A stretch of DNA of 64,000 nt from NCBI GenBank assembly GCA_024635795.1, contig JAGXIH010000003.1, positions 1 to 64,000 on the forward strand, in the 5' to 3' direction. The notes under the pieces were generated by a model, which saw only the letters and a list, made by a program, of their open reading frames with translations, was not told the DNA's origin and made no database searches. The stretch is from Salegentibacter sp. (GTDB lineage Bacteria > Bacteroidota > Bacteroidia > Flavobacteriales > Flavobacteriaceae). Within the stretch, counting starts at the first letter, position 1. Every line of letters begins with the position of its first letter. A program made the translations under genes and the position numbers. Positions 1 through 64,000 of this stretch are shown in pieces.

Positions 1-1
1 A

Positions 2-856
2 CTTAAAATTACGAAGCAGGTTACCAACAGAGAAACCGCTTCGCTAGATAAGTATTTGCAAGAAATAGGTAAAGTAGACCTTATTACTGCAGAAGAAGAG
101 GTAGAATTAGCACAGAAAATTAAAGCGGGTGACGACCGTGCACTAGAGAAATTAACAAAGGCGAACTTGCGTTTTGTGGTTTCGGTAGCAAAGCAATATC
201 AAAATCAGGGATTAACACTTCCCGATCTTATAAATGAAGGAAATGTAGGATTGATTAAAGCGGCAAAACGTTTTGATGAAACTCGTGGTTTTAAATTTAT
301 CTCTTATGCAGTTTGGTGGATTAGACAATCTATCCTGCAGGCATTGGCAGAGCAATCTCGTATTGTACGTTTGCCATTGAACAAAATTGGCTCTATAAAC
401 AAGATCAATAAAACATTTGCATTTCTTGAACAATCTCATGAGCGCCCACCAAGTGCTGAAGAAATTGCAAAGGAATTGGATATGACCATTAATGACGTAA
501 AGGAATCCATGAAGAATTCCGGACGTCACGTATCTATGGATGCGCCATTGGTAGAAGGAGAAGATTCTAACCTGTACGATGTATTGCGTTCTGGGGAGTC
601 TCCAAATCCAGACAGAGAATTATTGCATGAATCTCTAAGAACCGAGATTGAACGTGCTTTAGAAACGCTTACTCCACGGGAAGCAGATGTTATTAGATTG
701 TATTTTGGTCTTGGAGATCAACACCCTATGACCTTAGAAGAAATTGGAGAAACTTTTGACCTTACCAGAGAGAGAGTCAGACAAATAAAGGAAAAAGCTA
801 TTAGAAGATTAAAACATACTTCTAGAAGTAAGATCTTAAAAACATATTTGGGATAG
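2..856 (+). CDS. rpoD: RNA polymerase primary sigma factor RpoD (5' end cut off)
   Basis: Primary sigma factor that directs core RNA polymerase to housekeeping promoters. The frame is open from base 2, reading [19 protein letters not shown], which matches the extreme N-terminus of the short Bacteroidota RpoD, so only a few codons are missing. Regions 1.2 to 4.2 follow in order: region 2 with the core-binding helix ([13 protein letters not shown]) and the -10 reading part ([16 protein letters not shown]), region 3, and a C-terminal region 4 helix-turn-helix ([20 protein letters not shown]). The protein lacks the large non-conserved insert of E. coli sigma 70, as is usual in this phylum. This sigma type recognises the TTG / TAnnTTTG promoters reported in this window. 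A terminator follows at 932-959. Identity is very secure. Confidence 0.97.
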
Positions 857-875
857 ATTTCCCTTAAAGATGACA

Positions 876-910
876 ACAGTATAGTCCCGATACTTATCGG
901 GGATAACTGT
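876..910. repeat. imperfect inverted repeat, CCCGATA/TATCGGG type
   Basis: Arms around acagta..tcccgata and tatcgggg..taactgt face each other across a few bases. No T-run follows directly, so it is less convincing as a terminator than the hairpin at 932-959. The CCCGATAxxTATCGGG core recurs at 12949-12964 inside another palindrome, so it is probably a short dispersed element. Confidence 0.5.
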
Positions 911-931
911 TCGTTTTTTGATTGATGAATG

Positions 932-959
932 ACCCCGGAGTGATGACCGGGGTTTTTTT
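932..959 (+). terminator. intrinsic terminator of rpoD
   Basis: A 7-bp GC-rich stem (accccgg 932-938 with ccggggt 947-953, loop of 8) is followed directly by a run of seven T. It lies 76 bases after the rpoD stop codon. Strand and T-run position fit rpoD. Confidence 0.85.
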
Positions 960-1114
960 ATGATTTTATTCAGCAACTAAGATATACAGATTCCTATCAG
1001 CAGCACTGATGCCTGTGCGGACCAAATTAGCCCTTTAAATCCCCTTCCTTTTTGAGCCCGGTAAAGTCCATCCTAAATAAATTTACAGAAGGCATCAATT
1101 AAGTATAATCTTAT

Positions 1115-1122
1115 TATTTTTG
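1115..1122 (+). promoter_or_regulatory. -7 box of the rpe promoter
   Basis: TATTTTTG matches the Bacteroidota -7 consensus TAnnTTTG. No TTG is seen at the expected -33 distance. If used, transcription would start near 1129, which rules out an in-frame start at 1120 and favours the ATG at 1147 for rpe. Confidence 0.45.
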
Positions 1123-1146
1123 TGGCACACTTACAGCACAACACCT

Positions 1147-1809
1147 ATGACAACAAAACTTATTGCTCCATCTATTCTTGCTGCCGATTTTGCCAATCTC
1201 CAGCGTGATATTGAAATGGTAAACAAAAGTGATGCCGACTGGTTTCACATAGATATTATGGACGGTGTTTTTGTTCCGAATATTTCCTACGGAATGCCGG
1301 TATTAAAAGCCATCAACCAACACGCTCAGAAAACCATCGATGTTCATCTCATGATCGTGGATCCGGACAGGTACATCAGTGAATTCGCTAAACTGGGAGC
1401 AGATAACCTAACGGTGCATTATGAAGCCTGCCCACATCTTCACCGCACGCTTCAGGCGATTAAAGCTGAAGGAATGAAGGCAGGGGTGGCCATTAACCCG
1501 CACACTAGCGTAGATTTATTACAAGACGTCATTCAGGACATAGACCTGGTTTGTTTGATGAGTGTTAATCCGGGATTTGGAGGACAAAGTTTCATTGAGA
1601 ATACTTATAAAAAGGTACAACGCCTTAAAGAAATGATCATCACCCACAATGCCACCACGCTTATCGAAATCGATGGGGGCGTAACCGATGAAAATGCTGC
1701 CCGATTAATTGAAGCCGGTGCCGATGTTTTGGTTGCCGGGAGCTTCGTTTTTAAGGCTAAAGATCAAATTGAAACTATTAAAAACCTGAAACTACTTGCA
1801 AACTCCTGA
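1147..1809 (+). CDS. rpe: Ribulose-phosphate 3-epimerase
   Basis: Interconverts ribulose 5-phosphate and xylulose 5-phosphate in the pentose phosphate pathway. The 220-residue product is a standard single-domain TIM barrel: it begins MTTKLIAPSILAADF, has the metal-binding HIDIMDGVFVPN and DVHLMI segments, VNPGFGGQSF near the phosphate site, EIDGGV and a C-terminal GADVLVAGSFVF. The frame is open upstream to a GTG/ATG at about 1120, but a -7 box overlaps that point and family members start at MTTKLIAPS, so 1147 is chosen. The next gene overlaps its last 14 bases, suggesting translational coupling. Confidence 0.96.
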   Translation: MTTKLIAPSILAADFANLQRDIEMVNKSDADWFHIDIMDGVFVPNISYGMPVLKAINQHAQKTIDVHLMIVDPDRYISEFAKLGADNLTVHYEACPHLHRTLQAIKAEGMKAGVAINPHTSVDLLQDVIQDIDLVCLMSVNPGFGGQSFIENTYKKVQRLKEMIITHNATTLIEIDGGVTDENAARLIEAGADVLVAGSFVFKAKDQIETIKNLKLLANS

Positions 1810-2779
1810 GGATATTTTTGATGTGATCATTATTGGTGGCGGTCCCATAGGAATTGCCTGCGGACTTGAGGCCAAAAAAAAGCAGCTTTCTTACCTTATT
1901 TTGGAAAAGGGATGCCTGGTAAATTCGCTATACCACTACCCTACCAAAATGACATTTTTTTCCACCTCCGAAAAACTGGAGCTGGACAATATTCCATTTA
2001 TCAGCAATAACCCTAAACCCGTAAAAGCGGAAGCCCTGGAATATTATCGGCGAATTACCACTTCAAATAAACTCAACATCAAATTATTTGAAAAAGTGAA
2101 TTCGGTAGAAACCCCGAAGGAGAATTTGCATCAGGTTAATACCGAAAAACAGACCTATACGACCAGAAATGTAGTCGTTGCGACTGGTTTTTACGACATT
2201 CCCAATTACCTGAATATTCCCGGAGAAGATCTTCCAAAAGTTGCTCATTATTACGGGGATCCGCATTATTACGCTACACAGAAAACTGTGGTAGTAGGCG
2301 CAAGCAACTCGGCTGTTGATGCTGCGTTGGAAATTTACCGCAAGGGTGGAGAGGTTAGTATGATTGTTCGCAAAGAAGATATTGGCAAGCGGGTAAAATA
2401 CTGGGTTCGCCCCGATATCATTAACCGCATTAAGGAGGGTAGCATCAAGGCATTTTATAATTCTACCCTCAAGGAAATTAGAGAGAACGATGTGGTGATT
2501 AGCACCCCGGAGGGAGACATTACTCTTGAAAATGATTTTGTTTTACTTTTAACAGGCTACAGACCAAATTTTGAATTCCTGAAGGATATGGGAATTAAAC
2601 TTTCTGATGACGGAAGAAAAATTCCTCATTACAACGAGAAAACAATGGAGACCAATGTAAAAGGAATTTACCTGGCCGGGGTAATTTGCGGCGGGGTAGA
2701 AACCCATAAATGGTTCATAGAAAATTCAAGGGTTCACGCGAAAATGATTATGGAAGACCTGGCTAATAAGAAAGATTAG
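1796..2779 (+). CDS. YpdA-family FAD-dependent disulfide reductase
   Basis: 327 residues of a thioredoxin-reductase-like flavoprotein: FAD-binding VIIIGGGPIGIACGLEA at the N-terminus, a second dinucleotide-binding VVVGASNSAVDAA for NADPH, the ATGFYDIP segment and LTGYRPNFEF. No CxxC redox pair is present, which separates it from true thioredoxin reductase and fits the YpdA group, the proposed bacillithiol disulfide reductases. The only in-frame start near the FAD motif is a TTG at 1796, which overlaps rpe by 14 bases; the next candidate (GTG, 1821) would clip the FAD fold. Cytoplasmic. The role in bacillithiol recycling is inferred from the family only. Confidence 0.85.
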   Translation: MQTPEDIFDVIIIGGGPIGIACGLEAKKKQLSYLILEKGCLVNSLYHYPTKMTFFSTSEKLELDNIPFISNNPKPVKAEALEYYRRITTSNKLNIKLFEKVNSVETPKENLHQVNTEKQTYTTRNVVVATGFYDIPNYLNIPGEDLPKVAHYYGDPHYYATQKTVVVGASNSAVDAALEIYRKGGEVSMIVRKEDIGKRVKYWVRPDIINRIKEGSIKAFYNSTLKEIRENDVVISTPEGDITLENDFVLLLTGYRPNFEFLKDMGIKLSDDGRKIPHYNEKTMETNVKGIYLAGVICGGVETHKWFIENSRVHAKMIMEDLANKKD

Positions 2780-2780
2780 C

Positions 2781-3131
2781 CTATAAATTTTCAAGAAAAT
2801 CTTTTAGTAAAATAGCGTGATTTCTATCTTCATTTTTAGCACCATATAGGAGTAAAAACCTTTTACGTTTATCTAACTCCTCAAGATCTTCAAGAATTTT
2901 TTCCCTTTTATTTGATAATTCCTGCTGATATTTTTTCCTGAATTCGGTCCAGGTAATTTGTTCCTGGTGAAATTCTCTGCGCAAATCATTTCCAGGCGCC
3001 CACTCCTTAAACCAAAAATCCAGATTGGCATTTTCTTTGGAAATCCCTCTGGGCCAAAGCCGGTCCACCAAAATCCTGATAGCTGCTGAAGCTTCTTTAT
3101 TTTCGTAAATTCTTGCTATTTCTATATTCAT
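2781..3131 (-). CDS. DUF488 family protein
   Basis: 116 residues with the DUF488 signature: RILVDRLWPRGISKENANLDFW near the start, WAPGNDLRREFHQE, then a helical middle and LLYGAKNEDRNHAILL close to the C-terminus. Members are small cytoplasmic proteins of unknown biochemical function, sometimes annotated uroporphyrin-III C-methyltransferase-like without proof. It converges on the YpdA-like gene, with only one base between stop codons, and lies downstream of the 3145-3180 hairpin, so it is probably transcribed separately from the gene at 3200-3565. Confidence 0.8.
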   Translation of the reverse strand: MNIEIARIYENKEASAAIRILVDRLWPRGISKENANLDFWFKEWAPGNDLRREFHQEQITWTEFRKKYQQELSNKREKILEDLEELDKRKRFLLLYGAKNEDRNHAILLKDFLENL

Positions 3132-3140
3132 CTAATAAAA

Positions 3141-3180
3141 ATAAAAAAGCGATTTTAAAGTAGGTTTTAAAATCGCTTTT
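3141..3180 (-). terminator. intrinsic terminator after the 3200-3565 gene
   Basis: A perfect 15-bp stem (3145-3159 with 3166-3180, loop of 6) has A-runs on its low-coordinate side and T's on the other, so it could act both ways. It sits between the stop of the gene at 3200 and the start of DUF488 at 3131, both on the minus strand. Confidence 0.8.
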
Positions 3181-3199
3181 ATTTGGGGCAAAAAAGTCT

Positions 3200-3565
3200 C
3201 TATCTGCTCATCAGGATAACCTCCGATGAACTTAAAATTTCATTTCGGTTTAAAAGTTTTCCGTAAAATTCCATATCGCCTCTGGAATTCTTAAATGACT
3301 TATCCAGCCATTCTGAGGCTTTCTTTACAGGAAATTTATAAACTTTTATTTCAGGATAAGTTTCCGGAGAGTAGGATTCATCGATCCCAATTTCAATATG
3401 TTTTTTCGCTTTATTATAGTAAACGTATTTTGCCAGGAAGTTATGTTTAATAAGGCTAATAAACTCCTCGGGAAGTCTACCGCCATTTTCACACTCCTGA
3501 ATATATTGTTTTACGAGTTGCCTCAGGGAGGCTTTTATTTCATTTTCATTCAGATAAGAAGCCAT
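3200..3565 (-). CDS. Small conserved-type hypothetical protein
   Basis: 121 residues, not recognised. There is no signal peptide or membrane segment, so it is probably cytoplasmic. The N-terminal third is helical and charged (LRQLVKQYIQECENGG), the middle has a beta-like stretch (AKYVYYNKAKKHIEIGID) and the rest is mixed. Codon use matches its neighbours. It starts with ATG at 3565, has its own terminator at 3145-3180 and faces an AT-rich gap of about 300 bases shared with the divergent methyltransferase gene. That gap shows no clear promoter to my eye. Confidence 0.65.
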   Translation of the reverse strand: MASYLNENEIKASLRQLVKQYIQECENGGRLPEEFISLIKHNFLAKYVYYNKAKKHIEIGIDESYSPETYPEIKVYKFPVKKASEWLDKSFKNSRGDMEFYGKLLNRNEILSSSEVILMSR

Positions 3566-3862
3566 AATTATATTGGTTTAGGTGTTAGATTCTGTAGTAA
3601 AATTATAGATTCAATACTAAGCTAAAAATAATTTATGCCGAGTTTAACGCGTATTTCTAAAAATTTCTAAATTAATTCCCTTAAATTTTGAGGAAGATAT
3701 AATCATCCACGCTGAACTTTATATCTTTAACTGATGAAAGGAGCAATTTTCATTCTGAGGCTTTAACCTAATAAGATGTTGGGCTGTTGATGCCTTATTC
3801 CCCTTTTCCAGGGAACTTAAATTGGTTGTTATTGTTTAATTTTACAACAATCGAATTTCCTG

Positions 3863-4864
3863 ATGAATTATATAGGTTCCAAAAATAAATTGAATGCATT
3901 CATAAGGCACAATGTTGAATCTATTGCAGGCCGGGACTTATCCGATAAGATTTTCTGCGATCTTTTTGCCGGCACGGGCATTGTAGGCCGTAATTTTAAG
4001 ACTAAGGTTAAAAAAGTTATCAGCAATGATTTTGAATATTATAGTTATGTTTTAAATAAAAATTATATTGAAAACCATAGTCAAATCGAAGCTGGTAAGG
4101 CGCTTATAAATGAACTTCAGGAAGTTCAACCTATCTCCGGATTCATTTTTAAAAATTATAGCAAAGGCGGCCAGGGAGAAAGACAGTATTTTAGTGATGA
4201 GAATGCGCGTAAAATTGATGGAATTCGCCTTACTATTGAAACCTGGAAGAAGAAAGGTGAAATTGATGACAACACTTATTATTTTCTTTTAGCCAGTCTC
4301 CTGGAGAGTGCCGATAAGGTGGCTAATACTGCATCGATATATGGTGCTTATTTAAAAAACCTTAAAAAGTCAGCTCAAAAACCTCTAAACCTGGAAGGCG
4401 CCTATTTTGAACTTAATGATAACACGCACGAGGTATATAATACAGATAGCAATAAATTAATTAAAGAAATAGAAGGTGATATTTTATATCTGGATCCGCC
4501 CTACAATGCAAGACAATACGGGGCAAATTATCATTTATTAAATACGATTGCTTTATATGATGAATTCACTCCTAAGGGTAAAACAGGTCTGAGAACCTAT
4601 AACAAGTCTGAATATTGCAGTAGAAATAACGCGTTCAAAGCCTTCGAAAATTTAATTGAAAATGCTGCTTTCCAATACATTTTTCTAAGTTATAATAATG
4701 AAGGATTAATGTCTTTAGAACAGATTGAAAAGTCCATGTCTAAATACGGATCTTATCAGTTAGCTTCCACCGATTATCAACGTTTCAAAGCAGACAAAAC
4801 AGAAAACAGGATCCATAAAGCTAATAAAACCACGGAATACCTTCATATACTGGAAAAGAAATAG
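3863..4864 (+). CDS. D12-class DNA adenine N6-methyltransferase
   Basis: 333 residues of the Dam/D12 class: NYIGSKNKL at the N-terminus (substrate-binding start typical of the FokI-methylase-like group), DLFAGTGIVG (about 33-42) as the AdoMet-binding motif, and the catalytic DPPY at 211-214 followed by NARQYGANYH. It methylates adenine at an unknown site. No endonuclease gene lies on either side (a hypothetical gene before, an arsenic operon after), so it is an orphan methyltransferase or a leftover of a restriction system. The gene and its upstream gap are more AT-rich than their neighbours, which would fit transfer. The start ATG at 3863 gives the full motif set. Confidence 0.88.
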   Translation: MNYIGSKNKLNAFIRHNVESIAGRDLSDKIFCDLFAGTGIVGRNFKTKVKKVISNDFEYYSYVLNKNYIENHSQIEAGKALINELQEVQPISGFIFKNYSKGGQGERQYFSDENARKIDGIRLTIETWKKKGEIDDNTYYFLLASLLESADKVANTASIYGAYLKNLKKSAQKPLNLEGAYFELNDNTHEVYNTDSNKLIKEIEGDILYLDPPYNARQYGANYHLLNTIALYDEFTPKGKTGLRTYNKSEYCSRNNAFKAFENLIENAAFQYIFLSYNNEGLMSLEQIEKSMSKYGSYQLASTDYQRFKADKTENRIHKANKTTEYLHILEKK

Positions 4865-5006
4865 GTACAGAAACGCATCTAACCTCAACACTCACCATCT
4901 TCCCCGGCTCCCGCTCACCACTTATAAGAGCTGAAAAATCCTAAGTCAAAATTTTAAAATCCATCAAAACCCATCCCCTCTTCTATTGGCTATTTCTATA
5001 TTAATC

Positions 5007-5028
5007 GTAATATTGCAATTATATATTA
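5007..5028. promoter_or_regulatory. Possible ArsR operator upstream of the ars operon
   Basis: An AT-rich imperfect palindrome is centred on ATTGCAAT (5012-5019), with ATA/TAT flanks, 27 bases before the first ars gene. ArsR-family repressors bind AT-rich dyads of this sort. No good -7 box could be placed, so this is a weak call. Confidence 0.35.
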
Positions 5029-5054
5029 TTTAAACGGATTAAAATATTCAGCCT

Positions 5055-5522
5055 ATGAAATTATCTGAAATAAAACAACAGCTTAACGACCTGGAAAAAA
5101 TTGCATTTCAATTACCAAACGGTGAATTAGTGCCAAATCATTTTCATGTTACCGAGATCGGGAAGGTAACCAAACATTTTATCGATTGCGGGGGTACGGT
5201 TCGAAAGGAAGAAGTGGTGAATTTCCAACTTTGGAATGCCAACGACTACGACCACCGCTTACATCCTGAGAAATTGCTGCACATTATAGAACTCTCTCAA
5301 AGTACTTTGGGAATAGGAGACCTTGAAATAGAGGTGGAATATCAGGAACAAACTATCGAAAAATTCGGTTTAGACTTCAATGGCACCAATTTTCTGCTCA
5401 CCACTAAGCAAACCGATTGCCTGGCCAAAGACAACTGTGGAATCCCTGCTGAAGAACCTGCAATGGCCAATGCTGAGACCGCATCTTCTAATTGCTTCTC
5501 TCCGGAGAGTGGTTGTTGCTAA
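5055..5522 (+). CDS. DUF6428 family protein of the arsenic operon
   Basis: 155 residues. It opens MKLSEIKQQLNDLEKIAFQL and contains PNHFHVTEIGKVTKHFIDCG, a segment I associate with the DUF6428 proteins that lead Bacteroidota ars operons. The C-terminus is striking: a short linker, then cysteines at SSNCFSPESGCC, plus DCLAKDNCG about 40 residues earlier, arranged as if to bind a soft metal or metalloid. No signal peptide. It is the first gene of a compact run with arsR, the arsenate reductase-like gene and acr3 (18-base gap to arsR). Function unknown; a metalloid-binding or chaperone role is only an inference from the cysteines and the context. Confidence 0.75.
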   Translation: MKLSEIKQQLNDLEKIAFQLPNGELVPNHFHVTEIGKVTKHFIDCGGTVRKEEVVNFQLWNANDYDHRLHPEKLLHIIELSQSTLGIGDLEIEVEYQEQTIEKFGLDFNGTNFLLTTKQTDCLAKDNCGIPAEEPAMANAETASSNCFSPESGCC

Positions 5523-5540
5523 CAAATAATAAAAACCACT

Positions 5541-5873
5541 ATGGGAGTTACAAAATCCGATTTATTTAGTACCACTCAAAATGAGCTGGCTACTTATGCC
5601 AAAGTATTCGCGCATCCCGCCCGTATAGCGATCCTGCAGTATTTATTAAGAGCCAATACCTGTTGCAATACGCACCTGGTAGAGGAATTAGGCCTGGCAC
5701 AAGCCACCATCAGCCAACACCTGAAAGAGTTAAAAAACCTCGGAATAATACAGGGAACTGTAGAGGGCGTATCTGTAAACTATTGTATCAATCCGGAAAA
5801 ATGGCAACAGATCAAAGACAAATTCACGCTGTTCTTTGATAGTTATGATCCCAACAGTTTTTCTTCTTGTTAA
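5541..5873 (+). CDS. arsR: ArsR-family metalloid-responsive repressor
   Basis: 110 residues forming a single winged helix: YAKVFAHPARIAILQYLL, then NTCCNTHLVEELGLAQATISQHLKEL as the recognition helix and a wing of GIIQGTVEGVSVNY. A CC pair at the start of the helix-turn-helix and a second cysteine near the end (YCINPEKW) are candidates for As(III) binding, in place of the classical CxC. It is expected to repress the ars operon until arsenite binds. Nine bases separate it from the next gene. Confidence 0.9.
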   Translation: MGVTKSDLFSTTQNELATYAKVFAHPARIAILQYLLRANTCCNTHLVEELGLAQATISQHLKELKNLGIIQGTVEGVSVNYCINPEKWQQIKDKFTLFFDSYDPNSFSSC

Positions 5874-5882
5874 TATAGAAAT

Positions 5883-6509
5883 ATGATTTTCAGAAAGATT
5901 AATGACATCCTTGAATCGCTGGATGTTCAATCAGTCCCCGATTCCCGTAAAGCGGAATTAGCTCCCCTCATTGAATATATAGAGGAGAAGCTCAAAAACA
6001 AGGAACAAATCAATCTTAATTTTATTTGTACTCATAACTCGAGAAGAAGTCATCTCTCCCAGATTTGGGCGCAGGTTATGGGTGAATATTTCAACATTCC
6101 GAAGCTAAGCTGTTATTCCGGCGGAACCGAAGCTACAGCTATGTTCCCGATGGTTAGCGAAACCCTGGAGGAACAAGGCTTTGAAATTACTCCGATTTCC
6201 CAGGGGAAGAATCCGGTATATGCAATTAAATATGCTCAAAATGCCCATCCGGTAATTGGTTTTTCAAAAACCTATGATCATAATTTTAATCCTGTCTCCG
6301 ATTTTGCAGCAATTATGACCTGTTCCCAGGCCGATGAAGGCTGTCCCTTTATTGCCGGAGCAGAAAAACGGATCCCTATCACTTACGATGATCCCAAAGC
6401 TTTTGACGGCACCCCGCAACAAGCAGAAAAATACCGGGAACGCAGCCTTCAAATTGCTACTGAATTATACTATGCCTTTTCAAAAATCAACCAACATGCC
6501 TCAAACTAA
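5883..6509 (+). CDS. Arsenate reductase-like low-molecular-weight phosphatase protein
   Basis: 208 residues with the low-molecular-weight tyrosine phosphatase fold. The P-loop reads [18 protein letters not shown] (CX5R variant, C-THNSR-R), followed by [12 protein letters not shown]. Later come [12 protein letters not shown], which supplies further cysteines for an intramolecular disulfide relay, and [12 protein letters not shown]. It differs from the short ArsC in having an N-terminal helical extension of about 40 residues. Predicted to reduce arsenate to arsenite for export by Acr3. The stop overlaps the acr3 start by 14 bases, implying coupled translation. Confidence 0.88.
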
Positions 6510-7527
6510 AAAACAAATACCGTTTTTTGAACGCTACCTCAGCCTATGGGTTGCGCTTTGCATTGCAGTGGGAATATTAATCGGACATTTACTGGGAGAC
6601 AGCATGCAAGTATTAGCCGATATACAGATCTATAATGTAAATATCCCAATCGCTATCCTGATCTGGCTTATGATCTACCCAATGATGCTGCAAATTGACT
6701 TCAGTAGTATCAAGGATGTGGGGAAAGCACCTAAAGGATTAATTCTCACCCTTGTTGTTAATTGGTTGATCAAGCCTTTTACTATGGCCTTTTTTGCCTG
6801 GATTTTCTTTGAACATCTGTATTCTGCCTGGATCGATCCCGAAATGGCCGGCGAATATATTGCCGGAGCCATCATCCTTGGTGTCGCGCCTTGTACAGCC
6901 ATGGTTTTTGTATGGTCTTATTTAACCGACGGAGATCCAAATTATACCCTCTTGCAGGTTTCCATTAACGATTTGATTATCCTGGTAGCATTTGTGCCCC
7001 TGGTAGGTCTGTTATTAGGTATCACCGATATTACTATCCCTTATAACACTTTAATGGCTTCAGTATTGATCTTTGTGGTAATTCCCCTGATTGCAGGGGT
7101 GATCACCAATAAATTACTGGTTAGAAAACATGGAGAAGACTGGTTTAAAGATCATTTTTTACCAAGGCTGAAACCATTGAGTGTTTTAGCGCTCCTACTC
7201 ACTCTGGTGCTGCTGTTTGCTTTTCAGGGCCCAAATATCCTGGATAACCCAATAATCATCCTGTTAATTGCTGTTCCTCTCATCATTCAATCGTATTTTA
7301 TCTTTTTCCTAACCTGGTTTGGTGGACAAAAGCTAAAATTGAAACACTCAATTTGTGCCCCCGCAGCGATGATAGGAACGAGTAACTTTTTCGAACTGGC
7401 AGTAGCAGTGGCCATAGCATTATTCGGACTCCAAAGTCCGGCTGCCCTGGTAACCGTGGTTGGGGTATTGGTAGAAGTGCCCGTCATGTTAAGCCTGGTG
7501 GCCTTAGCCAATAAATGGAGATATTAG
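6496..7527 (+). CDS. acr3: Arsenite efflux permease Acr3
   Basis: 344 residues with about ten hydrophobic membrane segments, of the bile acid/arsenite permease (BART) superfamily. Acr3 hallmarks are present: [19 protein letters not shown] in the second segment, [15 protein letters not shown] with the arsenite-binding cysteine, and [24 protein letters not shown] near the end. The start at [19 protein letters not shown] (6496) is chosen because it opens the family's normal N-terminus; a longer frame upstream only overlaps the previous gene. It exports arsenite across the inner membrane and completes the ars operon. Confidence 0.93.
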
Positions 7528-7550
7528 GTCTCAGAGAATAGCAGCAAAGA

Positions 7551-7579
7551 TTCCAGTACAATCCATCCCGGTACTGGAA
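7551..7579. repeat. Short perfect inverted repeat after acr3
   Basis: Nine-base arms ttccagtac (7551-7559) and gtactggaa (7571-7579) lie across an 11-base loop, 24 bases after the acr3 stop. There is no T-run, so it may be an RNA end-protecting hairpin or a minor repeat and not a proper terminator. The 7528-7811 gap otherwise holds only the 7639-7672 hairpin and a short open frame discussed in the findings. Confidence 0.45.
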
Positions 7580-7635
7580 ATGCCAACCAGAATTGGCTTT
7601 ATTGATCTATTCCCAACTCCGATAGGCAAACGAAT

Positions 7636-7672
7636 AAAAAAGCGGGAAATTCTGAAAAGAAGATCCCGCTTT
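7636..7672 (-). terminator. Intrinsic terminator of the pcm-ere operon
   Basis: Arms aaagcggga (7639-7647) and tcccgcttt (7664-7672) form a 9-bp stem with a 16-base loop, and an A-run (7636-7641) gives the U-tract on the minus strand. It lies downstream of the erythromycin esterase-like gene. Confidence 0.7.
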
Positions 7673-7811
7673 CAAGGTTGCAATAAACCTTTTATTCAGT
7701 TAGATCACTATTTAGTGTGCTCCTCATGTTCTTTAATGCGGTGTTCTTCAGTTACGGTATATTCCGGAGAACCAGGGCTACCGCTTCTTTTAATCCCTTT
7801 TTTTAAAAGTT

Positions 7812-9107
7812 TTAAAAGCCAAAAGGATAGGTTTCCGGTATTTTATTTTCTTCTGCCTCAATATCCATGTTATTCAGTGCTTCTGATTTATCAAAAAACA
7901 CAAAAGCATCATAGCGCTCCGGAATCACCGAGGGTACATAGTTGCCAGGTCTTTCATGTGTAGGATTATAAACAACTCCAACCGCACGATGGGGAATGCG
8001 GTTTTGAAGGTCCCGATTAGATTTTAAATCTTCTGAAAAAACAAAGAACTGCTCACCCTCCTGATGGCAAAGATCCTCCCAACTGCCGTCGCGGCCTTCC
8101 GGTAGTTTCATTTTCTGAACTTCCGCTCCCCACGAACTACCGGCGAGTACGCTGCCTTTGTAGGATCCGAAGCCTATAAGGGAAACACGGTCCCTGCCAT
8201 ATTCTTTCCGCGCCAGTTCCCCTATATTATAAAGCCCATCATCGGCCATATCTGTGTACGACGCATCTCCTATGTTTGTATTGTGCGCCCATACGATACC
8301 TTTGGCATCACTTCCATGAAATTCGAGCAATTTATTTAAGGTATCCATCATATGCTGGTCCCTCAAGTTCCAGGTTGAGGCTCCACCCTGAACCATTACA
8401 CGATAATATTCTTCAGCATTTTTGGCAATCAGCGCATTCTGTTCTGTACTGAAAACATTTTCTTTATCCGAATTGTAGCTTGTGGCCTTTTCCCGTATCT
8501 CTGCCAGCATTTCGCGAACTTCATCCCTGCAACCTTCAGGAACCATACGTGTTGACATGGCATAACGCTGTCCGTCGCCATCCCTATAGGGTTCAAAGCA
8601 CTGCATAGCTTCCCTTGCGGTCTCCAGTGCAGAAGGATCTTCCTTTTTCAGATAGTCCAAAATAGCGTCCAGCGATTCCCAGAGGCTATAAACATCCAAT
8701 CCATAAAATCCTTTGCGTTGATTGGCAGATTGGTTTTTATTGAATTTCTTAAGCCATTGGGCAAACTCCTCTACTTCCCAGTTCGCCCACATCCAGCTTG
8801 GCCAGCGTTTGAATTCTTTGAGGATCTCCTTGATATCGCCATCTTCTTCATAGTTTTTGATATGCCTGTTAAGCTGATAACAGGACGGCCAATCCCCTTC
8901 TACTACTACAAAATCAAAATCGTGTTCTTCCAGAAGTTTTCTGGAAATCCGGGCTCTCCATTGGTAATATTCGTGGGTACCGTGGGAAGCTTCCCCAAGC
9001 ATCACTACCTTTTTATCCTTTATTTTATCAATCAGTGGCTGTAAATCCTCTGTGGTTTTAAAATCTTTTTTATTATTCCGCAGTGTTTCTATAATTGAGT
9101 TTTTCAT
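7812..9107 (-). CDS. Erythromycin esterase-family protein
   Basis: 431 residues of the Ere/succinoglycan-biosynthesis-type hydrolase family. Key motifs are in place: VVMLGEASHGTHEYYQWRA (catalytic-type E39 and H42), FVVVEGDWPSCYQLN, FYGLDVYSLWESL, IVWAHNTNIGDA, and a C-terminal FDKSEALNN. No signal peptide. Members that really hydrolyse macrolides are a minority. This one sits in an operon with pcm and a helical protein, an arrangement I recall from stress-related clusters, so its substrate is probably not erythromycin. The gene starts at an ATG 32 bases after the previous stop and is followed by a terminator at 7639-7672. Family assignment is firm, substrate unknown. Confidence 0.88.
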   Translation of the reverse strand: MKNSIIETLRNNKKDFKTTEDLQPLIDKIKDKKVVMLGEASHGTHEYYQWRARISRKLLEEHDFDFVVVEGDWPSCYQLNRHIKNYEEDGDIKEILKEFKRWPSWMWANWEVEEFAQWLKKFNKNQSANQRKGFYGLDVYSLWESLDAILDYLKKEDPSALETAREAMQCFEPYRDGDGQRYAMSTRMVPEGCRDEVREMLAEIREKATSYNSDKENVFSTEQNALIAKNAEEYYRVMVQGGASTWNLRDQHMMDTLNKLLEFHGSDAKGIVWAHNTNIGDASYTDMADDGLYNIGELARKEYGRDRVSLIGFGSYKGSVLAGSSWGAEVQKMKLPEGRDGSWEDLCHQEGEQFFVFSEDLKSNRDLQNRIPHRAVGVVYNPTHERPGNYVPSVIPERYDAFVFFDKSEALNNMDIEAEENKIPETYPFGF

Positions 9108-9139
9108 GATCGTTTTAAATTAAAGTTGATACTAAAGGT

Positions 9140-10294
9140 TTAAGCTCCACCGAAAATTTCCGGGCAGGATATAGCCAGCAGGCTCGAGGCCAGGCTAACT
9201 TCATTGATATCCAGATGATCCCTGAACCCTGGTGATTCCCGATTTTGTTCATCTTGCCAGAATTCATCAATTTCGTCAGCGAGCCTAAAGACTTCCGGTT
9301 CGAGAGTAGTGTGTATATCGAGTTTCTCCAAAGTATTCAAACTACCTTCCAGTACATGTAGTCCCAGAGAAAGTCCGCATTCCCGGAAAGCAAGCCGGTA
9401 TTGTGCTGATTCTGCAGACTTGAAAGTAGGTGCAAAACTCTTTAAACCTCTTTCTGCATCTTCAAGAAGTTTTTGAGGCTTCACCGAATCTGGTAAGTCA
9501 ATGTGGCTCTGTAGCCTTGCTGCCCGAACTACATTTAAAAGCAGTCCGCCAAGGCCCAAAGCATCGGTCGTAGACCAGTCGGCACCGGAGCTCAAACTTT
9601 TGAGATTACCGATATAACGGTCAAATCCTTTATGATTTTCACCTATAGCGTGTTGAACCTGTAGGGCACAAAGCAAACCTTCCATAGGATCATGCGCGCC
9701 CATTGATGGAACCAGCGGCCTGCTTAGGTCAACACTCATTTTCCAGTACATTCTAAGTGCAGGATCTTCCTCGATGAACTTTGCTCCCGCGAGGCTCAGC
9801 TCTGCTGCCCAACGCTTATAATCAGATTGGTTGAAATGCTCCGATGCTGTCGAAAGCGCAGTGATCCACCGGGTATGATAATGATAATACTGCCCATCAC
9901 GCTCCCATTCCAGACGCTGATTAAAACGATCATCAGATCCGCGCTCAGGAAGTTTTTTACCTATTCGAAGACCGGCGACAGTAGGATGTTTTTCGGCCTC
10001 CTCATCGCTGAGTCCGCTTATCCAGCCCCGGCGTTCATCATTTTCAGCAAATTTACCGAGATGGTGATGAACCAGATCGATAAGCCTTAAGGCATAATCT
10101 TCATATCGGGGGCTGCCTTCCAGGTTATGGAGAGCAAGAAAATTCAGAAGAGCAAATGCATCCGTCCAAAGGTATCTTCTGTCTGAATTATCTTCTTCAG
10201 AATGTATCCCGGTTCGTTTGGCAAAGGCTAACATTAATTCAGCGGCTCGTGTATTTGTATTGTTATCGGCTTTACTCTTCATAGAATTAATCAT
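9140..10294 (-). CDS. Helical-repeat protein between pcm and ere, function unknown
   Basis: 384 residues, no signal peptide or membrane segment. The sequence is almost wholly helical with repeated aromatic-rich pairs (YLWTDAFALLNFLALHNL; YYHYHTRWITALSTASEHF; RMYWKMSVDLSRPLVPSMGAHDPMEG), the look of an alpha/alpha toroid of the six-hairpin glycosidase-like kind. I do not recognise a named family. Its start overlaps the pcm stop by eight bases, and 32 bases separate it from the esterase-like gene, so the three are translated from one message. A role in processing a common modified substrate, or as a scaffold, is conceivable but unproven. Confidence 0.75.
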   Translation of the reverse strand: MINSMKSKADNNTNTRAAELMLAFAKRTGIHSEEDNSDRRYLWTDAFALLNFLALHNLEGSPRYEDYALRLIDLVHHHLGKFAENDERRGWISGLSDEEAEKHPTVAGLRIGKKLPERGSDDRFNQRLEWERDGQYYHYHTRWITALSTASEHFNQSDYKRWAAELSLAGAKFIEEDPALRMYWKMSVDLSRPLVPSMGAHDPMEGLLCALQVQHAIGENHKGFDRYIGNLKSLSSGADWSTTDALGLGGLLLNVVRAARLQSHIDLPDSVKPQKLLEDAERGLKSFAPTFKSAESAQYRLAFRECGLSLGLHVLEGSLNTLEKLDIHTTLEPEVFRLADEIDEFWQDEQNRESPGFRDHLDINEVSLASSLLAISCPEIFGGA

Positions 10295-10916
10295 TTTGTG
10301 CCTGTCCTGTCATAGGAACAAAAGAGACCATAATAAGGTTTTCTTCCCGGTACTCATCTTCACCTATACGTTCAATAAGCACGAGTTGCTGGGTATTGGT
10401 TCCTACCGGAGTTAGCAATTTTCCTCCTATTTTTAACTGCTTCTTTAATGTTTCGGGAATTTTGGGTGGCGCTGCGGTTATCTCGATAGCATCAAAAGGA
10501 GCCCCTTCCGGCCAGCCTTCGTAACCGTCTCCTATACGGGTATGAATATTTTTCCGGTCTGTTTTACTAAGATTTTCTTTTGCCAGTTTTCCAAGCCATT
10601 CGATGATCTCTATCGAATATACTTCCCCGGCAAGATGACTGAGTACAGCAGCATTATAACCGCATCCGGTCCCTATCTCCAGGACCTTATCGTCTTTTTT
10701 AATATCCAGGACCTGCGCCATATAAGCAACAATATAGGGCTGACTGATAGTTTGTGATTCCCCTATGGGTAAAGGGCCATCAGCATAGGCAAGATGCTGC
10801 AGGTCTTCCGGGACAAAAATACTTCGTTCGGTTTCCCGCATTGCTTCCAGAACATTAGGATCGTGTATATCACGCCCTTTCAACTGCTCATTGATCATTT
10901 CTTCTTTAGTCACCAT
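10287..10916 (-). CDS. pcm: Protein-L-isoaspartate O-methyltransferase
   Basis: 209 residues. It repairs isoaspartyl residues in aged proteins by transferring methyl from AdoMet. The family motifs are clear: RSIFVPE and YADGPLPIGESQTISQPYIV (substrate-side PIGxGQTISQP variant), VLEIGTGCGYNAAVLS (AdoMet motif I), VYSIEIIEWL, and PFDAIEITAAPPKIPE. Length is normal. It is the first gene of the three-gene operon with the helical protein and the erythromycin esterase-like protein. The upstream region (10917 onward) shows no clear TAnnTTTG box. Confidence 0.94.
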   Translation of the reverse strand: MVTKEEMINEQLKGRDIHDPNVLEAMRETERSIFVPEDLQHLAYADGPLPIGESQTISQPYIVAYMAQVLDIKKDDKVLEIGTGCGYNAAVLSHLAGEVYSIEIIEWLGKLAKENLSKTDRKNIHTRIGDGYEGWPEGAPFDAIEITAAPPKIPETLKKQLKIGGKLLTPVGTNTQQLVLIERIGEDEYREENLIMVSFVPMTGQAQND

Positions 10917-11520
10917 GCTTATTGTGTTTTGGATTAGTATCAGATTCAGATCTATCTTCCCTTTAATTTATTACAAATAAGCAGCTACAGTTGTTAAAAA
11001 GATATTAATAATAGTTTCCAGAAAGATAATAACACCCCAAATCAGAAAAGCTGTACTTAATTTTAATCGTATTGGTAGAACCGGGAATTTCATTTTCAAA
11101 ACAGGATCTTCATAGGATAAAAAGACTGTTTTTTAAGGGAAAGGGTCAGAGATCGAATAAATTAAGAAGTTCTTTAATTACAAAAGCCTGTTGTTAATCC
11201 CGGAAAATCCGCTCCCTTTAGTGAAACCCGGAATTGAAAAAGGCGAAGCCTGCACACAATTTCGCTGGTTGAACTAATCCCGATTTTACATCTGGATCCT
11301 CCTGAAAACCCTCTCCCTTTAGACCTGTCCTGAGCGCGAAGCAGCCGAAGGAGCCTGTCCCGACACGATGATAATCGGAATCGGGAGTAAGGGGTAAAAC
11401 GAAGGTTTCGTTAATACGTAGTTCGGGATTTGAAAAACCAAAGTAGAATTTTCCGCTCCTTTTAGAGCCTGTCCCGAACTGGCTTCGGGAGACGGGGTAA
11501 TCGGAAAATTCGGGTTGAGG

Positions 11521-11544
11521 CCTGCCTGAGGTCCGGCAGGCAGG
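11521..11544. repeat. 8-bp inverted repeat CCTGCCTG/CAGGCAGG
   Basis: Arms at 11521-11528 and 11537-11544 are perfect, with an 8-base loop. It is one of several palindromes in the gene-free stretch and has no T-run. Confidence 0.6.
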
Positions 11545-11894
11545 AATACACTTCTCTCCACCAAAATCTCTTTCACCGACGTTAAACGACCCGGAAACTG
11601 AGATTCAGGATGAGATTCCGCATCATCCCAATAGCTTGGGACGACAAATGTTTGTTCAACATTCAACCCTTCTCAAATAAACAAAAGGATGCGAAATGAT
11701 CACTTTTGATGCATTTAGATACATTATGACCCTCATCTTTTTTACTCAACCCCTTATTTTACTGGGGATCCCATATAGATACCCTATGGATACCCTATGG
11801 AAAGCCTATGTATCGTTTATAGTTCCCCCCTTGTTTTTCTTTGATATCTGGAAGGGAAGGCAAAATCCAAAACCGGTATCCGGAACACTAATCA

Positions 11895-11916
11895 GACCTT
11901 GGTTTAAACCAAGGTC
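11895..11916. repeat. Perfect 22-base palindrome
   Basis: gaccttggttt joined to aaaccaaggtc is fully self-complementary, centred on TTTAAA. There is no loop and no T-run. It may be part of a dispersed element or a cruciform-forming site. Confidence 0.7.
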
Positions 11917-12032
11917 CGGGTAACAGGCTCCACCTGCGGGCCTCCAGTCGGCTTGGATGATTTTCCTTGTATTTCCGATCTGAAGCAGGTTTTAATTGTG
12001 ACCGCGGGAGGATTAACTTCGTTTTTCCTTTG

Positions 12033-12117
12033 GGCTCCGTTTTGAGAATGGAACATCCGCCAAACCTCTGGTTTGACAACTTTTTTAATTCAAAAAAAAC
12101 CTTCGAGCAAGCTCGGG
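12033..12117. repeat. 85-base direct repeat, copy 1
   Basis: Near-identical to 12155-12239 at an offset of 122 bases. It starts ggctccgttttgagaatgga and ends gagcaagctcggg. The inner part contains its own palindromes: ccaaacctctggtttg and a ttttttaatt/aaaaaaa run. Confidence 0.85.
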
Positions 12118-12154
12118 GCCTCTAAAAAGGGATTGGCTCCGCCTTTCCCTACAA

Positions 12155-12239
12155 GGCTCCGTTTTGAGAATGGAAAGTCCGCCAAACCTCTGGTTTGACA
12201 ACTTTTTTAATTCAAAAAAAACCTTCGAGCAAGCTCGGG
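12155..12239. repeat. 85-base direct repeat, copy 2
   Basis: Second copy of the 12033-12117 unit with a few substitutions (gaacatcc against gaaagtcc). Its right end abuts the tRNA-Arg terminator, and the poly-A part of the unit resembles the terminator flank, so the repeat may have grown by duplication of terminator DNA. Confidence 0.85.
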
Positions 12240-12249
12240 CTTTTTTTGA

Positions 12250-12281
12250 ATTAAAAAAGTCCGCAGCTTTCGCTGCGGACT
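12250..12281 (-). terminator. Intrinsic terminator of tRNA-Arg
   Basis: A 9-bp stem, agtccgcag (12258-12266) with ctgcggact (12273-12281), has a 6-base loop. The A-run 12253-12258 supplies the U-tract on the minus strand. It begins 13 bases beyond the tRNA 3' end. Confidence 0.85.
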
Positions 12282-12294
12282 TTCCATTCATCCG

Positions 12295-12368
12295 TGACCC
12301 CGGAGGGATTCAAACCCCCAACCCTCAGAGCCGAAATCTGATGCGCTATTCAGTTGCGCCACGGGGCC
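12295..12368 (-). tRNA. tRNA-Arg (anticodon TCG)
   Basis: Read on the minus strand, the 74-base gene folds into a full cloverleaf. The acceptor GGCCCCG pairs with CGGGGTC (one G.U), the D stem is GCGC/GCGC, the anticodon stem TCAGA/TCTGA has loop TTTCGGC and so anticodon TCG, and the T arm is GGGGG-TTTGAAT-CCCTC with one G.U. A discriminator A follows and CCA is not encoded. TCG reads the arginine codon CGA. It lies just upstream of its terminator and downstream of the GatB/YqeY gene, with which it may be co-transcribed (4-base gap). Confidence 0.95.
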
Positions 12369-12372
12369 TTTA

Positions 12373-12825
12373 TTATTTACTCAATTTACTCTTAACAATA
12401 GTAGAAATCGTTCTGCCATCTGCCTTTCCGGCTAATTCATTGCTTGCCATTCCCATCACTTTTCCCATATCCTGCATTCCGCTGGCTCCGGTTTTGGTGA
12501 TGATCTCGTCTACTTTGGCTTCAATTTCAGCTTCGCTTAACTGCTCAGGTAAGAAAGATTCGATCACAGCGGCCTGTTTTTCTTCAGGCTCGGCTAGATC
12601 TACCCTGTTTTGCTCCCTGTAAATCGCAGCGCTTTCTTTACGCTGCTTTACCAGTTTCTGCAAAATTTTCAGCTCTTCATCTTCAGTCAGGCCTTCTTTA
12701 GCAGCGCTTTCAGTATTGGCCAATAAAATAGCACTTTTAACCGATCGTAAAGCTTCCAGCTTTTCGCTGTCTTTAGCTTTCATAGCAGCTTTCATCTCTG
12801 CCATTACCTTATCCTGTAAACTCAT
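12373..12825 (-). CDS. GatB/YqeY domain-containing protein
   Basis: 150 residues: MSLQDKVMAEMKAAMKAKDSEKLEALRSVKSAILL opens the helical YqeY domain, followed by ILQKLVKQRKESAAIYREQNR and the C-terminal GASGMQDMGKVMGMASNELAG segment shared with the tail domain of amidotransferase subunit GatB. That tail binds tRNA in GatB, so a tRNA-related role is plausible for the free-standing protein, but none is established. It lies four bases upstream of tRNA-Arg on the same strand. Its promoter side is crowded with the palindromic elements at 12837-13020. Confidence 0.92.
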   Translation of the reverse strand: MSLQDKVMAEMKAAMKAKDSEKLEALRSVKSAILLANTESAAKEGLTEDEELKILQKLVKQRKESAAIYREQNRVDLAEPEEKQAAVIESFLPEQLSEAEIEAKVDEIITKTGASGMQDMGKVMGMASNELAGKADGRTISTIVKSKLSK

Positions 12826-12836
12826 ATCTTAATAGT

Positions 12837-13020
12837 GTCATTTCCGCGTAGGCGGAAATCTTAATTATGTCATTTCCGCAGCCTGTGCTGAATTTATTTC
12901 AGTAAAGGCGGAAATCTTTTTATCATCAATTCATCGTCATTCCCTCGTCCCGATAACTATCGGGAGCGGAAATCTTATTAATGTCATTATCTGTGTCATT
13001 TCCGCGCAGGCGGAAATCTC
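12837..13020. repeat. Cluster of four REP-like palindromes with nested inserts
   Basis: Four copies of an element starting gtcatt(t)ccgc and ending gcggaaatc. Copy 1 (12837-12862) and copy 4 (12995-13020) are short hairpins. Copy 2 (12869-12918) carries in its loop a second palindrome (ctgaatttatttcag). Copy 3 (about 12936-12976) carries the tcccgataactatcggga palindrome. Together with the AT-rich stretch after them they fill the 285-base gap between GatB/YqeY and the esterase gene. Confidence 0.8.
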
Positions 13021-13110
13021 AGCAGCGAAGATAAAATATTAAAATTAAATTCCCCACTTATTCTCCCTGCAAAATTGAGTATCTTGAGACTGTTTAAAAT
13101 ATTTGGTCTT

Positions 13111-14010
13111 ATGAAAAAGATAATTTTAATCAGCCTGTTTTTGCTAAGTTTTTCTATTTCAGCGCAACAGCGATTTATAGATAATTCCTTTCAGTTGAAA
13201 TCTACTGAAACCAAAACCTACGCCACCAAAAACGGCGAAGCATTAAAGTTAAATATTTACCAGCCCGAAAATGATACGATGCAGCAAAGGCCGCTGATTG
13301 TCTTTATGCACGGCGGCGGATTTGCAGGTGGCACCCGCACCAACCCCGGTGAAGTTGAATTTGCTGAAACTGCGGCGAAAAAGGGCTATGTCGCTGTTCA
13401 GATTTCTTATCGGTTAACCAGAAAAGGCCAGTCCTTTGGTTGTGAGTTCGAAGCCTCGGGGAAAATGGAGACTTTTAAACTTGCTGCTGAAGATTTTATG
13501 GATGCGGTTAATTTTATGGTTGAAAATCACAAAGAGTATCGCCTGGATCCTTCAAAAGTAATAGTGGGCGGAAGCAGCGCCGGAGCCGAAGCGGTTCTTA
13601 ATGCTGTTTATAACGAACGCCTCATGTTCAAAGATCTTTCTAATTACAAAGACTTTGATTTTGCCGGAATTTTCTCTCTCGCCGGCGCCATTGTAGATGC
13701 CAGGTATATCACCGAAGAAAATGCCATCCCCGGAGTATTTTTCCACGGAACCGAAGACAATCTGGTACCCTACGCAACCGGCCCGCATCATTGGTGTGAT
13801 CGCGACCAACCCGGTTACATCATACTTGACGGTTCCAAAACGATTACTGAAAGACTGGAAAAATTAAACGCCTCGTATATGCTTTATAGTTTTGAAGGCG
13901 GAAAACACGAACATTCAGGAATGCCTTTTGATCATTTCCCTGCAGTCTTTAAGTTCTTCAATGAGGTTTTTCTGAATGAAGAGAAATTACAAATCGAGAT
14001 TACCAGATAA
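13111..14010 (+). CDS. Secreted alpha/beta-hydrolase (carboxylesterase type)
   Basis: 299 residues. A signal peptide (MKKIILISLFLLSFSISAQ) directs it to the periplasm or beyond. The fold markers are the oxyanion-hole FMHGGGFAGGTR, the nucleophile elbow VGGSSAGAEA (the second S of GGSS), an acid in the GTEDNLVPY region and the histidine in KHEHSGMPFDHFP. It belongs to the broad BD-FAE/hormone-sensitive lipase-like esterase group, in which deacetylation of polysaccharides is common. The start at 13111 is chosen because it begins the signal peptide; the longer frame adds only an unrelated dozen residues. A GH2 enzyme follows after 20 bases, so the two probably act on the same glycan. Confidence 0.85.
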   Translation: MKKIILISLFLLSFSISAQQRFIDNSFQLKSTETKTYATKNGEALKLNIYQPENDTMQQRPLIVFMHGGGFAGGTRTNPGEVEFAETAAKKGYVAVQISYRLTRKGQSFGCEFEASGKMETFKLAAEDFMDAVNFMVENHKEYRLDPSKVIVGGSSAGAEAVLNAVYNERLMFKDLSNYKDFDFAGIFSLAGAIVDARYITEENAIPGVFFHGTEDNLVPYATGPHHWCDRDQPGYIILDGSKTITERLEKLNASYMLYSFEGGKHEHSGMPFDHFPAVFKFFNEVFLNEEKLQIEITR

Positions 14011-14030
14011 ATCGAAAAACACCGACTAAA

Positions 14031-16622
14031 ATGAAAAAATTAATCTGCATCATTCTTCTGCTGAATATTTACCCAATCCTTGCACAGCGCTCGATACAAA
14101 CTATAAATTCTGCCTGGGAATTTACTTCGGAAAAAGACGCTGAAACCAAAATCGTCAATATTCCGCATACCTGGAATGCTGAAGATGCCTTTCGGGACGG
14201 AAAAGAATATTTCCGCGGAAAAGGAACTTACCAAAAGACATTTTTCGTTCCGCAGGAATGGGAACAAAAGCGGGCTTTTCTAAAGTTCGAAGGTAGTAAT
14301 CAAATCACCACGGTTTTTGTGAATGATAAAAATATTGGGGAACATCGCGGCGGGTACACCGGTTTCGTTTTTGATATTTCTGAAGCTTTAAAAATCGGAG
14401 AAGAAAATGAGATTAGGATTGAAGTAGATAATGCCCATAACACCGATATCCCACCCCTGGACGCCGATTTCAATTTCTACGGGGGAATTTATCGCGATCT
14501 GCAACTCATCCTTACCGACGAGATACATTTTGAACTCGAAAATGAAGCTACCGGGAATATGCTCATTAAAACCCCTGAAGTTTCTGCGGAAATGGCCCAG
14601 GTAACTTTTGAAACCCAAATTGTTAATCATTCTGAAACCGCTAAAAACCTGAAGGTGAGGGTGGATATTTTCAATCCTGAAAAACAAAAAATCGAAACTC
14701 TAACCCAACAGGTTCAACTTTCGCAGGGTGAAACCAAATCGGTTAATTTCAGCAAAGCAATCAGTAATCCGGAATTATGGTCACCAGATTCTCCGAATTT
14801 ATATGAGGCGGTAGCCCGGATTTCCGAAGAAAATTCCGAAGAAATTTTAGACGAAATAGATTTAGGATTCGGACTGCGCTGGTTTGAAGTGAGCACCGAA
14901 AAAGGATTTGTATTGAACGGCGAACCTATAAAACTTATTGGCGCCAATCGGCATCAGGATTTTGAAGGTTTAGGCAATGCTTTACCCAACAAACTACATA
15001 GATCAGATTATAAAACCATCAAAGAAATGGGCGCTAATGTGATTCGCACCGCCCATTATCCACAGGATCCCGAAGTTTATAAAATTTGTGATGAACTTGG
15101 TCTATTGGTATGGACCGAGGTTCCGGTTATTAATGATGTTACTGATACCGATGCTTATCACGAGGTTTCACTAAAAATGCAGCGGGAGCAGATTCTTCAA
15201 TTTTTTAATCATCCTTCTATTGTGATGTGGGGTATTATGAACGAGATCTTTATCAGGCTGGTTTTTAATAATCAAATGACCGAAGAAGAAAAAGAAGCCA
15301 AGATCAAGACTTCGGTGGAGCTGGCTGAAAAACTGGAAAAAGAAACCAAAAGGCTGGATCCGGACCGTTTAAGCGTGATGGCTTTGCACGAAAACGAATT
15401 GTATAACGAATCGGGGATTGCCGATATTCCCGATGTGATTGGCTGGAACCTTTATTTTGGTTGGTACTCGCCCGGGTTGGAAAGTTTTGGGGAGTTTCTG
15501 GATGATCAACACAAACGCTATCCCAATCGCCCGTTATTTATTTCGGAATACGGTCCCGGCGCCGATTCAAGAATCCAGACCGATGAGCCTAAACCCTGGG
15601 ATTATTCTGAAGCTTATCAGCTAAAACTGCATAGAAGTTATTTAAATCAGGTGCAGGAGCGAGATTACGTATTTGGAATGACCGCCTGGAATTTCGCTGA
15701 TTTCGGATCATCTTTCCGGCAGGATTCGCGGCCATATATCAACCAGAAAGGTTTGGTGAATATAGACCGCAGCAAAAAGGATATTTACCATTATTACCAG
15801 GCCAGGTTGCTGGAAGAAGCTTTTATATATATCGCCGGAAAAAATTATGAAAAACGATTTTCAAAAGATGAAAATGATAGCATAGAAATCACCGTATTTT
15901 CTAATGCAGAAGAAGTTAAGCTGAATGTAAATGATACTGATTTCACCTCGGGAGTTGAAGATGCAATAGCCGTTTTTGAACTTTTCCTTCCGGAAGGAAA
16001 ACATCAGCTAACTGCGACTGATGGAACAGTTTCACATTCCCGCGAAATAAACGTGAAATACAGAAAAAATCTTGTTTCCGAAATTGCTCAAAACAATATC
16101 CTGGTCAATGTGGGCACTCACGTGAATTTCACCGATGAAACTACCGGAGAGATCTGGATCAGCGATCAGGAATATAAAGAAGGAAGTTTTGGTTATGTTG
16201 GCGGTAGCGTTTACCAGAAAAATGAGAGTAAATTTCAGGGAACCGCTTCAGATATTCAGGGCACTGAAAACGATCCGCTATATCAAACGATGCGGGAGGG
16301 AATTGAGGCCTATAAATTTGACGTGGAGGAAGGGAAATACCGCGTCACCCTGCTTTTCGCCGAACCTGAATACAATGCTTCTGAAGAAAATATTTACAAC
16401 CTAAGTGAGGCGCAAAAAGAAGAAATCACAGGTTTAAGAAGTTTTGATGTAAAGATCAATGGAAAAACGCTTTCCAAAGACCTCAACCTTGCCCGGGATT
16501 ACGGAAGAATTCGGGCCGTGGAAATTTCCTATGAGGTAAAAACCGAAAATGGAGTTTCAGTTGAATTTGAAGAGAATTCAGGAAAAGCATTATTGTCCGG
16601 AATTAAATTGGAGAAATTATAG
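14031..16622 (+). CDS. Glycoside hydrolase family 2 enzyme with C-terminal malectin-like domain
   Basis: 863 residues. Signal peptide (MKKLICIILLLNIYPILAQ), GH2 N-terminal jelly roll (about 22-165), immunoglobulin-like domain (about 170-285) and a TIM barrel from about 290, with acid/base E405 in MWGIMNEIF and nucleophile E506 in PLFISEYGPGA. After the barrel come an Ig-like part and a C-terminal malectin-type domain (about 690-860; YKFDVEEGKYRVTLLFAEPEY, FDVKINGK). GH2 covers beta-galactosidase, beta-glucuronidase and beta-mannosidase; the sequence alone does not let me choose. It is paired with the esterase upstream and converges on the PUL, so it may be a plus-strand accessory of that locus. 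Confidence 0.9.
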   Translation: MKKLICIILLLNIYPILAQRSIQTINSAWEFTSEKDAETKIVNIPHTWNAEDAFRDGKEYFRGKGTYQKTFFVPQEWEQKRAFLKFEGSNQITTVFVNDKNIGEHRGGYTGFVFDISEALKIGEENEIRIEVDNAHNTDIPPLDADFNFYGGIYRDLQLILTDEIHFELENEATGNMLIKTPEVSAEMAQVTFETQIVNHSETAKNLKVRVDIFNPEKQKIETLTQQVQLSQGETKSVNFSKAISNPELWSPDSPNLYEAVARISEENSEEILDEIDLGFGLRWFEVSTEKGFVLNGEPIKLIGANRHQDFEGLGNALPNKLHRSDYKTIKEMGANVIRTAHYPQDPEVYKICDELGLLVWTEVPVINDVTDTDAYHEVSLKMQREQILQFFNHPSIVMWGIMNEIFIRLVFNNQMTEEEKEAKIKTSVELAEKLEKETKRLDPDRLSVMALHENELYNESGIADIPDVIGWNLYFGWYSPGLESFGEFLDDQHKRYPNRPLFISEYGPGADSRIQTDEPKPWDYSEAYQLKLHRSYLNQVQERDYVFGMTAWNFADFGSSFRQDSRPYINQKGLVNIDRSKKDIYHYYQARLLEEAFIYIAGKNYEKRFSKDENDSIEITVFSNAEEVKLNVNDTDFTSGVEDAIAVFELFLPEGKHQLTATDGTVSHSREINVKYRKNLVSEIAQNNILVNVGTHVNFTDETTGEIWISDQEYKEGSFGYVGGSVYQKNESKFQGTASDIQGTENDPLYQTMREGIEAYKFDVEEGKYRVTLLFAEPEYNASEENIYNLSEAQKEEITGLRSFDVKINGKTLSKDLNLARDYGRIRAVEISYEVKTENGVSVEFEENSGKALLSGIKLEKL

Positions 16623-16719
16623 ATGAGAATATTTCGCCTCCCTGAGGCTTTATTTTAGAATGCTCGAATCATCTTTATTTCAAAATGTTATTTAGTCTCT
16701 CAGATATCAACAACATGAG

Positions 16720-16800
16720 GTTAAAAAACTCCGTAGGAGTGACATATTTCTAGAAAAAAGACATTTTGGTTTTCCAGGAGCTCCGGAGGAGCGGCATATA
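16720..16800. repeat. Dispersed palindromic elements (ctcc-gtagg-ag and gctccggaggagc)
   Basis: Two related small palindromes, ctccgtaggag (with gtgacatatttc after it) and gagctccggaggagc (with ggcatata after it). Similar gctccggagg cores occur at about 59430-59510. The 16623-16915 gap has no gene; it holds these elements and the PUL terminator. Confidence 0.5.
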
Positions 16801-16836
16801 TCCGAAATAAAATTTTTCATTGTGTTTCTCGCTAAA

Positions 16837-16870
16837 ACAAAAAAATCCCGCCGGCAAAACCGGCGGGATT
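16837..16870 (-). terminator. Intrinsic terminator of the PUL operon
   Basis: Arms aatcccgccgg (16844-16854) and ccggcgggatt (16860-16870) form an 11-bp GC-rich stem with loop caaaa. The A-run 16837-16845 is the U-tract on the minus strand. It lies 46 bases beyond the stop of the GH3 gene, the last gene of the operon. Confidence 0.9.
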
Positions 16871-16915
16871 AATCTGAAGGTAGTACGGTACCTCAAATTG
16901 GACATTTCAATAAAA

Positions 16916-19189
16916 CTATTCTGTTACCTCAAAACTTCCGGTGAATTCGTGATTGGAAGTGCCGGCTACGAAAAACTCGAATTCTCCGGGTTCCACCACA
17001 TATTTCAGATCGGCATTATAGAATTTCAGGTCTTCCCGGCTAATTTCAAATTCCACGGTTTTGCTTTCTCCTTTCTTGAGAGAGATTTTCTTAAAGGCCT
17101 TCAATTCTTTCCCGGGAGGGGTAATGCTTCTTACCTTATCATGAGTATAAAGCTGTACTACCTCTTCCCCATCGTGATCGCCGGTATTGGTTACTTCCAC
17201 GGAAATAGTTAAGCTTTCATCTCCGGAAATGCTTTCCTCATTCACACTGGCTTCAGAATATTCAAATTCGGTATAGCTGAGTCCGTATCCAAAGGGCAGA
17301 AGCGCCGAATTAGGAGCATCCAGATAATTCGATTTAAACTTCTGAAATTCTGTATCTGAGGGTCCGGGTCTTCCGGTAGTTTTCATACTGTAATAAACAG
17401 GAATCTGCCCAACACTATGAGGCCAGCTCATCGTAAGTTTTCCAGAAGGGTTGTAATTACCCACTAAAAGATCGGCAATCGCATTCCCGGCTTCTACTCC
17501 CGGATGCCAAACCTGAAGGATATCTACCGGTAATTGCATCTCTTCTGAAATATCCAGCGGGCGGCCACTCATAAGCACTAAAACCACAGGCCTTCCGGTT
17601 GCGGCCAGTTCGCGGATAAGTTTCTTCTGACTTTCAGGAATTCTGATATCGGTTCTGTTGGAAGACTCCCCGCTCATTTCACTGGCTTCTCCTACCACGG
17701 CCACGATCACATCAGCAGCATTGGCAACTTCCAGAGCTTCTTCAAGCAAGTCTTCAGGAGATTCTTCAGAAATAATGATCCTTGGGCCCAAAGCGTTCAC
17801 ATTCTCAGCGAATTGAGCATCATCACTAATATTAGCCCCTTTAGCATAAGTAACCTTAGCATGCGGCATTACATTTTTAATTCCTTCCAAAACCGGAATC
17901 GAAAGTTTAAAGTCTCCGGTTGGTGCCCAGGTTCCCAGCATATTCCTCTGATCATTCGCCAACGGCCCGATGAGGGCGATATTAGCATTTTCTTTCAACG
18001 GAAGAACTCCGGCATCCTTTTTTAATAAAACTGCCGCTCTTGCAGCTACCTTTCTGGCCAATTCGCGATTTTCGTCTGTAAGTATATCCTTCTCCGGTCT
18101 GCTTTCATCTGAATATCGGTAAGGATCGTCTAAAAGACCCAGTTTATGCTTGGCTTCAAGAATTCTTCTTGCTGCAGTAGTAATGGTCTCTTCGGAAACC
18201 ATTCCTTCTTCAACAGATTTCTTTAGGGTGGTTAGAAAACCTTCCCCTACCATATCCATATCCAGTCCGGCATTTATTGCCAAAGCTGAAACCGCCTGAA
18301 GGTCTCCCATTCCGTGGGCGATCATTTCATTAACCGAAGTATAATCGGAAACCACGAAGCCTTCAAAGCCCCACTCTTCCCGAAGCAGATCGGTAAGCAA
18401 CCATTTATTTCCAGAAGCAGGCACCCCGTGAATGTCATTGAAGGAGGTCATCACACTGGACACTCCTGCATCTACCGCCGCTTTGTATGGTGGCAAATAT
18501 TGGTTATACATTCTGATCTTACTCATATCTACACTGTTGTAGTCACGACCACCTTCAGCGGCACCGTAAAGCGCCATATGTTTAACTGTAGACAGCATAG
18601 TGTGAGGCTGAGAAAGGTCTTCTCCCTGGTAGCCTTCCACCATAGCTTTGGCAACCTGAGCGCCCAGATAAGGGTCTTCTCCCGCACCTTCGGCTACCCG
18701 TCCCCAACGCGGGTCACGGGCAATATCCACCATAGGTGAGAAATTCCAGTTAATCCCATCGGCAGTAGCTTCTTTAGCGGCCACCTGTGCGGTTTGTTTG
18801 ATAAGCTCCATATCCCAGCTCGCAGAAATTCCAAGCGGAATGGGGAATGTGGTTTTATATCCGTGGATCACATCGGAACCTATGAGTAAGGGGATTCCCA
18901 ATCTCGAGTTCTTTACGGCAAGCTCCTGGGCCTGACGCACTTTTGCAGGGCTGGAAACCCCAAAAACTCCTCCTACATTCCCGGCTTTGATCTTGGTTTC
19001 CACGTCTTCACTTACAACTGAACCTGTAGCAACGCCTCCACCGGGAGTCAGCAGATTAAGCTGGCCTATTTTTTCTTCCAGCGTCATTTTTTCCAATAAT
19101 TCCTCTACTTCCGGAATTTGCGTTTGCGCCTGTAGAACCGAAGTTCCTGTACAAATTATCAGGCCAAGTAATAGATAAATCTTTCTCAT
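16916..19189 (-). CDS. Glycoside hydrolase family 3 beta-glucosidase (BglX type)
   Basis: 757 residues. Signal peptide (MRKIYLLLGLIICTGTSVLQAQ), GH3 N-terminal barrel with the nucleophile D282 in GFVVSDYTSVNEM, a conserved KHMALYGAAEGGRDYNSVD loop, the GH3 C-terminal alpha/beta sandwich (from about 390, with ALIGPLANDQRNMLGTW), and a fibronectin-III-like tail from about 660 (VTNTGDHDGEEVVQLY). This is the BglX architecture, periplasmic in E. coli. GH3 members of beta-1,2-glucan loci in Bacteroides cleave sophoro-oligosaccharides to glucose, the job I infer here because three GH144-like genes share the operon. It is the last gene of the PUL, 30 bases after the GH43 gene, with a terminator behind it. 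Confidence 0.9.
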   Translation of the reverse strand: MRKIYLLLGLIICTGTSVLQAQTQIPEVEELLEKMTLEEKIGQLNLLTPGGGVATGSVVSEDVETKIKAGNVGGVFGVSSPAKVRQAQELAVKNSRLGIPLLIGSDVIHGYKTTFPIPLGISASWDMELIKQTAQVAAKEATADGINWNFSPMVDIARDPRWGRVAEGAGEDPYLGAQVAKAMVEGYQGEDLSQPHTMLSTVKHMALYGAAEGGRDYNSVDMSKIRMYNQYLPPYKAAVDAGVSSVMTSFNDIHGVPASGNKWLLTDLLREEWGFEGFVVSDYTSVNEMIAHGMGDLQAVSALAINAGLDMDMVGEGFLTTLKKSVEEGMVSEETITTAARRILEAKHKLGLLDDPYRYSDESRPEKDILTDENRELARKVAARAAVLLKKDAGVLPLKENANIALIGPLANDQRNMLGTWAPTGDFKLSIPVLEGIKNVMPHAKVTYAKGANISDDAQFAENVNALGPRIIISEESPEDLLEEALEVANAADVIVAVVGEASEMSGESSNRTDIRIPESQKKLIRELAATGRPVVLVLMSGRPLDISEEMQLPVDILQVWHPGVEAGNAIADLLVGNYNPSGKLTMSWPHSVGQIPVYYSMKTTGRPGPSDTEFQKFKSNYLDAPNSALLPFGYGLSYTEFEYSEASVNEESISGDESLTISVEVTNTGDHDGEEVVQLYTHDKVRSITPPGKELKAFKKISLKKGESKTVEFEISREDLKFYNADLKYVVEPGEFEFFVAGTSNHEFTGSFEVTE

Positions 19190-19219
19190 TTTATTTAGTT
19201 TATATAATCAACAAAATTT

Positions 19220-21025
19220 TTATTCTACATGTAGTATTTCAGATCTTTCCGAGATCCCATTTTCATTGAATGCCTCAACACTGAAGTAATATTGCGTATC
19301 ACGGTCCAGGTTGCGCATAAAATGTTCATTTTCATCGTAAATTAACCAGGAATGGTATAATTTGTCCGGGGCGATACCCCAGCGGATATTATAGCCCTGA
19401 GCTCCTTTCACCGCATTCCACGTAAAGGAAGCATCTCTTCGGTCTTCCTCGCGGGATACTTTAAATCCTTTAACCGATGCCGGCTTCTTACCTAAGCCTT
19501 TACCAAATACTCTTATTTCAGATAATGCCAGGTTATTCCCGGGAACTTCCACATTTTTGTAGCGTACGTATTTTCCTTTTACCGGTTGATTCAGGGTAAT
19601 GTAGGCATTCGGCGCATCTTCATAACTTTCACTTCTGTCTACAACTGTTTCCCAGTTTTCACCATCTTCTGAAACCTCCAGGGTGAATCGGTGCCGCAGG
19701 CCTTCGGTACGGGTATAAATGCCAGACTCCTGATCGTGAAAATTCAATTGAAAAGCATATATATTTCCTGGGGAAAGCATTTCGATCTCAACCCATTGCT
19801 TATCATCATTGGCTTCAGCAACCCAAAAGGATTTCGGGCTTTCATCGGTTAACAACTTCGAAATAATTTCACCTTCACTATTTTTTTCCAGAGGCATTTC
19901 GGTAATGTCAAAATCACCATCGGTAGAAGTACTTTTTCTCACCTGCATCTGAGAAGATGAAACTCTTGCTTTTCCTTTGTAAGAAAGCAACATCCAGCCA
20001 CTATGCTGTCCCGCTTTTGTTGGGTGATCGGGTCCAAACAACGGATAGTCACCATAGCTTGTGTCAGTATACATTAATCCTTCATCATCAAAATAAGTGG
20101 GAAACATGGATAGCCGACGTTCCCAATGAGAATTTGAGGCCAGGGCCACAGTGGCAAAATGCCAGTATTGTCCGTTGGTTTGTTGCATAGTGACCCCATG
20201 GCCTGCCCCATTAGCAAAACCGCCCGGCTTGAAACTCATAGGATTATTTTTCATGTAAGTAAAAGGACCAAGCGGGGTTTCTCCAATATAAGCGGCATCG
20301 GCATACACATTAAATTGTGTGCCGGGTGCCGCATACTGTAAATAGTATTTACCGTCGTGTTTGGTCATCGAGGCACCTTCCATATATCCTTCCTTTAAGG
20401 TTGGGTGGTAATTATTTTCACCAAACCGCTCCCACCCATGCTCTTCTTCAACCAGGTTGATAAGTTCTTTTTCAACTCCGGTTTCAATAAAACGGTCGTC
20501 TTTATCCAGCATTTTCACCTTAAGAGGATGTACATTAGACGAGCCCCAATACAAATAGGTTTTCCCATCATCGTCGATAAATAATTCTGAATCCTGAATA
20601 TTATGGGTAATAGATGCGGTAGGTGTCCAATTACCGCTTTTCGGGTCATCTGTGTAAAGAATACTCCCATAACCGGCGGGATCGCCTGCAAAATATACCA
20701 GCGAATCTTTATAATTGAAAGCGGTTGGCGCATTGGATCCCTCGAAAAACCATTGTTTGGGTTTAATAAATTCCCAATTGATCAAATCGGTGGAATGCCA
20801 ATAACCAAAAGAACGTGTGACAAACATGTAGTATTCGCCACGAAATTCAATTACCGCAGGATCTGCACCGGAACGGTAGGAGATATTCTTACTTGAATTA
20901 TAAACCATATAGGTATAATCTATATCCAGAGGATTGATATAAGTTTCCGGAACCACTTCCTGTGCATATATTATTACACTACATAATAAGGCCGTTGTTG
21001 TAAGTATTTTTTTAAAACTTTTCAT
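19220..21025 (-). CDS. GH43-like glycosidase with F5/8-type and fibronectin-III domains
   Basis: 601 residues. Signal peptide (to about 22), five-bladed GH43 propeller with the expected three acids: D55 in RSGADPAVI, D145 in HNIQDSELFIDDDG and E216 in YMEGASM. A discoidin-like carbohydrate-binding domain follows (about 375-510; ERQVKGKYVRYKNVEVPGNNLALSEI in part), then a fibronectin type III domain (about 515-600; FTWNAVKGAQGYNIRWG). GH43 enzymes usually remove arabinose or xylose, sometimes galactose. No obvious role in a pure beta-1,2-glucan, so either the substrate has side chains or this subfamily has another specificity. It lies between the esterase and GH3 in the PUL operon. Confidence 0.87.
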   Translation of the reverse strand: MKSFKKILTTTALLCSVIIYAQEVVPETYINPLDIDYTYMVYNSSKNISYRSGADPAVIEFRGEYYMFVTRSFGYWHSTDLINWEFIKPKQWFFEGSNAPTAFNYKDSLVYFAGDPAGYGSILYTDDPKSGNWTPTASITHNIQDSELFIDDDGKTYLYWGSSNVHPLKVKMLDKDDRFIETGVEKELINLVEEEHGWERFGENNYHPTLKEGYMEGASMTKHDGKYYLQYAAPGTQFNVYADAAYIGETPLGPFTYMKNNPMSFKPGGFANGAGHGVTMQQTNGQYWHFATVALASNSHWERRLSMFPTYFDDEGLMYTDTSYGDYPLFGPDHPTKAGQHSGWMLLSYKGKARVSSSQMQVRKSTSTDGDFDITEMPLEKNSEGEIISKLLTDESPKSFWVAEANDDKQWVEIEMLSPGNIYAFQLNFHDQESGIYTRTEGLRHRFTLEVSEDGENWETVVDRSESYEDAPNAYITLNQPVKGKYVRYKNVEVPGNNLALSEIRVFGKGLGKKPASVKGFKVSREEDRRDASFTWNAVKGAQGYNIRWGIAPDKLYHSWLIYDENEHFMRNLDRDTQYYFSVEAFNENGISERSEILHVE

Positions 21026-21075
21026 CTCTTTCCGTCTTAAACAGATTAATAATTGCCTAATTCTTTTCTCGTTCT

Positions 21076-21873
21076 CTATTCAGTTAGTTCATGCGAAAAT
21101 AACCAGGGCAATAAATTTGGTTCAGCAAAAGCTGAATCCCAGCTGTTATGATTATCATTGGGATAAAGCGACAATTTTGCATTTCCGCCATAATGATTAA
21201 TGGCGCGGGCCATTGCTTCAGAATATTCTGGGGGTACTACATCATCCCTTTTTCCGTGGAAAAGCCAGATATTGAAACCCTGCGGATATTCTTTAGCTAT
21301 TTCGGGATTTGCACCACCGCAAATAGCAAAAGCCGCCGCGAACATTTCTGGCTTTTTATAAATGAGTTCGTAGGTTCCCATTCCTCCCATGGAAAGTCCG
21401 CCCACGTAGATTCGATCTTTATTTACATACCTTTTTAAGGTCATTTCTTCCATTAAATCCATCACCAGTTGTAAGGATCTGGTAGCAGGCTTTTTATTCA
21501 TAAAATCGAATTGAAAAGGGACAGTATCCCGATTCACCTCAACCTTAGCCCAGTAATCATCTTTTGGCGCCTGTGGAAAAATCACAATAGCCGGAAATTC
21601 CTCCTGATGCTTTAGAAATAGTTCACTTCCGTGCGTTAATTGTGACTGATTGTCACTACCTCTCTCCCCTGCTCCGTGCAGAAATAAAACCACCGGATAT
21701 TCTTTTTCTTCAGAAAAATCCTTCGGAAATAAAATGCGATAATTTAAGGTATCACCATCTTTTATAAAATGTTCTTTTTTAAAAGCTTCCTGCTCCTGCG
21801 CCGCTACTGAAACCGGCACCATAAGAAACATTATAAAGAAAACCGCTAAAACGTATAAAGATCTCTTTTTCAT
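21076..21873 (-). CDS. Secreted serine esterase (PHB-depolymerase/feruloyl-esterase-like)
   Basis: 265 residues. Signal peptide with a long hydrophobic stretch (LYVLAVFFIMFLMVPVSVAA), then a compact alpha/beta-hydrolase. The oxyanion region is VVLFLHGAGERGSDN, the nucleophile S161 lies in VGGLSMGGMGTYEL, the acid is D210 or D211 in HGKRDDVVP and the histidine H242 in NDNHNSWD. This group includes esterases that remove acyl groups from polysaccharides. Its place in the PUL between the metallophosphoesterase and GH43 suggests it trims ester substituents from the target glycan. The substrate cannot be told from sequence. Confidence 0.85.
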   Translation of the reverse strand: MKKRSLYVLAVFFIMFLMVPVSVAAQEQEAFKKEHFIKDGDTLNYRILFPKDFSEEKEYPVVLFLHGAGERGSDNQSQLTHGSELFLKHQEEFPAIVIFPQAPKDDYWAKVEVNRDTVPFQFDFMNKKPATRSLQLVMDLMEEMTLKRYVNKDRIYVGGLSMGGMGTYELIYKKPEMFAAAFAICGGANPEIAKEYPQGFNIWLFHGKRDDVVPPEYSEAMARAINHYGGNAKLSLYPNDNHNSWDSAFAEPNLLPWLFSHELTE

Positions 21874-21926
21874 TTTTTAGTCATATAAAACCTCAAAGAT
21901 TAAGTACCCGCTGAGGTTATTGCTAA

Positions 21927-22925
21927 TTATTTCAATTGTACATTCTCAAATGAGAAATCCTGCTCTTTTTCTTCCTTAAATTCATCCAGCCACGGCGAAT
22001 AGGTTTTTACATCGATTTTTTGATTTTCAGGATCTACTTTTATTATCCGCAAAAAACCATTACCTCCATTTTCTGAACCTTCAACCCCTTTCTGATAGTT
22101 GGCCAGCATTTGGTAAACCTTATTCCCATTTTCTCCTTCACTTACCAAAGTTCCCACTCCTGTTTTAAGAATATGCCCGGAAAATACCATAGAGATATTA
22201 TCGTGTTTTTTAATCAATTTCTCCCACAGTTGTCCGCCATTATTTGGTGCTTCCTCGCCGGTATCCTCACCGATTCCATAGTTTTCGGGAAGCCACCAGT
22301 CTTCACCTCCGTGAAGGGTGCTATCTTCATCAACGTAGGCGTGAGTAATCACAATAAAATTGTGATCGGGATATTTTAAAACCATTTCGTTAGCCCAGGC
22401 AATAGTTTTATTCCTCGGTCCAAACTCTAATGACAGTACCATCCATTTTTGGTTGCCTATCTTAAATTCACTTAACAAATTATCTACTTTCCCTTCCGGA
22501 AAAGAGGCTGCAAGATTAGGGAAATCTTTAACCGTGAAATATGCATTCGCTAAAGAGGTATTTCTGGTATCGGCAAATTTGCCGCTTTCACTTCCCATAT
22601 CGTGATTCCCTAAAGCAAAAGAATAAGGAACTTTTCCATCAATAATATTGAAACCTTTTTTGGCTATATTCCATTCTTTCCCATTATTATTCTGTGTGAT
22701 ATCGCCCACGTGCAGGGCAAAAGAAAATCTATCCTTATTATTTGCTAACCACTGCATCTGGTGTAAATAAATTTCAGGATATTCCTCAACATATGTCTGG
22801 GTGTCCGGAAGTACTACAAATTCAAAAGATCCATCCTGTGCTGATAAAACACCCGAGAAAGTAAACACGAAAAGGATGAAAGTAAAATTCCAGCTTTTAT
22901 TGAAATATGTCAGAAAGTGATTCAT
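21927..22925 (-). CDS. Secreted calcineurin-like metallophosphoesterase
   Basis: 332 residues. Signal peptide (ending FSGVLSAQ), then the metal-binding motifs in order: FVVLPDTQTY, ALHVGDITQNNNG, FALGNHDMG, VITHAYVD and VFSGHILKTG. These bind the two-metal centre of phosphomono- or diesterases. Exported phosphoesterases are uncommon in PULs. In the hypothesis that the substrate is an osmoregulated periplasmic glucan, this enzyme would remove phosphoglycerol or phosphoethanolamine groups; this is inference. It is only five bases downstream of a GH144-like gene, so clearly in the operon. Confidence 0.85.
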   Translation of the reverse strand: MNHFLTYFNKSWNFTFILFVFTFSGVLSAQDGSFEFVVLPDTQTYVEEYPEIYLHQMQWLANNKDRFSFALHVGDITQNNNGKEWNIAKKGFNIIDGKVPYSFALGNHDMGSESGKFADTRNTSLANAYFTVKDFPNLAASFPEGKVDNLLSEFKIGNQKWMVLSLEFGPRNKTIAWANEMVLKYPDHNFIVITHAYVDEDSTLHGGEDWWLPENYGIGEDTGEEAPNNGGQLWEKLIKKHDNISMVFSGHILKTGVGTLVSEGENGNKVYQMLANYQKGVEGSENGGNGFLRIIKVDPENQKIDVKTYSPWLDEFKEEKEQDFSFENVQLK

Positions 22926-22930
22926 ATGAA

Positions 22931-24310
22931 TTAGTTAGAAATATTGAATCCTAAATGCTCCAATCCTTTCTGCACTTCCGGAGCTCCCATAAACAAGTCC
23001 CAGATAAGTCCGGATCTATAATTTTCTATCATCACCACTTGTGGTCCCTGGTCTATGGCCAAATACCTTTGAGCTGCCCAATCTTCGCCTTCAAGACTAA
23101 ATGCGTCGTAAAATCCGGCTGGTCCCCAAAGCAACTCGTTTTGATCTTCGAAGAAGTAACGCGTCGCATTCAGGGAAAGTTCAGGAGTATATGGAATTGA
23201 ACTAATCGCTGCAGTTGGAGAAACCACTCCGCGGTCAGTATCAGGAGAATGAGCTGTATAGCCTATCCCATCATCCTCATTTCGGGTATAACTTGCGGTT
23301 AAGCCCCAGGAATTTTCATTATAGGTCTCAAAATCATTCGGATTTTCCTGAGCGTATTCATAATTGATCTTAGTGTGATTTACATTCAAATCCCAGTAAT
23401 TAGCATACTTATCCTCAAGTCCTTTTGGATTCAATCCTAAATAGGAATAATGCGCCCAAAAAAGCGGGCCGGCTTTGTCGCCGCTTGTATTGTGTTTTAG
23501 GATTAATGGCATTCCGTAGGCTTCTTTATCGGTTACAATATCTCCACCACGAGCCCAACCTTCGTGGTAGGCATCTGCGTGAATTGCGTGATCTGGTGAG
23601 GAAGCGGCCATTACATAAGTGATCAGACACTCATTATAACCCTCGATCATAAAGTCCATTTCCCACTGATAATCCGGCGACCAGTGCCAGTAAAGTCCGT
23701 CTTTATTGTTGGTGTACCAATCCCACTCGATGCCTTTCCAAAGCTCATCATATTTTGCAGCCACCGCTTTTTCTTCTTCGTTTCCGTTTTTCAGGTATTC
23801 ACGCACCACGATAAACCCCTGTGCTAAAAATGAAGTTTCCACGAGATCTCCCCCATTATCTTTGTCACTAAAAGCCTGGACATCGCCGGTTTCTCCATTT
23901 AACCAATGTGGCCAAACTCCGTGAAATCTCGGAGCATTATCTAAGAAATTTGCAATTTTATCTAAACGTGCTACTGCAGAATCTCTCGGAATAAACTCTC
24001 GCTCCATTCCGGCAACGATCGCCATAAGTCCAAAACCTGAACCACCAGTAGTTACTATGTGAGCATCGTTTTTTGGATATTCCCCATCAGGATGATAGCG
24101 TTCCCGCGCCATTCCCGAATTTGGTTCGGCATAATCCCAAAAGTATTTAAGCGTTTGCTTCTGAACCGTATCTAGCAGAGCTTCTTTAGAAAGGGTTTTG
24201 GTATCTTTTACTTCCTCACTCCCTTTATTTGCTTCACTTTTATCTTCATTTTTACAGCCTATAAAAAATATTAAAATGAGAAAAAAGATGCTTGATTTGA
24301 AGTATGCCAT
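22931..24310 (-). CDS. GH144-like glucanase, lipoprotein (third paralog)
   Basis: 459 residues. Lipoprotein signal (FFLILIFFIGCKNE), so lipid-anchored, then the glucoamylase-like (alpha/alpha)6 domain (Pfam Glycoamylase, GH144). Signature stretches: LKYFWDYAEPNSGMARER, VTTGGSGFGLMAIVAGMEREF, the acidic DNGGDLVETSFLAQG, YWHWSPDYQWEMDFMIEGYNE, and a C-terminal QGPQVVMIENYRSGLIWDLFM. GH144 contains endo-beta-1,2-glucanases and an exo-acting sophorohydrolase in Bacteroidota. Two more paralogs precede it directly. I cannot tell endo from exo action. It is linked to the metallophosphoesterase by a 5-base gap. Confidence 0.86.
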   Translation of the reverse strand: MAYFKSSIFFLILIFFIGCKNEDKSEANKGSEEVKDTKTLSKEALLDTVQKQTLKYFWDYAEPNSGMARERYHPDGEYPKNDAHIVTTGGSGFGLMAIVAGMEREFIPRDSAVARLDKIANFLDNAPRFHGVWPHWLNGETGDVQAFSDKDNGGDLVETSFLAQGFIVVREYLKNGNEEEKAVAAKYDELWKGIEWDWYTNNKDGLYWHWSPDYQWEMDFMIEGYNECLITYVMAASSPDHAIHADAYHEGWARGGDIVTDKEAYGMPLILKHNTSGDKAGPLFWAHYSYLGLNPKGLEDKYANYWDLNVNHTKINYEYAQENPNDFETYNENSWGLTASYTRNEDDGIGYTAHSPDTDRGVVSPTAAISSIPYTPELSLNATRYFFEDQNELLWGPAGFYDAFSLEGEDWAAQRYLAIDQGPQVVMIENYRSGLIWDLFMGAPEVQKGLEHLGFNISN

Positions 24311-24353
24311 TAGATATATAATTTAGTTTTCAGTTTTATTTTAATTGCAAAAT

Positions 24354-26522
24354 TTACTCTTCTACTTTCTTTATTTCCTGAAGCGCTTCCTGAACATTCT
24401 CGTTCTTCATGAACAAGTCCCATATCAGTCCGCTTCTATGATTTTCTATCATCACTACCATTGGAGCCTGGTTTAAGCCCATAAAAATATCAGCAGTCCA
24501 GTCTTCAGATAAGTTAAATGCATCTCTAAAGCCATATTCTCCCCAAAGAAATGATCCATATTCGCGATAGAAGTGCTTTAATGCATCCATTGATTTTTCC
24601 GGGGTATAAGGAAATGAAGCTATCGCTCCTGTGGGTGCGATCGTACCATCATCCATCTCAACTTTTGCTTCACGGGCTTTATAACCCCAGGGGCCGTCGC
24701 TGGCTGTTAGACCCCAACTATTCTTTCCATAACCCTCAAAATTCCCCGGATTCTCTAAGGAATATCGATAATTAATGGAAACGATATCCCTGTTTGTGTC
24801 AAAATAATTGGTGTATTTATCTTCCATTTTTATTGGATCGAGACCTAAAAAGGAATAATGAGTAAAAAAGAGCGGGCCTCCAACACCAACTCCCACTTCT
24901 AAGGGAATTCCGAAATAGCTTGTGTTATTAGTATACATAGAACCTTTGGATGTCTGGCCCCAATCTGAACGATAATTTTGAGCTATAGTGTCCTGACTGG
25001 CCCAACCACTGTAATACATTTTGGGGGAAATACCATGGGAAGGAGATGCTATAGCGAGGAAATAAGTTATCATAGTTTCATTCCATCCTATAAGCTTATG
25101 ATTTATATGCCATTTATGTTCCGGCGACCAGTGCCAGTACAAATAAGGGCTATCTTCATGCTGTTTAAACCAATCCCATTCTACTTCTTTCCAGATGGCA
25201 GAAATTCTATCTCTCAGGTTATTTTCTTCAAGATCATCTTCTGATAGGTATTGCTCTGCAGTTAAAAGTCCCTGCATAAAAAAAGAGGTTTCTACTAAAT
25301 CTGCGCCATCATCGTATTTTCCAAAAAAAGCCTCTACTTTCCCAGTAGGTCCGTCCATAAAATGCGGTAAAGCGCCGTGAAAACGATCTCCATTTTCAAC
25401 AAAACCAATTATCTTTTCCATTCGGCTTATAAATTCTTCTTTAGTAATAAAGCCTCTTTCAACCCCAACGATCATCGCCATTATTCCAAAACCTGAAGCT
25501 CCGGTAGCGATCATATTTTTTCTTCCCGGTATGTTTTCAAGCGCTAAACCACTATGAATTTCGGCTCCCTCCCAATAGTAACGAAAACTTGCTTCCTGAA
25601 CCATATCCAGGAGCTCCTCGTCACTCATTTCTCTGGTGCTAACTTCTGTGGATTCAGTTAATGGAGATTCGGAGTAATCGTATCCAAGGCTACTTAATTT
25701 GTAGTAATAGGTTTTTCCGGGAATACCTGTATAATCTACATAGCGGGAAAACTCATCCGGACTTTGAACACCTACGGCGGTGAAATTCTCATTATCATCA
25801 GAGCGGTATATTTTCACATAGCGGGTGGCTTCAGTATCTTCAAGGTCCCAACTAAGATCTACGTGTCTTTCAAAACCTTCTGCACTTTTTAATTCAGGAG
25901 CCTCCAATTCCACAACAGATATTTCTTCATTTATGATTTCAACCTGATCGATTAGTATTTCATTTTTACCCACATCGTTGGGCGATTGCTTAATTGAAAT
26001 CACTTTGATGTTATTGCTGTTGGCATATTCTTCCGATTCTATAAAATCTCCTAAAGGAAGTTTTACCTGTATCCATTTCTTTGCTGAATAATCACTGATA
26101 TATTCACCAATAGGAATATAATTAGATATTTCCTCCTCGTCTAAACCAATGGCTATTTCCGGGAGTTTATCTTTTTGATTTTCATCAGAAACATATAACC
26201 AGAAACTCAGCAAATCCCCTTTTAGGAGAAAATCTTTACCCCGCCATTCCGGATATTTAAGGTTCACTTTCCAGCTTCCCTCTGGTGCTGAACTGTAATT
26301 TAATTGTAGACTGTTACCGGGTGTAAAGGCCACATCTGTATTTACAGGAAGTCTGCCTTGGATGTTAAGAATATGGGAAGGCGAAGAATAAGAAGTTTCA
26401 CCATAAAACCAACTCTCTTCCATCAAACTATTATCAAAAATTACGTGGTTGTATTCAGTTTCCTGGGCATATTGCATGAACGGAAAAAAGAGACAAATCC
26501 AAAAAACTCCACTTAATTTCAT
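24354..26522 (-). CDS. GH144-like glucanase with N-terminal binding domains (second paralog)
   Basis: 722 residues, much longer than its sisters. It begins with a signal peptide (VFWICLFFPFMQYAQ) that has no lipobox cysteine, so it should be soluble. Residues about 25-200 form a jelly-roll CBM-like domain (SWKVNLKYPEWRGKDFLLKG), then a fibronectin-III-like domain (about 205-290; HVDLSWDLEDTEATRYVKIY) and the GH144-like catalytic domain (about 295-715; VETSFFMQG, YWHWSPEHKWHINHKLIGWNE, QAPMVVMIENHRSGLIWDLFM). The binding module could hold polymer for endo cleavage; inferred. Gaps to its neighbours are 43 and 14 bases. Confidence 0.86.
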   Translation of the reverse strand: MKLSGVFWICLFFPFMQYAQETEYNHVIFDNSLMEESWFYGETSYSSPSHILNIQGRLPVNTDVAFTPGNSLQLNYSSAPEGSWKVNLKYPEWRGKDFLLKGDLLSFWLYVSDENQKDKLPEIAIGLDEEEISNYIPIGEYISDYSAKKWIQVKLPLGDFIESEEYANSNNIKVISIKQSPNDVGKNEILIDQVEIINEEISVVELEAPELKSAEGFERHVDLSWDLEDTEATRYVKIYRSDDNENFTAVGVQSPDEFSRYVDYTGIPGKTYYYKLSSLGYDYSESPLTESTEVSTREMSDEELLDMVQEASFRYYWEGAEIHSGLALENIPGRKNMIATGASGFGIMAMIVGVERGFITKEEFISRMEKIIGFVENGDRFHGALPHFMDGPTGKVEAFFGKYDDGADLVETSFFMQGLLTAEQYLSEDDLEENNLRDRISAIWKEVEWDWFKQHEDSPYLYWHWSPEHKWHINHKLIGWNETMITYFLAIASPSHGISPKMYYSGWASQDTIAQNYRSDWGQTSKGSMYTNNTSYFGIPLEVGVGVGGPLFFTHYSFLGLDPIKMEDKYTNYFDTNRDIVSINYRYSLENPGNFEGYGKNSWGLTASDGPWGYKAREAKVEMDDGTIAPTGAIASFPYTPEKSMDALKHFYREYGSFLWGEYGFRDAFNLSEDWTADIFMGLNQAPMVVMIENHRSGLIWDLFMKNENVQEALQEIKKVEE

Positions 26523-26536
26523 AATTAATATTTCAG

Positions 26537-27874
26537 TTAATAATTAAAATCCAGTTTATCTAAACCGGCTTGTATTTCTTCATCTTGCATAAAAAGATCC
26601 CAGAGTAAACCAGTTCTGTAATTTTCTATCATTGAAATTATTGGCCCCTGGTCTATTGCCAGATAGCCATCGGCTACCCAGTTCTCTTCTTCAGAAAAAG
26701 CATCGTAGAAACCGTAAGGTCCCCAAAGGACATTTCCTTTCTCCTCATAGAAATAGCGAAGGGCTTTCATAGATTCCTCAGGAGTATACGGGAAAGACGA
26801 TAAGGCCGCTGTAGGCGTAATTACACCCAGATCGTTCGCCGGGCTATGCGCCGAGTAGCCTTCATAACTATCGCTGGCGGTAAATCCCCAGCTATTCTCC
26901 CCATAGCCTTCAAAATCTTTAGGATTATCTATCGCATAATTATAATGAATAAGACTATGTGCGGTATTTTGGTCCCAGTAATTTGCATATTGATCGCTTA
27001 GATTTCGGGGATCGAGTCCTATAAAAGAATAATGTGCAAAAAAGAGCGGCCCGCCGTAGGCAGGTCCCAATGGGAGATCGATACCATAATACTGTTGGTT
27101 ATTCACAATGTTTCCATTCGAGGCCCAGCCCTGATGGTAGACTTCCGGCTCAATGGAATACGTAGGCGATGCCGAAGCAAGCACATAAATTATAAGCGAC
27201 TCATTCCACCCCTGAATTTTCAGATTTATATCAAATCCGTAATTAGGAGACCAGTGCCAGTAAAGCGCATTTTCTCCCTGGGTGTACCAATCCCATTCCA
27301 CGGCCTCCCATAGTTGGGTGATTCGCTCTGTAATATTCTCTTCCTCTGAAAAATACTGTCGGGCGATTAAAAGCCCCTGCATTAAAAATGCGGTTTCTAC
27401 CAGGTCTCCTCCGTTATCCTTGTCACTAAAAGGTCGGGTTTGAGCTGAATCATCGAGATACCAGTGAGAGAAAGCTCCGTGATATGTTGGGACTTCTTCC
27501 AGAAAGTCGAGAATTTTTTCCATTCTATCTACGGCTTCATCCCGGCTTATCCATCCACGTTCAACGGCCACGGGAAAAGCGGCAATTCCAAATCCTGAGC
27601 CACCGGTGGTCACTATATTATCCCCCTGGCCACCATAGGCCTCGGCTTGAGAGCGTTCTTTTACCAAACCTGAATTGCTGCCGGCAAAATCCCAGAAATA
27701 TTTAAAGGTAGTTTGCTGCACTTTTTCCAGCAGTTCCTCATCGCTAAGGCTTTGCTCCTTGTCTTCATCCTTATCTTCTCCCGGAATATAAGGTTCCTGA
27801 TATCCGGGGCCAGAGTCGTTAGAACAAGCCGAAAAGATCAATAGCAATCCCAATACATAATAAGTTCGCAACAT
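26537..27874 (-). CDS. GH144-like glucanase, lipoprotein (first paralog)
   Basis: 445 residues. The start at 27874 (MLRTYYVLGLLLIFSAC) gives a clean lipoprotein signal with Cys at the lipobox; the frame runs 33 bases further but that part does not look like a signal. It then has the acidic spacer typical of surface-exported Bacteroidota lipoproteins (PGEDKDEDKEQ) and one GH144-like domain: TTGGSGFGIAAFPVAVERGW, DNGGDLVETAFLMQG, YWHWSPNYGFDINLKIQGWNE, QGPIISMIENYRTGLLWDLFM. Surface anchoring suggests it makes the first cut of the polymer. It is the first enzyme gene after the SusC/SusD/LamG block, and a hairpin at 28010-28036 lies before it. Confidence 0.86.
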   Translation of the reverse strand: MLRTYYVLGLLLIFSACSNDSGPGYQEPYIPGEDKDEDKEQSLSDEELLEKVQQTTFKYFWDFAGSNSGLVKERSQAEAYGGQGDNIVTTGGSGFGIAAFPVAVERGWISRDEAVDRMEKILDFLEEVPTYHGAFSHWYLDDSAQTRPFSDKDNGGDLVETAFLMQGLLIARQYFSEEENITERITQLWEAVEWDWYTQGENALYWHWSPNYGFDINLKIQGWNESLIIYVLASASPTYSIEPEVYHQGWASNGNIVNNQQYYGIDLPLGPAYGGPLFFAHYSFIGLDPRNLSDQYANYWDQNTAHSLIHYNYAIDNPKDFEGYGENSWGFTASDSYEGYSAHSPANDLGVITPTAALSSFPYTPEESMKALRYFYEEKGNVLWGPYGFYDAFSEEENWVADGYLAIDQGPIISMIENYRTGLLWDLFMQDEEIQAGLDKLDFNY

Positions 27875-28001
27875 AATTTGATCTTTAAAAATTAAGACAC
27901 AGCCCACAACAATTTGTCACAGGTTAAAAAGCTATTAAAACAGGTGTTTTAGAATTTGAAAAATAGATTTCTTCGGTTTCAAACCTTCCGCAGAAATACT
28001 T

Positions 28002-28036
28002 TAAAAATATTCCGGCACCGGATAAGGGTGCCGGAA
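28002..28036 (-). terminator. Hairpin terminator between surface-binding genes and enzyme genes of the PUL
   Basis: A perfect 10-bp stem, ttccggcacc (28010-28019) with ggtgccggaa (28027-28036), is followed on the minus strand by a U-rich TATTTTTA. It lies 12 bases beyond the LamG gene stop and 136 bases before the first GH144-like gene. It probably lets only part of transcription pass, so binding proteins are made in excess of enzymes. Confidence 0.75.
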
Positions 28037-28047
28037 ATTTCTTTTTT

Positions 28048-29778
28048 TTACTGGCCCATTGCAGCCTGTATCTCTTCCTGAGTAAGCGCTTTGTTGTAAA
28101 AACGCAGTTCATCCATAAAACTCTGATCTGAAAGATGGCCCCATTCGGTAAATCTTGGAGCACCAGACATAATGGAAACTATATCGGTTCCGGTCCAATC
28201 TACTCCACCCGAAACAGCCCCGGTATTCACCAGTTCTCCGTCGAGATAAATTCTGCTTTCAGAATCGGTAATGATGAAAGCTACGTGTACCCACTCTCCG
28301 ACAGCTACATCTATCACTCCTCCATCATTCCAGCTATCAGCAGAGCCATTTCCAACATTAGCTTTAATGCGTTGTTCATCGGCATTTCCTTCTCTAAATA
28401 GTCTGAAACCACTGGTTCGGTTATTCTGAGCATCAGGATTATCTTCATCTTCAGGGCTAATGGTGATAATTCCTGCACGATCCGGGTCAGCATTTACCTT
28501 ATACCAGAATGTTGTACTGAACTCCTCACTTAACAAACCATCTGAAGGCATTAGCAAATAAGAATCTTCAGCGCCTGCATAGGCATTGGTTCCTGAAACA
28601 CTTTCTCCTGCAAAACCGGGTGAACCAACCTGGGTAACCTCACGGTTTGCTACCAGGTCCTTAAAATCACCATCAAAAGGCATATCCAGGGTTACTGAAG
28701 AAGCATTGATCAAGTCCTGAATTTCAGTCTGAGTCAAAGCTCTGTTAAACAACCTTAATTCATCAAGGACACTGTTTACATCAGATTTATGATCCCAGTA
28801 GCTAAAGGTTTCTCCTCCGGCACCAACGGTAAGTTGTTCTACTCCGGTCCAATCTATCGCACCAGTCATTTCACCGGTATTTACAGGCATACCGTTAAAA
28901 TATAATATAGTTTCTGAAGGAGTAATGCTAAATGCAATATGAACCCATTCCCCTTCGGTAAGATCAATCACTCCACCATCATTCCAGCTTTCCCCGGTTC
29001 CGGTTCCCACATTTAATTTAAGCCTTTGTTCCTCGGCCGATCCTTCTCTGAACAACCTGAAACCTTGCTGACGGTTTTCACTGGCACCGGATCCCTCGGC
29101 ACCGGCTACCAGAATTCCTGCGCGGTCTGCCTCTGCACTAACCTTATACCAAAAAGCACCACTGAATTCATCGCCCAGATCCTCTTCATTCAATTCTACA
29201 TCAATATAGGAATCTGCAACGCCGAGATAGGCTCCCGATCCCAGATAAGAATCTCCGGTTATGGCAGGACTTCCGGTTTCATCGGCCATATAGATATTTA
29301 CGAGTTCCATAAAGTCTCCGTTATAGGGCATATAGAAGAATTCCCCTGCATATCTTGGAGTATAAGGAGGCTCTTTACTAAAGTTAACTGTCTTGCTGGT
29401 TGTATTACCGGCGATATCGGTGGCATTGATAGTTAAAGTGTGTTCTCCGTTAGTAACCTGATCAAAAGCAACCTCTTCTTTAACGATGCGGTAATCCAGA
29501 AAATCATCGAAAGTTGCGATCTGATTTCCGTTTACAAGTACTTCGATATTATCTACTTCAATATCGTCTACAACTTCAAAGCGAATATTGATTGAAGCTA
29601 CCGGTTCGGGCACCTGGATGCTTGATCCTTCATTTGGATATTGAATATTAATTTCTGGTGCTCCCGCATCGGGTCCCGGATCTACCTGAGTAAGTGGATC
29701 TATTCCATCATACTCACAGGAGGCAAGCCCAATTACGAGTAGCAAAAGCCCAAAGGAAGATTTTATATAATTTTTCAT
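28048..29778 (-). CDS. Surface lipoprotein with Ig-like and two LamG domains (probable surface glycan-binding protein)
   Basis: 576 residues. Lipoprotein signal ending GLASCEYDG, a linker rich in D and P (QVDPGPDAGAP), an Ig-like domain (about 40-135; NGEHTLTINATDIAGNT), then two LamG/concanavalin-type jelly rolls of about 210 residues (about 140-350 and 355-575). The two are clearly duplicated: both contain FSGAFWYKVSAEADRAGILV or the matching FSTTFWYKVNADPDRAGI, FRLFREGSAEEQRLK/FRLFREGNADEQRIK and DELRLFNRALTQTEIQ/DELRFYNKALTQEEIQ. Placed right after susD, the usual site of the variable surface glycan-binding protein, so that role is inferred. Two bases separate it from susD. Confidence 0.82.
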   Translation of the reverse strand: MKNYIKSSFGLLLLVIGLASCEYDGIDPLTQVDPGPDAGAPEINIQYPNEGSSIQVPEPVASINIRFEVVDDIEVDNIEVLVNGNQIATFDDFLDYRIVKEEVAFDQVTNGEHTLTINATDIAGNTTSKTVNFSKEPPYTPRYAGEFFYMPYNGDFMELVNIYMADETGSPAITGDSYLGSGAYLGVADSYIDVELNEEDLGDEFSGAFWYKVSAEADRAGILVAGAEGSGASENRQQGFRLFREGSAEEQRLKLNVGTGTGESWNDGGVIDLTEGEWVHIAFSITPSETILYFNGMPVNTGEMTGAIDWTGVEQLTVGAGGETFSYWDHKSDVNSVLDELRLFNRALTQTEIQDLINASSVTLDMPFDGDFKDLVANREVTQVGSPGFAGESVSGTNAYAGAEDSYLLMPSDGLLSEEFSTTFWYKVNADPDRAGIITISPEDEDNPDAQNNRTSGFRLFREGNADEQRIKANVGNGSADSWNDGGVIDVAVGEWVHVAFIITDSESRIYLDGELVNTGAVSGGVDWTGTDIVSIMSGAPRFTEWGHLSDQSFMDELRFYNKALTQEEIQAAMGQ

Positions 29779-29780
29779 AC

Positions 29781-31346
29781 CTATTTGTTTTGCTGATTTA
29801 AAATTGAATTCATCATTGCATTAGCTTCAAGAGGTAATGCATCTATCTGCGCCTGTGGATAAGGCAAATATTCCTTGTCGGCCGAAAAGTTTCTTCCATC
29901 ATAGCTTAGTTCCCCATACTCATCGTGGCGAATCATATCAAAATATCTGATTCCCCATTCCATTGCAAATTCAGCGAATTTCTCATCCAACACCTGCTCA
30001 TGAGTTACTCCGTTTAAATCCTCCAAACCGGCTCGATCTCTTACTAAATTCACGGCTGCATCGGCTGAAATACTGGTTCCATTAGCTCCCAGTGTTAAAG
30101 CTTCAGCATACATCAAAAGAATTTCAGCATAACGGATTACGATCATATTTTTTCCGGCACTGTAATCATTTCTGCCATCGGTTAACTGAATTGAAGGTAG
30201 ATAATGCTTACCACTGGAGAACAATGCTCTTTCAAAATCGTTGATCACATCACCTGAAGGAGTCTCGTTGTTTACAAAAGACGGAAGGTTGGTGTAACCA
30301 TCAGCTTCCAGCTCGGCGATCCCGCGATTGGTAAATAAAACACTGGTTTGCAGTCTAACTTCTTCATCGCGATCCAGCATAAATTCAATGTATTTGAGAC
30401 TAGGCTCATAGAAGCCCCAACCACTCTGGGCATTTTCCCTTGCCGGAGTCCAGTTTTGAGGTCCAAATGGGGCGTATAAATGATACAGGGCATCTCCAGA
30501 TGGAGTTCCATAATCTGAATACTGCAATTCCAATAAGCTTTCATTGCTCAATTCCCCGGGCATTTTGAATAGTTGATAAAAATCGGGGTAAAGTGAAAAT
30601 TTCCCTGAACTTATAATTGCCCCGGCTGCATCTGCTACTTCCTGATGATTTCCCAGCTCCTGATGGGCCAGAGCTTTCAGTGCATATGCAGTATAACTTG
30701 TTACCCCTCCCTGAATATCGGTTCTTTCATTTGGCCTAAGATCCGGCAATTCCTGGATAGCCATATCCATCTCATCTGAAATGAATTGCATAATTTCAGC
30801 TTTTGATGAAACCCCCTGCGCCAATTCTTCTTCAGGCTGGTTGGAAGTAATAATAAATACATCTTCCCAAACCCTGGCCAAATTAAAATGAAGCCATGCT
30901 CTCATCACCATAATTTCAGCTATATATTGGTCGGCCCGGGCTGCATCTGCTTCATTAGCAAACTCCCTAAATCTTTCAAGCTGTAAAATGGCCGTGTTCA
31001 TATTGACGATATCATTGTAATGCACATTCCACAGGGAGTTGTACATCCAGTATCCTCTGTCATATGAGTACATATCGGTATCAGCAAAAGGTTGCTGATC
31101 GCCTAAACCACCGGCATTCACATCATCCCCTCTCACTCCCAATAAAAGAGGTTCTTCCCAACCACGGGTAGCCAGCTCATAGTAGGCCCCAATTAAGGGT
31201 TGAATCATAGTACTGGCATCAGTATAGTCAAGATCGCCGGTATTTAATTGTCCTTCCCGTACATCCAGCTTATCATGGCACGAACTTAGACCTATTCCCA
31301 TAATAAGGAACAGGATCAATATTTTTGTTGAACTATATATTTTCAT
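29781..31346 (-). CDS. SusD/RagB-family glycan-binding outer-membrane lipoprotein
   Basis: 521 residues. Lipoprotein signal with GLSSCHDKLDVREG, the TPR-like helical core of SusD (AEIMVMRAWLHFNLARVWEDVF; GGVTSYTAYALKALAHQELGNH), and the RagB/SusD C-terminal half (KNMIVIRYAEILLMYAEAL; FAEFAMEWGIRYFDMIRHDE; KEYLPYPQAQIDALP). It caps the SusC pore at the cell surface and binds the glycan. It lies ten bases after susC in the operon. Ligand specificity cannot be read from the sequence. Confidence 0.95.
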   Translation of the reverse strand: MKIYSSTKILILFLIMGIGLSSCHDKLDVREGQLNTGDLDYTDASTMIQPLIGAYYELATRGWEEPLLLGVRGDDVNAGGLGDQQPFADTDMYSYDRGYWMYNSLWNVHYNDIVNMNTAILQLERFREFANEADAARADQYIAEIMVMRAWLHFNLARVWEDVFIITSNQPEEELAQGVSSKAEIMQFISDEMDMAIQELPDLRPNERTDIQGGVTSYTAYALKALAHQELGNHQEVADAAGAIISSGKFSLYPDFYQLFKMPGELSNESLLELQYSDYGTPSGDALYHLYAPFGPQNWTPARENAQSGWGFYEPSLKYIEFMLDRDEEVRLQTSVLFTNRGIAELEADGYTNLPSFVNNETPSGDVINDFERALFSSGKHYLPSIQLTDGRNDYSAGKNMIVIRYAEILLMYAEALTLGANGTSISADAAVNLVRDRAGLEDLNGVTHEQVLDEKFAEFAMEWGIRYFDMIRHDEYGELSYDGRNFSADKEYLPYPQAQIDALPLEANAMMNSILNQQNK

Positions 31347-31356
31347 AATAATCTTT

Positions 31357-34300
31357 TTAGAATTTTAAATTAACCCCCACGGTATAAATTGCGGGAACAG
31401 GATAAGTTTGCCTGTCGACTCCGTTAGGTACTTCAGGATTAAATCCGTTATAGTCAAAGATCGAAAGCGGCTTTTCTGCAGTAAAGTATATTCTGGTTTG
31501 CGGTAAGCCCTCGGCTTCTATATTATAAGCTACCTGAACATTCTGAATCCTGAAGAAGTCTCCATCCTCAATCCAGAAATCACTTAATTTCTGATTCCAG
31601 GCATTACGGAGTCCGGCCGATGATGGATAACTATTACTTGTTCCTTCTCCGTGCCATCTGTTAATGGCAAGGTCGGCATCCATATTGGTGTCCTGGGTAA
31701 AAATAATTTCCCCTCTTTTTCGGTTAAGTATCTTATTCCCGGTTTGCGCATAGACATCCACAGAGAATTCAAAAGCCTTATAATTTACTCCAAAACTACC
31801 TCCAAAGGTATATTCTGGCAGGAATGAACCAAGAATCACACGGTCGGCGTCATCTATTACTCCATCCCCGTTCTGATCCCTGTAAATAAGATCGCCGGGA
31901 ACAAGGTCATTTGCCCCTGCTATCGGATCATTATCAATTTGCTGCTGATTTTGGTAAACTCCAATTCTTTCATATCCGTAAAAACCGAACAAAGGACCTC
32001 CCAGCGTAGTTCGCTGTCTGAATTCAGCCGAGCCGGAATCTATATACCCCTTATCATCTTCTATCTCTATAGCTTCGTTCTTAAGGGTTGTAAAGTTGGC
32101 TCCAATCCTGTAACCAAAATCATCAGAAACCCGGTGATTCCAGTTGGCACTTAGTTCCAGACCTTCGTTTCGAATTACTCCCGAGTTTCTGGCCACACTT
32201 CGGTTTACAATGGGAATATATACCGGTAAGATCGCATCCTGAGTATCTCGAATGTAATAATCGGCATCTATAGATAACCTGCTATCAAAGGTTTGAAGGT
32301 TTAACCCAAAGTTCTTTTCCTCGATCACCTCCCAGGTATTATTAGAGAACACACTGGTAGAAGTAAGTCCTGTACGTGGCAGGTCTCCAATAGGAGTGGT
32401 TACCACATTAATGGTATTAGAACCAGCACTGGCGCCTACATTATCATTTCCTAATTTACCCCAACTGGCTCTGAATTTCAGGAAGTCAAATACTTCGTTA
32501 TCGGCAAGAAATTCTTCATCAGAAACAACCCAACCTAGACCTACAGAAGGGAAGTATCCCCAGGGATCTAAGGTAAATTTCGAAGAACCATCTGCTCTAA
32601 GGGTGGCATATAATAAATACTTGTCTTTATAATCATAAGCTACCCTCCCGAAATAGGACATCCCATAGAACCTGACACCTACTTCATTCACATTATTGCT
32701 GAAGGAGTCCGGATCTGCAAAATCAAGATACCAGCTTGTTTCAAGACCAACTCCGGCAATATCATATCCAGTTGCTGAAAAGAAATTGCTGGCTTCATCT
32801 CTAAAGGATGTACCAAGCATTACGGTTAGGTCGTGATCTCCAAAGCTGTCGTCGTAGGTAAGCACATTATCCCAAAACTGATTGGAGAAATTATTATTGG
32901 CGCGTCTTATACTGGACCTTCTTTCAAAATTATTCCCCAATGTATAAGGAAGGTTAACATTCCTTTCCTCTAAGGAGGAGTAATCGTGGCTATAGGTCGT
33001 CTTAAAGTCCAGTTTATTGTCTATTAGCTCATATTGCAGAAACATAGTAGTAAGCAACTTTCTGATCTTAAGCCTGTTTTGGTTATAAGCAAGATCCTGG
33101 AAAGGGTTTTGAGTTCCCCTATACCCAAGGATCTGAGCATTGGAGTAACGTATTGGCCCGGCCTCTGTGTTGAGTTCATCGATTACAGGCATAACCGGTA
33201 CTGCAAAATAGGCCCTGAACCAGGCTCCGTTTTCAGGAGCGTGTTTTGTTGCATTACTAAATATTGAATTCACCCCCGCCTTAAAACGATCGCTAATATC
33301 GATATCTATCTTAGATCGAATATTAAATCGTTCGTAATCGTTTTTCATATCAAGGATACCTTCCTGCCCGGTGTAGTTAGCTCCAACGGCGTAGGCCACT
33401 TTTTCGCCCCCGCCTGAAGCAGAAATACTATGGTTTTGAATCAATCCATCACGAAGAATCTCTTTATACCAATCGGTATTGACCGCTGGCACATTAGGGT
33501 TTATACGACTTCGGCCATATCGCTGAATAGCATTCTGGATAAAGTTAACATCAGCCTGGGAGCCAGATTCAAGCGCCATGGTGTAAAATTGCTCTGTATT
33601 GGCCAGTTTTACCACATTCTGTGCACGTTGAATCCCGGTATAGCCATCATATTCGAATTGAATCTTCTGGTTTTTTCTACCTGATTTAGTTTCGATAATT
33701 ACTACCCCATTGGCAGCTCTTACCCCATAAATAGCAGAGGAAGAGGCATCTTTTAATATGTTAATAGATTTGATATCCTTTGTATTCAAAAAGTCTATAT
33801 TATCATACAAAGCACCATCTACCACATATAATACGTTGGTGGCACCTCCGAAGGTTCCAACCCCCCTAATCCTAACGGTAGGCGAGTCTCCCGGTGACCC
33901 GGAACTTACAATTTGCACCCCGGATACTTTACCCTGTAAAGATTGCATCACGTTGGCAGTGGGTGTCTTTTCGATTTCTTCGGCATCAATATTAGCAATG
34001 GAGCCGGTAAGATCCCGCTTTTTCTGAGTACCATAACCTACAACCAGAACCTCTTCCAGCTGCCCTGCATCTTCCTCCAGGGTGATATTATATTGATCTT
34101 GTGAGGAGATTGTGATTTCCTGAGGTTTAAAACCCAAAAAGGTAACCCTGAACACATCGCCCTCTTCCACACCTTCCAATGTGAAATTACCATCAAAGTC
34201 GGTTATCGAAAAAATATTTTTGTCAATAACTTTAACCTCAGCCCCCGGAAGAGGCATTTCATTAGGGTCGACAATAACCCCGCTAATCGTTTTAGTATCC

Positions 34301-34359
34301 TGAGCATACCCCGAAAGGGCAAAGAAGGAGACCAAAAGAAAAAATAATTTAAATTTCAT
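31357..34359 (-). CDS. SusC-family TonB-dependent outer-membrane transporter
   Basis: 1000 residues. Signal peptide, N-terminal carboxypeptidase-regulatory-like beta-sandwich (KTISGVIVDPNEMPLPGAEV, about 22-100), the plug with its start EEVLVVGYGTQKKRDLTGSI (about 100-220; the SusC consensus VVGYGTQKK), then a 22-strand barrel ending in aromatic VGVNLKF. It imports oligosaccharides in a TonB-powered manner together with SusD. As first structural gene of the PUL it has its own promoter-like site (34388-34420) and a candidate activator site just upstream. Confidence 0.96.
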   Translation of the reverse strand: MKFKLFFLLVSFFALSGYAQDTKTISGVIVDPNEMPLPGAEVKVIDKNIFSITDFDGNFTLEGVEEGDVFRVTFLGFKPQEITISSQDQYNITLEEDAGQLEEVLVVGYGTQKKRDLTGSIANIDAEEIEKTPTANVMQSLQGKVSGVQIVSSGSPGDSPTVRIRGVGTFGGATNVLYVVDGALYDNIDFLNTKDIKSINILKDASSSAIYGVRAANGVVIIETKSGRKNQKIQFEYDGYTGIQRAQNVVKLANTEQFYTMALESGSQADVNFIQNAIQRYGRSRINPNVPAVNTDWYKEILRDGLIQNHSISASGGGEKVAYAVGANYTGQEGILDMKNDYERFNIRSKIDIDISDRFKAGVNSIFSNATKHAPENGAWFRAYFAVPVMPVIDELNTEAGPIRYSNAQILGYRGTQNPFQDLAYNQNRLKIRKLLTTMFLQYELIDNKLDFKTTYSHDYSSLEERNVNLPYTLGNNFERRSSIRRANNNFSNQFWDNVLTYDDSFGDHDLTVMLGTSFRDEASNFFSATGYDIAGVGLETSWYLDFADPDSFSNNVNEVGVRFYGMSYFGRVAYDYKDKYLLYATLRADGSSKFTLDPWGYFPSVGLGWVVSDEEFLADNEVFDFLKFRASWGKLGNDNVGASAGSNTINVVTTPIGDLPRTGLTSTSVFSNNTWEVIEEKNFGLNLQTFDSRLSIDADYYIRDTQDAILPVYIPIVNRSVARNSGVIRNEGLELSANWNHRVSDDFGYRIGANFTTLKNEAIEIEDDKGYIDSGSAEFRQRTTLGGPLFGFYGYERIGVYQNQQQIDNDPIAGANDLVPGDLIYRDQNGDGVIDDADRVILGSFLPEYTFGGSFGVNYKAFEFSVDVYAQTGNKILNRKRGEIIFTQDTNMDADLAINRWHGEGTSNSYPSSAGLRNAWNQKLSDFWIEDGDFFRIQNVQVAYNIEAEGLPQTRIYFTAEKPLSIFDYNGFNPEVPNGVDRQTYPVPAIYTVGVNLKF

Positions 34360-34387
34360 ACGGTCGGTTTTTTAACTGAATTTCATA

Positions 34388-34420
34388 GAAAGATACGTTC
34401 TTAGCGCATTTTTACGCAAA
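34388..34420 (-). promoter_or_regulatory. Promoter of susC
   Basis: Minus-strand reading TTTG (34417-34420), 21 bases, then TATCTTTC (34388-34395). The -7 box differs from TAnnTTTG only in its last base. The start would fall near 34381, 22 bases before the susC ATG. The weak -7 fits a promoter that needs an activator. Confidence 0.6.
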
Positions 34421-34431
34421 CGTTATAGTAC

Positions 34432-34446
34432 ACTACAACTACATCA
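34432..34446 (-). promoter_or_regulatory. Candidate activator site upstream of the susC promoter
   Basis: TGATGTAGTTGTAGT on the minus strand contains two GTAGT steps and ends 11 bases before the -33 element. Related words occur at 34528-34547 and at 37341-37350 in front of the sulfatase gene. It is a plausible binding site for the LuxR-type regulator encoded next door. Confidence 0.45.
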
Positions 34447-34527
34447 TAAAAATTATAAACCTAAAATACTGAATAATAATGTATTATCTGAATATTGAAG
34501 TAAAAAATTAAAATAATTTTAAGGACT

Positions 34528-34547
34528 TGATGTAGTAATGTTGTAGT
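34528..34547. promoter_or_regulatory. Second candidate activator site, opposite orientation
   Basis: TGATGTAGT, four bases, TTGTAGT on the plus strand. It shares the TGATGTAGT and TTGTAGT words with 34432-34446 but is inverted relative to it, about 95 bases further from the susC promoter. Confidence 0.4.
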
Positions 34548-34573
34548 TGATTTACAGGACTTTTAAGTGGACA

Positions 34574-37315
34574 TTAGAAATTTTTGATAAGGAAATTTGT
34601 TAAATTCTCCTTATTATCAAGCCCCATTTTTTTTCGCAGTCGATATCGGTGTACCTCAACTCCCCTAACTGAAATCCCCATTAAAGGAGCTATTTCCTTG
34701 GATGTTAAATTCATCTTCAGGTAGGAGCAAAGTTTGAGATCCTTATTGGTAAGTTTAGGATATGCTTCCAGAAGATCTTTGAAGAAGTCTTCATGAACCT
34801 GGTTAAAATTAGTTTCAAAAACCTGCCATTCATCTTTGTTCTTGATAGCCCTGTTAATCTTATTCATAATATGCTTCAACCTGAATTGATTGGAGAATTT
34901 ACTTTTGTCTTTATTCAGCTCTCCCTGGATCTCCATCAACACCTCGTTTTTCTTGGCGGCTACCATCGTAGTATTAGCCAGTTCCTTCCTTTTTAAGGTA
35001 ATCTCATTCATAAGCCGTTCCTTCTCCAGTTGGTTTAGGCGCTCTTTGTGTTCCTTCTCAAATTTCTGTTCAAGCAATAGCTGCTGTTTTCTAAGTTTAA
35101 GCTGATTAAACCAGTAAATAAGACTTATAAGCCCCATAAATAAAATAAGATAGACGAATTTCATCACCCCGGAGAGATACCAGGGAGGATTAACGCGAAA
35201 GGGGAAAGAGGTTCTTGCGGGAGTTCCTTTCTGCTGACTTACCGCGAAAAGGTTTAATTCATAATTTCCATGCCTTAGATTTTGAAAATTTAAATAGCCA
35301 TTTTCCACCTTCCCCCGAAGGGTATCTTCCCCAATTAATTCATAATGCATTCCGGCAGCATCACTAACAGGCAAAGCGGTTTGCACCCGAATATCTCTCG
35401 CTTTATTGTATGGTACAGCCGGCATTTGAGAAAGGTCATAGCGCTGATCAACATCAGAGAAGCCGCGAATAATAGGTTCACTAAGCTTTTCGTTTTTCCT
35501 GCTTCTTATCAATTCCTGGAGATTAATCCTGGCAAAACCATCATTTAGAGCCACATAATAAATAGAATCGTTGGTCTTGATGATTTTTTCGTATTTCTTC
35601 ACAAGCCTCTCCCGAATCTTAGGGGAAGCGACTCTAACTTTATTTTCTTTCAAATCGGTGAAGACCAAAGTATTTTGCTTGGTATCGGTAAACCAGTAAC
35701 CCATACCATCATAATAAAGCAGCTTATGATTATTATAAGCCACCAATTCCTTGAAGACCTCCAGGCTATCCGAAAAACTGTTATATCTATACCACTTCCC
35801 CCCATTAAAGACCGCAAGCTGCTCATTGATGCGATAGATATCGGCATTGTAATGGCCTTTCCCGTCAATATCCTTAAGTTTATCTACAGATAGAGCGCTG
35901 GTTAAATCATCGTTCAATTGAATTTTGTAAATTCCTTCATAAGGATGAGCAGCTATAAGAGAGGATGGGTTTTGAAACAAAAGTTCGCGTATTGGAAAGT
36001 TAACCCCGGTTACGGTTTGAGTTAATTCACTTCCATTTACGTGGGTTAATCCTGTATATGTGGCAATCAATTTGCTGTTCTCTGCTTGAGGGACATTCAG
36101 GATGCGGAAGCTTCCGGTTCGCTCCTCTACCGGTTTAAAAGTATTTCTTTCTATTTTAAAGGTTCCAGTATTATGATTTGCAAAGAGCTCATTATTGAGT
36201 ATTTCAAGATTCCAGGTATGTCCCTCTGAACCGTCAATTAGTTCCTGCTCATCCTCAACAAAACGATAGACGCCGGTGTTACTTCCCAGGTATAACTGTT
36301 CTTTGAAAAAAGTCAGATCATATACTGCTCCCAATTCCCCGGTATCATCTGTGTAATATTCCACCGGCGAATGCAGGTTTATCATATCCACCCCGTTATC
36401 GAGACTCAGCCAGATATTCCCGTTATTTTCCACCATTCGCAAAACCGTATTATTTTGCAAGCCATTATGCCTGTTGTAAATACTATATTTACCCTCAGTT
36501 ATATTGTAATGGATTATCCCATTTTTTACGGTTCCCAGAACAATCTCATCCTCATTCAACGCAAGAATGTGATTTAGTTCGAATCGACGTAAATCAGCAT
36601 TTAACTTATCATCCTTAAACAGGCTGCACTTCCCTTCTTTGAATTCATAAAGCGCATCTCTTGTTCCTATAAGCAGTTTTTCTCCCTTTACTTTAATATC
36701 ACTAATGGTTTCCCCTTCAAGAACATCCTGATTGGGCAATGCTTCCATTTCCCCATTCTCGTCCAGATAATAAAGTCCGGAATTTACAACGGCAATTAAA
36801 AGCCGGTCATTAAAAACCGTCATTTTATTGGTTACCTCGTTTTTTACAAGTGTAATTTCATCATTTTCATATTTATAAATAGCACCAAAAGACCTGAAGT
36901 AAATGGCATTTTGATAAGAGAGAATCTCCCAAAACTCATCGCTATGTAGCTGCTCTTCATCGATTAGATGCATTAAAGAATTATACTTTAAACTCCCAGT
37001 GCTATCCCGGGACCAATACCCAAACTCTTTATAGGAACCTGTATAAATTCTATCATTATGAGTATATACCGAGCGAATAATAGAGCCTGTCTTAAGTGCA
37101 TGAAGTTTCCAGCGTTGACCATCGTAGCTCAACAAACCCTGATTATTGGCTACATAAATAATTCCCTGTTCATCTATATCTATATCCCAGTTCTGGCTGG
37201 CAGCTTCATAATCGCGCGAAGAATAGTTTTGTATAGGTGGGGTGAGCTGTTGGGAAAACCCGGAAACAACCATCAACATCGTTATTATCAGACTATTTAT
37301 TAACCTAATTTTCAT
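34574..37315 (-). CDS. Membrane-spanning one-component PUL regulator (sensor propeller, Y_Y_Y, LuxR-type HTH)
   Basis: 913 residues. Signal peptide (MLMVVSGFSQQ), a periplasmic beta-propeller of two-component-regulator-propeller repeats (about 30-600; for example IWLSLDNGVDMINLHSP), a Y_Y_Y domain (about 630-705; GNYELNLFAVSQQ), one membrane helix (about 716-735), a cytoplasmic coiled coil rich in K/E (about 740-800) and a C-terminal helix-turn-helix of LuxR type (about 855-913; LTSKEIAPLMGISVRGVEVHRYRLRKKMG). The outer half is that of hybrid two-component sensors, but the kinase and receiver are absent: the DNA-binding domain is joined straight to the sensor. It should sense released oligosaccharide in the periplasm and activate the adjacent susC. 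Divergent from the sulfatase gene. Confidence 0.9.
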   Translation of the reverse strand: MKIRLINSLIITMLMVVSGFSQQLTPPIQNYSSRDYEAASQNWDIDIDEQGIIYVANNQGLLSYDGQRWKLHALKTGSIIRSVYTHNDRIYTGSYKEFGYWSRDSTGSLKYNSLMHLIDEEQLHSDEFWEILSYQNAIYFRSFGAIYKYENDEITLVKNEVTNKMTVFNDRLLIAVVNSGLYYLDENGEMEALPNQDVLEGETISDIKVKGEKLLIGTRDALYEFKEGKCSLFKDDKLNADLRRFELNHILALNEDEIVLGTVKNGIIHYNITEGKYSIYNRHNGLQNNTVLRMVENNGNIWLSLDNGVDMINLHSPVEYYTDDTGELGAVYDLTFFKEQLYLGSNTGVYRFVEDEQELIDGSEGHTWNLEILNNELFANHNTGTFKIERNTFKPVEERTGSFRILNVPQAENSKLIATYTGLTHVNGSELTQTVTGVNFPIRELLFQNPSSLIAAHPYEGIYKIQLNDDLTSALSVDKLKDIDGKGHYNADIYRINEQLAVFNGGKWYRYNSFSDSLEVFKELVAYNNHKLLYYDGMGYWFTDTKQNTLVFTDLKENKVRVASPKIRERLVKKYEKIIKTNDSIYYVALNDGFARINLQELIRSRKNEKLSEPIIRGFSDVDQRYDLSQMPAVPYNKARDIRVQTALPVSDAAGMHYELIGEDTLRGKVENGYLNFQNLRHGNYELNLFAVSQQKGTPARTSFPFRVNPPWYLSGVMKFVYLILFMGLISLIYWFNQLKLRKQQLLLEQKFEKEHKERLNQLEKERLMNEITLKRKELANTTMVAAKKNEVLMEIQGELNKDKSKFSNQFRLKHIMNKINRAIKNKDEWQVFETNFNQVHEDFFKDLLEAYPKLTNKDLKLCSYLKMNLTSKEIAPLMGISVRGVEVHRYRLRKKMGLDNKENLTNFLIKNF

Positions 37316-37340
37316 TAATTTAAAACTTTTTGTGCAGTTT

Positions 37341-37350
37341 TTGTTGTAGT
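37341..37350 (+). promoter_or_regulatory. Candidate activator half-site before the sulfatase gene
   Basis: TTGTTGTAGT shares GTTGTAGT with the site upstream of susC, in the same orientation relative to the gene, and ends 30 bases before the -7 box TATTTTTG at 37381. It suggests that the sulfatase is co-regulated with the PUL. Confidence 0.35.
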
Positions 37351-37353
37351 CTT

Positions 37354-37396
37354 AACTTCATCAAAAATACAAGCTTTTTGTATTTTTGATGAAGTT
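37354..37396. promoter_or_regulatory. 19-bp perfect inverted repeat holding outward -7 boxes
   Basis: Arms 37354-37372 and 37378-37396 are perfectly complementary around the 5-base loop gcttt. Each arm contains TATTTTTG, at 37381-37388 for the plus strand and 37362-37369 for the minus strand, so the repeat supplies a -7 box to both the sulfatase gene and the regulator gene. No good -33 TTG is found for either. In RNA it would make a stable hairpin. Confidence 0.6.
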
Positions 37397-37427
37397 TGCA
37401 ATGAAATATTCAACTAAACTTCGCCTA

Positions 37428-39116
37428 ATGCTAAAACACAATTCATTTTTAAAATTCCTGGGAGCCTTTGTCGTGCTATTCTTATTCTTTTCTTGCAAGC
37501 AGAAGGAAGAACAACGAAAGGAAGAAAGTCCTGAAAGGCCGAACATAGTTTTCATTATGACAGATGATCACGCTGCTCAGGCAATAAGCGCTTATGGTCA
37601 CCCGATAAGCAAACTCGCACCCACACCTAATATTGACCGTATTGCGCAGAACGGCGTTAAATTCAATAATAATTTTTGCACCAATTCAATTTGCGGCCCC
37701 AGTAGGGCAGTAATTCTTACCGGAAAGCACAGTCACATGAATGGTTTTAGAATGAACGGGGAAGTATTTGATGGCTCACAGGCCACTTTACCTAAATATT
37801 TAAAAGAAGTTGGCTATCAAACCGCATTGGTTGGAAAATGGCACCTTCATGGCCTGCCGGAAGGTTTTGATCATTGGAACATCCTGGTAGACCAGGGGAA
37901 TTATTATAACCCCGATTTTATTAAAGGAAAAGACACTACAAGAATTGAAGGTTATACGACCGATATTATTACCGATATGGGTTTAGACTGGTTAAAGCAA
38001 AATGCAGCTTCCGGAAAACCTTTTATGCTAATGTTACAACATAAGGCTCCCCATCGAAACTGGATGCCCGCACCAAGGCATCTTAATTTATACGATAGCA
38101 TAGAATTCCCTTTGCCGGAAACCTATTTTTCAGATCATGAGAATCAGTTGGCAGCTCAGCAACAACTCCAAACAATTTATGAAGATATGTATAATGGTCA
38201 TGATCTGAAAATGACCATAGAAAAAGGAAGTGACTCTCTTGCCCATAATCCCTGGACCAACGATTTTGAAAGAATGACCACCGAGCAGCGAAATACATGG
38301 AACGAGGCTTACAGACCTAAAAATGATGCCTTCCACGAGGCCAATCTTAGCGGAAAAGAACTGGCCAAATGGAAAGGTCAGCGGTATTTACAGGACTATC
38401 TCGCCACTGTAGCTTCCGTAGACGAGGGAGTTGGGAAAATACTGGATTATCTTGAGGAAACCGGTCTTGATGAAAACACAATAATAATTTACACCACAGA
38501 TCAGGGATTCTATTTAGGAGAAAAAGGATTTTTCGATAAAAGGTTTATGTACGAAGAATCACTTGCTATGCCTATGCTTATGCAGTTCCCTAAAGAGATT
38601 AAAGCCGGCACAGAGATCAATGCGCTTACTCAAAACCTTGACTTCGCTCCGACTTTTCTGGATTTTGCCGGCGCTGAAATTCCCGAAGAGATGCAGGGAA
38701 GATCTCTTAGGCCCCTGGTAAATCAAACCACCAGCGATCAGGATTTTCGGAATGCCATTTACTATCATTATTATGATTTCCCTGCATTCCATATGGTAAA
38801 ACGCCACTACGGAGTGCGAACGGAACGCTATAAGCTCATGCATTTCTATGACGATATAGACTTCTGGGAGATGTACGATTTACAGGAGGACCCGCTTGAG
38901 GAGAACAATATTTACAACCATCCTGATTACGTTGATATCCGGGAGGAAATGCATGCTAAGCTGGATAGCCTTCAGGACAAATATGAGGTCACAGAAGCAG
39001 AATTTAGACAAACCCCTGAGGAACGGGTGAAACGAGCCTATAGAAATTTTGCCAGGTTAGCCGGGGAAGATCCCGATACCTATCCGGATAAAAAATCTAC
39101 TAAAACCGATAAATAA
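37428..39116 (+). CDS. Family S1 sulfatase, lipoprotein
   Basis: 562 residues from the chosen ATG. Lipoprotein signal MLKHNSFLKFLGAFVVLFLF then FSCK. The alkaline-phosphatase-like fold shows PNIVFIMTDDHAAQ (metal-binding DD) and the sulfatase signature C89-GPSR in NSICGPSRAVILTGKHSHMNG, the cysteine being the formylglycine precursor. Later come GKWHLHG, QHKAPHRNW and YTTDQGFYLGEKGFFDKRFMYEES. It removes sulfate esters from a glycan or small molecule. ATGs at 37389 and 37401 are also in frame, but the first lies within the -7/hairpin element and both make the signal too long. It neighbours the PUL regulator divergently; a sulfated substrate is implied, though pure beta-1,2-glucan carries none. 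Confidence 0.9.
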   Translation: MLKHNSFLKFLGAFVVLFLFFSCKQKEEQRKEESPERPNIVFIMTDDHAAQAISAYGHPISKLAPTPNIDRIAQNGVKFNNNFCTNSICGPSRAVILTGKHSHMNGFRMNGEVFDGSQATLPKYLKEVGYQTALVGKWHLHGLPEGFDHWNILVDQGNYYNPDFIKGKDTTRIEGYTTDIITDMGLDWLKQNAASGKPFMLMLQHKAPHRNWMPAPRHLNLYDSIEFPLPETYFSDHENQLAAQQQLQTIYEDMYNGHDLKMTIEKGSDSLAHNPWTNDFERMTTEQRNTWNEAYRPKNDAFHEANLSGKELAKWKGQRYLQDYLATVASVDEGVGKILDYLEETGLDENTIIIYTTDQGFYLGEKGFFDKRFMYEESLAMPMLMQFPKEIKAGTEINALTQNLDFAPTFLDFAGAEIPEEMQGRSLRPLVNQTTSDQDFRNAIYYHYYDFPAFHMVKRHYGVRTERYKLMHFYDDIDFWEMYDLQEDPLEENNIYNHPDYVDIREEMHAKLDSLQDKYEVTEAEFRQTPEERVKRAYRNFARLAGEDPDTYPDKKSTKTDK

Positions 39117-39264
39117 AATTTGAGGAATTTTGAACGAAAAAAACTTTCAAAGCTTATGGAAAAATTATTTTAAAACTGTAAAAATTAAATCGCGGGCAAA
39201 CAAGAAATTGCACCTACAGCACGTCTCGAAACCTTATTGGAAATATTTGAGTGTAAAGAATCCA

Positions 39265-39293
39265 TTGATAAATTAAAAATTAGTTTAAATTTG
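39265..39293 (+). promoter_or_regulatory. Promoter of the first small acidic lipoprotein
   Basis: TTG (39265-39267), 18 bases, TAAATTTG (39286-39293): a full match to the Bacteroidota promoter. The start near 39300 lies downstream of an in-frame start at 39237 and so fixes the gene start at 39324. Confidence 0.75.
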
Positions 39294-39323
39294 TGTCTTC
39301 AACTAATTAAACATTATCTAAAA

Positions 39324-39539
39324 ATGAAAAAATTATTCTTATTATTTGCTGTTGCAACTATGTCCCTTTCGATCTACTCTTGTAGAGAGACTACTGAAGA
39401 AAAAACCGAAGACGCTATGGAGTCTGCAGGTGAAGATGTAGAAAACGCTGCTGAAGAAGCTGCTGATGAAACTGAAGCTGCTGTTGAAGAAGCAGAACAA
39501 GAAATAGAAGAAGAGATGAACGAGGACGATAATATGTAA
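39324..39539 (+). CDS. Small acidic lipoprotein (first of a pair)
   Basis: 71 residues. Lipoprotein signal MKKLFLLFAVATMSLSIYSC with C20, then an uninterrupted acidic helix (about 45 residues with E/D/A in a heptad-like pattern: AMESAGEDVENAAEEAADE). No known domain. The start at 39324 is set by the promoter at 39265-39293 that lies inside the longer frame. The next gene encodes a paralog. The pattern resembles small YtxH/apolipoprotein-like helical proteins, perhaps an envelope-spacing or stress lipoprotein; function unknown. Confidence 0.75.
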   Translation: MKKLFLLFAVATMSLSIYSCRETTEEKTEDAMESAGEDVENAAEEAADETEAAVEEAEQEIEEEMNEDDNM

Positions 39540-39562
39540 AATCGTACTTTAAATTATTTTCT

Positions 39563-39596
39563 AAAGCTGCTTTCTTAATTGAAAGTGGCTTTTTTT
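39563..39596 (+). terminator. Terminator after the first small lipoprotein
   Basis: Arms 39563-39574 and 39581-39592 pair over 12 positions with two mismatches or wobbles, followed by a T-run to 39596. It separates the twin genes, which therefore may be differently expressed. Confidence 0.65.
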
Positions 39597-39620
39597 AATT
39601 AATATCTAAATCTTAAACAT

Positions 39621-39851
39621 ATGAAAAAATCATTTTTATTCTTAGTTGCTATTCTGGCGCTTTCCTTTAATTCCTGCCGCGAAAAAACTCAGGAAAAAAC
39701 TCAGGACGCTATTGAAGCTATAGGCGAAGATATTGAGGACAACACCAAAAAGGCCGGAGAAAAAATAGAAGAAGGTGCTGATAAGGTTAAAAAGGAGATC
39801 GATGAAGAAATTCACCAAACCGATGATATCAACGGCGAAGAAGACAAATAA
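39621..39851 (+). CDS. Small charged lipoprotein (second of a pair)
   Basis: 76 residues. The lipoprotein signal MKKSFLFLVAILALSFNSC is followed by REKTQEKTQDAIEAIGEDIE, clearly a paralog of the upstream gene (RETTEEKTEDAMESAGEDVE). The rest is an amphipathic, lysine/glutamate-rich helix (KAGEKIEEGADKVKKEID) and so less acidic than its twin. Function unknown. It is followed by a strong terminator at 39884-39918. Confidence 0.75.
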   Translation: MKKSFLFLVAILALSFNSCREKTQEKTQDAIEAIGEDIEDNTKKAGEKIEEGADKVKKEIDEEIHQTDDINGEEDK

Positions 39852-39883
39852 CGATTTTTAGACTTGCCTGATTCCTAAGATAA

Positions 39884-39918
39884 AAAAACCGTATAATCTC
39901 AAAATTATGCGGTTTTTT
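39884..39918 (+). terminator. Terminator after the second small lipoprotein
   Basis: Arms 39884-39897 and 39904-39917 form a 14-bp stem with one wobble, and a T-run lies at its 3' side. An A-run on the other side would also serve the minus strand. Confidence 0.8.
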
Positions 39919-40019
39919 AATTTTCACTCAATTCCAAGGATTACGGAATAATTTCATCCATAACATTGCCCAATTTATAGGAGTATAGCTCCTCTCACTT
40001 TAGGAGCGGGTGTGAGGGC

Positions 40020-40997
40020 TTACTTCTTTCTTTCAATTACATAATTCACCATTAACTCCAGTGAATCTTTATAAGTAGAATCGGGGTAATCTTCCAGGAT
40101 GCGAAGAGCCTCCCGTTGGAATTCCATCATTTTATTTTCAGCATAATCAAGCCCGCCTTTCATTTTCACAAATTCTATAACTTCCTTTACCCGCTTTTTA
40201 TCCTTGTTATGGTTCTTAACCGAATTTATCAGCCAGGATTTTTCTTTTTTCGTAGAATTATTCAGGGCATAGATTAGCGGAAGCGTCATTTTTTGTTCCT
40301 TGATGTCTATCCCGGTAGGTTTTCCGATTTTATCATCCCCATAGTCAAAAAGATCATCTTTTATCTGAAAAGCCATCCCAATAAGTTCTCCAAAGCGTCT
40401 CATTTTGGCGATCTCGTTGGATTCGGGTTTTACCGAAGCCGCTCCTAAACTGCAACACGCTGCGATAAGGGTAGCAGTTTTCTGGCGGATGATATCATAA
40501 TAAACCGCTTCGGTGATATCCAGACGACGCGCTTTTTCAATCTGCAGTAATTCCCCTTCGCTCATCTCCCTAACCGCAACGGAAATGATCTTCAGCAAAT
40601 CAAAATCATTATTATCAATAGATAAGAGCAGACCTTTAGAAAGCAGGTAATCCCCAACCAGAACAGCGATCTTATTCTTCCATAAAGCATTAATGCTAAA
40701 AAAACCGCGACGGCGGTTAGAATCATCAACAACATCATCGTGTACCAGGGTTGCGGTATGGATCAACTCAATGACTGAAGCACCCCGATAAGTACGCTCG
40801 TTCACACTCCCATCTGAAACCATTTTGGCAACAAGAAACACGAACATTGGCCGCATCTGTTTACCTTTTCGGTTAACGATATAATGGGTAATACGATTAA
40901 GCAGAGCTACCTGAGAAGACATGGACTCGAAGAACTTTTTCTCAAAAAGTTCCATTTCTTTCTCAACGGGGAGTTTTATTTGGGAAATTACTTTCAT
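40020..40997 (-). CDS. Trans-polyprenyl diphosphate synthase
   Basis: 325 residues of the long-chain isoprenyl diphosphate synthase family. It condenses isopentenyl diphosphate with an allylic primer to form the menaquinone side chain. The first aspartate-rich motif is HDDVVDDSNRRRG and the second DDLFDYGDDKIGKPTG; GKQMRPMFVFLVAK and QKTATLIAACCSLGA are also typical. Chain length (octaprenyl or other) cannot be fixed by eye. It lies 57 bases downstream of rlmN on the same strand, so probably co-transcribed. Confidence 0.93.
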   Translation of the reverse strand: MKVISQIKLPVEKEMELFEKKFFESMSSQVALLNRITHYIVNRKGKQMRPMFVFLVAKMVSDGSVNERTYRGASVIELIHTATLVHDDVVDDSNRRRGFFSINALWKNKIAVLVGDYLLSKGLLLSIDNNDFDLLKIISVAVREMSEGELLQIEKARRLDITEAVYYDIIRQKTATLIAACCSLGAASVKPESNEIAKMRRFGELIGMAFQIKDDLFDYGDDKIGKPTGIDIKEQKMTLPLIYALNNSTKKEKSWLINSVKNHNKDKKRVKEVIEFVKMKGGLDYAENKMMEFQREALRILEDYPDSTYKDSLELMVNYVIERKK

Positions 40998-41054
40998 TAA
41001 GCCACCAAAGATAATTATTTAAAGAGAATTTCAAGTGGTGACTTCACTTCCAAA

Positions 41055-42098
41055 TTAAGCCGATTTATTTGCCAGTTGACCACAGGCTGCATCGATGTCT
41101 TTTCCGCGGGAGCGACGTACCGTAACTGTAATGTGATTCCTTTCCAGGATTTGCTGGTACATATTGGTAGCCTGGGAAGAAGCCTGTTGAAAATTACCGT
41201 CATCTATAGGATTGTATTCAATAAGATTGACTTTGCAGGGAACATAATTACAGAATTTCACCAATGCTTCAGCATCTTTTCTGGTATCGTTAATATCCTT
41301 CCACACAATATATTCGTAGGTAATGCGGCTTTTGGTTTTTGAATACCAATACTCCAGGGCTTCTCTTAGATCTTCTAGAGGAAAAGTCTCATTAAACGGC
41401 ATTATCTTCGTGCGAACTTCATCTACAGCCGAATGCAGAGAAACCGCAAGTTTGATCTTCGTTTCATCATCGGCCAGCTTCTTGATCATCTTCGGCACTC
41501 CTGAAGTTGAAATGGTGATGCGCTTCGGTGACATGCCCAAACCTTCCGGAGAAGTTATTTTCTCCACCGCCTTCATCACATTATTATAATTCATTAGCGG
41601 CTCCCCCATTCCCATAAAAACAATATTACTCAGGGGCCGGTCAAAGTAGAGCCTGCTTTCGTTATCGATAGCGACAACCTGGTCGTAGATCTCGTCGGGA
41701 TTCAGATTACGCATTCTTTTTAATTTCGCAGTGGCGCAAAACTGGCAATCCAGGCTACACCCCACCTGTGACGAAACACAAGCCGTGGTTCGGGTAGCCG
41801 TAGGGATCAATACCGATTCAACGGTTAATTGATCGTGCAATTTTACCGCATTTTTGATGGTTCCATCGCTGCTGCGTTGCATCCGATCCACCCGAATATG
41901 GTTGATCACAAAATTTTCATTCAGCATTTCACGGGTCTCCTTGGAAATGTTGGTCATCGCCTCAAAGCTGTGCGCTCCTTTATTCCAAAGCCATTCATAC
42001 ACCTGACTTCCGCGGAAGGATTTATCGCCTTCAGCAACAAAAAAGTCCTGCAATTGCTTCTTGGTAAGCGCCCGTATGTCTTTCTTCTTATTTTTCAC
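41055..42098 (-). CDS. rlmN: 23S rRNA (adenine-2503-C2)-methyltransferase RlmN
   Basis: 347 residues. Radical-SAM enzyme that methylates C2 of A2503 in 23S rRNA and A37 of some tRNAs. The 4Fe-4S motif is CSLDCQFCATAKL, and an N-terminal helical domain (LTKKQLQDFFVAEGDKSFRG) precedes it. MGMGEPLMNYNNV, ISTSGVPKMIKKLAD and AVSLHSAVDEVRTKIMP follow. The second methyl-carrier cysteine is in DIDAACGQLANK at the C-terminus. Length and motifs are complete. Confidence 0.96.
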   Translation of the reverse strand: MKNKKKDIRALTKKQLQDFFVAEGDKSFRGSQVYEWLWNKGAHSFEAMTNISKETREMLNENFVINHIRVDRMQRSSDGTIKNAVKLHDQLTVESVLIPTATRTTACVSSQVGCSLDCQFCATAKLKRMRNLNPDEIYDQVVAIDNESRLYFDRPLSNIVFMGMGEPLMNYNNVMKAVEKITSPEGLGMSPKRITISTSGVPKMIKKLADDETKIKLAVSLHSAVDEVRTKIMPFNETFPLEDLREALEYWYSKTKSRITYEYIVWKDINDTRKDAEALVKFCNYVPCKVNLIEYNPIDDGNFQQASSQATNMYQQILERNHITVTVRRSRGKDIDAACGQLANKSA

Positions 42099-42166
42099 GC
42101 TGCAAAAGTATGAAGAATTAAAGGATTTTATTACTATTTGAGGCTTAAGTGTTTAGCCTTCCAAAA

Positions 42167-42200
42167 CAAAAAAAGCCACAAACTTTAAATTTGTGGCTTT
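42167..42200 (-). terminator. Intrinsic terminator of queA
   Basis: An 11-bp stem, aaagccacaaa (42172-42182) with tttgtggcttt (42190-42200), has an A-run from 42167 that gives the U-tract on the minus strand. It lies 19 bases after the queA stop. Confidence 0.85.
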
Positions 42201-42218
42201 AACTCTATTTGTGCAATC

Positions 42219-43268
42219 TTAGATTATCAACATAGCATCTCCGTAAGTATAGAAACGGTACTTCTCCTTCACGGCTTCTTCATAGGCTTTCTTCATAAAC
42301 TCGTGCCCGGCAAATGCTGAAACCATCATAAGCAAGGTTGATTTTGGCGTATGAAAATTAGTCACCATACAATTGGCTATACTGAAATCGTAGGGAGGAA
42401 AGATAAATTTATTGGTCCAACCTCCGAATTCATTTAAAGTTTGGTTTGAAGAAACCGCACTCTCCAGAACACGCATAACAGTAGTTCCTACTGCGCAAAC
42501 TCTCCGATTTTCCAGCTTGGCCTTATTGATAGTATCCATGGCTTTTTTTGTTATAAAAGCTTCTTCACTATCCATTTTATGTTTGCTCAGGTCTTCTACC
42601 TCAACAGGGCTAAAAGTTCCCAAACCTACGTGAAGGGTAACTTCAGCAAAGTTCACTCCTTTAATTTCCAGTCGTTTCAACAGATGTTTGGAAAAGTGTA
42701 ATCCGGCAGTAGGAGCAGCAACTGCACCTTCTTCTTTAGCATAAATCGTCTGATAACGCTCCTGATCTTCTGGCTGCACATCCCTCTTTATATATTTTGG
42801 AAGTGGAGTTTCCCCAAGTTCCTGAAGTTTCTTTCTGAAATCTTCGTAAGAACCATCGTATAAAAATCTTAGGGTCCTCCCACGGGAAGTTGTGTTATCA
42901 ATTACTTCGGCTACAAGACTCTCATCTTCCCCGAAGTATAGTTTATTCCCGATTCTTATTTTTCTTGCAGGGTCTACCAACACATCCCAAAGTTTGGTTT
43001 CAGGGTTTAGTTCCCTGAGTAAAAAAACTTCAATTCTTGCACCGGTTTTTTCCTTATTTCCGAATAGACGGGCCGGAAAAACCTTGGTGTTATTGAGTAC
43101 CATGACATCTTCAGGATCAAAATAATCCAGGATATCTTTGAATTGTTTATGCTCAATTGTTTGTTCTTTCCTGTTAAGAACCATTAGTCTTGCCTCGTCC
43201 CTGTTCTCAGCAGGGTACTCAGCCAATAGTTCCGGTGGAAGTTCAAAATTGAAGTGTGAAAGTTTCAT
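42219..43268 (-). CDS. queA: tRNA preQ1(34) S-adenosylmethionine ribosyltransferase-isomerase QueA
   Basis: 349 residues. It transfers and isomerises ribose from AdoMet onto preQ1 in tRNA to give epoxyqueuosine. QueA motifs: [62 protein letters not shown] and [21 protein letters not shown]. The start [20 protein letters not shown] at 43268 is preferred to an ATG two codons upstream. It follows aroA on the same strand with a gap of about 90 bases. Confidence 0.96.
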
Positions 43269-43358
43269 TCCCATAAGTGTGCTTTTAAAAGCTGCAAATA
43301 TACAATCTCAAAACAGGCGTTGTCAAGTAAATAAGAGTTTATTTGTCTTTGCCGGTGT

Positions 43359-44582
43359 TTAGGCCCCGTCTATGTTAAAGCCCAACTTTTTAAGATCCTT
43401 CCAGAAATCGGGATAAGACTTGGAAACCACCATGGCATCTTCTATTTCAAAAGGCACTTTGAGACCAAGAGGCGCGAAGGCCATCGCCATTCGGTGATCG
43501 TTATAGGTGGCTACGGAAACATTCTTCTTGAAATCTTTCTGCGGAATCAACTCCAGGCTATCATCTGAAATCTTTACTCTACCTCCAAATTTTTCGATTT
43601 CAGCTTTTAACGCGGCAAGCCGATCGGTTTCCTTTATTTTAAGGGTATGCAAACCTTTTAAGGTACATGGCACTCCTAGGGCAAGGCAGGTCACCGCAAT
43701 TGTCTGAGCGATATCGGGGGAATCTATTAAATTTTCTGAAAGACTCCTTGGTTTCTTTTGCGAGGTTTTTTTAAGCACTATCGCATCATTTTCGTAATGG
43801 GTTTCCACCCCAAACTGCCGGTAAATTTCAGAAATACAGCAGTCACCCTGCAGACTCTTTTCCCGGTAAATACTCAGTCTTAAATCCGCAGTTTCACTAA
43901 TAGCCGCGAGACTATAAAAGTAAGAAGCCGAACTCCAGTCTGATTCCACCGCGATGGTTTTGCTCTCAAGTTTTTCAGAAGGTTCTATTATTATCTTTCT
44001 TCCGGTAAATTCTCCCTTCATACCGGCATTCCTCATTATTTCGAGGGTCATATTGATGTATGGTGCGGAAGTCACCTGGCCCACCAGATCTATTTGTAGT
44101 CCGTTAGGTAATGAAGGCGCAATAAGCATCAAAGCCGAAATATACTGGCTGCTGATATTAGCCTGTACCTTCACTTCGTTTTCGGTAAGCGTTTTCCCTT
44201 TAATTCTCAATGGCGGAAAGCCTTCTTTCTTTTCATAACTTATATCGGCGCCCAGATTTCTTAAGGCATCTACCAATAGTTTCACAGGCCGTTCCTGCAT
44301 ACGTGGGCTTCCGGTTAATACTACTTCTCTGCCCTCTCTAGTGGCAAAATATGCTGTGAGAAAACGCATAGCCGTACCCGCGTGATGAATATCAATAAGC
44401 CCCCCATCGCTAGCTAAAGCCTTTTTCAGATATTGGGTATCATCACTATTGGATAGGTTCTCCACCTTAAGAGAAGGATATAAAGCCTGCAGAATAAGTA
44501 AGCGGTTCGATTCGCTTTTTGAACCGGTGATTTTCAGGTCTCCCGATAGCTGCCTTTTGTCGTTAAAAAGTTTGATCTTCAT
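43359..44582 (-). CDS. aroA: 3-phosphoshikimate 1-carboxyvinyltransferase (EPSP synthase)
   Basis: 407 residues. It joins phosphoenolpyruvate to shikimate 3-phosphate in the shikimate pathway, which feeds the Phe/Tyr operon further along. Seen: ITGSKSESNRLLILQAL (substrate loop), HAGTAMRFLTAYFA, GSPRMQERPVKLLVDALRNLGA, DWSSASYFYSLAAIS, KETDRLAALKAEIEKFGG and NDHRMAMAFAPLGL. It is slightly shorter than the E. coli enzyme. Small genes on the same strand lie upstream. Confidence 0.95.
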   Translation of the reverse strand: MKIKLFNDKRQLSGDLKITGSKSESNRLLILQALYPSLKVENLSNSDDTQYLKKALASDGGLIDIHHAGTAMRFLTAYFATREGREVVLTGSPRMQERPVKLLVDALRNLGADISYEKKEGFPPLRIKGKTLTENEVKVQANISSQYISALMLIAPSLPNGLQIDLVGQVTSAPYINMTLEIMRNAGMKGEFTGRKIIIEPSEKLESKTIAVESDWSSASYFYSLAAISETADLRLSIYREKSLQGDCCISEIYRQFGVETHYENDAIVLKKTSQKKPRSLSENLIDSPDIAQTIAVTCLALGVPCTLKGLHTLKIKETDRLAALKAEIEKFGGRVKISDDSLELIPQKDFKKNVSVATYNDHRMAMAFAPLGLKVPFEIEDAMVVSKSYPDFWKDLKKLGFNIDGA

Positions 44583-44595
44583 CCCCTTCTGTTTT

Positions 44596-44862
44596 TTATT
44601 TATTCCGGGAATTTTCCTTTTCCTTCATCTTAAACTGTCCAAAAGCAATGATGAAACCATAAGCCAGGGCTGCCACAAATTGTCCCAGGATGAAACGAAA
44701 TAATTTCTCGTCTTCGGTACGTTCCCTGAAAAAAGTGGCTATTTCAATTCCACCATATTCAAACAACATACTTACAAAATTATAAATTATAAGAAAGGAA
44801 ACCCCTAACAATATTACCGATTTCCAGAAGCTTTTTTGCGATACTATACTCTTAAAACCCAT
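44596..44862 (-). CDS. Small two-helix membrane protein
   Basis: 88 residues, function unknown. Two hydrophobic segments (SVILLGVSFLIIYNFVSML, about 15-33, and FILGQFVAALAYGFIIAFG, about 57-76) are joined by an acidic hydrophilic loop, with a positive C-terminal tail (KMKEKENSRNK). The start ATG shares one base with the stop of the MazG-like gene (TAATG), so translation is coupled; a 13-base gap separates it from aroA. Conservation in the operon would have to be tested. Confidence 0.75.
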   Translation of the reverse strand: MGFKSIVSQKSFWKSVILLGVSFLIIYNFVSMLFEYGGIEIATFFRERTEDEKLFRFILGQFVAALAYGFIIAFGQFKMKEKENSRNK

Positions 44863-45188
44863 TAGCGAAGTTTTTTATTATTCTTGTGGCGATCTTTATC
44901 TCGCTCAGTTTTAATGTCCAGCTTTTTATCGAAAGCCTCTTGCAAATTAACCCCGGTTTGGTTGGCTAGACACAGCACTACGAACATCACGTCTGCCAGT
45001 TCTTCTCCCAGGTCTTTATTCTTATCGCTTTCCTTCTCACTTTGTTCCCCATAGCGACGGGCAATTATTCGGGCAACCTCCCCTACTTCTTCGGTGAGTT
45101 GTGCCATATTGGTGAGCTCGTTAAAATAACGAACTCCATGTTCTTTTATCCAATCGTCTACCGCTTTTTGAGAGTTTTCTATATGCAT
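44862..45188 (-). CDS. MazG-like nucleotide pyrophosphohydrolase
   Basis: 108 residues. All-alpha NTP pyrophosphatase of the MazG/iMazG type: helix 1 with NSQKAVDDWIKEHGVRYF, the metal-binding ELTNMAQLTEEVGEVARIIARRYGE (EExxE) and the second acidic helix DLGEELADVMFVVLCLANQTG. It hydrolyses nucleoside triphosphates to monophosphate and PPi, which limits misincorporation. The start at 45188 (MHIENSQKAV) fits the family; the frame extends to 45260 but that sequence is not family-like. A TTCTTG-type repeat lies just upstream. Confidence 0.87.
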   Translation of the reverse strand: MHIENSQKAVDDWIKEHGVRYFNELTNMAQLTEEVGEVARIIARRYGEQSEKESDKNKDLGEELADVMFVVLCLANQTGVNLQEAFDKKLDIKTERDKDRHKNNKKLR

Positions 45189-45290
45189 ATTATCTTTTTT
45201 TATTTCCTTCCTGCCCATATTCGTGTAAACCGAAACCACTACCCCATTGCCCGCTTCCATTGATTCCTGGGTCTTGGCTCTCTATTCTTT

Positions 45291-45320
45291 ATTCTTGTTT
45301 CTTGTTTCTTGAATCTTGAA
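45291..45320. repeat. Degenerate TTCTTG tandem repeat
   Basis: Repeating attcttg/tttcttg units run for about 30 bases between dtd and the MazG-like gene. A similar ttattcttc run lies at about 62249-62270. It looks like a simple-sequence tract. Confidence 0.55.
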
Positions 45321-45324
45321 CATT

Positions 45325-45777
45325 CTAAGTCCGGTTCTTAGAATCCATTAAGATTGTTACCGGGCCGTCATTGATCAATTCCACTTTCATATCGGCACCA
45401 AATTCACCTGTTCCCACCGGTTTCCCCAAACTTTCTTCGAGTGTTTTTATGAATTTCTCGTAAAGCGGAATTGCCACTTCAGGTTTTGCAGCCTGAATAT
45501 AACTAGGCCTGTTTCCTTTTTTAATGCTCGCATGCAAGGTAAACTGGCTCACTACAATGGCGTCTCCATCTACATCAAGAAGAGAATCATTCATAACCCC
45601 TTCCCCATCATTAAAAATGCGCATCTTAACTATCTTGTTGCAAAGCCACTTAATGTCCTCTTCGGTATCGGCATTCTCAATTCCTAGTAGGATCACCAGG
45701 CCATTTTTGATCACCGCATTAATTTCGCGGTTTGTGCTTACCGAGGCTTTGGAAACACGTTGAAGAACTACTCTCAT
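45325..45777 (-). CDS. dtd: D-aminoacyl-tRNA deacylase
   Basis: 150 residues. It hydrolyses D-aminoacyl-tRNA to recycle tRNA and protect translation. Family motifs: MRVVLQRVSKASVSTN at the N-terminus, VVSQFTLHASIKKGNRPSYI (SQFTL catalytic part) and VGTGEFGADMKVELINDGPVT (GxxxFGxxM, NGPVT-type with D in place of N before GP). The start overlaps rsgA by four bases. Confidence 0.95.
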   Translation of the reverse strand: MRVVLQRVSKASVSTNREINAVIKNGLVILLGIENADTEEDIKWLCNKIVKMRIFNDGEGVMNDSLLDVDGDAIVVSQFTLHASIKKGNRPSYIQAAKPEVAIPLYEKFIKTLEESLGKPVGTGEFGADMKVELINDGPVTILMDSKNRT

Positions 45778-46724
45778 TCTTTTTTATAAATATCGGTTCG
45801 GTAATTATCTTCTTCCCCTTCCAGGATCTGCAAATAACTTTTATACCGGCTCCAGGCTATCTTCCCCTCTTCCAATGCCTCCTTGACAGCGCATTGTGGT
45901 TCTTCGAGATGCATACAGTTATGAAACTTACAGTTTTGCTTTACTCTGAAAAACTCAGGGAAATAATTGCCCAGTTCTTCCCGCTCAATATCTACCACCC
46001 CAAAACCTTTAATTCCCGGGGTATCTATTATTCTGGCATCAAAACTAAGGTCAAACATTTCAGCGAAAGTTGTAGTATGCTGCCCCTGCTTATGCTGCCC
46101 GGAAATTTCTGAAGTCTTTAAATTAAGTCCGGGCTCCAGGGCATTTATTAAAGTAGACTTACCTGTACCACTATGACCTGAGAACATACTGGTTTTCCCC
46201 AGCATCATCTCTTTTACTTTTTCTACATTCTTTCCGGTTTTTGCTGAAATTCCAATGCATTCATACCCTACTTCCCGGTATAATGCTGCCAGGTATTTTA
46301 TCTCCACCAATTCATCTTCATTATAAGTATCAACTTTATTGAAAAGCAATACAGCCTTAATGCCGTAAGCTTCCGCAGTTATCAAAAACCGATCTATAAA
46401 AGTGGTAAAGGTTGGCGGATTGTTCAGGGTGATAAGCAAAAACACCTGATCAATATTCGAAGCGATAATATGGATTTGCTTGGAAAGATTAACCGATTTA
46501 CGAATAATGTAGTTTTCGCGTTTATCAATTTTCTTGATCACTCCCTGCTCCGCACCTTCCTTGTCTTCAATATCAAATTCCACCTTGTCACCAACGGCCA
46601 CAGGGTTTGTACTCTTAATTCCTTTTATTCGGAATTTCCCCTTGATGCGGCAGTCGTAATACTTGCCATTTTCGCCTTTGACATAATACCAACTACCGGT
46701 AGATTTATAAACAGTTCCTTTCAT
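45774..46724 (-). CDS. rsgA: Small ribosomal subunit biogenesis GTPase RsgA
   Basis: 316 residues. Circularly permuted GTPase that checks 30S subunit maturation. An N-terminal OB fold (MKGTVYKSTGSWYYVKGENG) is followed by G motifs in permuted order: LLFNKVDTY (G4), IGISAKTG (G5), GHSGTGKSTLINAL (G1) and DTPGIKGFG (G3). A C-terminal zinc site follows (CKFHNCMHLEEPQCAVKEAL). All parts are intact. It overlaps dtd by four bases and lies downstream of the aroG-type gene by about 107 bases. Confidence 0.96.
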   Translation of the reverse strand: MKGTVYKSTGSWYYVKGENGKYYDCRIKGKFRIKGIKSTNPVAVGDKVEFDIEDKEGAEQGVIKKIDKRENYIIRKSVNLSKQIHIIASNIDQVFLLITLNNPPTFTTFIDRFLITAEAYGIKAVLLFNKVDTYNEDELVEIKYLAALYREVGYECIGISAKTGKNVEKVKEMMLGKTSMFSGHSGTGKSTLINALEPGLNLKTSEISGQHKQGQHTTTFAEMFDLSFDARIIDTPGIKGFGVVDIEREELGNYFPEFFRVKQNCKFHNCMHLEEPQCAVKEALEEGKIAWSRYKSYLQILEGEEDNYRTDIYKKE

Positions 46725-46831
46725 TCACGTAATGCTTTTTTAACCTCATAGGGGTTAGAGCCCTTTGCGGTTTGCTAAAATAGCAATTACTGCTTGCTTT
46801 TTAACCAAAAAATCATTGAAAACCAAAGCGG

Positions 46832-47914
46832 TTACCCTTTCATGATCTTCTCCTGGTGATTGATAGATTCCTGGTGAACCGCCTTGAACAACCTAAGGAT
46901 AAATTCTTCGCTTAAGCCGTGCTGCTCCCCTTCAAGCACCATATTTCCAAGGATTTCATTCCATCTTTTAGTTTGAAGTACCGATACGTTCTGGGCCTTT
47001 TTCACTTTTCCAATTTCATCGGAAACTTTCATTCTTCTTGAAAGCAACTCGATCAATTGGTTATCGGCTACATCGATCTGGGCTCTGAGGTTGCTGAGTT
47101 TATTCTGAAACTCTTCACTTTCTGAAATCTCTTTCCTTATCTTCAAATCTTTCATTATTTGAACAAGAGTTGCAGGAGTGATTTGTTGTGCAGCGTCACT
47201 CCAGGCATCATCTGGTGTATGATGGGTTTCTACCATAAGACCATCATAGTTCAAATCCAGGGCGGTCTGGCAAAGATCAAAGATAATATCTCTTCTTCCC
47301 GCAATATGCGACGGATCAAGGATTAATGGCAGGTCTGGAAATTTATTCTGAAGCTCGATTGCGATTTGCCACTCCGGGTTGTTTCTGTATTTTGTCTTTT
47401 CGTAAGCTGAAAATCCGCGATGAATCACCCCAAGATTTTTAATGTCTGCTGTGTACAATCTTTCTACAGCTCCCAGCCAAAGAGAAAGATCAGGGTTAAC
47501 CGGATTTTTCACTAAAACAGTTTTATCGGTACCCTTTAAGGCATCGGCGATCTCCTGTACAATAAAAGGAGAAACGGTGGTACGGGCTCCAATCCAGAGA
47601 ATATCGACATCATACTCCAGGGCAAGGTCTACATGGTTTGCATTCGCAACCTCGGTAGTGGTCAACATTCCGGTTTCTTCTTTGGCCTTTTTCAACCATT
47701 TTAAACCAAGTGCGCCAACACCTTCAAAATTTCCAGGTCTTGTTCTGGGTTTCCAAATTCCCGCCCGAAGCACAGTGGCATCGGTATCTTTTAATTGATG
47801 CGCGATCTTCAAAACCTGTTCTTCAGTTTCGGCACTGCAGGGCCCGGCGATTACCAGGGGATGATCTAAGCCGAAATCGTCCAGCCATTTCCTCATTTCC
47901 TTCTTGTTTTCCAT
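46832..47914 (-). CDS. Bifunctional DAHP synthase / chorismate mutase
   Basis: 360 residues. Residues about 1-260 form a type I-beta DAHP (3-deoxy-7-phosphoheptulonate) synthase: VIAGPCSAETEEQVLKIA, LRAGIWKPRTRPGNFEG, GLKWLKKAKEETGM, PLILDPSHIAGRRD and LMVETHHTPDDAWSDAAQQI. Residues about 268-355 are an AroQ-type chorismate mutase helix bundle (LRAQIDVADNQLIELLSRRMKVSDEIG). It starts aromatic synthesis and also makes prephenate, the substrate of the next two enzymes. This order (synthase first) is typical of Bacteroidota. It is the fourth structural gene of the operon behind the Phe/Tyr leader. Confidence 0.93.
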   Translation of the reverse strand: MENKKEMRKWLDDFGLDHPLVIAGPCSAETEEQVLKIAHQLKDTDATVLRAGIWKPRTRPGNFEGVGALGLKWLKKAKEETGMLTTTEVANANHVDLALEYDVDILWIGARTTVSPFIVQEIADALKGTDKTVLVKNPVNPDLSLWLGAVERLYTADIKNLGVIHRGFSAYEKTKYRNNPEWQIAIELQNKFPDLPLILDPSHIAGRRDIIFDLCQTALDLNYDGLMVETHHTPDDAWSDAAQQITPATLVQIMKDLKIRKEISESEEFQNKLSNLRAQIDVADNQLIELLSRRMKVSDEIGKVKKAQNVSVLQTKRWNEILGNMVLEGEQHGLSEEFILRLFKAVHQESINHQEKIMKG

Positions 47915-47938
47915 AATTGTAAAATTAATCTTTGAGTA

Positions 47939-48787
47939 TTAGTCTATTCCGTTTAAAATTGATTTTATATGATTTGTGCGTTGCATTTCCCGGTACACCC
48001 CCTGAAAATCGTCATCTTCTATAAGATTTTTAAAACGATTAAGATTAGCGATATATTCATTTAAGGTCTCCAGCACATTTTCTTTGTTTTGCTGAAAAAT
48101 AGGCGTCCACATTTCCGGAGAACTCTTAGCCAGTCTCACCGTAGAAGCGAAACCACTTCCGGCCAGGTCAAAAATATCCCGTTCGTTCTTTTCCTTTTCC
48201 AATACGGTTTTGCCAAGCATAAAGGAACTGATGTGCGAAAGATGTGATACATAGGCAATATGTTTATCGTGGGATTTCGGATCCATATATCTTATGCGCA
48301 TCCCCAGCCTTTGAAAGATTTCCAGCGCCCGTTCCTGCAGCTTAAAGGCTGTTTTTTCTACTTCGCAAATGATAATGGTTTTATTCCTGTACAAATTAGG
48401 AATGGCCGCCTCCGGGCCCGAAAATTCGGTTCCCGCGATTGGATGGGCTGCCAGGTAATTTCTTCTTCCGGGGTGATTTGCCACGGTTTTACAAATCCCT
48501 TCCTTGGTAGAACCGGCATCAAAAACCAGGGTGTTTTCATTTACCAGGTCCAGAACCTGTTCCAATACTCCGGGTGCAACATCTACCGGCACGGCAAGGA
48601 TGACCACATCTACCTGCTGTATATTTTCCAGTTCGGCCTGGTGATCTATCATCCCGAGAGCTTTGGCTTTGGCTAAATGCTCAGTATTGGCATCACAACC
48701 ATAAATTTCAGCTTCTGAAAAAGCCGATTTAATATCCAGCGCAAATGACCCTCCTATGAGCCCTACTCCTATAATCTGTACTTTCAT
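47939..48787 (-). CDS. tyrA: Prephenate dehydrogenase
   Basis: 282 residues. It oxidatively decarboxylates prephenate to 4-hydroxyphenylpyruvate, giving tyrosine after transamination. Rossmann start MKVQIIGVGLIGGSFAL, NAD-site DANTEHLAKA, TKEGICKTVANHPGRRNYLAAHPIAGTE (substrate histidine region) and DKHIAYVSHLSHISSFML. No mutase domain is attached; that is on the neighbouring DAHP synthase. It shares one base with the aminotransferase gene. Confidence 0.93.
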   Translation of the reverse strand: MKVQIIGVGLIGGSFALDIKSAFSEAEIYGCDANTEHLAKAKALGMIDHQAELENIQQVDVVILAVPVDVAPGVLEQVLDLVNENTLVFDAGSTKEGICKTVANHPGRRNYLAAHPIAGTEFSGPEAAIPNLYRNKTIIICEVEKTAFKLQERALEIFQRLGMRIRYMDPKSHDKHIAYVSHLSHISSFMLGKTVLEKEKNERDIFDLAGSGFASTVRLAKSSPEMWTPIFQQNKENVLETLNEYIANLNRFKNLIEDDDFQGVYREMQRTNHIKSILNGID

Positions 48788-49932
48788 TACTTTACCCGTT
48801 TAATAGCTCTTTTTATATTTTCTTCGGAAGCACATAGCGAAAACCTTACATAGCCCTCTCCCATGGCTCCAAATATGAATCCAGGCGCGATAAAAATGTT
48901 ATGTTTCTGAAGCAAAAATTCAACAAAAGTTTCAGAAGTCGTTCCGCTGGGAACCCGGGCCCAAACAAACATCCCGGTTTGGTCTTTTGCTGGTTCGCAT
49001 TGCAAAGCTTCAGCAAGTTCCAGCACCTTTTCTTTCCGATTTTGATAAATTTCATTCTGTTCACTAAACCAGTTTCCGTTGAGTCGCAAAGCAGCGGCTG
49101 CACCTACCTGTAGCGGATAAAACATCCCACTATCCATATTGGTTTTCACCTTTAGTACCGTATTAAGGTTTTGTTCGCTTCCGCAGAGCATCCCAATTCG
49201 CCATCCGGCCATATTAAAAGATTTGCTTAGGGAATTAAGTTCCAATACCACTTCTTTTGCACCTTCGGTTTGCAGAATGCTTTTAGGCTCATTATTCAGA
49301 ATAAAACTATAGGGATTATCATTGACAATAAGAATATTATGCCTTTTACCGAATTCCACGAGGTCCTTGAAAACCTGATCTGTAGCAGAAGCCCCGGTAG
49401 GCATATGAGGATAATTAACCCACATAAGCTTTACCTTGCTAAGGTCTCTGTTCGCCAGGCTTTCCAGATCCGGCAGCCAGTTTCCTTCCTCATTAAGTGG
49501 ATAATAAACCGCTTTTGCTCCCACCAGATTGGTCACCGAAGTATAAGTAGGGTAACCCGGATCGGGGATAAGCACCTCATCCCCATCATTCAAAAAGGCC
49601 ATGGAAATATGAGTGATGCCCTCTTTGCTCCCCATGAGTGGCAGGATCTCGGTTTCCTGATCGAGCGCTACCTTATATTGATTTCTATAGAATTCTGCGA
49701 TAGCCTTTCTAAAATCGGCCGTGCCTTTATATGGCTGATACTGGTGCGCCGCCGAATTCACCAAGGCCCCGTTTAGAGCTTTGATAACCTGTGGCGGCGG
49801 GGGTAGATCAGGACTACCAATTCCCAGATTTATAATATCCTTTCCCAATTCCTGCATAGCACGCACCTCTTTTAACTTGGTAGAGAAGTAGTACTCTTTT
49901 ACGTGTTTTAACCTGTTGGCCTGCGCTATCAT
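48787..49932 (-). CDS. Class I/II PLP-dependent aminotransferase
   Basis: 381 residues of fold-type I. DIINLGIGSPDLPPPPQVI, YQPYKGTADFRKAIAEFY and MWVNYPHMPTGASA resemble the aspartate/aromatic aminotransferase group. The PLP lysine is in ELNSLSKSFNMAGWRIGMLCG, and VRFSLCASEENIKRA closes the fold. In the Phe/Tyr operon it probably transaminates phenylpyruvate and 4-hydroxyphenylpyruvate. The start overlaps the pheA stop by four bases. Exact specificity is not known. Confidence 0.88.
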   Translation of the reverse strand: MIAQANRLKHVKEYYFSTKLKEVRAMQELGKDIINLGIGSPDLPPPPQVIKALNGALVNSAAHQYQPYKGTADFRKAIAEFYRNQYKVALDQETEILPLMGSKEGITHISMAFLNDGDEVLIPDPGYPTYTSVTNLVGAKAVYYPLNEEGNWLPDLESLANRDLSKVKLMWVNYPHMPTGASATDQVFKDLVEFGKRHNILIVNDNPYSFILNNEPKSILQTEGAKEVVLELNSLSKSFNMAGWRIGMLCGSEQNLNTVLKVKTNMDSGMFYPLQVGAAAALRLNGNWFSEQNEIYQNRKEKVLELAEALQCEPAKDQTGMFVWARVPSGTTSETFVEFLLQKHNIFIAPGFIFGAMGEGYVRFSLCASEENIKRAIKRVK

Positions 49933-50756
49933 ATCAAGCTGTTTTTATAAGTTCCTAATATTGTTAGTTGTTCGGTCATCACTTCCAGAATGCCTACCGC
50001 TTTTAAAAATTCCTCATAATTGTCAAAAGTAACATCGATAAAAAATGAATACTTCCACGGACTTTCGATAATAGGCATACTCTGTATCTTGCTCATATCA
50101 AGGTTGAAATCCCTTAGAATATTCAATACAGATACCAGGCTCCCCCGCTTGCTTTCCAATTCAAATTTCAGAGAAGCTTTATTTATTATATCACCGTTGG
50201 GTTCTTTCTTTTTTGTGCTGATAATTAAAAACCTGGTGGCATTGCTTTTTTTGGTATGAATACTTTCTGCCAGGATTTCCAACCCAAAGAGTTTTGCCGC
50301 CGCTTTGCTGGCTACAGCCGCAATTTTATGAGATTCCTTTTCTGCAATTCTTCTTGCCACCTCTGCGGTATCAGCATCTTCAATAAGTTTTATATGAGGA
50401 TATTGCTTGAAGAATTCTTTACACTGCAATAAGGCCATGGGATGTGAATACACCTTCTTGATATCCTCCAGCTTTTGGCCCGGAAGTACCATTAAATTCA
50501 TATCTATAGGAATATAATGCTCCCCCACCACCTGTAATTTATTCTCGTCAATAAGCGCGTAATTTGGTAGTATAGAACCCGCGATGCTATTCTCTATAGC
50601 CATCACCCCTTCGGAAGCATTGCCATTCACCAGACTTTTTGTTAGCTCGGTGAAAGACATACATTCCAGTACCGGCACATCTTCCTTATAATATTGTTGC
50701 GCCACCAAATGATGAAATGAACCCTGGATGCCTTGTATTGCTATTTTTCTTTCCAT
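49929..50756 (-). CDS. pheA: Prephenate dehydratase
   Basis: 275 residues. It converts prephenate to phenylpyruvate. The catalytic periplasmic-binding-like domain (about 1-180) holds IAIQGIQGSFHHLVAQQYY, EGVMAIENSIAGSILPNYALI and NATRFLIIS (TRF motif). A C-terminal ACT domain (about 190-270; FELESKRGSLVSVLNILRDF, then LDMSKIQSMPI) binds phenylalanine for feedback inhibition. It has no mutase domain. It is the first structural gene behind the leader; its ATG lies within about 20 bases of the terminator hairpin at 50775-50802, so attenuation would act on the whole operon. Confidence 0.95.
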   Translation of the reverse strand: MERKIAIQGIQGSFHHLVAQQYYKEDVPVLECMSFTELTKSLVNGNASEGVMAIENSIAGSILPNYALIDENKLQVVGEHYIPIDMNLMVLPGQKLEDIKKVYSHPMALLQCKEFFKQYPHIKLIEDADTAEVARRIAEKESHKIAAVASKAAAKLFGLEILAESIHTKKSNATRFLIISTKKKEPNGDIINKASLKFELESKRGSLVSVLNILRDFNLDMSKIQSMPIIESPWKYSFFIDVTFDNYEEFLKAVGILEVMTEQLTILGTYKNSLI

Positions 50757-50769
50757 TCAAATTTTGCAT

Positions 50770-50802
50770 AAAAAAAAAGTCCCGATTTGTATCGGGACTT
50801 TT
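50770..50802 (-). terminator. Attenuator terminator before pheA
   Basis: A perfect 12-bp stem, aaaagtcccgat (plus strand 50775-50786) with atcgggactttt (50791-50802), has loop ttgt, and an A-run at 50770-50778 gives nine U's on the minus strand. It lies after the leader stop codon and immediately before pheA, the expected place for an attenuator. Confidence 0.88.
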
Positions 50803-50823
50803 CTATATAATTTCTTTACTTAA

Positions 50824-50901
50824 TTACATAACATTCCCGTTCCTATCTCTGAAATAGAAATAAAAATAAAAGAATGTGTTCCAGCGAATTAAGTTGATCA
50901 T
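50824..50901 (-). CDS. Phe/Tyr leader peptide of the pheA operon
   Basis: 25 codons on the minus strand, beginning MINLIRWNT and continuing FFYFYFYF before RDRNGNVM and a TAA. Eight consecutive codons are Phe or Tyr (five Phe, three Tyr), which is extremely unlikely by chance directly upstream of pheA. A 7-bp stem pairs TTTCTAT (50854-50860) with ATAGGAA (50840-50846) across the end of that run; freed, the following CGGGA (50835-50839) could pair with TCCCG (50793-50797) of the terminator's 5' arm. A stalled ribosome at low Phe-tRNA or Tyr-tRNA would thus favour read-through. The coding is seen directly; the mechanism is inferred. Confidence 0.85.
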   Translation of the reverse strand: MINLIRWNTFFYFYFYFRDRNGNVM

Positions 50902-51108
50902 TGTTTCTTCGTTATGGGGCTAAAGTAGAATATAAATTCAGAATGAAAAACATTTTCAATAAAATTTTTATGCTTTTTACGGGCTTGCTCTAAATTTATC
51001 TGGTTTGTCTTCAAATTATAAAGATCTGGCTAATCCAGCCCTTTGAAATTCCGAATTATGTAATCCCAGCCCATACTTTTATGAAGATGGATTTCGTTTA
51101 TAATTACT

Positions 51109-51116
51109 TATTTTTG
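51109..51116 (+). promoter_or_regulatory. -7 box of gldA
   Basis: TATTTTTG lies 14 bases before the gldA ATG, implying a very short untranslated leader. No TTG is found at -33 distance. Confidence 0.45.
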
Positions 51117-51130
51117 AAAAAAGAACAGCT

Positions 51131-52027
51131 ATGTCTATTTCGGTAGAAGGAATTTCAAAATTTTATGGGGAACAAAAAGCCCTGGACGAGGTTTCGTTTT
51201 CGGTCACACGAGGGGAAATCGTGGGTTTTTTAGGCCCAAACGGCGCCGGTAAATCCACCCTGATGAAAATCCTCACTGGTTATCTTCCCGCTTCTGAAGG
51301 CGAGGCGTCAGTGAATGGTATTCCCCTTGAAGAAAACCTGCACCAGATTCAGCAGAACATCGGTTATTTACCGGAAAATAATCCGCTTTATACTGAAATG
51401 TACGTTCGGGAATATTTGGAGTTCAATGCAAAGGTCTATAAGACCGATAAATCCCGGATTGAAGAAGTGATAATACTCACCGGCCTTAAACCCGAAGCTA
51501 ATAAAAAAATAGAACAGCTCTCTAAAGGTTATCGCCAACGCGTTGGTCTGGCTGCAGCCCTGCTCCACGACCCCGAAGTTCTGATCCTTGACGAGCCCAC
51601 TACCGGACTCGACCCCAACCAGCTGGTTGAAATACGTAGCCTCATCCGGAATATTGGCAAGGACAAAACCGTTTTCCTTTCCACCCATATCATGCAGGAA
51701 GTAGAGGCCGTTTGCGACAGGGTGATTATTATAAATAAGGGAAAGATTGTAGCCGATAAAAAACTAAATGATCTGCGGGCAGAGAAAGAACAGGTGATTC
51801 ATGTAGAATTTGATTACCTGGTTGAACCGGTGGCCATCCAAAAAATCCCGCATTTGGTATCTTCCCGGAATATTGGCGGATTTGCCTGGGAACTTACCTT
51901 CGATACAAAAAAGGACATGCGCCCTGCAGTCTTTGATTTCGCCCACGATAACGGACTAAAAACCCTTCAGCTCAACCAAAAAACAAAAAACCTGGAAAGC
52001 TTATTTGCTGAATTGACGGTCCCCTAG
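51131..52027 (+). CDS. gldA: ABC transporter ATP-binding protein GldA
   Basis: 298 residues. Walker [14 protein letters not shown]-loop [15 protein letters not shown], signature [16 protein letters not shown], Walker [13 protein letters not shown] and H-loop [14 protein letters not shown]. The long C-terminal part (from about 215) is typical of GldA, the ATPase of the Gld transporter needed for flavobacterial gliding. The permease genes gldF and gldG are not in this window. The -7 box sits just before the start. It converges on the GIN-domain gene. Confidence 0.88.
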
Positions 52028-52147
52028 CCCCTAAAAGAAGAATATTTCAAAGTTTATTTGCTGAAATACCCGGCAATTCCAGGAGCAAAAAACCTAAATA
52101 AATTTTCAATTATTATACTCCCCCATCGGGGGCCCGAGGGGCCGGAC

Positions 52148-52900
52148 TTACTCAAATATAAGTCGGCCAGTGTAATGCTCTTTCACGCGTACCTCAGGCG
52201 GCCGGTTTTTAGCAATCACATCGCCGAAACCAAAAATATCGCCTTTTATGGATTCCTTCGGATTTACAATAAGTTTATTTGTACCCCGGTGCATCAGGTC
52301 TATATGAGCGGCTTCCAGATCTCCTGCCTCCAGCCTGCCGTCTCCCGCTGCAAAAAAAAGATCTAACCTGCCAACCTTTCCGGAGAGAAAATAATTAGAA
52401 ACATTATCATTCGTGATACGCAGCGAATTCACCTCCAGATTCAGAATAAAATCACCATTGGTATAAACCTCCGGGTCTCTTTCCTGGTTTAGCGATCGAA
52501 GCCATAGCTCAGGAAAATTTAATGTCCCTATACTTTCAATGGGTTGATGACTGCTATTTTGCAACCAACTCAAAGTTGGCGTGGTGACCGTTACTTTTAT
52601 AATTCCGTAATCCCTAAGGAAATTACAGGGCTTTTCATTTCTGATATAGAGTCGGTTGTCCAGCACCTCTACTGAAACACCACTCAAAAGATTTTTCCCG
52701 GTTTCTACAACAACCTTATGTTCGGGTCCCTGCTGAATAAAAAGCCTAACATCGTCAAAGACATTGATCTCTTCAAATGCTGCAACTTCAATCTCTTCAG
52801 AAACGATTTCCCCGGCAGTCTGGATACAACCTGGGGCATCTTCAGAATCACAACTGAAAAATGCGAAAGTCATCATTATTACTAAAAGGTATCTTTTCAT
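52148..52900 (-). CDS. Lipoprotein with DUF2807 (head GIN) domain
   Basis: 250 residues. Lipoprotein signal MKRYLLVIMMTFAFFSCDSE with C17; then the beta-helical DUF2807 domain (about 45-235; FDDVRLFIQQGPEHKVVVETG, NDNVSNYFLSGKVGRLDLFFAAGDGRLE). Such proteins are secreted to the envelope; their role is unknown, though some link to cell-surface stress. The start at 52900 gives the signal; the frame extends upstream but those residues (GYCALTLGQCRSC) are not signal-like. Overlaps the acyl hydrolase gene by four bases (ATGA), so they are co-expressed. Confidence 0.85.
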   Translation of the reverse strand: MKRYLLVIMMTFAFFSCDSEDAPGCIQTAGEIVSEEIEVAAFEEINVFDDVRLFIQQGPEHKVVVETGKNLLSGVSVEVLDNRLYIRNEKPCNFLRDYGIIKVTVTTPTLSWLQNSSHQPIESIGTLNFPELWLRSLNQERDPEVYTNGDFILNLEVNSLRITNDNVSNYFLSGKVGRLDLFFAAGDGRLEAGDLEAAHIDLMHRGTNKLIVNPKESIKGDIFGFGDVIAKNRPPEVRVKEHYTGRLIFE

Positions 52901-53997
52901 AACCTGTATCCTATTGAAAGTTCCACAGCTTCGGCATTGGCCCAATGTGAGCGCACAGTAACCGACGCCCATAAATTTTCAGTGAGTTTTCGCTGAAGAC
53001 CGATCCTGTTATAAAGCTGCCCTACATAATGTTCGTAGGGAAAATAGACATAATACCCCAACTGAGTGATCACCGATAATTTATCGAAAACTAATTGGTG
53101 ACCTATAAACACTCCAACCCGTTTGGAGTCCTCATCTCCACTGGTATCCCCGGAAGGAAATGCGATAGACTGATACCTGATTCGCTCTGCCATTGCTTTT
53201 GAGAGAAATAATTCGGCACCTGCCTGTAGCGTACTCTTATGATTGATCACCTTATCGGCAAATGCTGAAAAAGTGAGGAACGGGTATTGTTTGGATCCAA
53301 TCACGCCCATCGTATTCACGCCACTGCGGAGCACAAGATTCAGATGAATAGGCTCAGTATATTTTTCTCCCGGTATTTTTGGAATATAAGCCGGTAGATT
53401 TTCGTGATCCAGAACATAATTTAACCCCAGGTTTAATCCAATAGTATTTGTACTTGTATTGGGAGATTTAAAATCGGCATTGGAATAATGAATTACTGAA
53501 AGCCCTGCCTGAAGCCCAAAACCTTTAATGATATTTTCCTTTTTGAGATTAGCCATCAGATAAGTGGTGCTCAGCAGCCTCGAACCGTAGGCATTGTTCC
53601 TGAAGTTAACATCGGGATGATAAGGATTCCCTGCGTAAGCCAGGCCTTGCCCTATTCTGAACATCAAACTGCGCTTCAACAGATAAAAATTCATATGAAC
53701 ATAGAGCCCGTAATTCTCACCCAAAGCAGATTCCTTCATATCCTGGTAGGTAAAGGACACCCCTACATCGGGATAATTATATCGCTTTTCCCAGTCTTTG
53801 AATCCGAAGCTCTTTTTATTGAACCCGAGAATTAAAGCCTGAGGATGACCTGTGATCAAATGAGCGATATCAGTATTGTGCTCGGCGATAGTTCCGTAGA
53901 AATAACTGGCATCAAACGAATAATAATTTCTCCCGGAATCCTGAGCAGCGAGGCTCAGACCTACAAAAAGAAAGACAAGGGCAGTAAATTTCTTCAT
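52897..53997 (-). CDS. PagL-like lipid A 3-O-deacylase (acyloxyacyl hydrolase family)
   Basis: 366 residues from the second ATG (MKKFTALVFLFVGLSLAAQD), which begins a signal peptide. The sequence is rich in alternating aromatic beta-strand patterns of an outer-membrane barrel and contains GLQAGLSVIHYSNADFKSPN, matching the PagL active site with its His-x-Ser pair and following Asn. PagL removes the 3-O-acyl chain from lipid A. It is longer than classical PagL, with an N-terminal extension of about 150 residues. The C-terminus ends in aromatic LSIGYRL. Co-translated with the GIN lipoprotein. Confidence 0.8.
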   Translation of the reverse strand: MKKFTALVFLFVGLSLAAQDSGRNYYSFDASYFYGTIAEHNTDIAHLITGHPQALILGFNKKSFGFKDWEKRYNYPDVGVSFTYQDMKESALGENYGLYVHMNFYLLKRSLMFRIGQGLAYAGNPYHPDVNFRNNAYGSRLLSTTYLMANLKKENIIKGFGLQAGLSVIHYSNADFKSPNTSTNTIGLNLGLNYVLDHENLPAYIPKIPGEKYTEPIHLNLVLRSGVNTMGVIGSKQYPFLTFSAFADKVINHKSTLQAGAELFLSKAMAERIRYQSIAFPSGDTSGDEDSKRVGVFIGHQLVFDKLSVITQLGYYVYFPYEHYVGQLYNRIGLQRKLTENLWASVTVRSHWANAEAVELSIGYRL

Positions 53998-54062
53998 TAG
54001 CCGCAAATGTATGCCAATATTTTAAAAAACTGCCTGAGCTATTTTCTGAATATTTGTGCTAC

Positions 54063-54485
54063 TTATTTTAATTTTTCTCCGTTTAGGGTAATAGAATAGG
54101 TGATTTCTGCTGCTTTTTCCAGCATTTTTGAAACTGAGCAGTATTTATCCATTGAGAGTTTTACCGCCCTGATGGCTTTGCCGGCAGGTGCTTCTCCCTG
54201 AAGAATAAAGTGCAAATGGATACCTTTAAAAACATTTGGAATAGCACCATCTTCCCTGAAACCTTCTACTTCAACTTCAAGATCGTCGAGCTCTATCTTT
54301 TGTTTTTTAAGGATCATCACCACATCAATACTGCTGCAGCCTGCAAGGCCACGCAATAAAAGATCCATCGGGCTGGCACCCTGCGGATTTTCTACCGATT
54401 TATTATCAAGGTAAACCACATCTCCGCGTTCGTTGGTTGTTTCAAATCGGTACTCTTTGTTTATGCGTTTCAGATGAATTTTCAT
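54063..54485 (-). CDS. OsmC-family protein
   Basis: 140 residues. The OsmC/YhfA fold is clear: GASPMDLLLRGLAGCSSIDVVMIL (the first redox cysteine in AGCSSID), then ELDDLEVEVEGFRED, and a second cysteine at KLSMDKYCSVSKMLEKAAEI. OsmC proteins reduce organic hydroperoxides; others are YhfA-like. It belongs to the family's general clade. It follows the cysN operon terminator, so it is transcribed separately. Confidence 0.88.
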   Translation of the reverse strand: MKIHLKRINKEYRFETTNERGDVVYLDNKSVENPQGASPMDLLLRGLAGCSSIDVVMILKKQKIELDDLEVEVEGFREDGAIPNVFKGIHLHFILQGEAPAGKAIRAVKLSMDKYCSVSKMLEKAAEITYSITLNGEKLK

Positions 54486-54543
54486 AGCAAATAATTTTCC
54501 AGCAAATGTAGAAAAAGCTCCCGAAATCAGGAGCTATTAATTT

Positions 54544-54578
54544 AAAAAGCCTCCAGGAAATTTAATTCCTGAAGGCTT
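54544..54578 (-). terminator. Terminator of the cys operon
   Basis: A 13-bp stem (54547-54559 with 54566-54578, one wobble) has an A-run 54544-54548 as U-tract on the minus strand. It lies 55 bases after the cysN stop. A smaller hairpin (agctccc / gggagct type, 54516-54535) follows, as an extra dyad. Confidence 0.85.
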
Positions 54579-54632
54579 AGTGAAACCTATATTATTCCTC
54601 AAAGGTGTAGAGACAAACACACCTTTATCCTT

Positions 54633-55877
54633 CTATTTCACAAAACCAACGCCTGCTGTGGTATTGGTTTGTGTATCAATTAGGATGAATCTTCCGTTTT
54701 CCTGTTGATTCTCAAAATTATCGGCAAATAATGCCTTGCTTAGCTTTAAGGCCACCTGGCCTATTTCATTTAATTGCAGGGAATTCGCCTGAGTTAAACC
54801 TTCAAAATTGGTAGAAATGCGCCCTTCTATTTGGGTAACCTTTGCCAACACATCATTGGTGTTATGTTGCAGCACATATTTTGCGCCGGGCACCAGCGGC
54901 TTGCCGTCCATCCAACAAACAGTGGCTTTTAATTCCTTGGTTTGTTGTGGCAGCTCCCCTGTTTTTACCAGCATATCTCCCCTGGCTACATTAATATCAT
55001 CTGTTAGAGTGATAGTTACGGAACTTCCTGCCTGAGCCTCCTCGAATTTTTCATCGAAAAAATAGATGTCTTTGATGGTAGAAGTGGTAAGCGAAGGCAA
55101 AACTGTAACTTCATCTCCAACTTTCAGGCTGCTTCCGGTGATCTTTCCGGCATAGCCGCGAAAATCGTGAAAAGCTTCAGTCTTTGGCCGTATTACGGTT
55201 TGTACCGAAAATCTTGCCTGCGTTTCTTCTGTAAAATCTTCAGCTTTAAGTTTCTCCAGGTGTTCCAGCACGGTCTCGCCATCATACCAGCTCATTGCCG
55301 AAGAGCTTTCAGCTATATTTTCGCCCCAAAGCGCAGAAACCGGAATAAAGTTGATCTTTTGCCCCTTGAAATCGCTTCTTTGCTGAAGTTCCTTAAAATC
55401 AGCCACGATCTCATTGTAAACTTTTTCTGAATAATTTACCAGGTCCATTTTGTTCACCGCCACGATCACCTCCTTTACCCGAAGTAAATTATTAATAAAG
55501 AAATGCCGGTAGGTTTGCTCGATCACTCCTTTGCGGGCATCTATCAAAATGATGGAGGCCTGGGAGGTGGATGCGCCGGTGACCATATTCCGGGTATATT
55601 CGACGTGACCAGGAGTGTCGGCAATAATGTAGCTTTTATTCCGGGTTGAAAAATAAATATGCGCTACATCTATGGTGATTCCCTGCTCGCGCTCTGCCAC
55701 CAATCCGTCGGTAGCCAGAGAAAAATCCAGATATTCCAGTCCATTTCGCTTGCTGGCTTTCTCTATGGCTTCAATTTTATCTATGGTGAGTGACCTGGTG
55801 TCGTAAAGCAATCTTCCAATCAAGGTGCTTTTTCCATCATCTACACTTCCTGCAGTTGCTATTTTTAAAACTTCCAT
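54633..55877 (-). CDS. cysN: Sulfate adenylyltransferase subunit 1 (CysN GTPase)
   Basis: 414 residues. EF-Tu-like GTPase whose activity drives ATP-sulfurylase CysD. G1 is TAGSVDDGKSTLIGRL, G2 region REQGITIDVAH, G3 DTPGHVEYTRNM and G4 VNKMDLVNY. Domains 2 and 3 (about 230-410) follow. The length is that of CysN without a fused APS kinase: the sequence stops at about 414 residues, so there is no CysC domain. Follows cysD after 52 bases in an operon with cysH and DUF2061. Confidence 0.94.
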   Translation of the reverse strand: MEVLKIATAGSVDDGKSTLIGRLLYDTRSLTIDKIEAIEKASKRNGLEYLDFSLATDGLVAEREQGITIDVAHIYFSTRNKSYIIADTPGHVEYTRNMVTGASTSQASIILIDARKGVIEQTYRHFFINNLLRVKEVIVAVNKMDLVNYSEKVYNEIVADFKELQQRSDFKGQKINFIPVSALWGENIAESSSAMSWYDGETVLEHLEKLKAEDFTEETQARFSVQTVIRPKTEAFHDFRGYAGKITGSSLKVGDEVTVLPSLTTSTIKDIYFFDEKFEEAQAGSSVTITLTDDINVARGDMLVKTGELPQQTKELKATVCWMDGKPLVPGAKYVLQHNTNDVLAKVTQIEGRISTNFEGLTQANSLQLNEIGQVALKLSKALFADNFENQQENGRFILIDTQTNTTAGVGFVK

Positions 55878-55929
55878 TTGTAATTTTTTATACCATATTT
55901 TCTATTATCCCTTTGAGGGGACAGCCGAC

Positions 55930-56829
55930 TTAAAAATATCCCTGCTGTTTGCGGGTTTCCATCGCCGCTTCTGAACGCTTATCGTCTATTCTTGCTCCTC
56001 GTTCAGAAATGCTGGATTCCCTTATTTCCTGCACGACCCTTTCTATGGAATCAGCTTTCGATTCTACCGCGGCGGTACAAGACATATCTCCAACCGTCCT
56101 GAATCGCACAGTTCTGATTTCGGTTTTTTCATCTTCTTCCCGGTAAACATATTCGGAGGCCGACCAAAGCAGGCCATCGCGTTCAAAGATCTCGCGCTGA
56201 TGCGCATAATAAATTGAGGGAATTTCAATCCCCTCAGCTTCGATATAACTCCATACATCAAGCTCTGTCCAGTTGGAAATAGGAAACACCCTCATGTTTT
56301 GCCCGATATCAATTCTTCCGTTCAGCATATCGAAAACCTCGGGCCGCTGATTTTTCTCATCCCATTCCCCAAAATCATTTCTCACAGAAAATATCCTTTC
56401 CTTAGCCCGTGCTTTTTCTTCATCTCTCCTGGCGCCACCTATGCAGGCGTCGAATTTGAATTCTTCGATAGCATCCAACAGTGTATTGGTTTGCAAAGCA
56501 TTCCGACTAGAGTATTTTCCTTTTTCTTCAATAGATTTGCCGTTGTCTATATCGTCCTGCACGTTTCTAACGATGAGTTGCAAACCCAGTTCTTCTACAA
56601 GCCTATCTCGAAACTCAATGGTTTCAGGAAAATTATGACCGGTATCTATATGCATTAAGGGAAAAGGGATCCTGGCCGGATAAAAGGCTTTCTGAGCCAG
56701 ACGCACCAAAGTGATAGAATCTTTTCCGCCTGAAAACAACAAAACCGGATTCTCAAACTGTGCAACTACTTCCCTGAAAATATATATCGCCTCGCTCTCC
56801 AGGCTGTTTTGCTTTAAAATTCGTGTCAT
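55930..56829 (-). CDS. cysD: Sulfate adenylyltransferase subunit 2 (CysD)
   Basis: 299 residues of the PAPS-reductase-like adenine hydrolase fold. It adenylates sulfate to APS with CysN. PVLLFSGGKDSITLVRLAQKA is the PP-motif (SGGKDS) that binds ATP; later LMHIDTGHNFPETIEFRD, IGGARRDEEKARAKERIFS and FRTVGDMSCTAAV. Directly downstream of cysH (12-base gap). Length is standard. Confidence 0.95.
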   Translation of the reverse strand: MTRILKQNSLESEAIYIFREVVAQFENPVLLFSGGKDSITLVRLAQKAFYPARIPFPLMHIDTGHNFPETIEFRDRLVEELGLQLIVRNVQDDIDNGKSIEEKGKYSSRNALQTNTLLDAIEEFKFDACIGGARRDEEKARAKERIFSVRNDFGEWDEKNQRPEVFDMLNGRIDIGQNMRVFPISNWTELDVWSYIEAEGIEIPSIYYAHQREIFERDGLLWSASEYVYREEDEKTEIRTVRFRTVGDMSCTAAVESKADSIERVVQEIRESSISERGARIDDKRSEAAMETRKQQGYF

Positions 56830-56841
56830 TTCATTCTAATT

Positions 56842-57471
56842 TTAGGCGTGTAAACCACATTCGCGGTTAGACAAGACTTTGGTAGGATCGAAGTATTTGA
56901 ATTCATTGGGTAAAGTATTTTCCTCCAGGTACGCATCCAGTTGCTCATCGCTCCAATAGTAAAATGGACTCACCTTTAATTTTCCATCTTTGCTGTAACT
57001 TAATACTCCAATACTATCGCGAAAAGCCGTTTGGCCCTTTCTCAAATTAGTAAACCAAAGATCAGGTTTTTGTTGCTCCATGGCCCGCTGAAAAGGTTCC
57101 AGCTTTACCTGCCTGGTAAATTCTTCATGTTGCGAAGAATTCACTTCCGGAATTCCGCCAAAAAGGGCGTCCCGGTAGGCTGCGGTTTGTTTTGGAGTAT
57201 AGAGCTTTACATTCAATTCCAACTGATCAATTACCTGAGTGGCGTGCTTGTAGGTTTGAGGAGTATTATAACCGGTATCGCACCATATCACTTTAATTTC
57301 GGGCTCTATCTTAGAAACTGCGTGTAGAATAGCCGCTTCAAAAGGCCGAAAATTTGTAGTAACCACAGGCCTTTCGGCATTGGAGACAGCCCACCGAATG
57401 ATTTCTGCCGGACTTGCTTCTCTGAACTGCTCATTGAGTTCTTTCAATTCGTTTTCACTAAGCTTTATCAT
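56842..57471 (-). CDS. cysH: Phosphoadenosine phosphosulfate reductase-type protein
   Basis: 209 residues of the CysH/PAPS reductase family. PVVTTNFRPFEAAILHAV is the degenerate PP-motif and VIWCDTGYNTPQTYKH and FFTNLRKGQTAFRD-type segments follow; the catalytic cysteine is in the tail ECGLHA (C205). Only two cysteines exist (C64, C205), so the paired CC and CxxC that hold the 4Fe-4S cluster of APS reductases are missing, pointing to PAPS as substrate. Yet no APS kinase is seen in the operon. The start at 57471 lies just after the DUF2061 stop (TAATATG); an ATG 15 bases upstream overlaps it. Confidence 0.88.
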   Translation of the reverse strand: MIKLSENELKELNEQFREASPAEIIRWAVSNAERPVVTTNFRPFEAAILHAVSKIEPEIKVIWCDTGYNTPQTYKHATQVIDQLELNVKLYTPKQTAAYRDALFGGIPEVNSSQHEEFTRQVKLEPFQRAMEQQKPDLWFTNLRKGQTAFRDSIGVLSYSKDGKLKVSPFYYWSDEQLDAYLEENTLPNEFKYFDPTKVLSNRECGLHA

Positions 57472-57472
57472 A

Positions 57473-57730
57473 TTATTCTTTTCCAAAGTTTATGGCATTC
57501 CAAAGTCTCTCATGCCCAAAATACAGAACCATTTTAGTAACCAGCTCCACCGAACCAATAGCAAGAGCCGTTTCTACTTTTCCGGTTAACACCCAACTTA
57601 TGGCAATAGTATCTAAAGTGCCAATGGTTCTCCAACTTATAGCTTTTAGAATACTACGGATCGGCTTCTCGCCGGCACGGTCGTCATTAAAGTTTTTTTG
57701 AGCCCGTCGCGGATTTAGTAACATAGGCAA
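57473..57730 (-). CDS. DUF2061 membrane protein
   Basis: 85 residues. DUF2061 signature: PIRSILKAISWRTIGTLDTI then SWVLTGKVETALAIGSVELV and FGHERLWN. Two hydrophobic segments imply an inner-membrane protein. DUF2061 genes often sit in sulfate-assimilation operons, and a role in sulfate uptake or transfer is suspected but unproven. It is the first gene of the cys operon, preceded by a good promoter and a candidate Rrf2 operator. Confidence 0.85.
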   Translation of the reverse strand: MPMLLNPRRAQKNFNDDRAGEKPIRSILKAISWRTIGTLDTIAISWVLTGKVETALAIGSVELVTKMVLYFGHERLWNAINFGKE

Positions 57731-57750
57731 TAGAACTTCTATTTAATTAT

Positions 57751-57773
57751 TAACCTATAGGGTTGGTAGGTTA
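57751..57773. promoter_or_regulatory. Candidate Rrf2 operator at the cys promoter
   Basis: A perfect 7-base inverted repeat, TAACCTA (57751-57757) and TAGGTTA (57767-57773), is spaced by nine bases. It begins seven bases after the -7 box on the minus strand and so covers the expected transcription start. Rrf2 dimers bind short dyads of this layout, and an Rrf2 gene ends 55 bases away. Confidence 0.6.
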
Positions 57774-57779
57774 TTAAAA

Positions 57780-57811
57780 CAAAAATAAACTTAAAGCTGC
57801 GGTTATGCCAA
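57780..57811 (-). promoter_or_regulatory. Promoter of the cys operon
   Basis: On the minus strand TTG (57809-57811), 21 bases, TATTTTTG (57780-57787): a full match to the Bacteroidota form. The start would be near 57773, at the edge of the inverted repeat. Confidence 0.75.
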
Positions 57812-57827
57812 TTAATTCATAATTAAT

Positions 57828-58262
57828 TTAATCAGGTTGAACTTTTTTCTTCACCCTGGCCAAATCGGAAAGTGTATTCCCGCCTAAAACATTCAGGGTG
57901 CTATCCCTAACCTGTATCATCAGGGCGTGAACCGAGCAGGTTGCTTCATCGGGACAGTCGTTGCATTTTTCGTAATAATTCAGGCTAACACAGGGAACCA
58001 TAGCTATGGGGCCCTCGAGCACCCGAACTACAGAGGTCATTTTGATCTTCTCAGGTTCCTGAATGAGATAATAACCGCCACCCTTACCTTTTTTCGAGCC
58101 CAGAAAGCCAGATTTCCGTAGACTTAGCAAAATGCTTTCCAGAAACTTCAAAGAGATATTCTCACTTTTAGCGATTTCTGAAGTTTGCACAGGTTTTTTA
58201 TCCTCGCGTGAAGCGATAAAGGCCAGCGCCTTGATCCCATACTTGGTCTTTTTTGAAAGCAT
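57828..58262 (-). CDS. Rrf2-family transcriptional regulator
   Basis: 144 residues. Winged helix with MLSKKTKYGIKALAFIASRE, SEIAKSENISLKFLESILLSLRKSGFLGSKKGKGGGYYL (recognition helix and wing), then a helix and three conserved cysteines in PCVSLNYYEKCNDCPDEATC, arranged like the Fe-S or redox site of IscR/CymR relatives. Placed just upstream of the cys operon and with the candidate operator in the gap, it is a likely regulator of sulfate assimilation, sensing cysteine status or Fe-S cluster. It follows hom by 67 bases on the same strand. Confidence 0.9.
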   Translation of the reverse strand: MLSKKTKYGIKALAFIASREDKKPVQTSEIAKSENISLKFLESILLSLRKSGFLGSKKGKGGGYYLIQEPEKIKMTSVVRVLEGPIAMVPCVSLNYYEKCNDCPDEATCSVHALMIQVRDSTLNVLGGNTLSDLARVKKKVQPD

Positions 58263-58329
58263 AGCACGAAGATACTTAAATAAAATTTTTACACGGCCAC
58301 TGCTTTGTTTCTAAACAGGAGCCTGTATT

Positions 58330-59403
58330 TTAATTAATCCTATTTACTAATTTCAGAACATCACATACCACACCCCTTGCGGTCACTGCTGCACCGGCGC
58401 CTGCCCCCTGGATCACCAAAGGTTGATCACCGTAAGATTCAGTGTAAATCTCGAAAATATTATCGGCTTCTTTTATCTGTCCTAGTGCACTCTCCTTAGG
58501 TACCGAAATAAGTTTGGCCTCCAGGCTGCCCCTCCCTACTTTAAGCTCGCCCACATAACGTAACACGTGATTCTTCTTTTGATTTTTCTTTCGTTTTTCG
58601 AAGATCTCATCCAGTTCTGAAATTCTATTCTGAAAATCTTCTTCGGAAGTCTTACCGTTGAGTTTCTCAGGAATCAGCGACTGAATTTTCACTTCTTTAA
58701 ACTCCTTTTTCAGCTGAAGTTCTCTCGCCAAAATCAATAGTTTTCGCCCCACATCATTTCCCGAGAGATCCTCGCGTGCATCAGGTTCCGTATAGCCCAA
58801 CTCCCCGGCTTTTTTCAGCACTCCTGAAAACCCTGATTCAGAATCAGAAAAGCTGTTGAAAATAAAGCTAAGGGAACCTGAGAAAACTCCTCTTATCTTT
58901 GTTACCTTCTCACCGGCCTGATGCAGTCCCTTTACCGTTTGCACTATAGGCAGCCCGGCACCAACATTGGTTTCGTAGTAAAAATGCTTTTTGTGTTTTC
59001 CCAACTCCCTTCTTAGTCCATAATAAAATTCATCGGAAAGCGTGTTAGCCACCTTATTGGCAGCAACCAGATGAAAGCCGGTTTGCACAAGTTTGGGATA
59101 TGCCTGCACAAGGTCTTTACTGGCCGTGGCATCTACCACAACAGGGTTTTCAAGTTGATGTTTTCGGCTGAATTCCAAAATATCTTCCAAATTATAAGCC
59201 TGTGCATTTTTTTCAAAATCCTCCTTCCAGTTTTCATCTATCCCTTCCGGCTTAAAAAGCGCTTTTTTCGAATTCGCAATAACGGCGATGTTTACAGCTA
59301 TTTCAGATTCTTTTTGCCAGTTGGTTTTAGTTTTAAGAAGTTGATCAATAAGAGTACTACCTACATTACCTACCCCAAATAAAATGATGTTCACTTTTTT
59401 CAT
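58330..59403 (-). CDS. hom: Homoserine dehydrogenase
   Basis: 357 residues. It reduces aspartate semialdehyde to homoserine. NAD(P)-site KVNIILFGVGNVGSTLIDQL, then VVDATASKDLVQAYPKLVQT, the substrate part VAANKVANTL and TNVGAGLPIVQTVKGL, GVFSGSLSFIFNSFSDSES and GYTEPDAREDLSGNDVGRKLLILARE. It has no aspartokinase or ACT domain, so it is a stand-alone dehydrogenase devoted to the methionine branch. It follows metX by about 120 bases in the met operon. Confidence 0.94.
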   Translation of the reverse strand: MKKVNIILFGVGNVGSTLIDQLLKTKTNWQKESEIAVNIAVIANSKKALFKPEGIDENWKEDFEKNAQAYNLEDILEFSRKHQLENPVVVDATASKDLVQAYPKLVQTGFHLVAANKVANTLSDEFYYGLRRELGKHKKHFYYETNVGAGLPIVQTVKGLHQAGEKVTKIRGVFSGSLSFIFNSFSDSESGFSGVLKKAGELGYTEPDAREDLSGNDVGRKLLILARELQLKKEFKEVKIQSLIPEKLNGKTSEEDFQNRISELDEIFEKRKKNQKKNHVLRYVGELKVGRGSLEAKLISVPKESALGQIKEADNIFEIYTESYGDQPLVIQGAGAGAAVTARGVVCDVLKLVNRIN

Positions 59404-59523
59404 ATACTCTGAATTCTTGCAGGTTAAAGATATCGCTCCTCTGGAGCTCCCATTTTCCTATATTTCTATTTCCTATAAATATTATTCTCCTCCGGAGCTT
59501 TTTATTTCCTTTATATATAATTT

Positions 59524-60585
59524 TTACTCAAATTGGAAATTTTGCTCAGACTTATAATCATATTCCTGATTTTTGTCATTTTTTAGGTCCAGCAGCGTGC
59601 TGGTTTCATTTTTAATTTTGTTGGTTTTAAAAACAGGTTCTAAAAATCGAACGAGTTGAGAGGCTTCGATAAGAAAAGCGTCATGCCCGTGTATGGATTT
59701 GATTTCGTTTATACTCACGTTAGGTTTGGCCAGAGACAGATCTACATAGGTTTCCCAGTTTTCATCGGCCAGGAAAAACCAGTCTGAATTCACCGTAATA
59801 ATGTGGATATGGCCCTTAATTTTTTTTGCGGCTTCGAGGTAATTCCCGCTTCCATTGCTAATATCTATGGTGGTAAGCAGGTGATTCATCAATTTGTACG
59901 AAGCCAGCTGAAAGCGCTCCTCTAGTTTGTCGCCGTGGTATTGTAACCAGCCTTCCACCTTGTAGCAAGATTGAACTTCTTCCCGCGAGCGGTTAAATTT
60001 TCTGGCGAGCGATTGCGGGGTTCGGTAAAAGGTCATCGCGTGCATCCGGGCATCCTTTACCGGACTGCTGGAATTATTTAAAATTTGCTCCTGCACCTTG
60101 CAGTTTGCCAGCACCCAGTCGGTCGCTTTATAATCGGTCGCGATAGGAATAATGTTTTCGGCAAGCTCGGGCTGTAAAGCTGCCAGTTCCCAGGCCAGAG
60201 CGCCGCCAATAGAGCCACCAACTATGGCAAAAAGCTTTGTGATTTCCAGCTCTTCCAGGGCGAGCGCCTGTATGCGGGCGATATCTTTTAAACTAAAATC
60301 TTTATAGTTTTCTATCAGATCCTCTTTTTTTCCGCTGAAACCGTTTCCCGGAATATTGAAAGCCAGTACCGCATATTGGTTGGTATCTATAGTTCTTCCC
60401 GGGCCTACAATCCCGCTCCACCAGCCATTTTCACCGGTGATCTGGGAATTTCCGGTTAGGGCATGGTTTATCAGCACTACCGCGGCCAAATCAACAGGCT
60501 GCCCGAATTGCTGAAAACTAAGATGAATATCCTGAATCCCGCCGGCAGAATTTTTAAAGTTTTTTATATAGATCTCCTGAAGCAT
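59524..60585 (-). CDS. metX: Homoserine O-acetyltransferase (MetX type)
   Basis: 353 residues of the alpha/beta-hydrolase acyltransferase family. VVLINHALTGNSQ (the oxyanion part), GWWSGIVGPGRTIDTNQY, the catalytic serine in VGGSIGGALAWELAALQPEL, RMHAMTFYRTPQSLARKF, NSDWFF with the catalytic Asp, and the His in SIHGHDAFLIEASQL. It makes O-acetylhomoserine (or succinyl in some members) for direct sulfhydrylation by MetY upstream. The C-terminal tail is charged and about 20 residues long. An 81-base gap separates it from metY. Confidence 0.92.
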   Translation of the reverse strand: MLQEIYIKNFKNSAGGIQDIHLSFQQFGQPVDLAAVVLINHALTGNSQITGENGWWSGIVGPGRTIDTNQYAVLAFNIPGNGFSGKKEDLIENYKDFSLKDIARIQALALEELEITKLFAIVGGSIGGALAWELAALQPELAENIIPIATDYKATDWVLANCKVQEQILNNSSSPVKDARMHAMTFYRTPQSLARKFNRSREEVQSCYKVEGWLQYHGDKLEERFQLASYKLMNHLLTTIDISNGSGNYLEAAKKIKGHIHIITVNSDWFFLADENWETYVDLSLAKPNVSINEIKSIHGHDAFLIEASQLVRFLEPVFKTNKIKNETSTLLDLKNDKNQEYDYKSEQNFQFE

Positions 60586-60666
60586 ATTTTCTTTTTTTTT
60601 CGAAAGGCGGTGAGGGAGAAGTCTTAACCTGGATGCTTTTCCCTTCGCCTTCCAACCAACAAATAA

Positions 60667-61959
60667 TTATACCAATGCTTTTTTCCCTATTTTAGAAAAT
60701 GCTTCTTTTAGGTCGTTTTTCAGGTCTTCCACATCTTCCAGCCCAACTGAAAGCCGTATAAGATCTTTAGTAACTCCTGTTGTCGCTTGTTGTTCTTCAC
60801 TGAGCTGTTGATGTGTAGTGCTGGCAGGATGAATAATCAGGGATTTCGTATCACCAATATTGGCCACCAAAGAAAAGAGCTTGGTCTCATCAGCTACTAT
60901 TTTGGCCGATTCGTAGCCACCATCAACCCCAAAGGTCACTACCCCGCTTTGTCCCTTCGGAAGATATTGCTTGGCCAGCTTGTAATATTCACTGCTTTCC
61001 AGTCCGGGATAATTCACCCACTTTACTTCCGGTTGCTCCTGAAGCCATTTTGCCAGTTCCAGTGCGTTTTCACTATGCTGCTTGATGCGTATCTCCAGGG
61101 TTTCCAAGCCTTGAATGATCTGGAAAGCATTAAACGGACTCAAAGCCGCGCCGTGATCTCTCAATCCTTCAATACGTACTTTAGCGATAAAGGCAGCTTC
61201 CTTAAGCGCCTCGTGGTAAACCAGGCCGTGATAACCCGGAGAAGGCTCGGTAAATTCGGGAAACTTCCCGTTTGCCCAGTCAAATCTTCCGGCATCGATT
61301 ATCGCGCCGCCCAGGGCGGTTCCATTTCCGTTGATGTATTTTGTTAGGGATTCGATCACGATATCGGCGCCGTGCTCTATGGGTTTCAGAAGTGATGGGG
61401 TTGCCACGGTATTATCGACGATAAAAGGAACTTTAAATTTTTTAGCTTCCGCAGAGATCGCTTTAAGATCAAGTACGTCCAGCTTTGGATTACCCAGGGA
61501 CTCCACAAAGAACACCCGGGTATTTTCTTTGGCCACTTTGCTGAAATTTTCCGGATTGCCGGGGTCCACAAAGGTGGTGGTAATTCCAAAACGGGGCAGA
61601 GTCACATTCAGCAGGTTATAGGTCCCACCATACAAACTGTTGGAGGCCACGATATGATCCCCGGCTTTCAGCAGAGTTAACAATGTGGTATTTATTGCCG
61701 CCGTTCCTGAAGCGGTTACCACTGCTGCGATTCCACCTTCCAGCGCGGCAAGTCGCTGTTCAAGAATATCATTGGTGGGATTATTAATTCGGGTGTAAAT
61801 GAATCCCGGCTCGGCCAGGGAAAAAAGATCAGCGGCGTGTTGGGAGTTCTTAAATACGTAGGAAGTAGATTGATAAAGCGGCACTGCTCTGGTTCCGGCG
61901 CTGGTTGTTACATCGTGTCCTGCGTGAAGGGCGTTGGTTGAAAATTTTTGAGTACTCAT
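60667..61959 (-). CDS. metY: O-acetylhomoserine sulfhydrylase (MetY type)
   Basis: 430 residues of the Cys/Met-metabolism PLP family (fold type I). TRAVPLYQSTSYVFKNSQHAADLF, the YTRINNPTNDILEQRLAALEGG stretch, VFFVESLGNPKLDVLDLKAI, VDNTVATPSLLKPIEHGADIVIESLTKYINGNGTALGG (PLP lysine in SLTKY) and NIGDTKSLIIHPASTTHQQLS. It makes homocysteine from O-acetylhomoserine and sulfide, consuming sulfide from the cys pathway. As first structural gene of the met operon it is preceded by two methionine-rich leader peptides with terminators. Confidence 0.93.
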   Translation of the reverse strand: MSTQKFSTNALHAGHDVTTSAGTRAVPLYQSTSYVFKNSQHAADLFSLAEPGFIYTRINNPTNDILEQRLAALEGGIAAVVTASGTAAINTTLLTLLKAGDHIVASNSLYGGTYNLLNVTLPRFGITTTFVDPGNPENFSKVAKENTRVFFVESLGNPKLDVLDLKAISAEAKKFKVPFIVDNTVATPSLLKPIEHGADIVIESLTKYINGNGTALGGAIIDAGRFDWANGKFPEFTEPSPGYHGLVYHEALKEAAFIAKVRIEGLRDHGAALSPFNAFQIIQGLETLEIRIKQHSENALELAKWLQEQPEVKWVNYPGLESSEYYKLAKQYLPKGQSGVVTFGVDGGYESAKIVADETKLFSLVANIGDTKSLIIHPASTTHQQLSEEQQATTGVTKDLIRLSVGLEDVEDLKNDLKEAFSKIGKKALV

Positions 61960-62018
61960 GATATTAGTTTTTTAAAGTTTGATTTCTGTTTAAGATGCCC
62001 GTCCTTTGATAAGGATTC

Positions 62019-62034
62019 CCGCCTTCGCGGGAAT
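62019..62034. repeat. REP-like palindrome (cccgccttcgcggg)
   Basis: ttcccgccttcgcgggaa: arms of eight bases around a two-base loop. The same element recurs at 62219-62235 in reversed orientation, and related tttccgtcttcacggaaa copies lie at 62280 and 62315. Confidence 0.75.
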
Positions 62035-62047
62035 TTATGCCAGGCAT

Positions 62048-62083
62048 AAAAAAATCCCCCTGGTTTCGCTATTACCAGGGGGA
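62048..62083 (-). terminator. Attenuator terminator B before metY
   Basis: Perfect 10-bp stem tccccctggt (62055-62064) with accaggggga (62074-62083), loop ttcgctatt; an A-run at 62048-62054 gives the U-tract on the minus strand. It lies between leader B and metY. Its 5' arm and loop (minus strand CTGGTAATAG, 62069-62078) are also complementary to leader B codons. Confidence 0.88.
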
Positions 62084-62110
62084 CTTGAATTGAACTCTAA
62101 ATAAACTAAG

Positions 62111-62203
62111 TTACATTCGCTTCTGGCAATAGCATTTCATGTGCATACACATCATCATAATGGGCATTATCATTTTTTTTGCTATTGACAGGTTGTTACT
62201 CAT
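62111..62203 (-). CDS. Methionine-rich leader peptide B of the met operon
   Basis: 30 codons on the minus strand, from MSNNLSIAKK onward, with Met at 1, 11, 13, 16, 17, 18, 20, 22 and 30 (nine of 30) and Cys at 19, 24 and 26. It ends with TAA at 62111. Two conflicting helices flank it: CAATAGCA (62180-62187) with TGCTATTG (62127-62134), 8 bp; and CTATTGCCAG (62123-62132) with CTGGTAATAG (62069-62078) of the terminator, 10 bp with one wobble. A stalled ribosome would decide which forms. This is the classical layout for amino-acid attenuation, here for methionine. Confidence 0.82.
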   Translation of the reverse strand: MSNNLSIAKKMIMPIMMMCMHMKCYCQKRM

Positions 62204-62218
62204 TCTTTCTTTTTTATG

Positions 62219-62335
62219 TTCCCGCGAAGGCGGGAATCTTTACTCTTTTTTATTCTTCTTTATTCTTCTCCTTTTAGATTTCCGTCTTCACGGAAATGAC
62301 TTTTTGTTTTTTTGATTTCCGTCTTCACGGAAAAG
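62219..62335. repeat. Three REP-like palindromes between the two met attenuators
   Basis: Elements ttcccgcgaaggcgggaa (62219-62236), then two copies of tttccgtcttcacggaaa (about 62280-62297 and 62317-62334). AT-rich ctttattcttctt-type simple sequence lies between the first and second. They part leader A and its terminator from leader B. Confidence 0.75.
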
Positions 62336-62349
62336 ACAAATTATTATAT

Positions 62350-62380
62350 AAAAAAAGCCGCTACGGTGGCAGCGGCTTTT
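62350..62380 (-). terminator. Attenuator terminator A before metY
   Basis: A 10-bp stem aaaagccgct (62353-62362) with agcggctttt (62371-62380), loop acggtggc, with an A-run (62350-62356). It follows leader A by 18 bases. GCAGCG in the leader (62414-62419) and CGCTGC in the terminator arm (62369-62374) can pair instead. Confidence 0.85.
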
Positions 62381-62398
62381 GCAAATATCTTTTCAGTT

Positions 62399-62470
62399 TT
62401 ATGCAATAGTGCGCGCTGCGGAGGCTTTCCACATCATCATACGCATCATATTGCAAATAAACTTGTACAT
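62399..62470 (-). CDS. Methionine-rich leader peptide A of the met operon
   Basis: 23 codons on the minus strand: starts MYKFICN, then MMRMMMW and KASAARTIA, TAA at 62399. Six Met codons (1, 8, 9, 11, 12, 13), five of them packed within six residues. The 5' part TGCAATA (62449-62455) can pair with TATTGCA (62402-62408) over the Met codons, while GCAGCG (62414-62419) can pair with CGCTGC of terminator A, so two exclusive states exist. Its start codon follows a full promoter at 62490-62521 by 19 bases. Function as a methionine-sensing leader is inferred from composition, position and pairing. Confidence 0.82.
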   Translation of the reverse strand: MYKFICNMMRMMMWKASAARTIA

Positions 62471-62489
62471 TTCGTTGTTTTGTTGGCTA

Positions 62490-62521
62490 CAAAGATAAGG
62501 GCACATTCTTTTAATATCCAA
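62490..62521 (-). promoter_or_regulatory. Promoter of the met operon
   Basis: On the minus strand TTG (62519-62521), 21 bases, TATCTTTG (62490-62497): a perfect Bacteroidota match. The start near 62483 lies before leader A, so both leaders would be in the same transcript. Confidence 0.8.
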
Positions 62522-62671
62522 GCAGAATACTAATTTTTACGAAATATTTATTTTAAGCGAAATAAACTCTGTTTTTCAGAAAATAAACATAGCTTTCCTT
62601 AAATTATTTCAGAATTGAGCAGTAAACTCCCGGCGGGATAGATTTCAGAATTAAACTTTGAAAAAGAAATA

Positions 62672-62699
62672 TTGAATCCCACTTATTTTTATACATTTG
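62672..62699 (+). promoter_or_regulatory. Promoter of metK
   Basis: TTG (62672-62674), 17 bases, TACATTTG (62692-62699): full match to the Bacteroidota form. The start near 62706 is just ahead of the riboswitch-like RNA. Confidence 0.8.
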
Positions 62700-62713
62700 T
62701 CACCGTATAATTT

Positions 62714-62810
62714 AAAGGGAAGGATTTGACTGATTGCAACCCTATATGCACTTAGGTGTATTGAAAAATGCTAAAGCAGTAATACTACTCCTGTTAGCAC
62801 CACGTCAAAT
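62714..62810 (+). ncRNA. SAM-II-like riboswitch upstream of metK
   Basis: The core GATTTGACTGATTGCAA (62723-62739) closely follows the SAM-II core as I recall it (GAUUUaACcGuAUUGCAA), and AAATGCTAAAGC downstream (62766-62777) matches its GCUAAA strand. A P1-like AGGG/CCCT (62716-62719 with 62740-62743) and the TTTG-AC to G-CTAAA pseudoknot (including the U.A, G.U change) can be drawn. A side hairpin ATGCAC/GTGTAT (62746-62751, 62756-62761) sits in the long loop. Downstream, ATTTGAC (62724-62730) pairs with GTCAAAT (62804-62810) and TGCTAA (62769-62774) with TTAGCA (62794-62799): both would break the pseudoknot, so they could be the alternative fold. Next to metK the ligand would be SAM. Confidence 0.7.
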
Positions 62811-62843
62811 TCCGCCCATAATTCTATAATACTTAAAAGAAAT

Positions 62844-64000
62844 ATGGCTTATTTATTTACTTCTGAAAGCGTTTCTGAAGGACACCCCGATAAGATCGCC
62901 GACCAGATAAGCGATACCCTACTCGATAATTTTCTTGCTTTTGACGAAAACTCAAAAGTTGCCTGCGAAACCCTGGTAACAACCGGACAGGTTGTTCTTG
63001 CCGGTGAAGTTCGCAGTGATACTTACCTGGATGTGCAAACCATAGCACGGGATGTGATCAATGATATAGGGTATACTAAAGGTGCCTATAAATTCAGCGG
63101 GGATTCCTGTGGCGTAATCTCGCTTATTCACGAACAGTCCCAGGAGATCAATCAGGGAGTGGATCGCGGAAATAAAGAAGAGCAAGGCGCCGGCGATCAG
63201 GGAATGATGTTCGGTTATGCAACTAGCGAAACCCAAAACTATATGCCTCTCGCCTTAGATATTTCTCATAAGATTCTTATCGAGCTGGCAAAAATAAGAC
63301 GGGAGGAAAAAGAAATAACTTACCTCCGCCCCGATTCTAAAAGCCAGGTAACCATAGAATACAACGACGAAAATATTCCGCAGAAAATAGTGGCCATTGT
63401 AGTATCTACCCAGCACGACGAGTTCGATGAAAATGATGATAAGATGCTAGCCCAAATTAAAAAGGACATTCTCGAGATCCTTATCCCAAGGGTAAAAGAA
63501 CAGCTCCCTGAATATGTTCAAAAATTATTTAATAATGATATCACCTATCACATCAACCCTACCGGAAAGTTCGTTATCGGTGGGCCACACGGTGATGCCG
63601 GATTAACCGGGAGAAAGATCATCGTAGATACTTACGGAGGGAAAGGCGCTCATGGGGGCGGTGCTTTTTCTGGAAAAGACCCAAGTAAGGTTGACAGATC
63701 GGCTGCCTATGCTGCAAGACATATTGCCAAAAATTTAGTCGCTGCAGGAGTGGCCGATGAAATTCTGGTACAGGTTTCTTATGCCATTGGTGTGGTTGAA
63801 CCAACATCCATCTTTGTTGATACCTACGGGACTTCCAAAGTTGATCTCAAAAATGGAGAGATAGCAAAAAAAGTAAGAGAAATCTTCGATATGCGCCCTG
63901 CAGCCATTGAGGAACGTCTGAAGCTGCGCAACCCAATCTACCGCGAAACAGCTGCTTACGGGCATATGGGAAAAGAACCGAGAATATTAACCAAGGTATT
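62844..64000 (+). CDS. metK: S-adenosylmethionine synthetase (3' end beyond the window)
   Basis: 385 codons are seen, ending in the window edge; the family is about 415-425 residues, so some 30-40 are missing. It makes SAM from methionine and ATP. The start [21 protein letters not shown] is the family N-terminus; [74 protein letters not shown] and [10 protein letters not shown] follow. A promoter and a SAM-II-like RNA precede it, giving feedback on SAM. Divergent from the met operon. Confidence 0.97.

Follow-up and report, generated by a model that had tools for sequence, protein, structure and literature searches.

The window, by which we mean the whole 64,000-nucleotide stretch of DNA analyzed here from Salegentibacter, a marine flavobacterium, carries metY on its minus strand, preceded by two short, methionine-rich open reading frames (ORFs) that we call leader A and leader B. 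Each is followed by an intrinsic terminator that lies between the ORF and the structural gene. The window comes from a genome assembly that is 62% complete; the closest named relative of its metY, among the best 80 of 379 relatives, is that of Salegentibacter sediminis (94%). The features are as follows.

62490..62521, minus strand: promoter-like sequence (TTGG...TATCTTTG), a motif match that precedes leader A
62399..62470, minus strand: leader A ORF, MYKFICNMMRMMMWKASAARTIA, with relatives in 40 aligned loci
62450..62455, minus strand: leader A helix 1:2, 5' half (TGCAAT), judged by alignment counts and an energy test
62402..62407, minus strand: leader A helix 1:2, 3' half (ATTGCA), judged by alignment counts and an energy test
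62414..62419, minus strand: leader A segment 2 (GCAGCG), the putative antiterminator strand, which can pair with the terminator 5' arm
62353..62380, minus strand: terminator A (segments 3 and 4), followed by a T-run, with pairing examined in 40 sequences
62111..62203, minus strand: leader B ORF, MSNNLSIAKKMIMPIMMMCMHMKCYCQKRM; a search script finds leader B in 49 of 91 metY loci
62180..62187, minus strand: leader B segment 1 (CAATAGCA), from 1:2 duplex energy
62123..62134, minus strand: leader B segment 2 (TGCTATTGCCAG), from 2:3 duplex energy
62068..62078, minus strand: leader B segment 3 (CTGGTAATAGC), the top of the terminator 5' arm plus the loop, from 2:3 pairing counts
62052..62086, minus strand: terminator B, AAGTCCCCCTGGTAATAGCGAAACCAGGGGGATTT (segments 3 and 4), with a T-run to about 62048, from the predicted fold
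60667..61959, minus strand: metY, O-acetylhomoserine sulfhydrylase, the first gene past the leaders (PF01053; TIGR01326 above its curated cut-off)
59524..60585, minus strand: metX-like homoserine O-acetyltransferase (alpha/beta hydrolase; best NCBIfam match TIGR01392 MetX, below cut-off)
58330..59403, minus strand: homoserine dehydrogenase (PF00742 and PF03447)
56842..58262, minus strand: Rrf2 regulator, DUF2061 protein, and PAPS-reductase-domain protein (PF02082, PF09834, and PF01507)
62710-62784, plus strand: SAM-II riboswitch (RF01726, 57.6 bits), upstream of the divergent metK

Gene order and strand suggest that the Rrf2, DUF2061, and PAPS-reductase-domain genes are also members of the metY operon. 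SAM riboswitches, T-boxes, and repressor proteins are textbook regulators of methionine genes. Since metK lies behind a SAM-II riboswitch, it appears to be under a different sensor from the divergent metY operon. At Rfam gathering thresholds, neither SAM-I (RF00162) nor SAM-II (RF01726) was found before metY in the window, the matches being to tRNA and to the SAM-II element before metK. A lax Rfam scan of positions 61950-62560 returned no SAM family; its top entries were Phe_leader and STnc430, all below gathering thresholds. No match to the Rfam T-box family was returned by the window scan or by the lax scan of the same region.

Short palindromic repeats (TTCCCGC/GCGGGAA and TTTCCGTCTTCACGGAAA types) lie on both sides of leader B, at 62015-62034, 62218-62237, 62278-62297, and 62316-62333, and similar repeats are found between the two leaders of other Salegentibacter. 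The spacer from the leader B stop codon to its terminator (62110-62087, minus strand; CTTAGTTT..AGAGTTCAATT) varies little within Salegentibacter and is partly conserved in neighbouring genera.

A preliminary description of this DNA had proposed that a 30-codon frame with nine Met codons before metY forms an attenuator with three competing helices, 1:2, 2:3, and 3:4. All of the segments that it named are present on the minus strand, where it had placed them. The Met codons of leader B are codons 1, 11, 13, 16-18, 20, 22, and 30; eight internal Met codons among 29 are far more than expected (P = 4e-7 for an assumed Met frequency of 2.5%). Segment 1 does lie before the Met cluster, as had been described, and all Met codons of leader B except the first and the last fall within the loop of helix 1:2. 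The 3:4 terminator and its U-run are likewise present, with a stem that had been given as 10 bp and is 13 bp in the predicted fold. The last codons of leader B in the window pair with the 5' arm and loop of this terminator, and the resulting 2:3 helix spans only the top 4 bp of the stem plus the loop. Leader B with its terminator folds at -46.0 kcal/mol, compared to -30.9 +/- 3.4 kcal/mol for 200 shuffled sequences, and the leader A region folds at -42.7 kcal/mol, compared to -29.8 +/- 3.4 kcal/mol; in neither case did any shuffle fold as well.

To compare loci, we took metY from the best 80 of 379 relatives (named genomes) and from 15 genomes of the genus and removed four loci taken as duplicates from the length of their contigs (L087, L090, L098, and L099, the contig of L090 differing by 100 bases from that of L015), leaving 91 distinct loci. 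A script searched up to 1.5 kb upstream of metY for an ORF with a Met cluster followed by a terminator. Met leaders with terminators were found in 52 of the 91 loci, leader A in 41, leader B in 49, and both in 38. The script misses leader B in L015 and L024, where the ORF and its terminator are visible by eye. The lone leader A of Flavobacterium fluvii (L037) is part of the counts of 41 and 52 and was kept out of alignment A1 and of the footprint, energy, coding, and promoter tests. Ten of the 11 loci with only leader B have a leader A 3.6 to 3.8 kb further upstream, before a TonB receptor gene; the eleventh (L022) is truncated where its contig begins and was excluded from alignment A2. A TonB-dependent receptor gene lies between leader A and the leader B-metY unit at L033:478-3324 and in nine other Flavobacterium loci.

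As a background, the same loci were scanned over 1.52 Mb, the two strands being added together, excluding the plus-strand 1.5 kb before metY. Of 7121 small ORFs in this DNA, 128 contain a Met cluster, and 10 of these have a terminator behind them. Each of the 10 is a further copy of leader A, upstream of the TonB receptor gene in Flavobacterium. We therefore saw no evident false positives from these criteria.

The leaders have the properties of coding sequences. Internal ATG triplets are in frame 174 times and out of frame 0 times in leader A (39 distinct sequences), and in frame 350 times and out of frame 12 times in leader B (48 distinct sequences). Within the coding columns, gap lengths are divisible by three in 49 of 49 cases for leader A and 170 of 172 for leader B. 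Met accounts for 21% of residues in leader A and 25% in leader B. The clusters keep Met and Cys codons in varied arrangement, such as NMMRMMMW, NMMCMM, and NMCCMM, which points to codons rather than to a fixed nucleotide motif. We concluded that each leader is an ORF rich in codons for the end product of the pathway and predicted to be translated.

The attenuator had been described as one with Met codons. Their enrichment is clear, and the description needs correcting in that Cys codons are enriched too: Cys makes up 7% of residues in leader A and 14% in leader B, compared to a background of ~0.5%, which was taken, like that for Met, from long ORFs in six frames and is too low for real genes. 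The same attenuators could sense Met and Cys jointly, with ribosomes stalling at Cys codons as well and both pools being reported. We regard this as plausible, though somewhat less likely than not. It fits the Cys shares and the leaders before sulfate-assimilation genes, which carry both Met and Cys codons (L147, MIQIQKNMCCMCMCRNYTEAYYAL, and L177). However, leader A of the window has a single Cys codon, outside a pure Met/Arg cluster, and segment 2 of leader B takes in several of its Cys codons (CYCQ), which may serve pairing there.

We examined pairing by alignment counts, bearing in mind that the loci share ancestry, so that covariation cells, like the Fisher P value given below for the exchange with SAM-I, overstate independence. 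In the 40 aligned sequences with leader A, terminator A is paired in 100% of cells with 4 doubly changed pairs, helix 1:2 in 92.1% with 2 such pairs, and 2:3 in 99.6% with 8 cells changed on both sides; 34 of 500 shuffles match the number of doubly changed pairs in leader A 2:3. At one position, segments 2, 3, and 4 have changed jointly, from C-G-C to A-U-A, in six Flavobacterium sequences, and at a second they have changed from G-C-G to A-U-A in two Mesonia-type sequences. Such triple changes are explained by one nucleotide having to pair with two alternative partners, and they may represent few events. In the 47 leader B sequences, pairing of 2:3 holds in 85.1% of cells, compared to 84.1% after shuffling, with 4 doubly changed pairs, a number reached by 16 of 500 shuffles. 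The register of the terminator B stem differs between genera in alignment A2.

Because the paired share of leader B 2:3 is close to that of shuffled sequences, the energy test weighs more there. In 49 leaders, the mean 2:3 energy is -14.2 kcal/mol, compared to -7.5 kcal/mol after shuffling and -10.0 kcal/mol after shuffling of synonymous codons. The native 2:3 is better than the shuffled mean in 40 of 40 A leaders, 49 of 49 B leaders, and 77 of 78 held-out leaders, and better than synonymous-codon shuffles in 37 of 40, 46 of 49, and 75 of 78, respectively. The 78 held-out leaders are distinct sequences from later searches, made largely with models from the first set; many come from one genus, and they are not fully independent. 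Exchanging segment 3 between species weakens 2:3 modestly, from -13.4 to -11.4 (A) and from -14.3 to -12.9 (B). Helix 1:2 of leader B has a mean of -11.1 kcal/mol, compared to -5.9 kcal/mol after shuffling (49 leaders), while that of leader A, at -6.6 compared to -6.1, is hardly better than shuffled.

Taken by helix, the covariation that would be expected of an attenuator is seen in 2:3 and the terminator of leader A and in the double changes of leader B 2:3; helix 1:2 is kept in leader B and unclear in leader A. Segments 2 and 3 thus appear to form an antiterminator, with compensatory changes, that would exclude the terminator. Met codons and complementary pairing are both kept in Salegentibacter, Gillisia, Christiangramia, Salinimicrobium, Mesonia, and Flavobacterium loci, and again in the 78 further leaders. 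The comparison of coding frame, Met clusters, terminators, and alternative 2:3 pairing supports the interpretation as an attenuator that had been made from the window alone.

Full-length equilibrium folds of the window's two leaders show the terminator at every ribosome position, as would plain terminators between transcription units that happen to follow Met-rich ORFs. We consider so trivial an origin extremely improbable, given that the leaders are conserved and covary and that the ten background matches all proved to be copies of leader A. Since the terminator always wins at equilibrium, the decision in an attenuator of this kind must instead be kinetic, made in the time that RNA polymerase takes to get from segment 3 to segment 4.

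The motif TTk-N18-24-TAnnTTTG, which we take to be the Bacteroidota-type promoter motif, occurs no more than 130 nt upstream of 34 of 40 A leaders and 1 of 48 B leaders, compared to 2.3% of random windows. Four of the 34 matches before leader A are 47 to 48 nt from the ATG and may be due to chance; the others are 18 to 21 nt from it. Model matches to A and B lie 15 to 31 nt apart in six genomes (G030, G060, G017, G194, G109, and G124). The simplest reading of this arrangement is a single transcript that runs through both terminators. An attenuator downstream of a met promoter had been proposed; leader B fits the proposal as an attenuator, but it is the second of two in series, in the order A then B, and the promoter motif precedes only leader A. 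Single leaders also occur, with leader A alone before metY in L105, L110, and L112 and leader B alone before a metX-like gene in L123.

We conclude from these comparisons that two ribosome-mediated transcription attenuators very probably act in series ahead of metY. With ample Met-tRNA, the ribosome would reach the leader stop codon and cover segment 2, the 3:4 terminator would form, and RNA polymerase would stop. With scarce Met-tRNA, and perhaps Cys-tRNA, the ribosome would stall on the Met cluster, within the 1:2 loop, and keep helix 1:2 from closing; segment 2 would be free, 2:3 would form before segment 4 is made, and transcription would go on. RNA polymerase would have to pass both gates to get to metY. 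In leader B of the window, a ribosome stalled on Met codons in the 1:2 loop would sit between segments 1 and 2 and so leave segment 2 free. The spacing suggests that it acts as a wedge in this loop and that segment 1 of leader B would need no masking.

We modeled the ribosome footprint on transcripts that end before segment 4, assuming that it extends 12 nt past the A-site codon. With the ribosome at the best-placed Met codon, at least 5 pairs between segments 2 and 3 are predicted in 40 of 40 A leaders, 49 of 49 B leaders, and 78 of 78 held-out leaders. With the ribosome at the stop codon, the mean number of pairs is 1.7 (A), 2.7 (B), and 1.4 (held-out). In the model, then, segment 2 is freed by a stall at the best-placed Met codon and covered once the ribosome stands at the stop codon. 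There are leaders in which the final Met codon sits too near segment 2 (Met22 of leader B in the window gives 2.0 pairs), and there are leaders that hold pairs at the stop-codon position, as many as 7.6 in L036.

In the same model without a ribosome, a 2:3 helix of 5 or more pairs is predicted in 20 of 40 A leaders, 44 of 49 B leaders, and 54 of 78 held-out leaders. Helix 1:2 therefore does not clearly enforce termination as it does in trp, and equilibrium folding predicts that an unloaded leader B reads through, unlike the trp leader. Building on this prediction, a more speculative proposal, which we consider doubtful enough to offer only tentatively, is that Bacteroidota have a sulfur-amino-acid attenuation regulon whose serial leaders read the Met- and Cys-tRNA pools differently, leader A being a stall-dependent gate and leader B staying open when starvation stops initiation as well, methionine being the initiator too. 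If true, gates that differ in this way would overcome a difficulty that does not arise for trp-type attenuators and would account for two dissimilar leaders being kept in fixed order.

Ribosome-mediated attenuators of the trp, his, leu, and thr type are known from enterobacteria. The leaders described here resemble them in having a cluster of product codons in a short leader, competing 2:3 and 3:4 helices along with a 1:2 helix that is clear in leader B, and a terminator with a U-run. They differ in that the codons are for Met (with Cys), that two leaders stand in series, that the codon cluster of leader B follows segment 1 instead of lying within it, and that leader B 2:3 is predicted to form on ribosome-free RNA as well.

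In line with the suspicion that such a system may be undescribed in Bacteroidota, a literature search, judged by titles, abstracts, and selected passages and covering few subscription papers and no supplements, turned up no leader-peptide attenuation of methionine genes for this phylum. In Flavobacterium psychrophilum, of the same family as Salegentibacter, "strong clues" for leader-peptide attenuation upstream of amino acid operons have been reported, with 5' elements of pheA and hisG conserved in other genera (PMC9723704); the word methionine is absent from the main text of that article, whose supplement may still list a met case. Long 5' UTRs with leader-peptide-like small ORFs, for example at BT_4401, are described for Bacteroides thetaiotaomicron, of the same phylum, with no methionine leader named in the portion of the article consulted (PMC7366714). 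A Met-containing leader peptide, metL, has been proposed before metNIQ in Streptomyces lividans; according to the sections consulted, it has no typical Rho-independent terminator, and phylum, gene, and sequence are different (PMC8079986). Two leader ORFs with attenuators in one leader are described, in the part of the article consulted, for Salmonella mgtCBR (PMC3641672); they answer different signals, ATP and proline, whereas both leaders here carry Met clusters. Control of met genes by 5' UTRs has been described in Proteobacteria (PMC6230763 and PMC4239095), and the term "leader peptide" is absent from both texts.

Where the upstream DNA can be read, metY loci that lack leaders have a different sensor in their place. 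SAM-I was sought with R3, a model made from copies of this riboswitch. SAM-I lies immediately before metY in all 37 leaderless loci whose upstream sequence is readable and was not found before metY in any of the 52 loci with leaders, for which 4 kb of upstream DNA was scanned in 37, 2.7 kb in L031, 1.5 kb in 11, and less in L008, L022, and L027. Two loci, L025 (no match in 383 nt) and L039 (28 nt), were left out as uninformative. The exclusion would have a Fisher P value of 7e-26 if the loci were independent. Rfam's own SAM-I model confirms 16 of 16 leaderless loci scanned; since these 16 were part of the R3 seed, only the remaining 21 are independent of it. A quick metY tree (98 labelled rows) requires at least 4 changes of sensor, 2 of them forced by well-supported branches; their direction is not readable from it. 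The same gene in close relatives thus has either a SAM-I riboswitch or Met leaders. SAM-I (RF00162) occupies the same place before metY, but it binds SAM through an aptamer fold and not through a leader ORF.

Switching between sensing systems has been documented as a recurring theme in an article which, in the part consulted, gives leader-peptide systems as known only in Proteobacteria and Actinobacteria before its own Firmicutes case (PMC2965389). We interpret the tandem pair as part of a wider, predicted sulfur-amino-acid attenuation regulon of Flavobacteriia that alternates with SAM-I at metY. This exchange makes testable why methionine should be sensed by ribosome stalling though it starts every protein, and what is gained from two gates in series.

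Two observations concern SAM riboswitches themselves. SAM-I and SAM-II occur together in 13 of 16 loci scanned (L026, L030, L032, L034, L035, L038, L042, L046, L049, L053, L058, L076, and L079); a 2007 survey, according to the part of its text consulted, had found no species with both classes (PMC2258182). In L106 (reverse-complemented, ~1501-1941), leader A and its terminator are followed by a SAM-I riboswitch and then by a metX-like ORF continuing into an amino-acid-kinase domain, an arrangement that places two different sensors in series within one leader.

Strong model matches (E < 1e-6) were found for leader A in 17 and for leader B in 12 of 249 genomes of the family. R1 matches between 1e-6 and 1e-3, which account for 94 of the 111 genomes with a match, were not counted and may be mostly chance terminators. 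Two R2 matches (L127 and L128) were rejected for being without a Met leader. The leader A model also has matches in 55 of 81 genomes of genus g127 (E up to 1e-5), which is taken to be Flavobacterium from the similarity of its leader and metY. Outside the family, leader A was found in one genome (G285) of a 196-genome sample of the order, before PAPS-reductase-domain and GTPase genes, and leader B was found in one genome (G631) of a 247-genome sample of the class, as a tandem A and B before metY.

Most of the downstream genes seen are Met or Cys genes, some of them named by BLAST to our own reference set. Directly downstream in the loci examined are metY, metX-like genes, an OsmC-like gene, and the TonB receptor gene. 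A methionine synthase gene follows a tandem A and B in L179; operons with serine-acetyltransferase-like, PLP-synthase, and sulfite-reductase genes follow leaders in L144, L148, and L183; and a sulfate-assimilation operon (L177) and Cys/Met PLP enzymes (L176) were found in the same position. The leaders thereby mark candidate target genes. Rfam scans at gathering thresholds returned no leader family for these leaders, so Rfam-based annotation would miss them.

Among the 25 genomes outside the family with a metY match, one locus (L202) has two Met/Cys leaders with terminators that are unrelated in sequence and similar in layout. L204 and L213, also outside the family, have Met/Cys-rich ORFs without a recognised terminator. 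SAM-I lies upstream in 12 of 19 metY loci scanned outside the family; one of these, L197, was counted as SAM-I only and also has a Met-rich ORF that no terminator follows. The layout in L202 bears on whether a trans-acting protein or small RNA, rather than the ribosome, could switch between 2:3 and 3:4, the short ORFs being incidental. The conservation of the stop-to-terminator sequence of leader B in Salegentibacter and its neighbours is what such a factor might produce. Leaders of other sequence with a similar layout in another family speak against it, and so do in-frame Met clusters, gaps in multiples of three, and pairing stronger than in synonymous shuffles; we judge a trans-acting factor to be very unlikely.

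In a g127 genome (L143:5343-6347, minus strand, the leader being seen in L130, minus strand), a Met/Cys-rich ORF (MKNNRQNNMNKMRNMMCCKHYLWNELA) and a terminator precede a gene for an EamA-family transporter. The presence of Met leaders before the TonB receptor and EamA transporter genes suggests sulfur-amino-acid roles for both and, for the TonB receptor, a sulfur-compound or methionine-related substrate.
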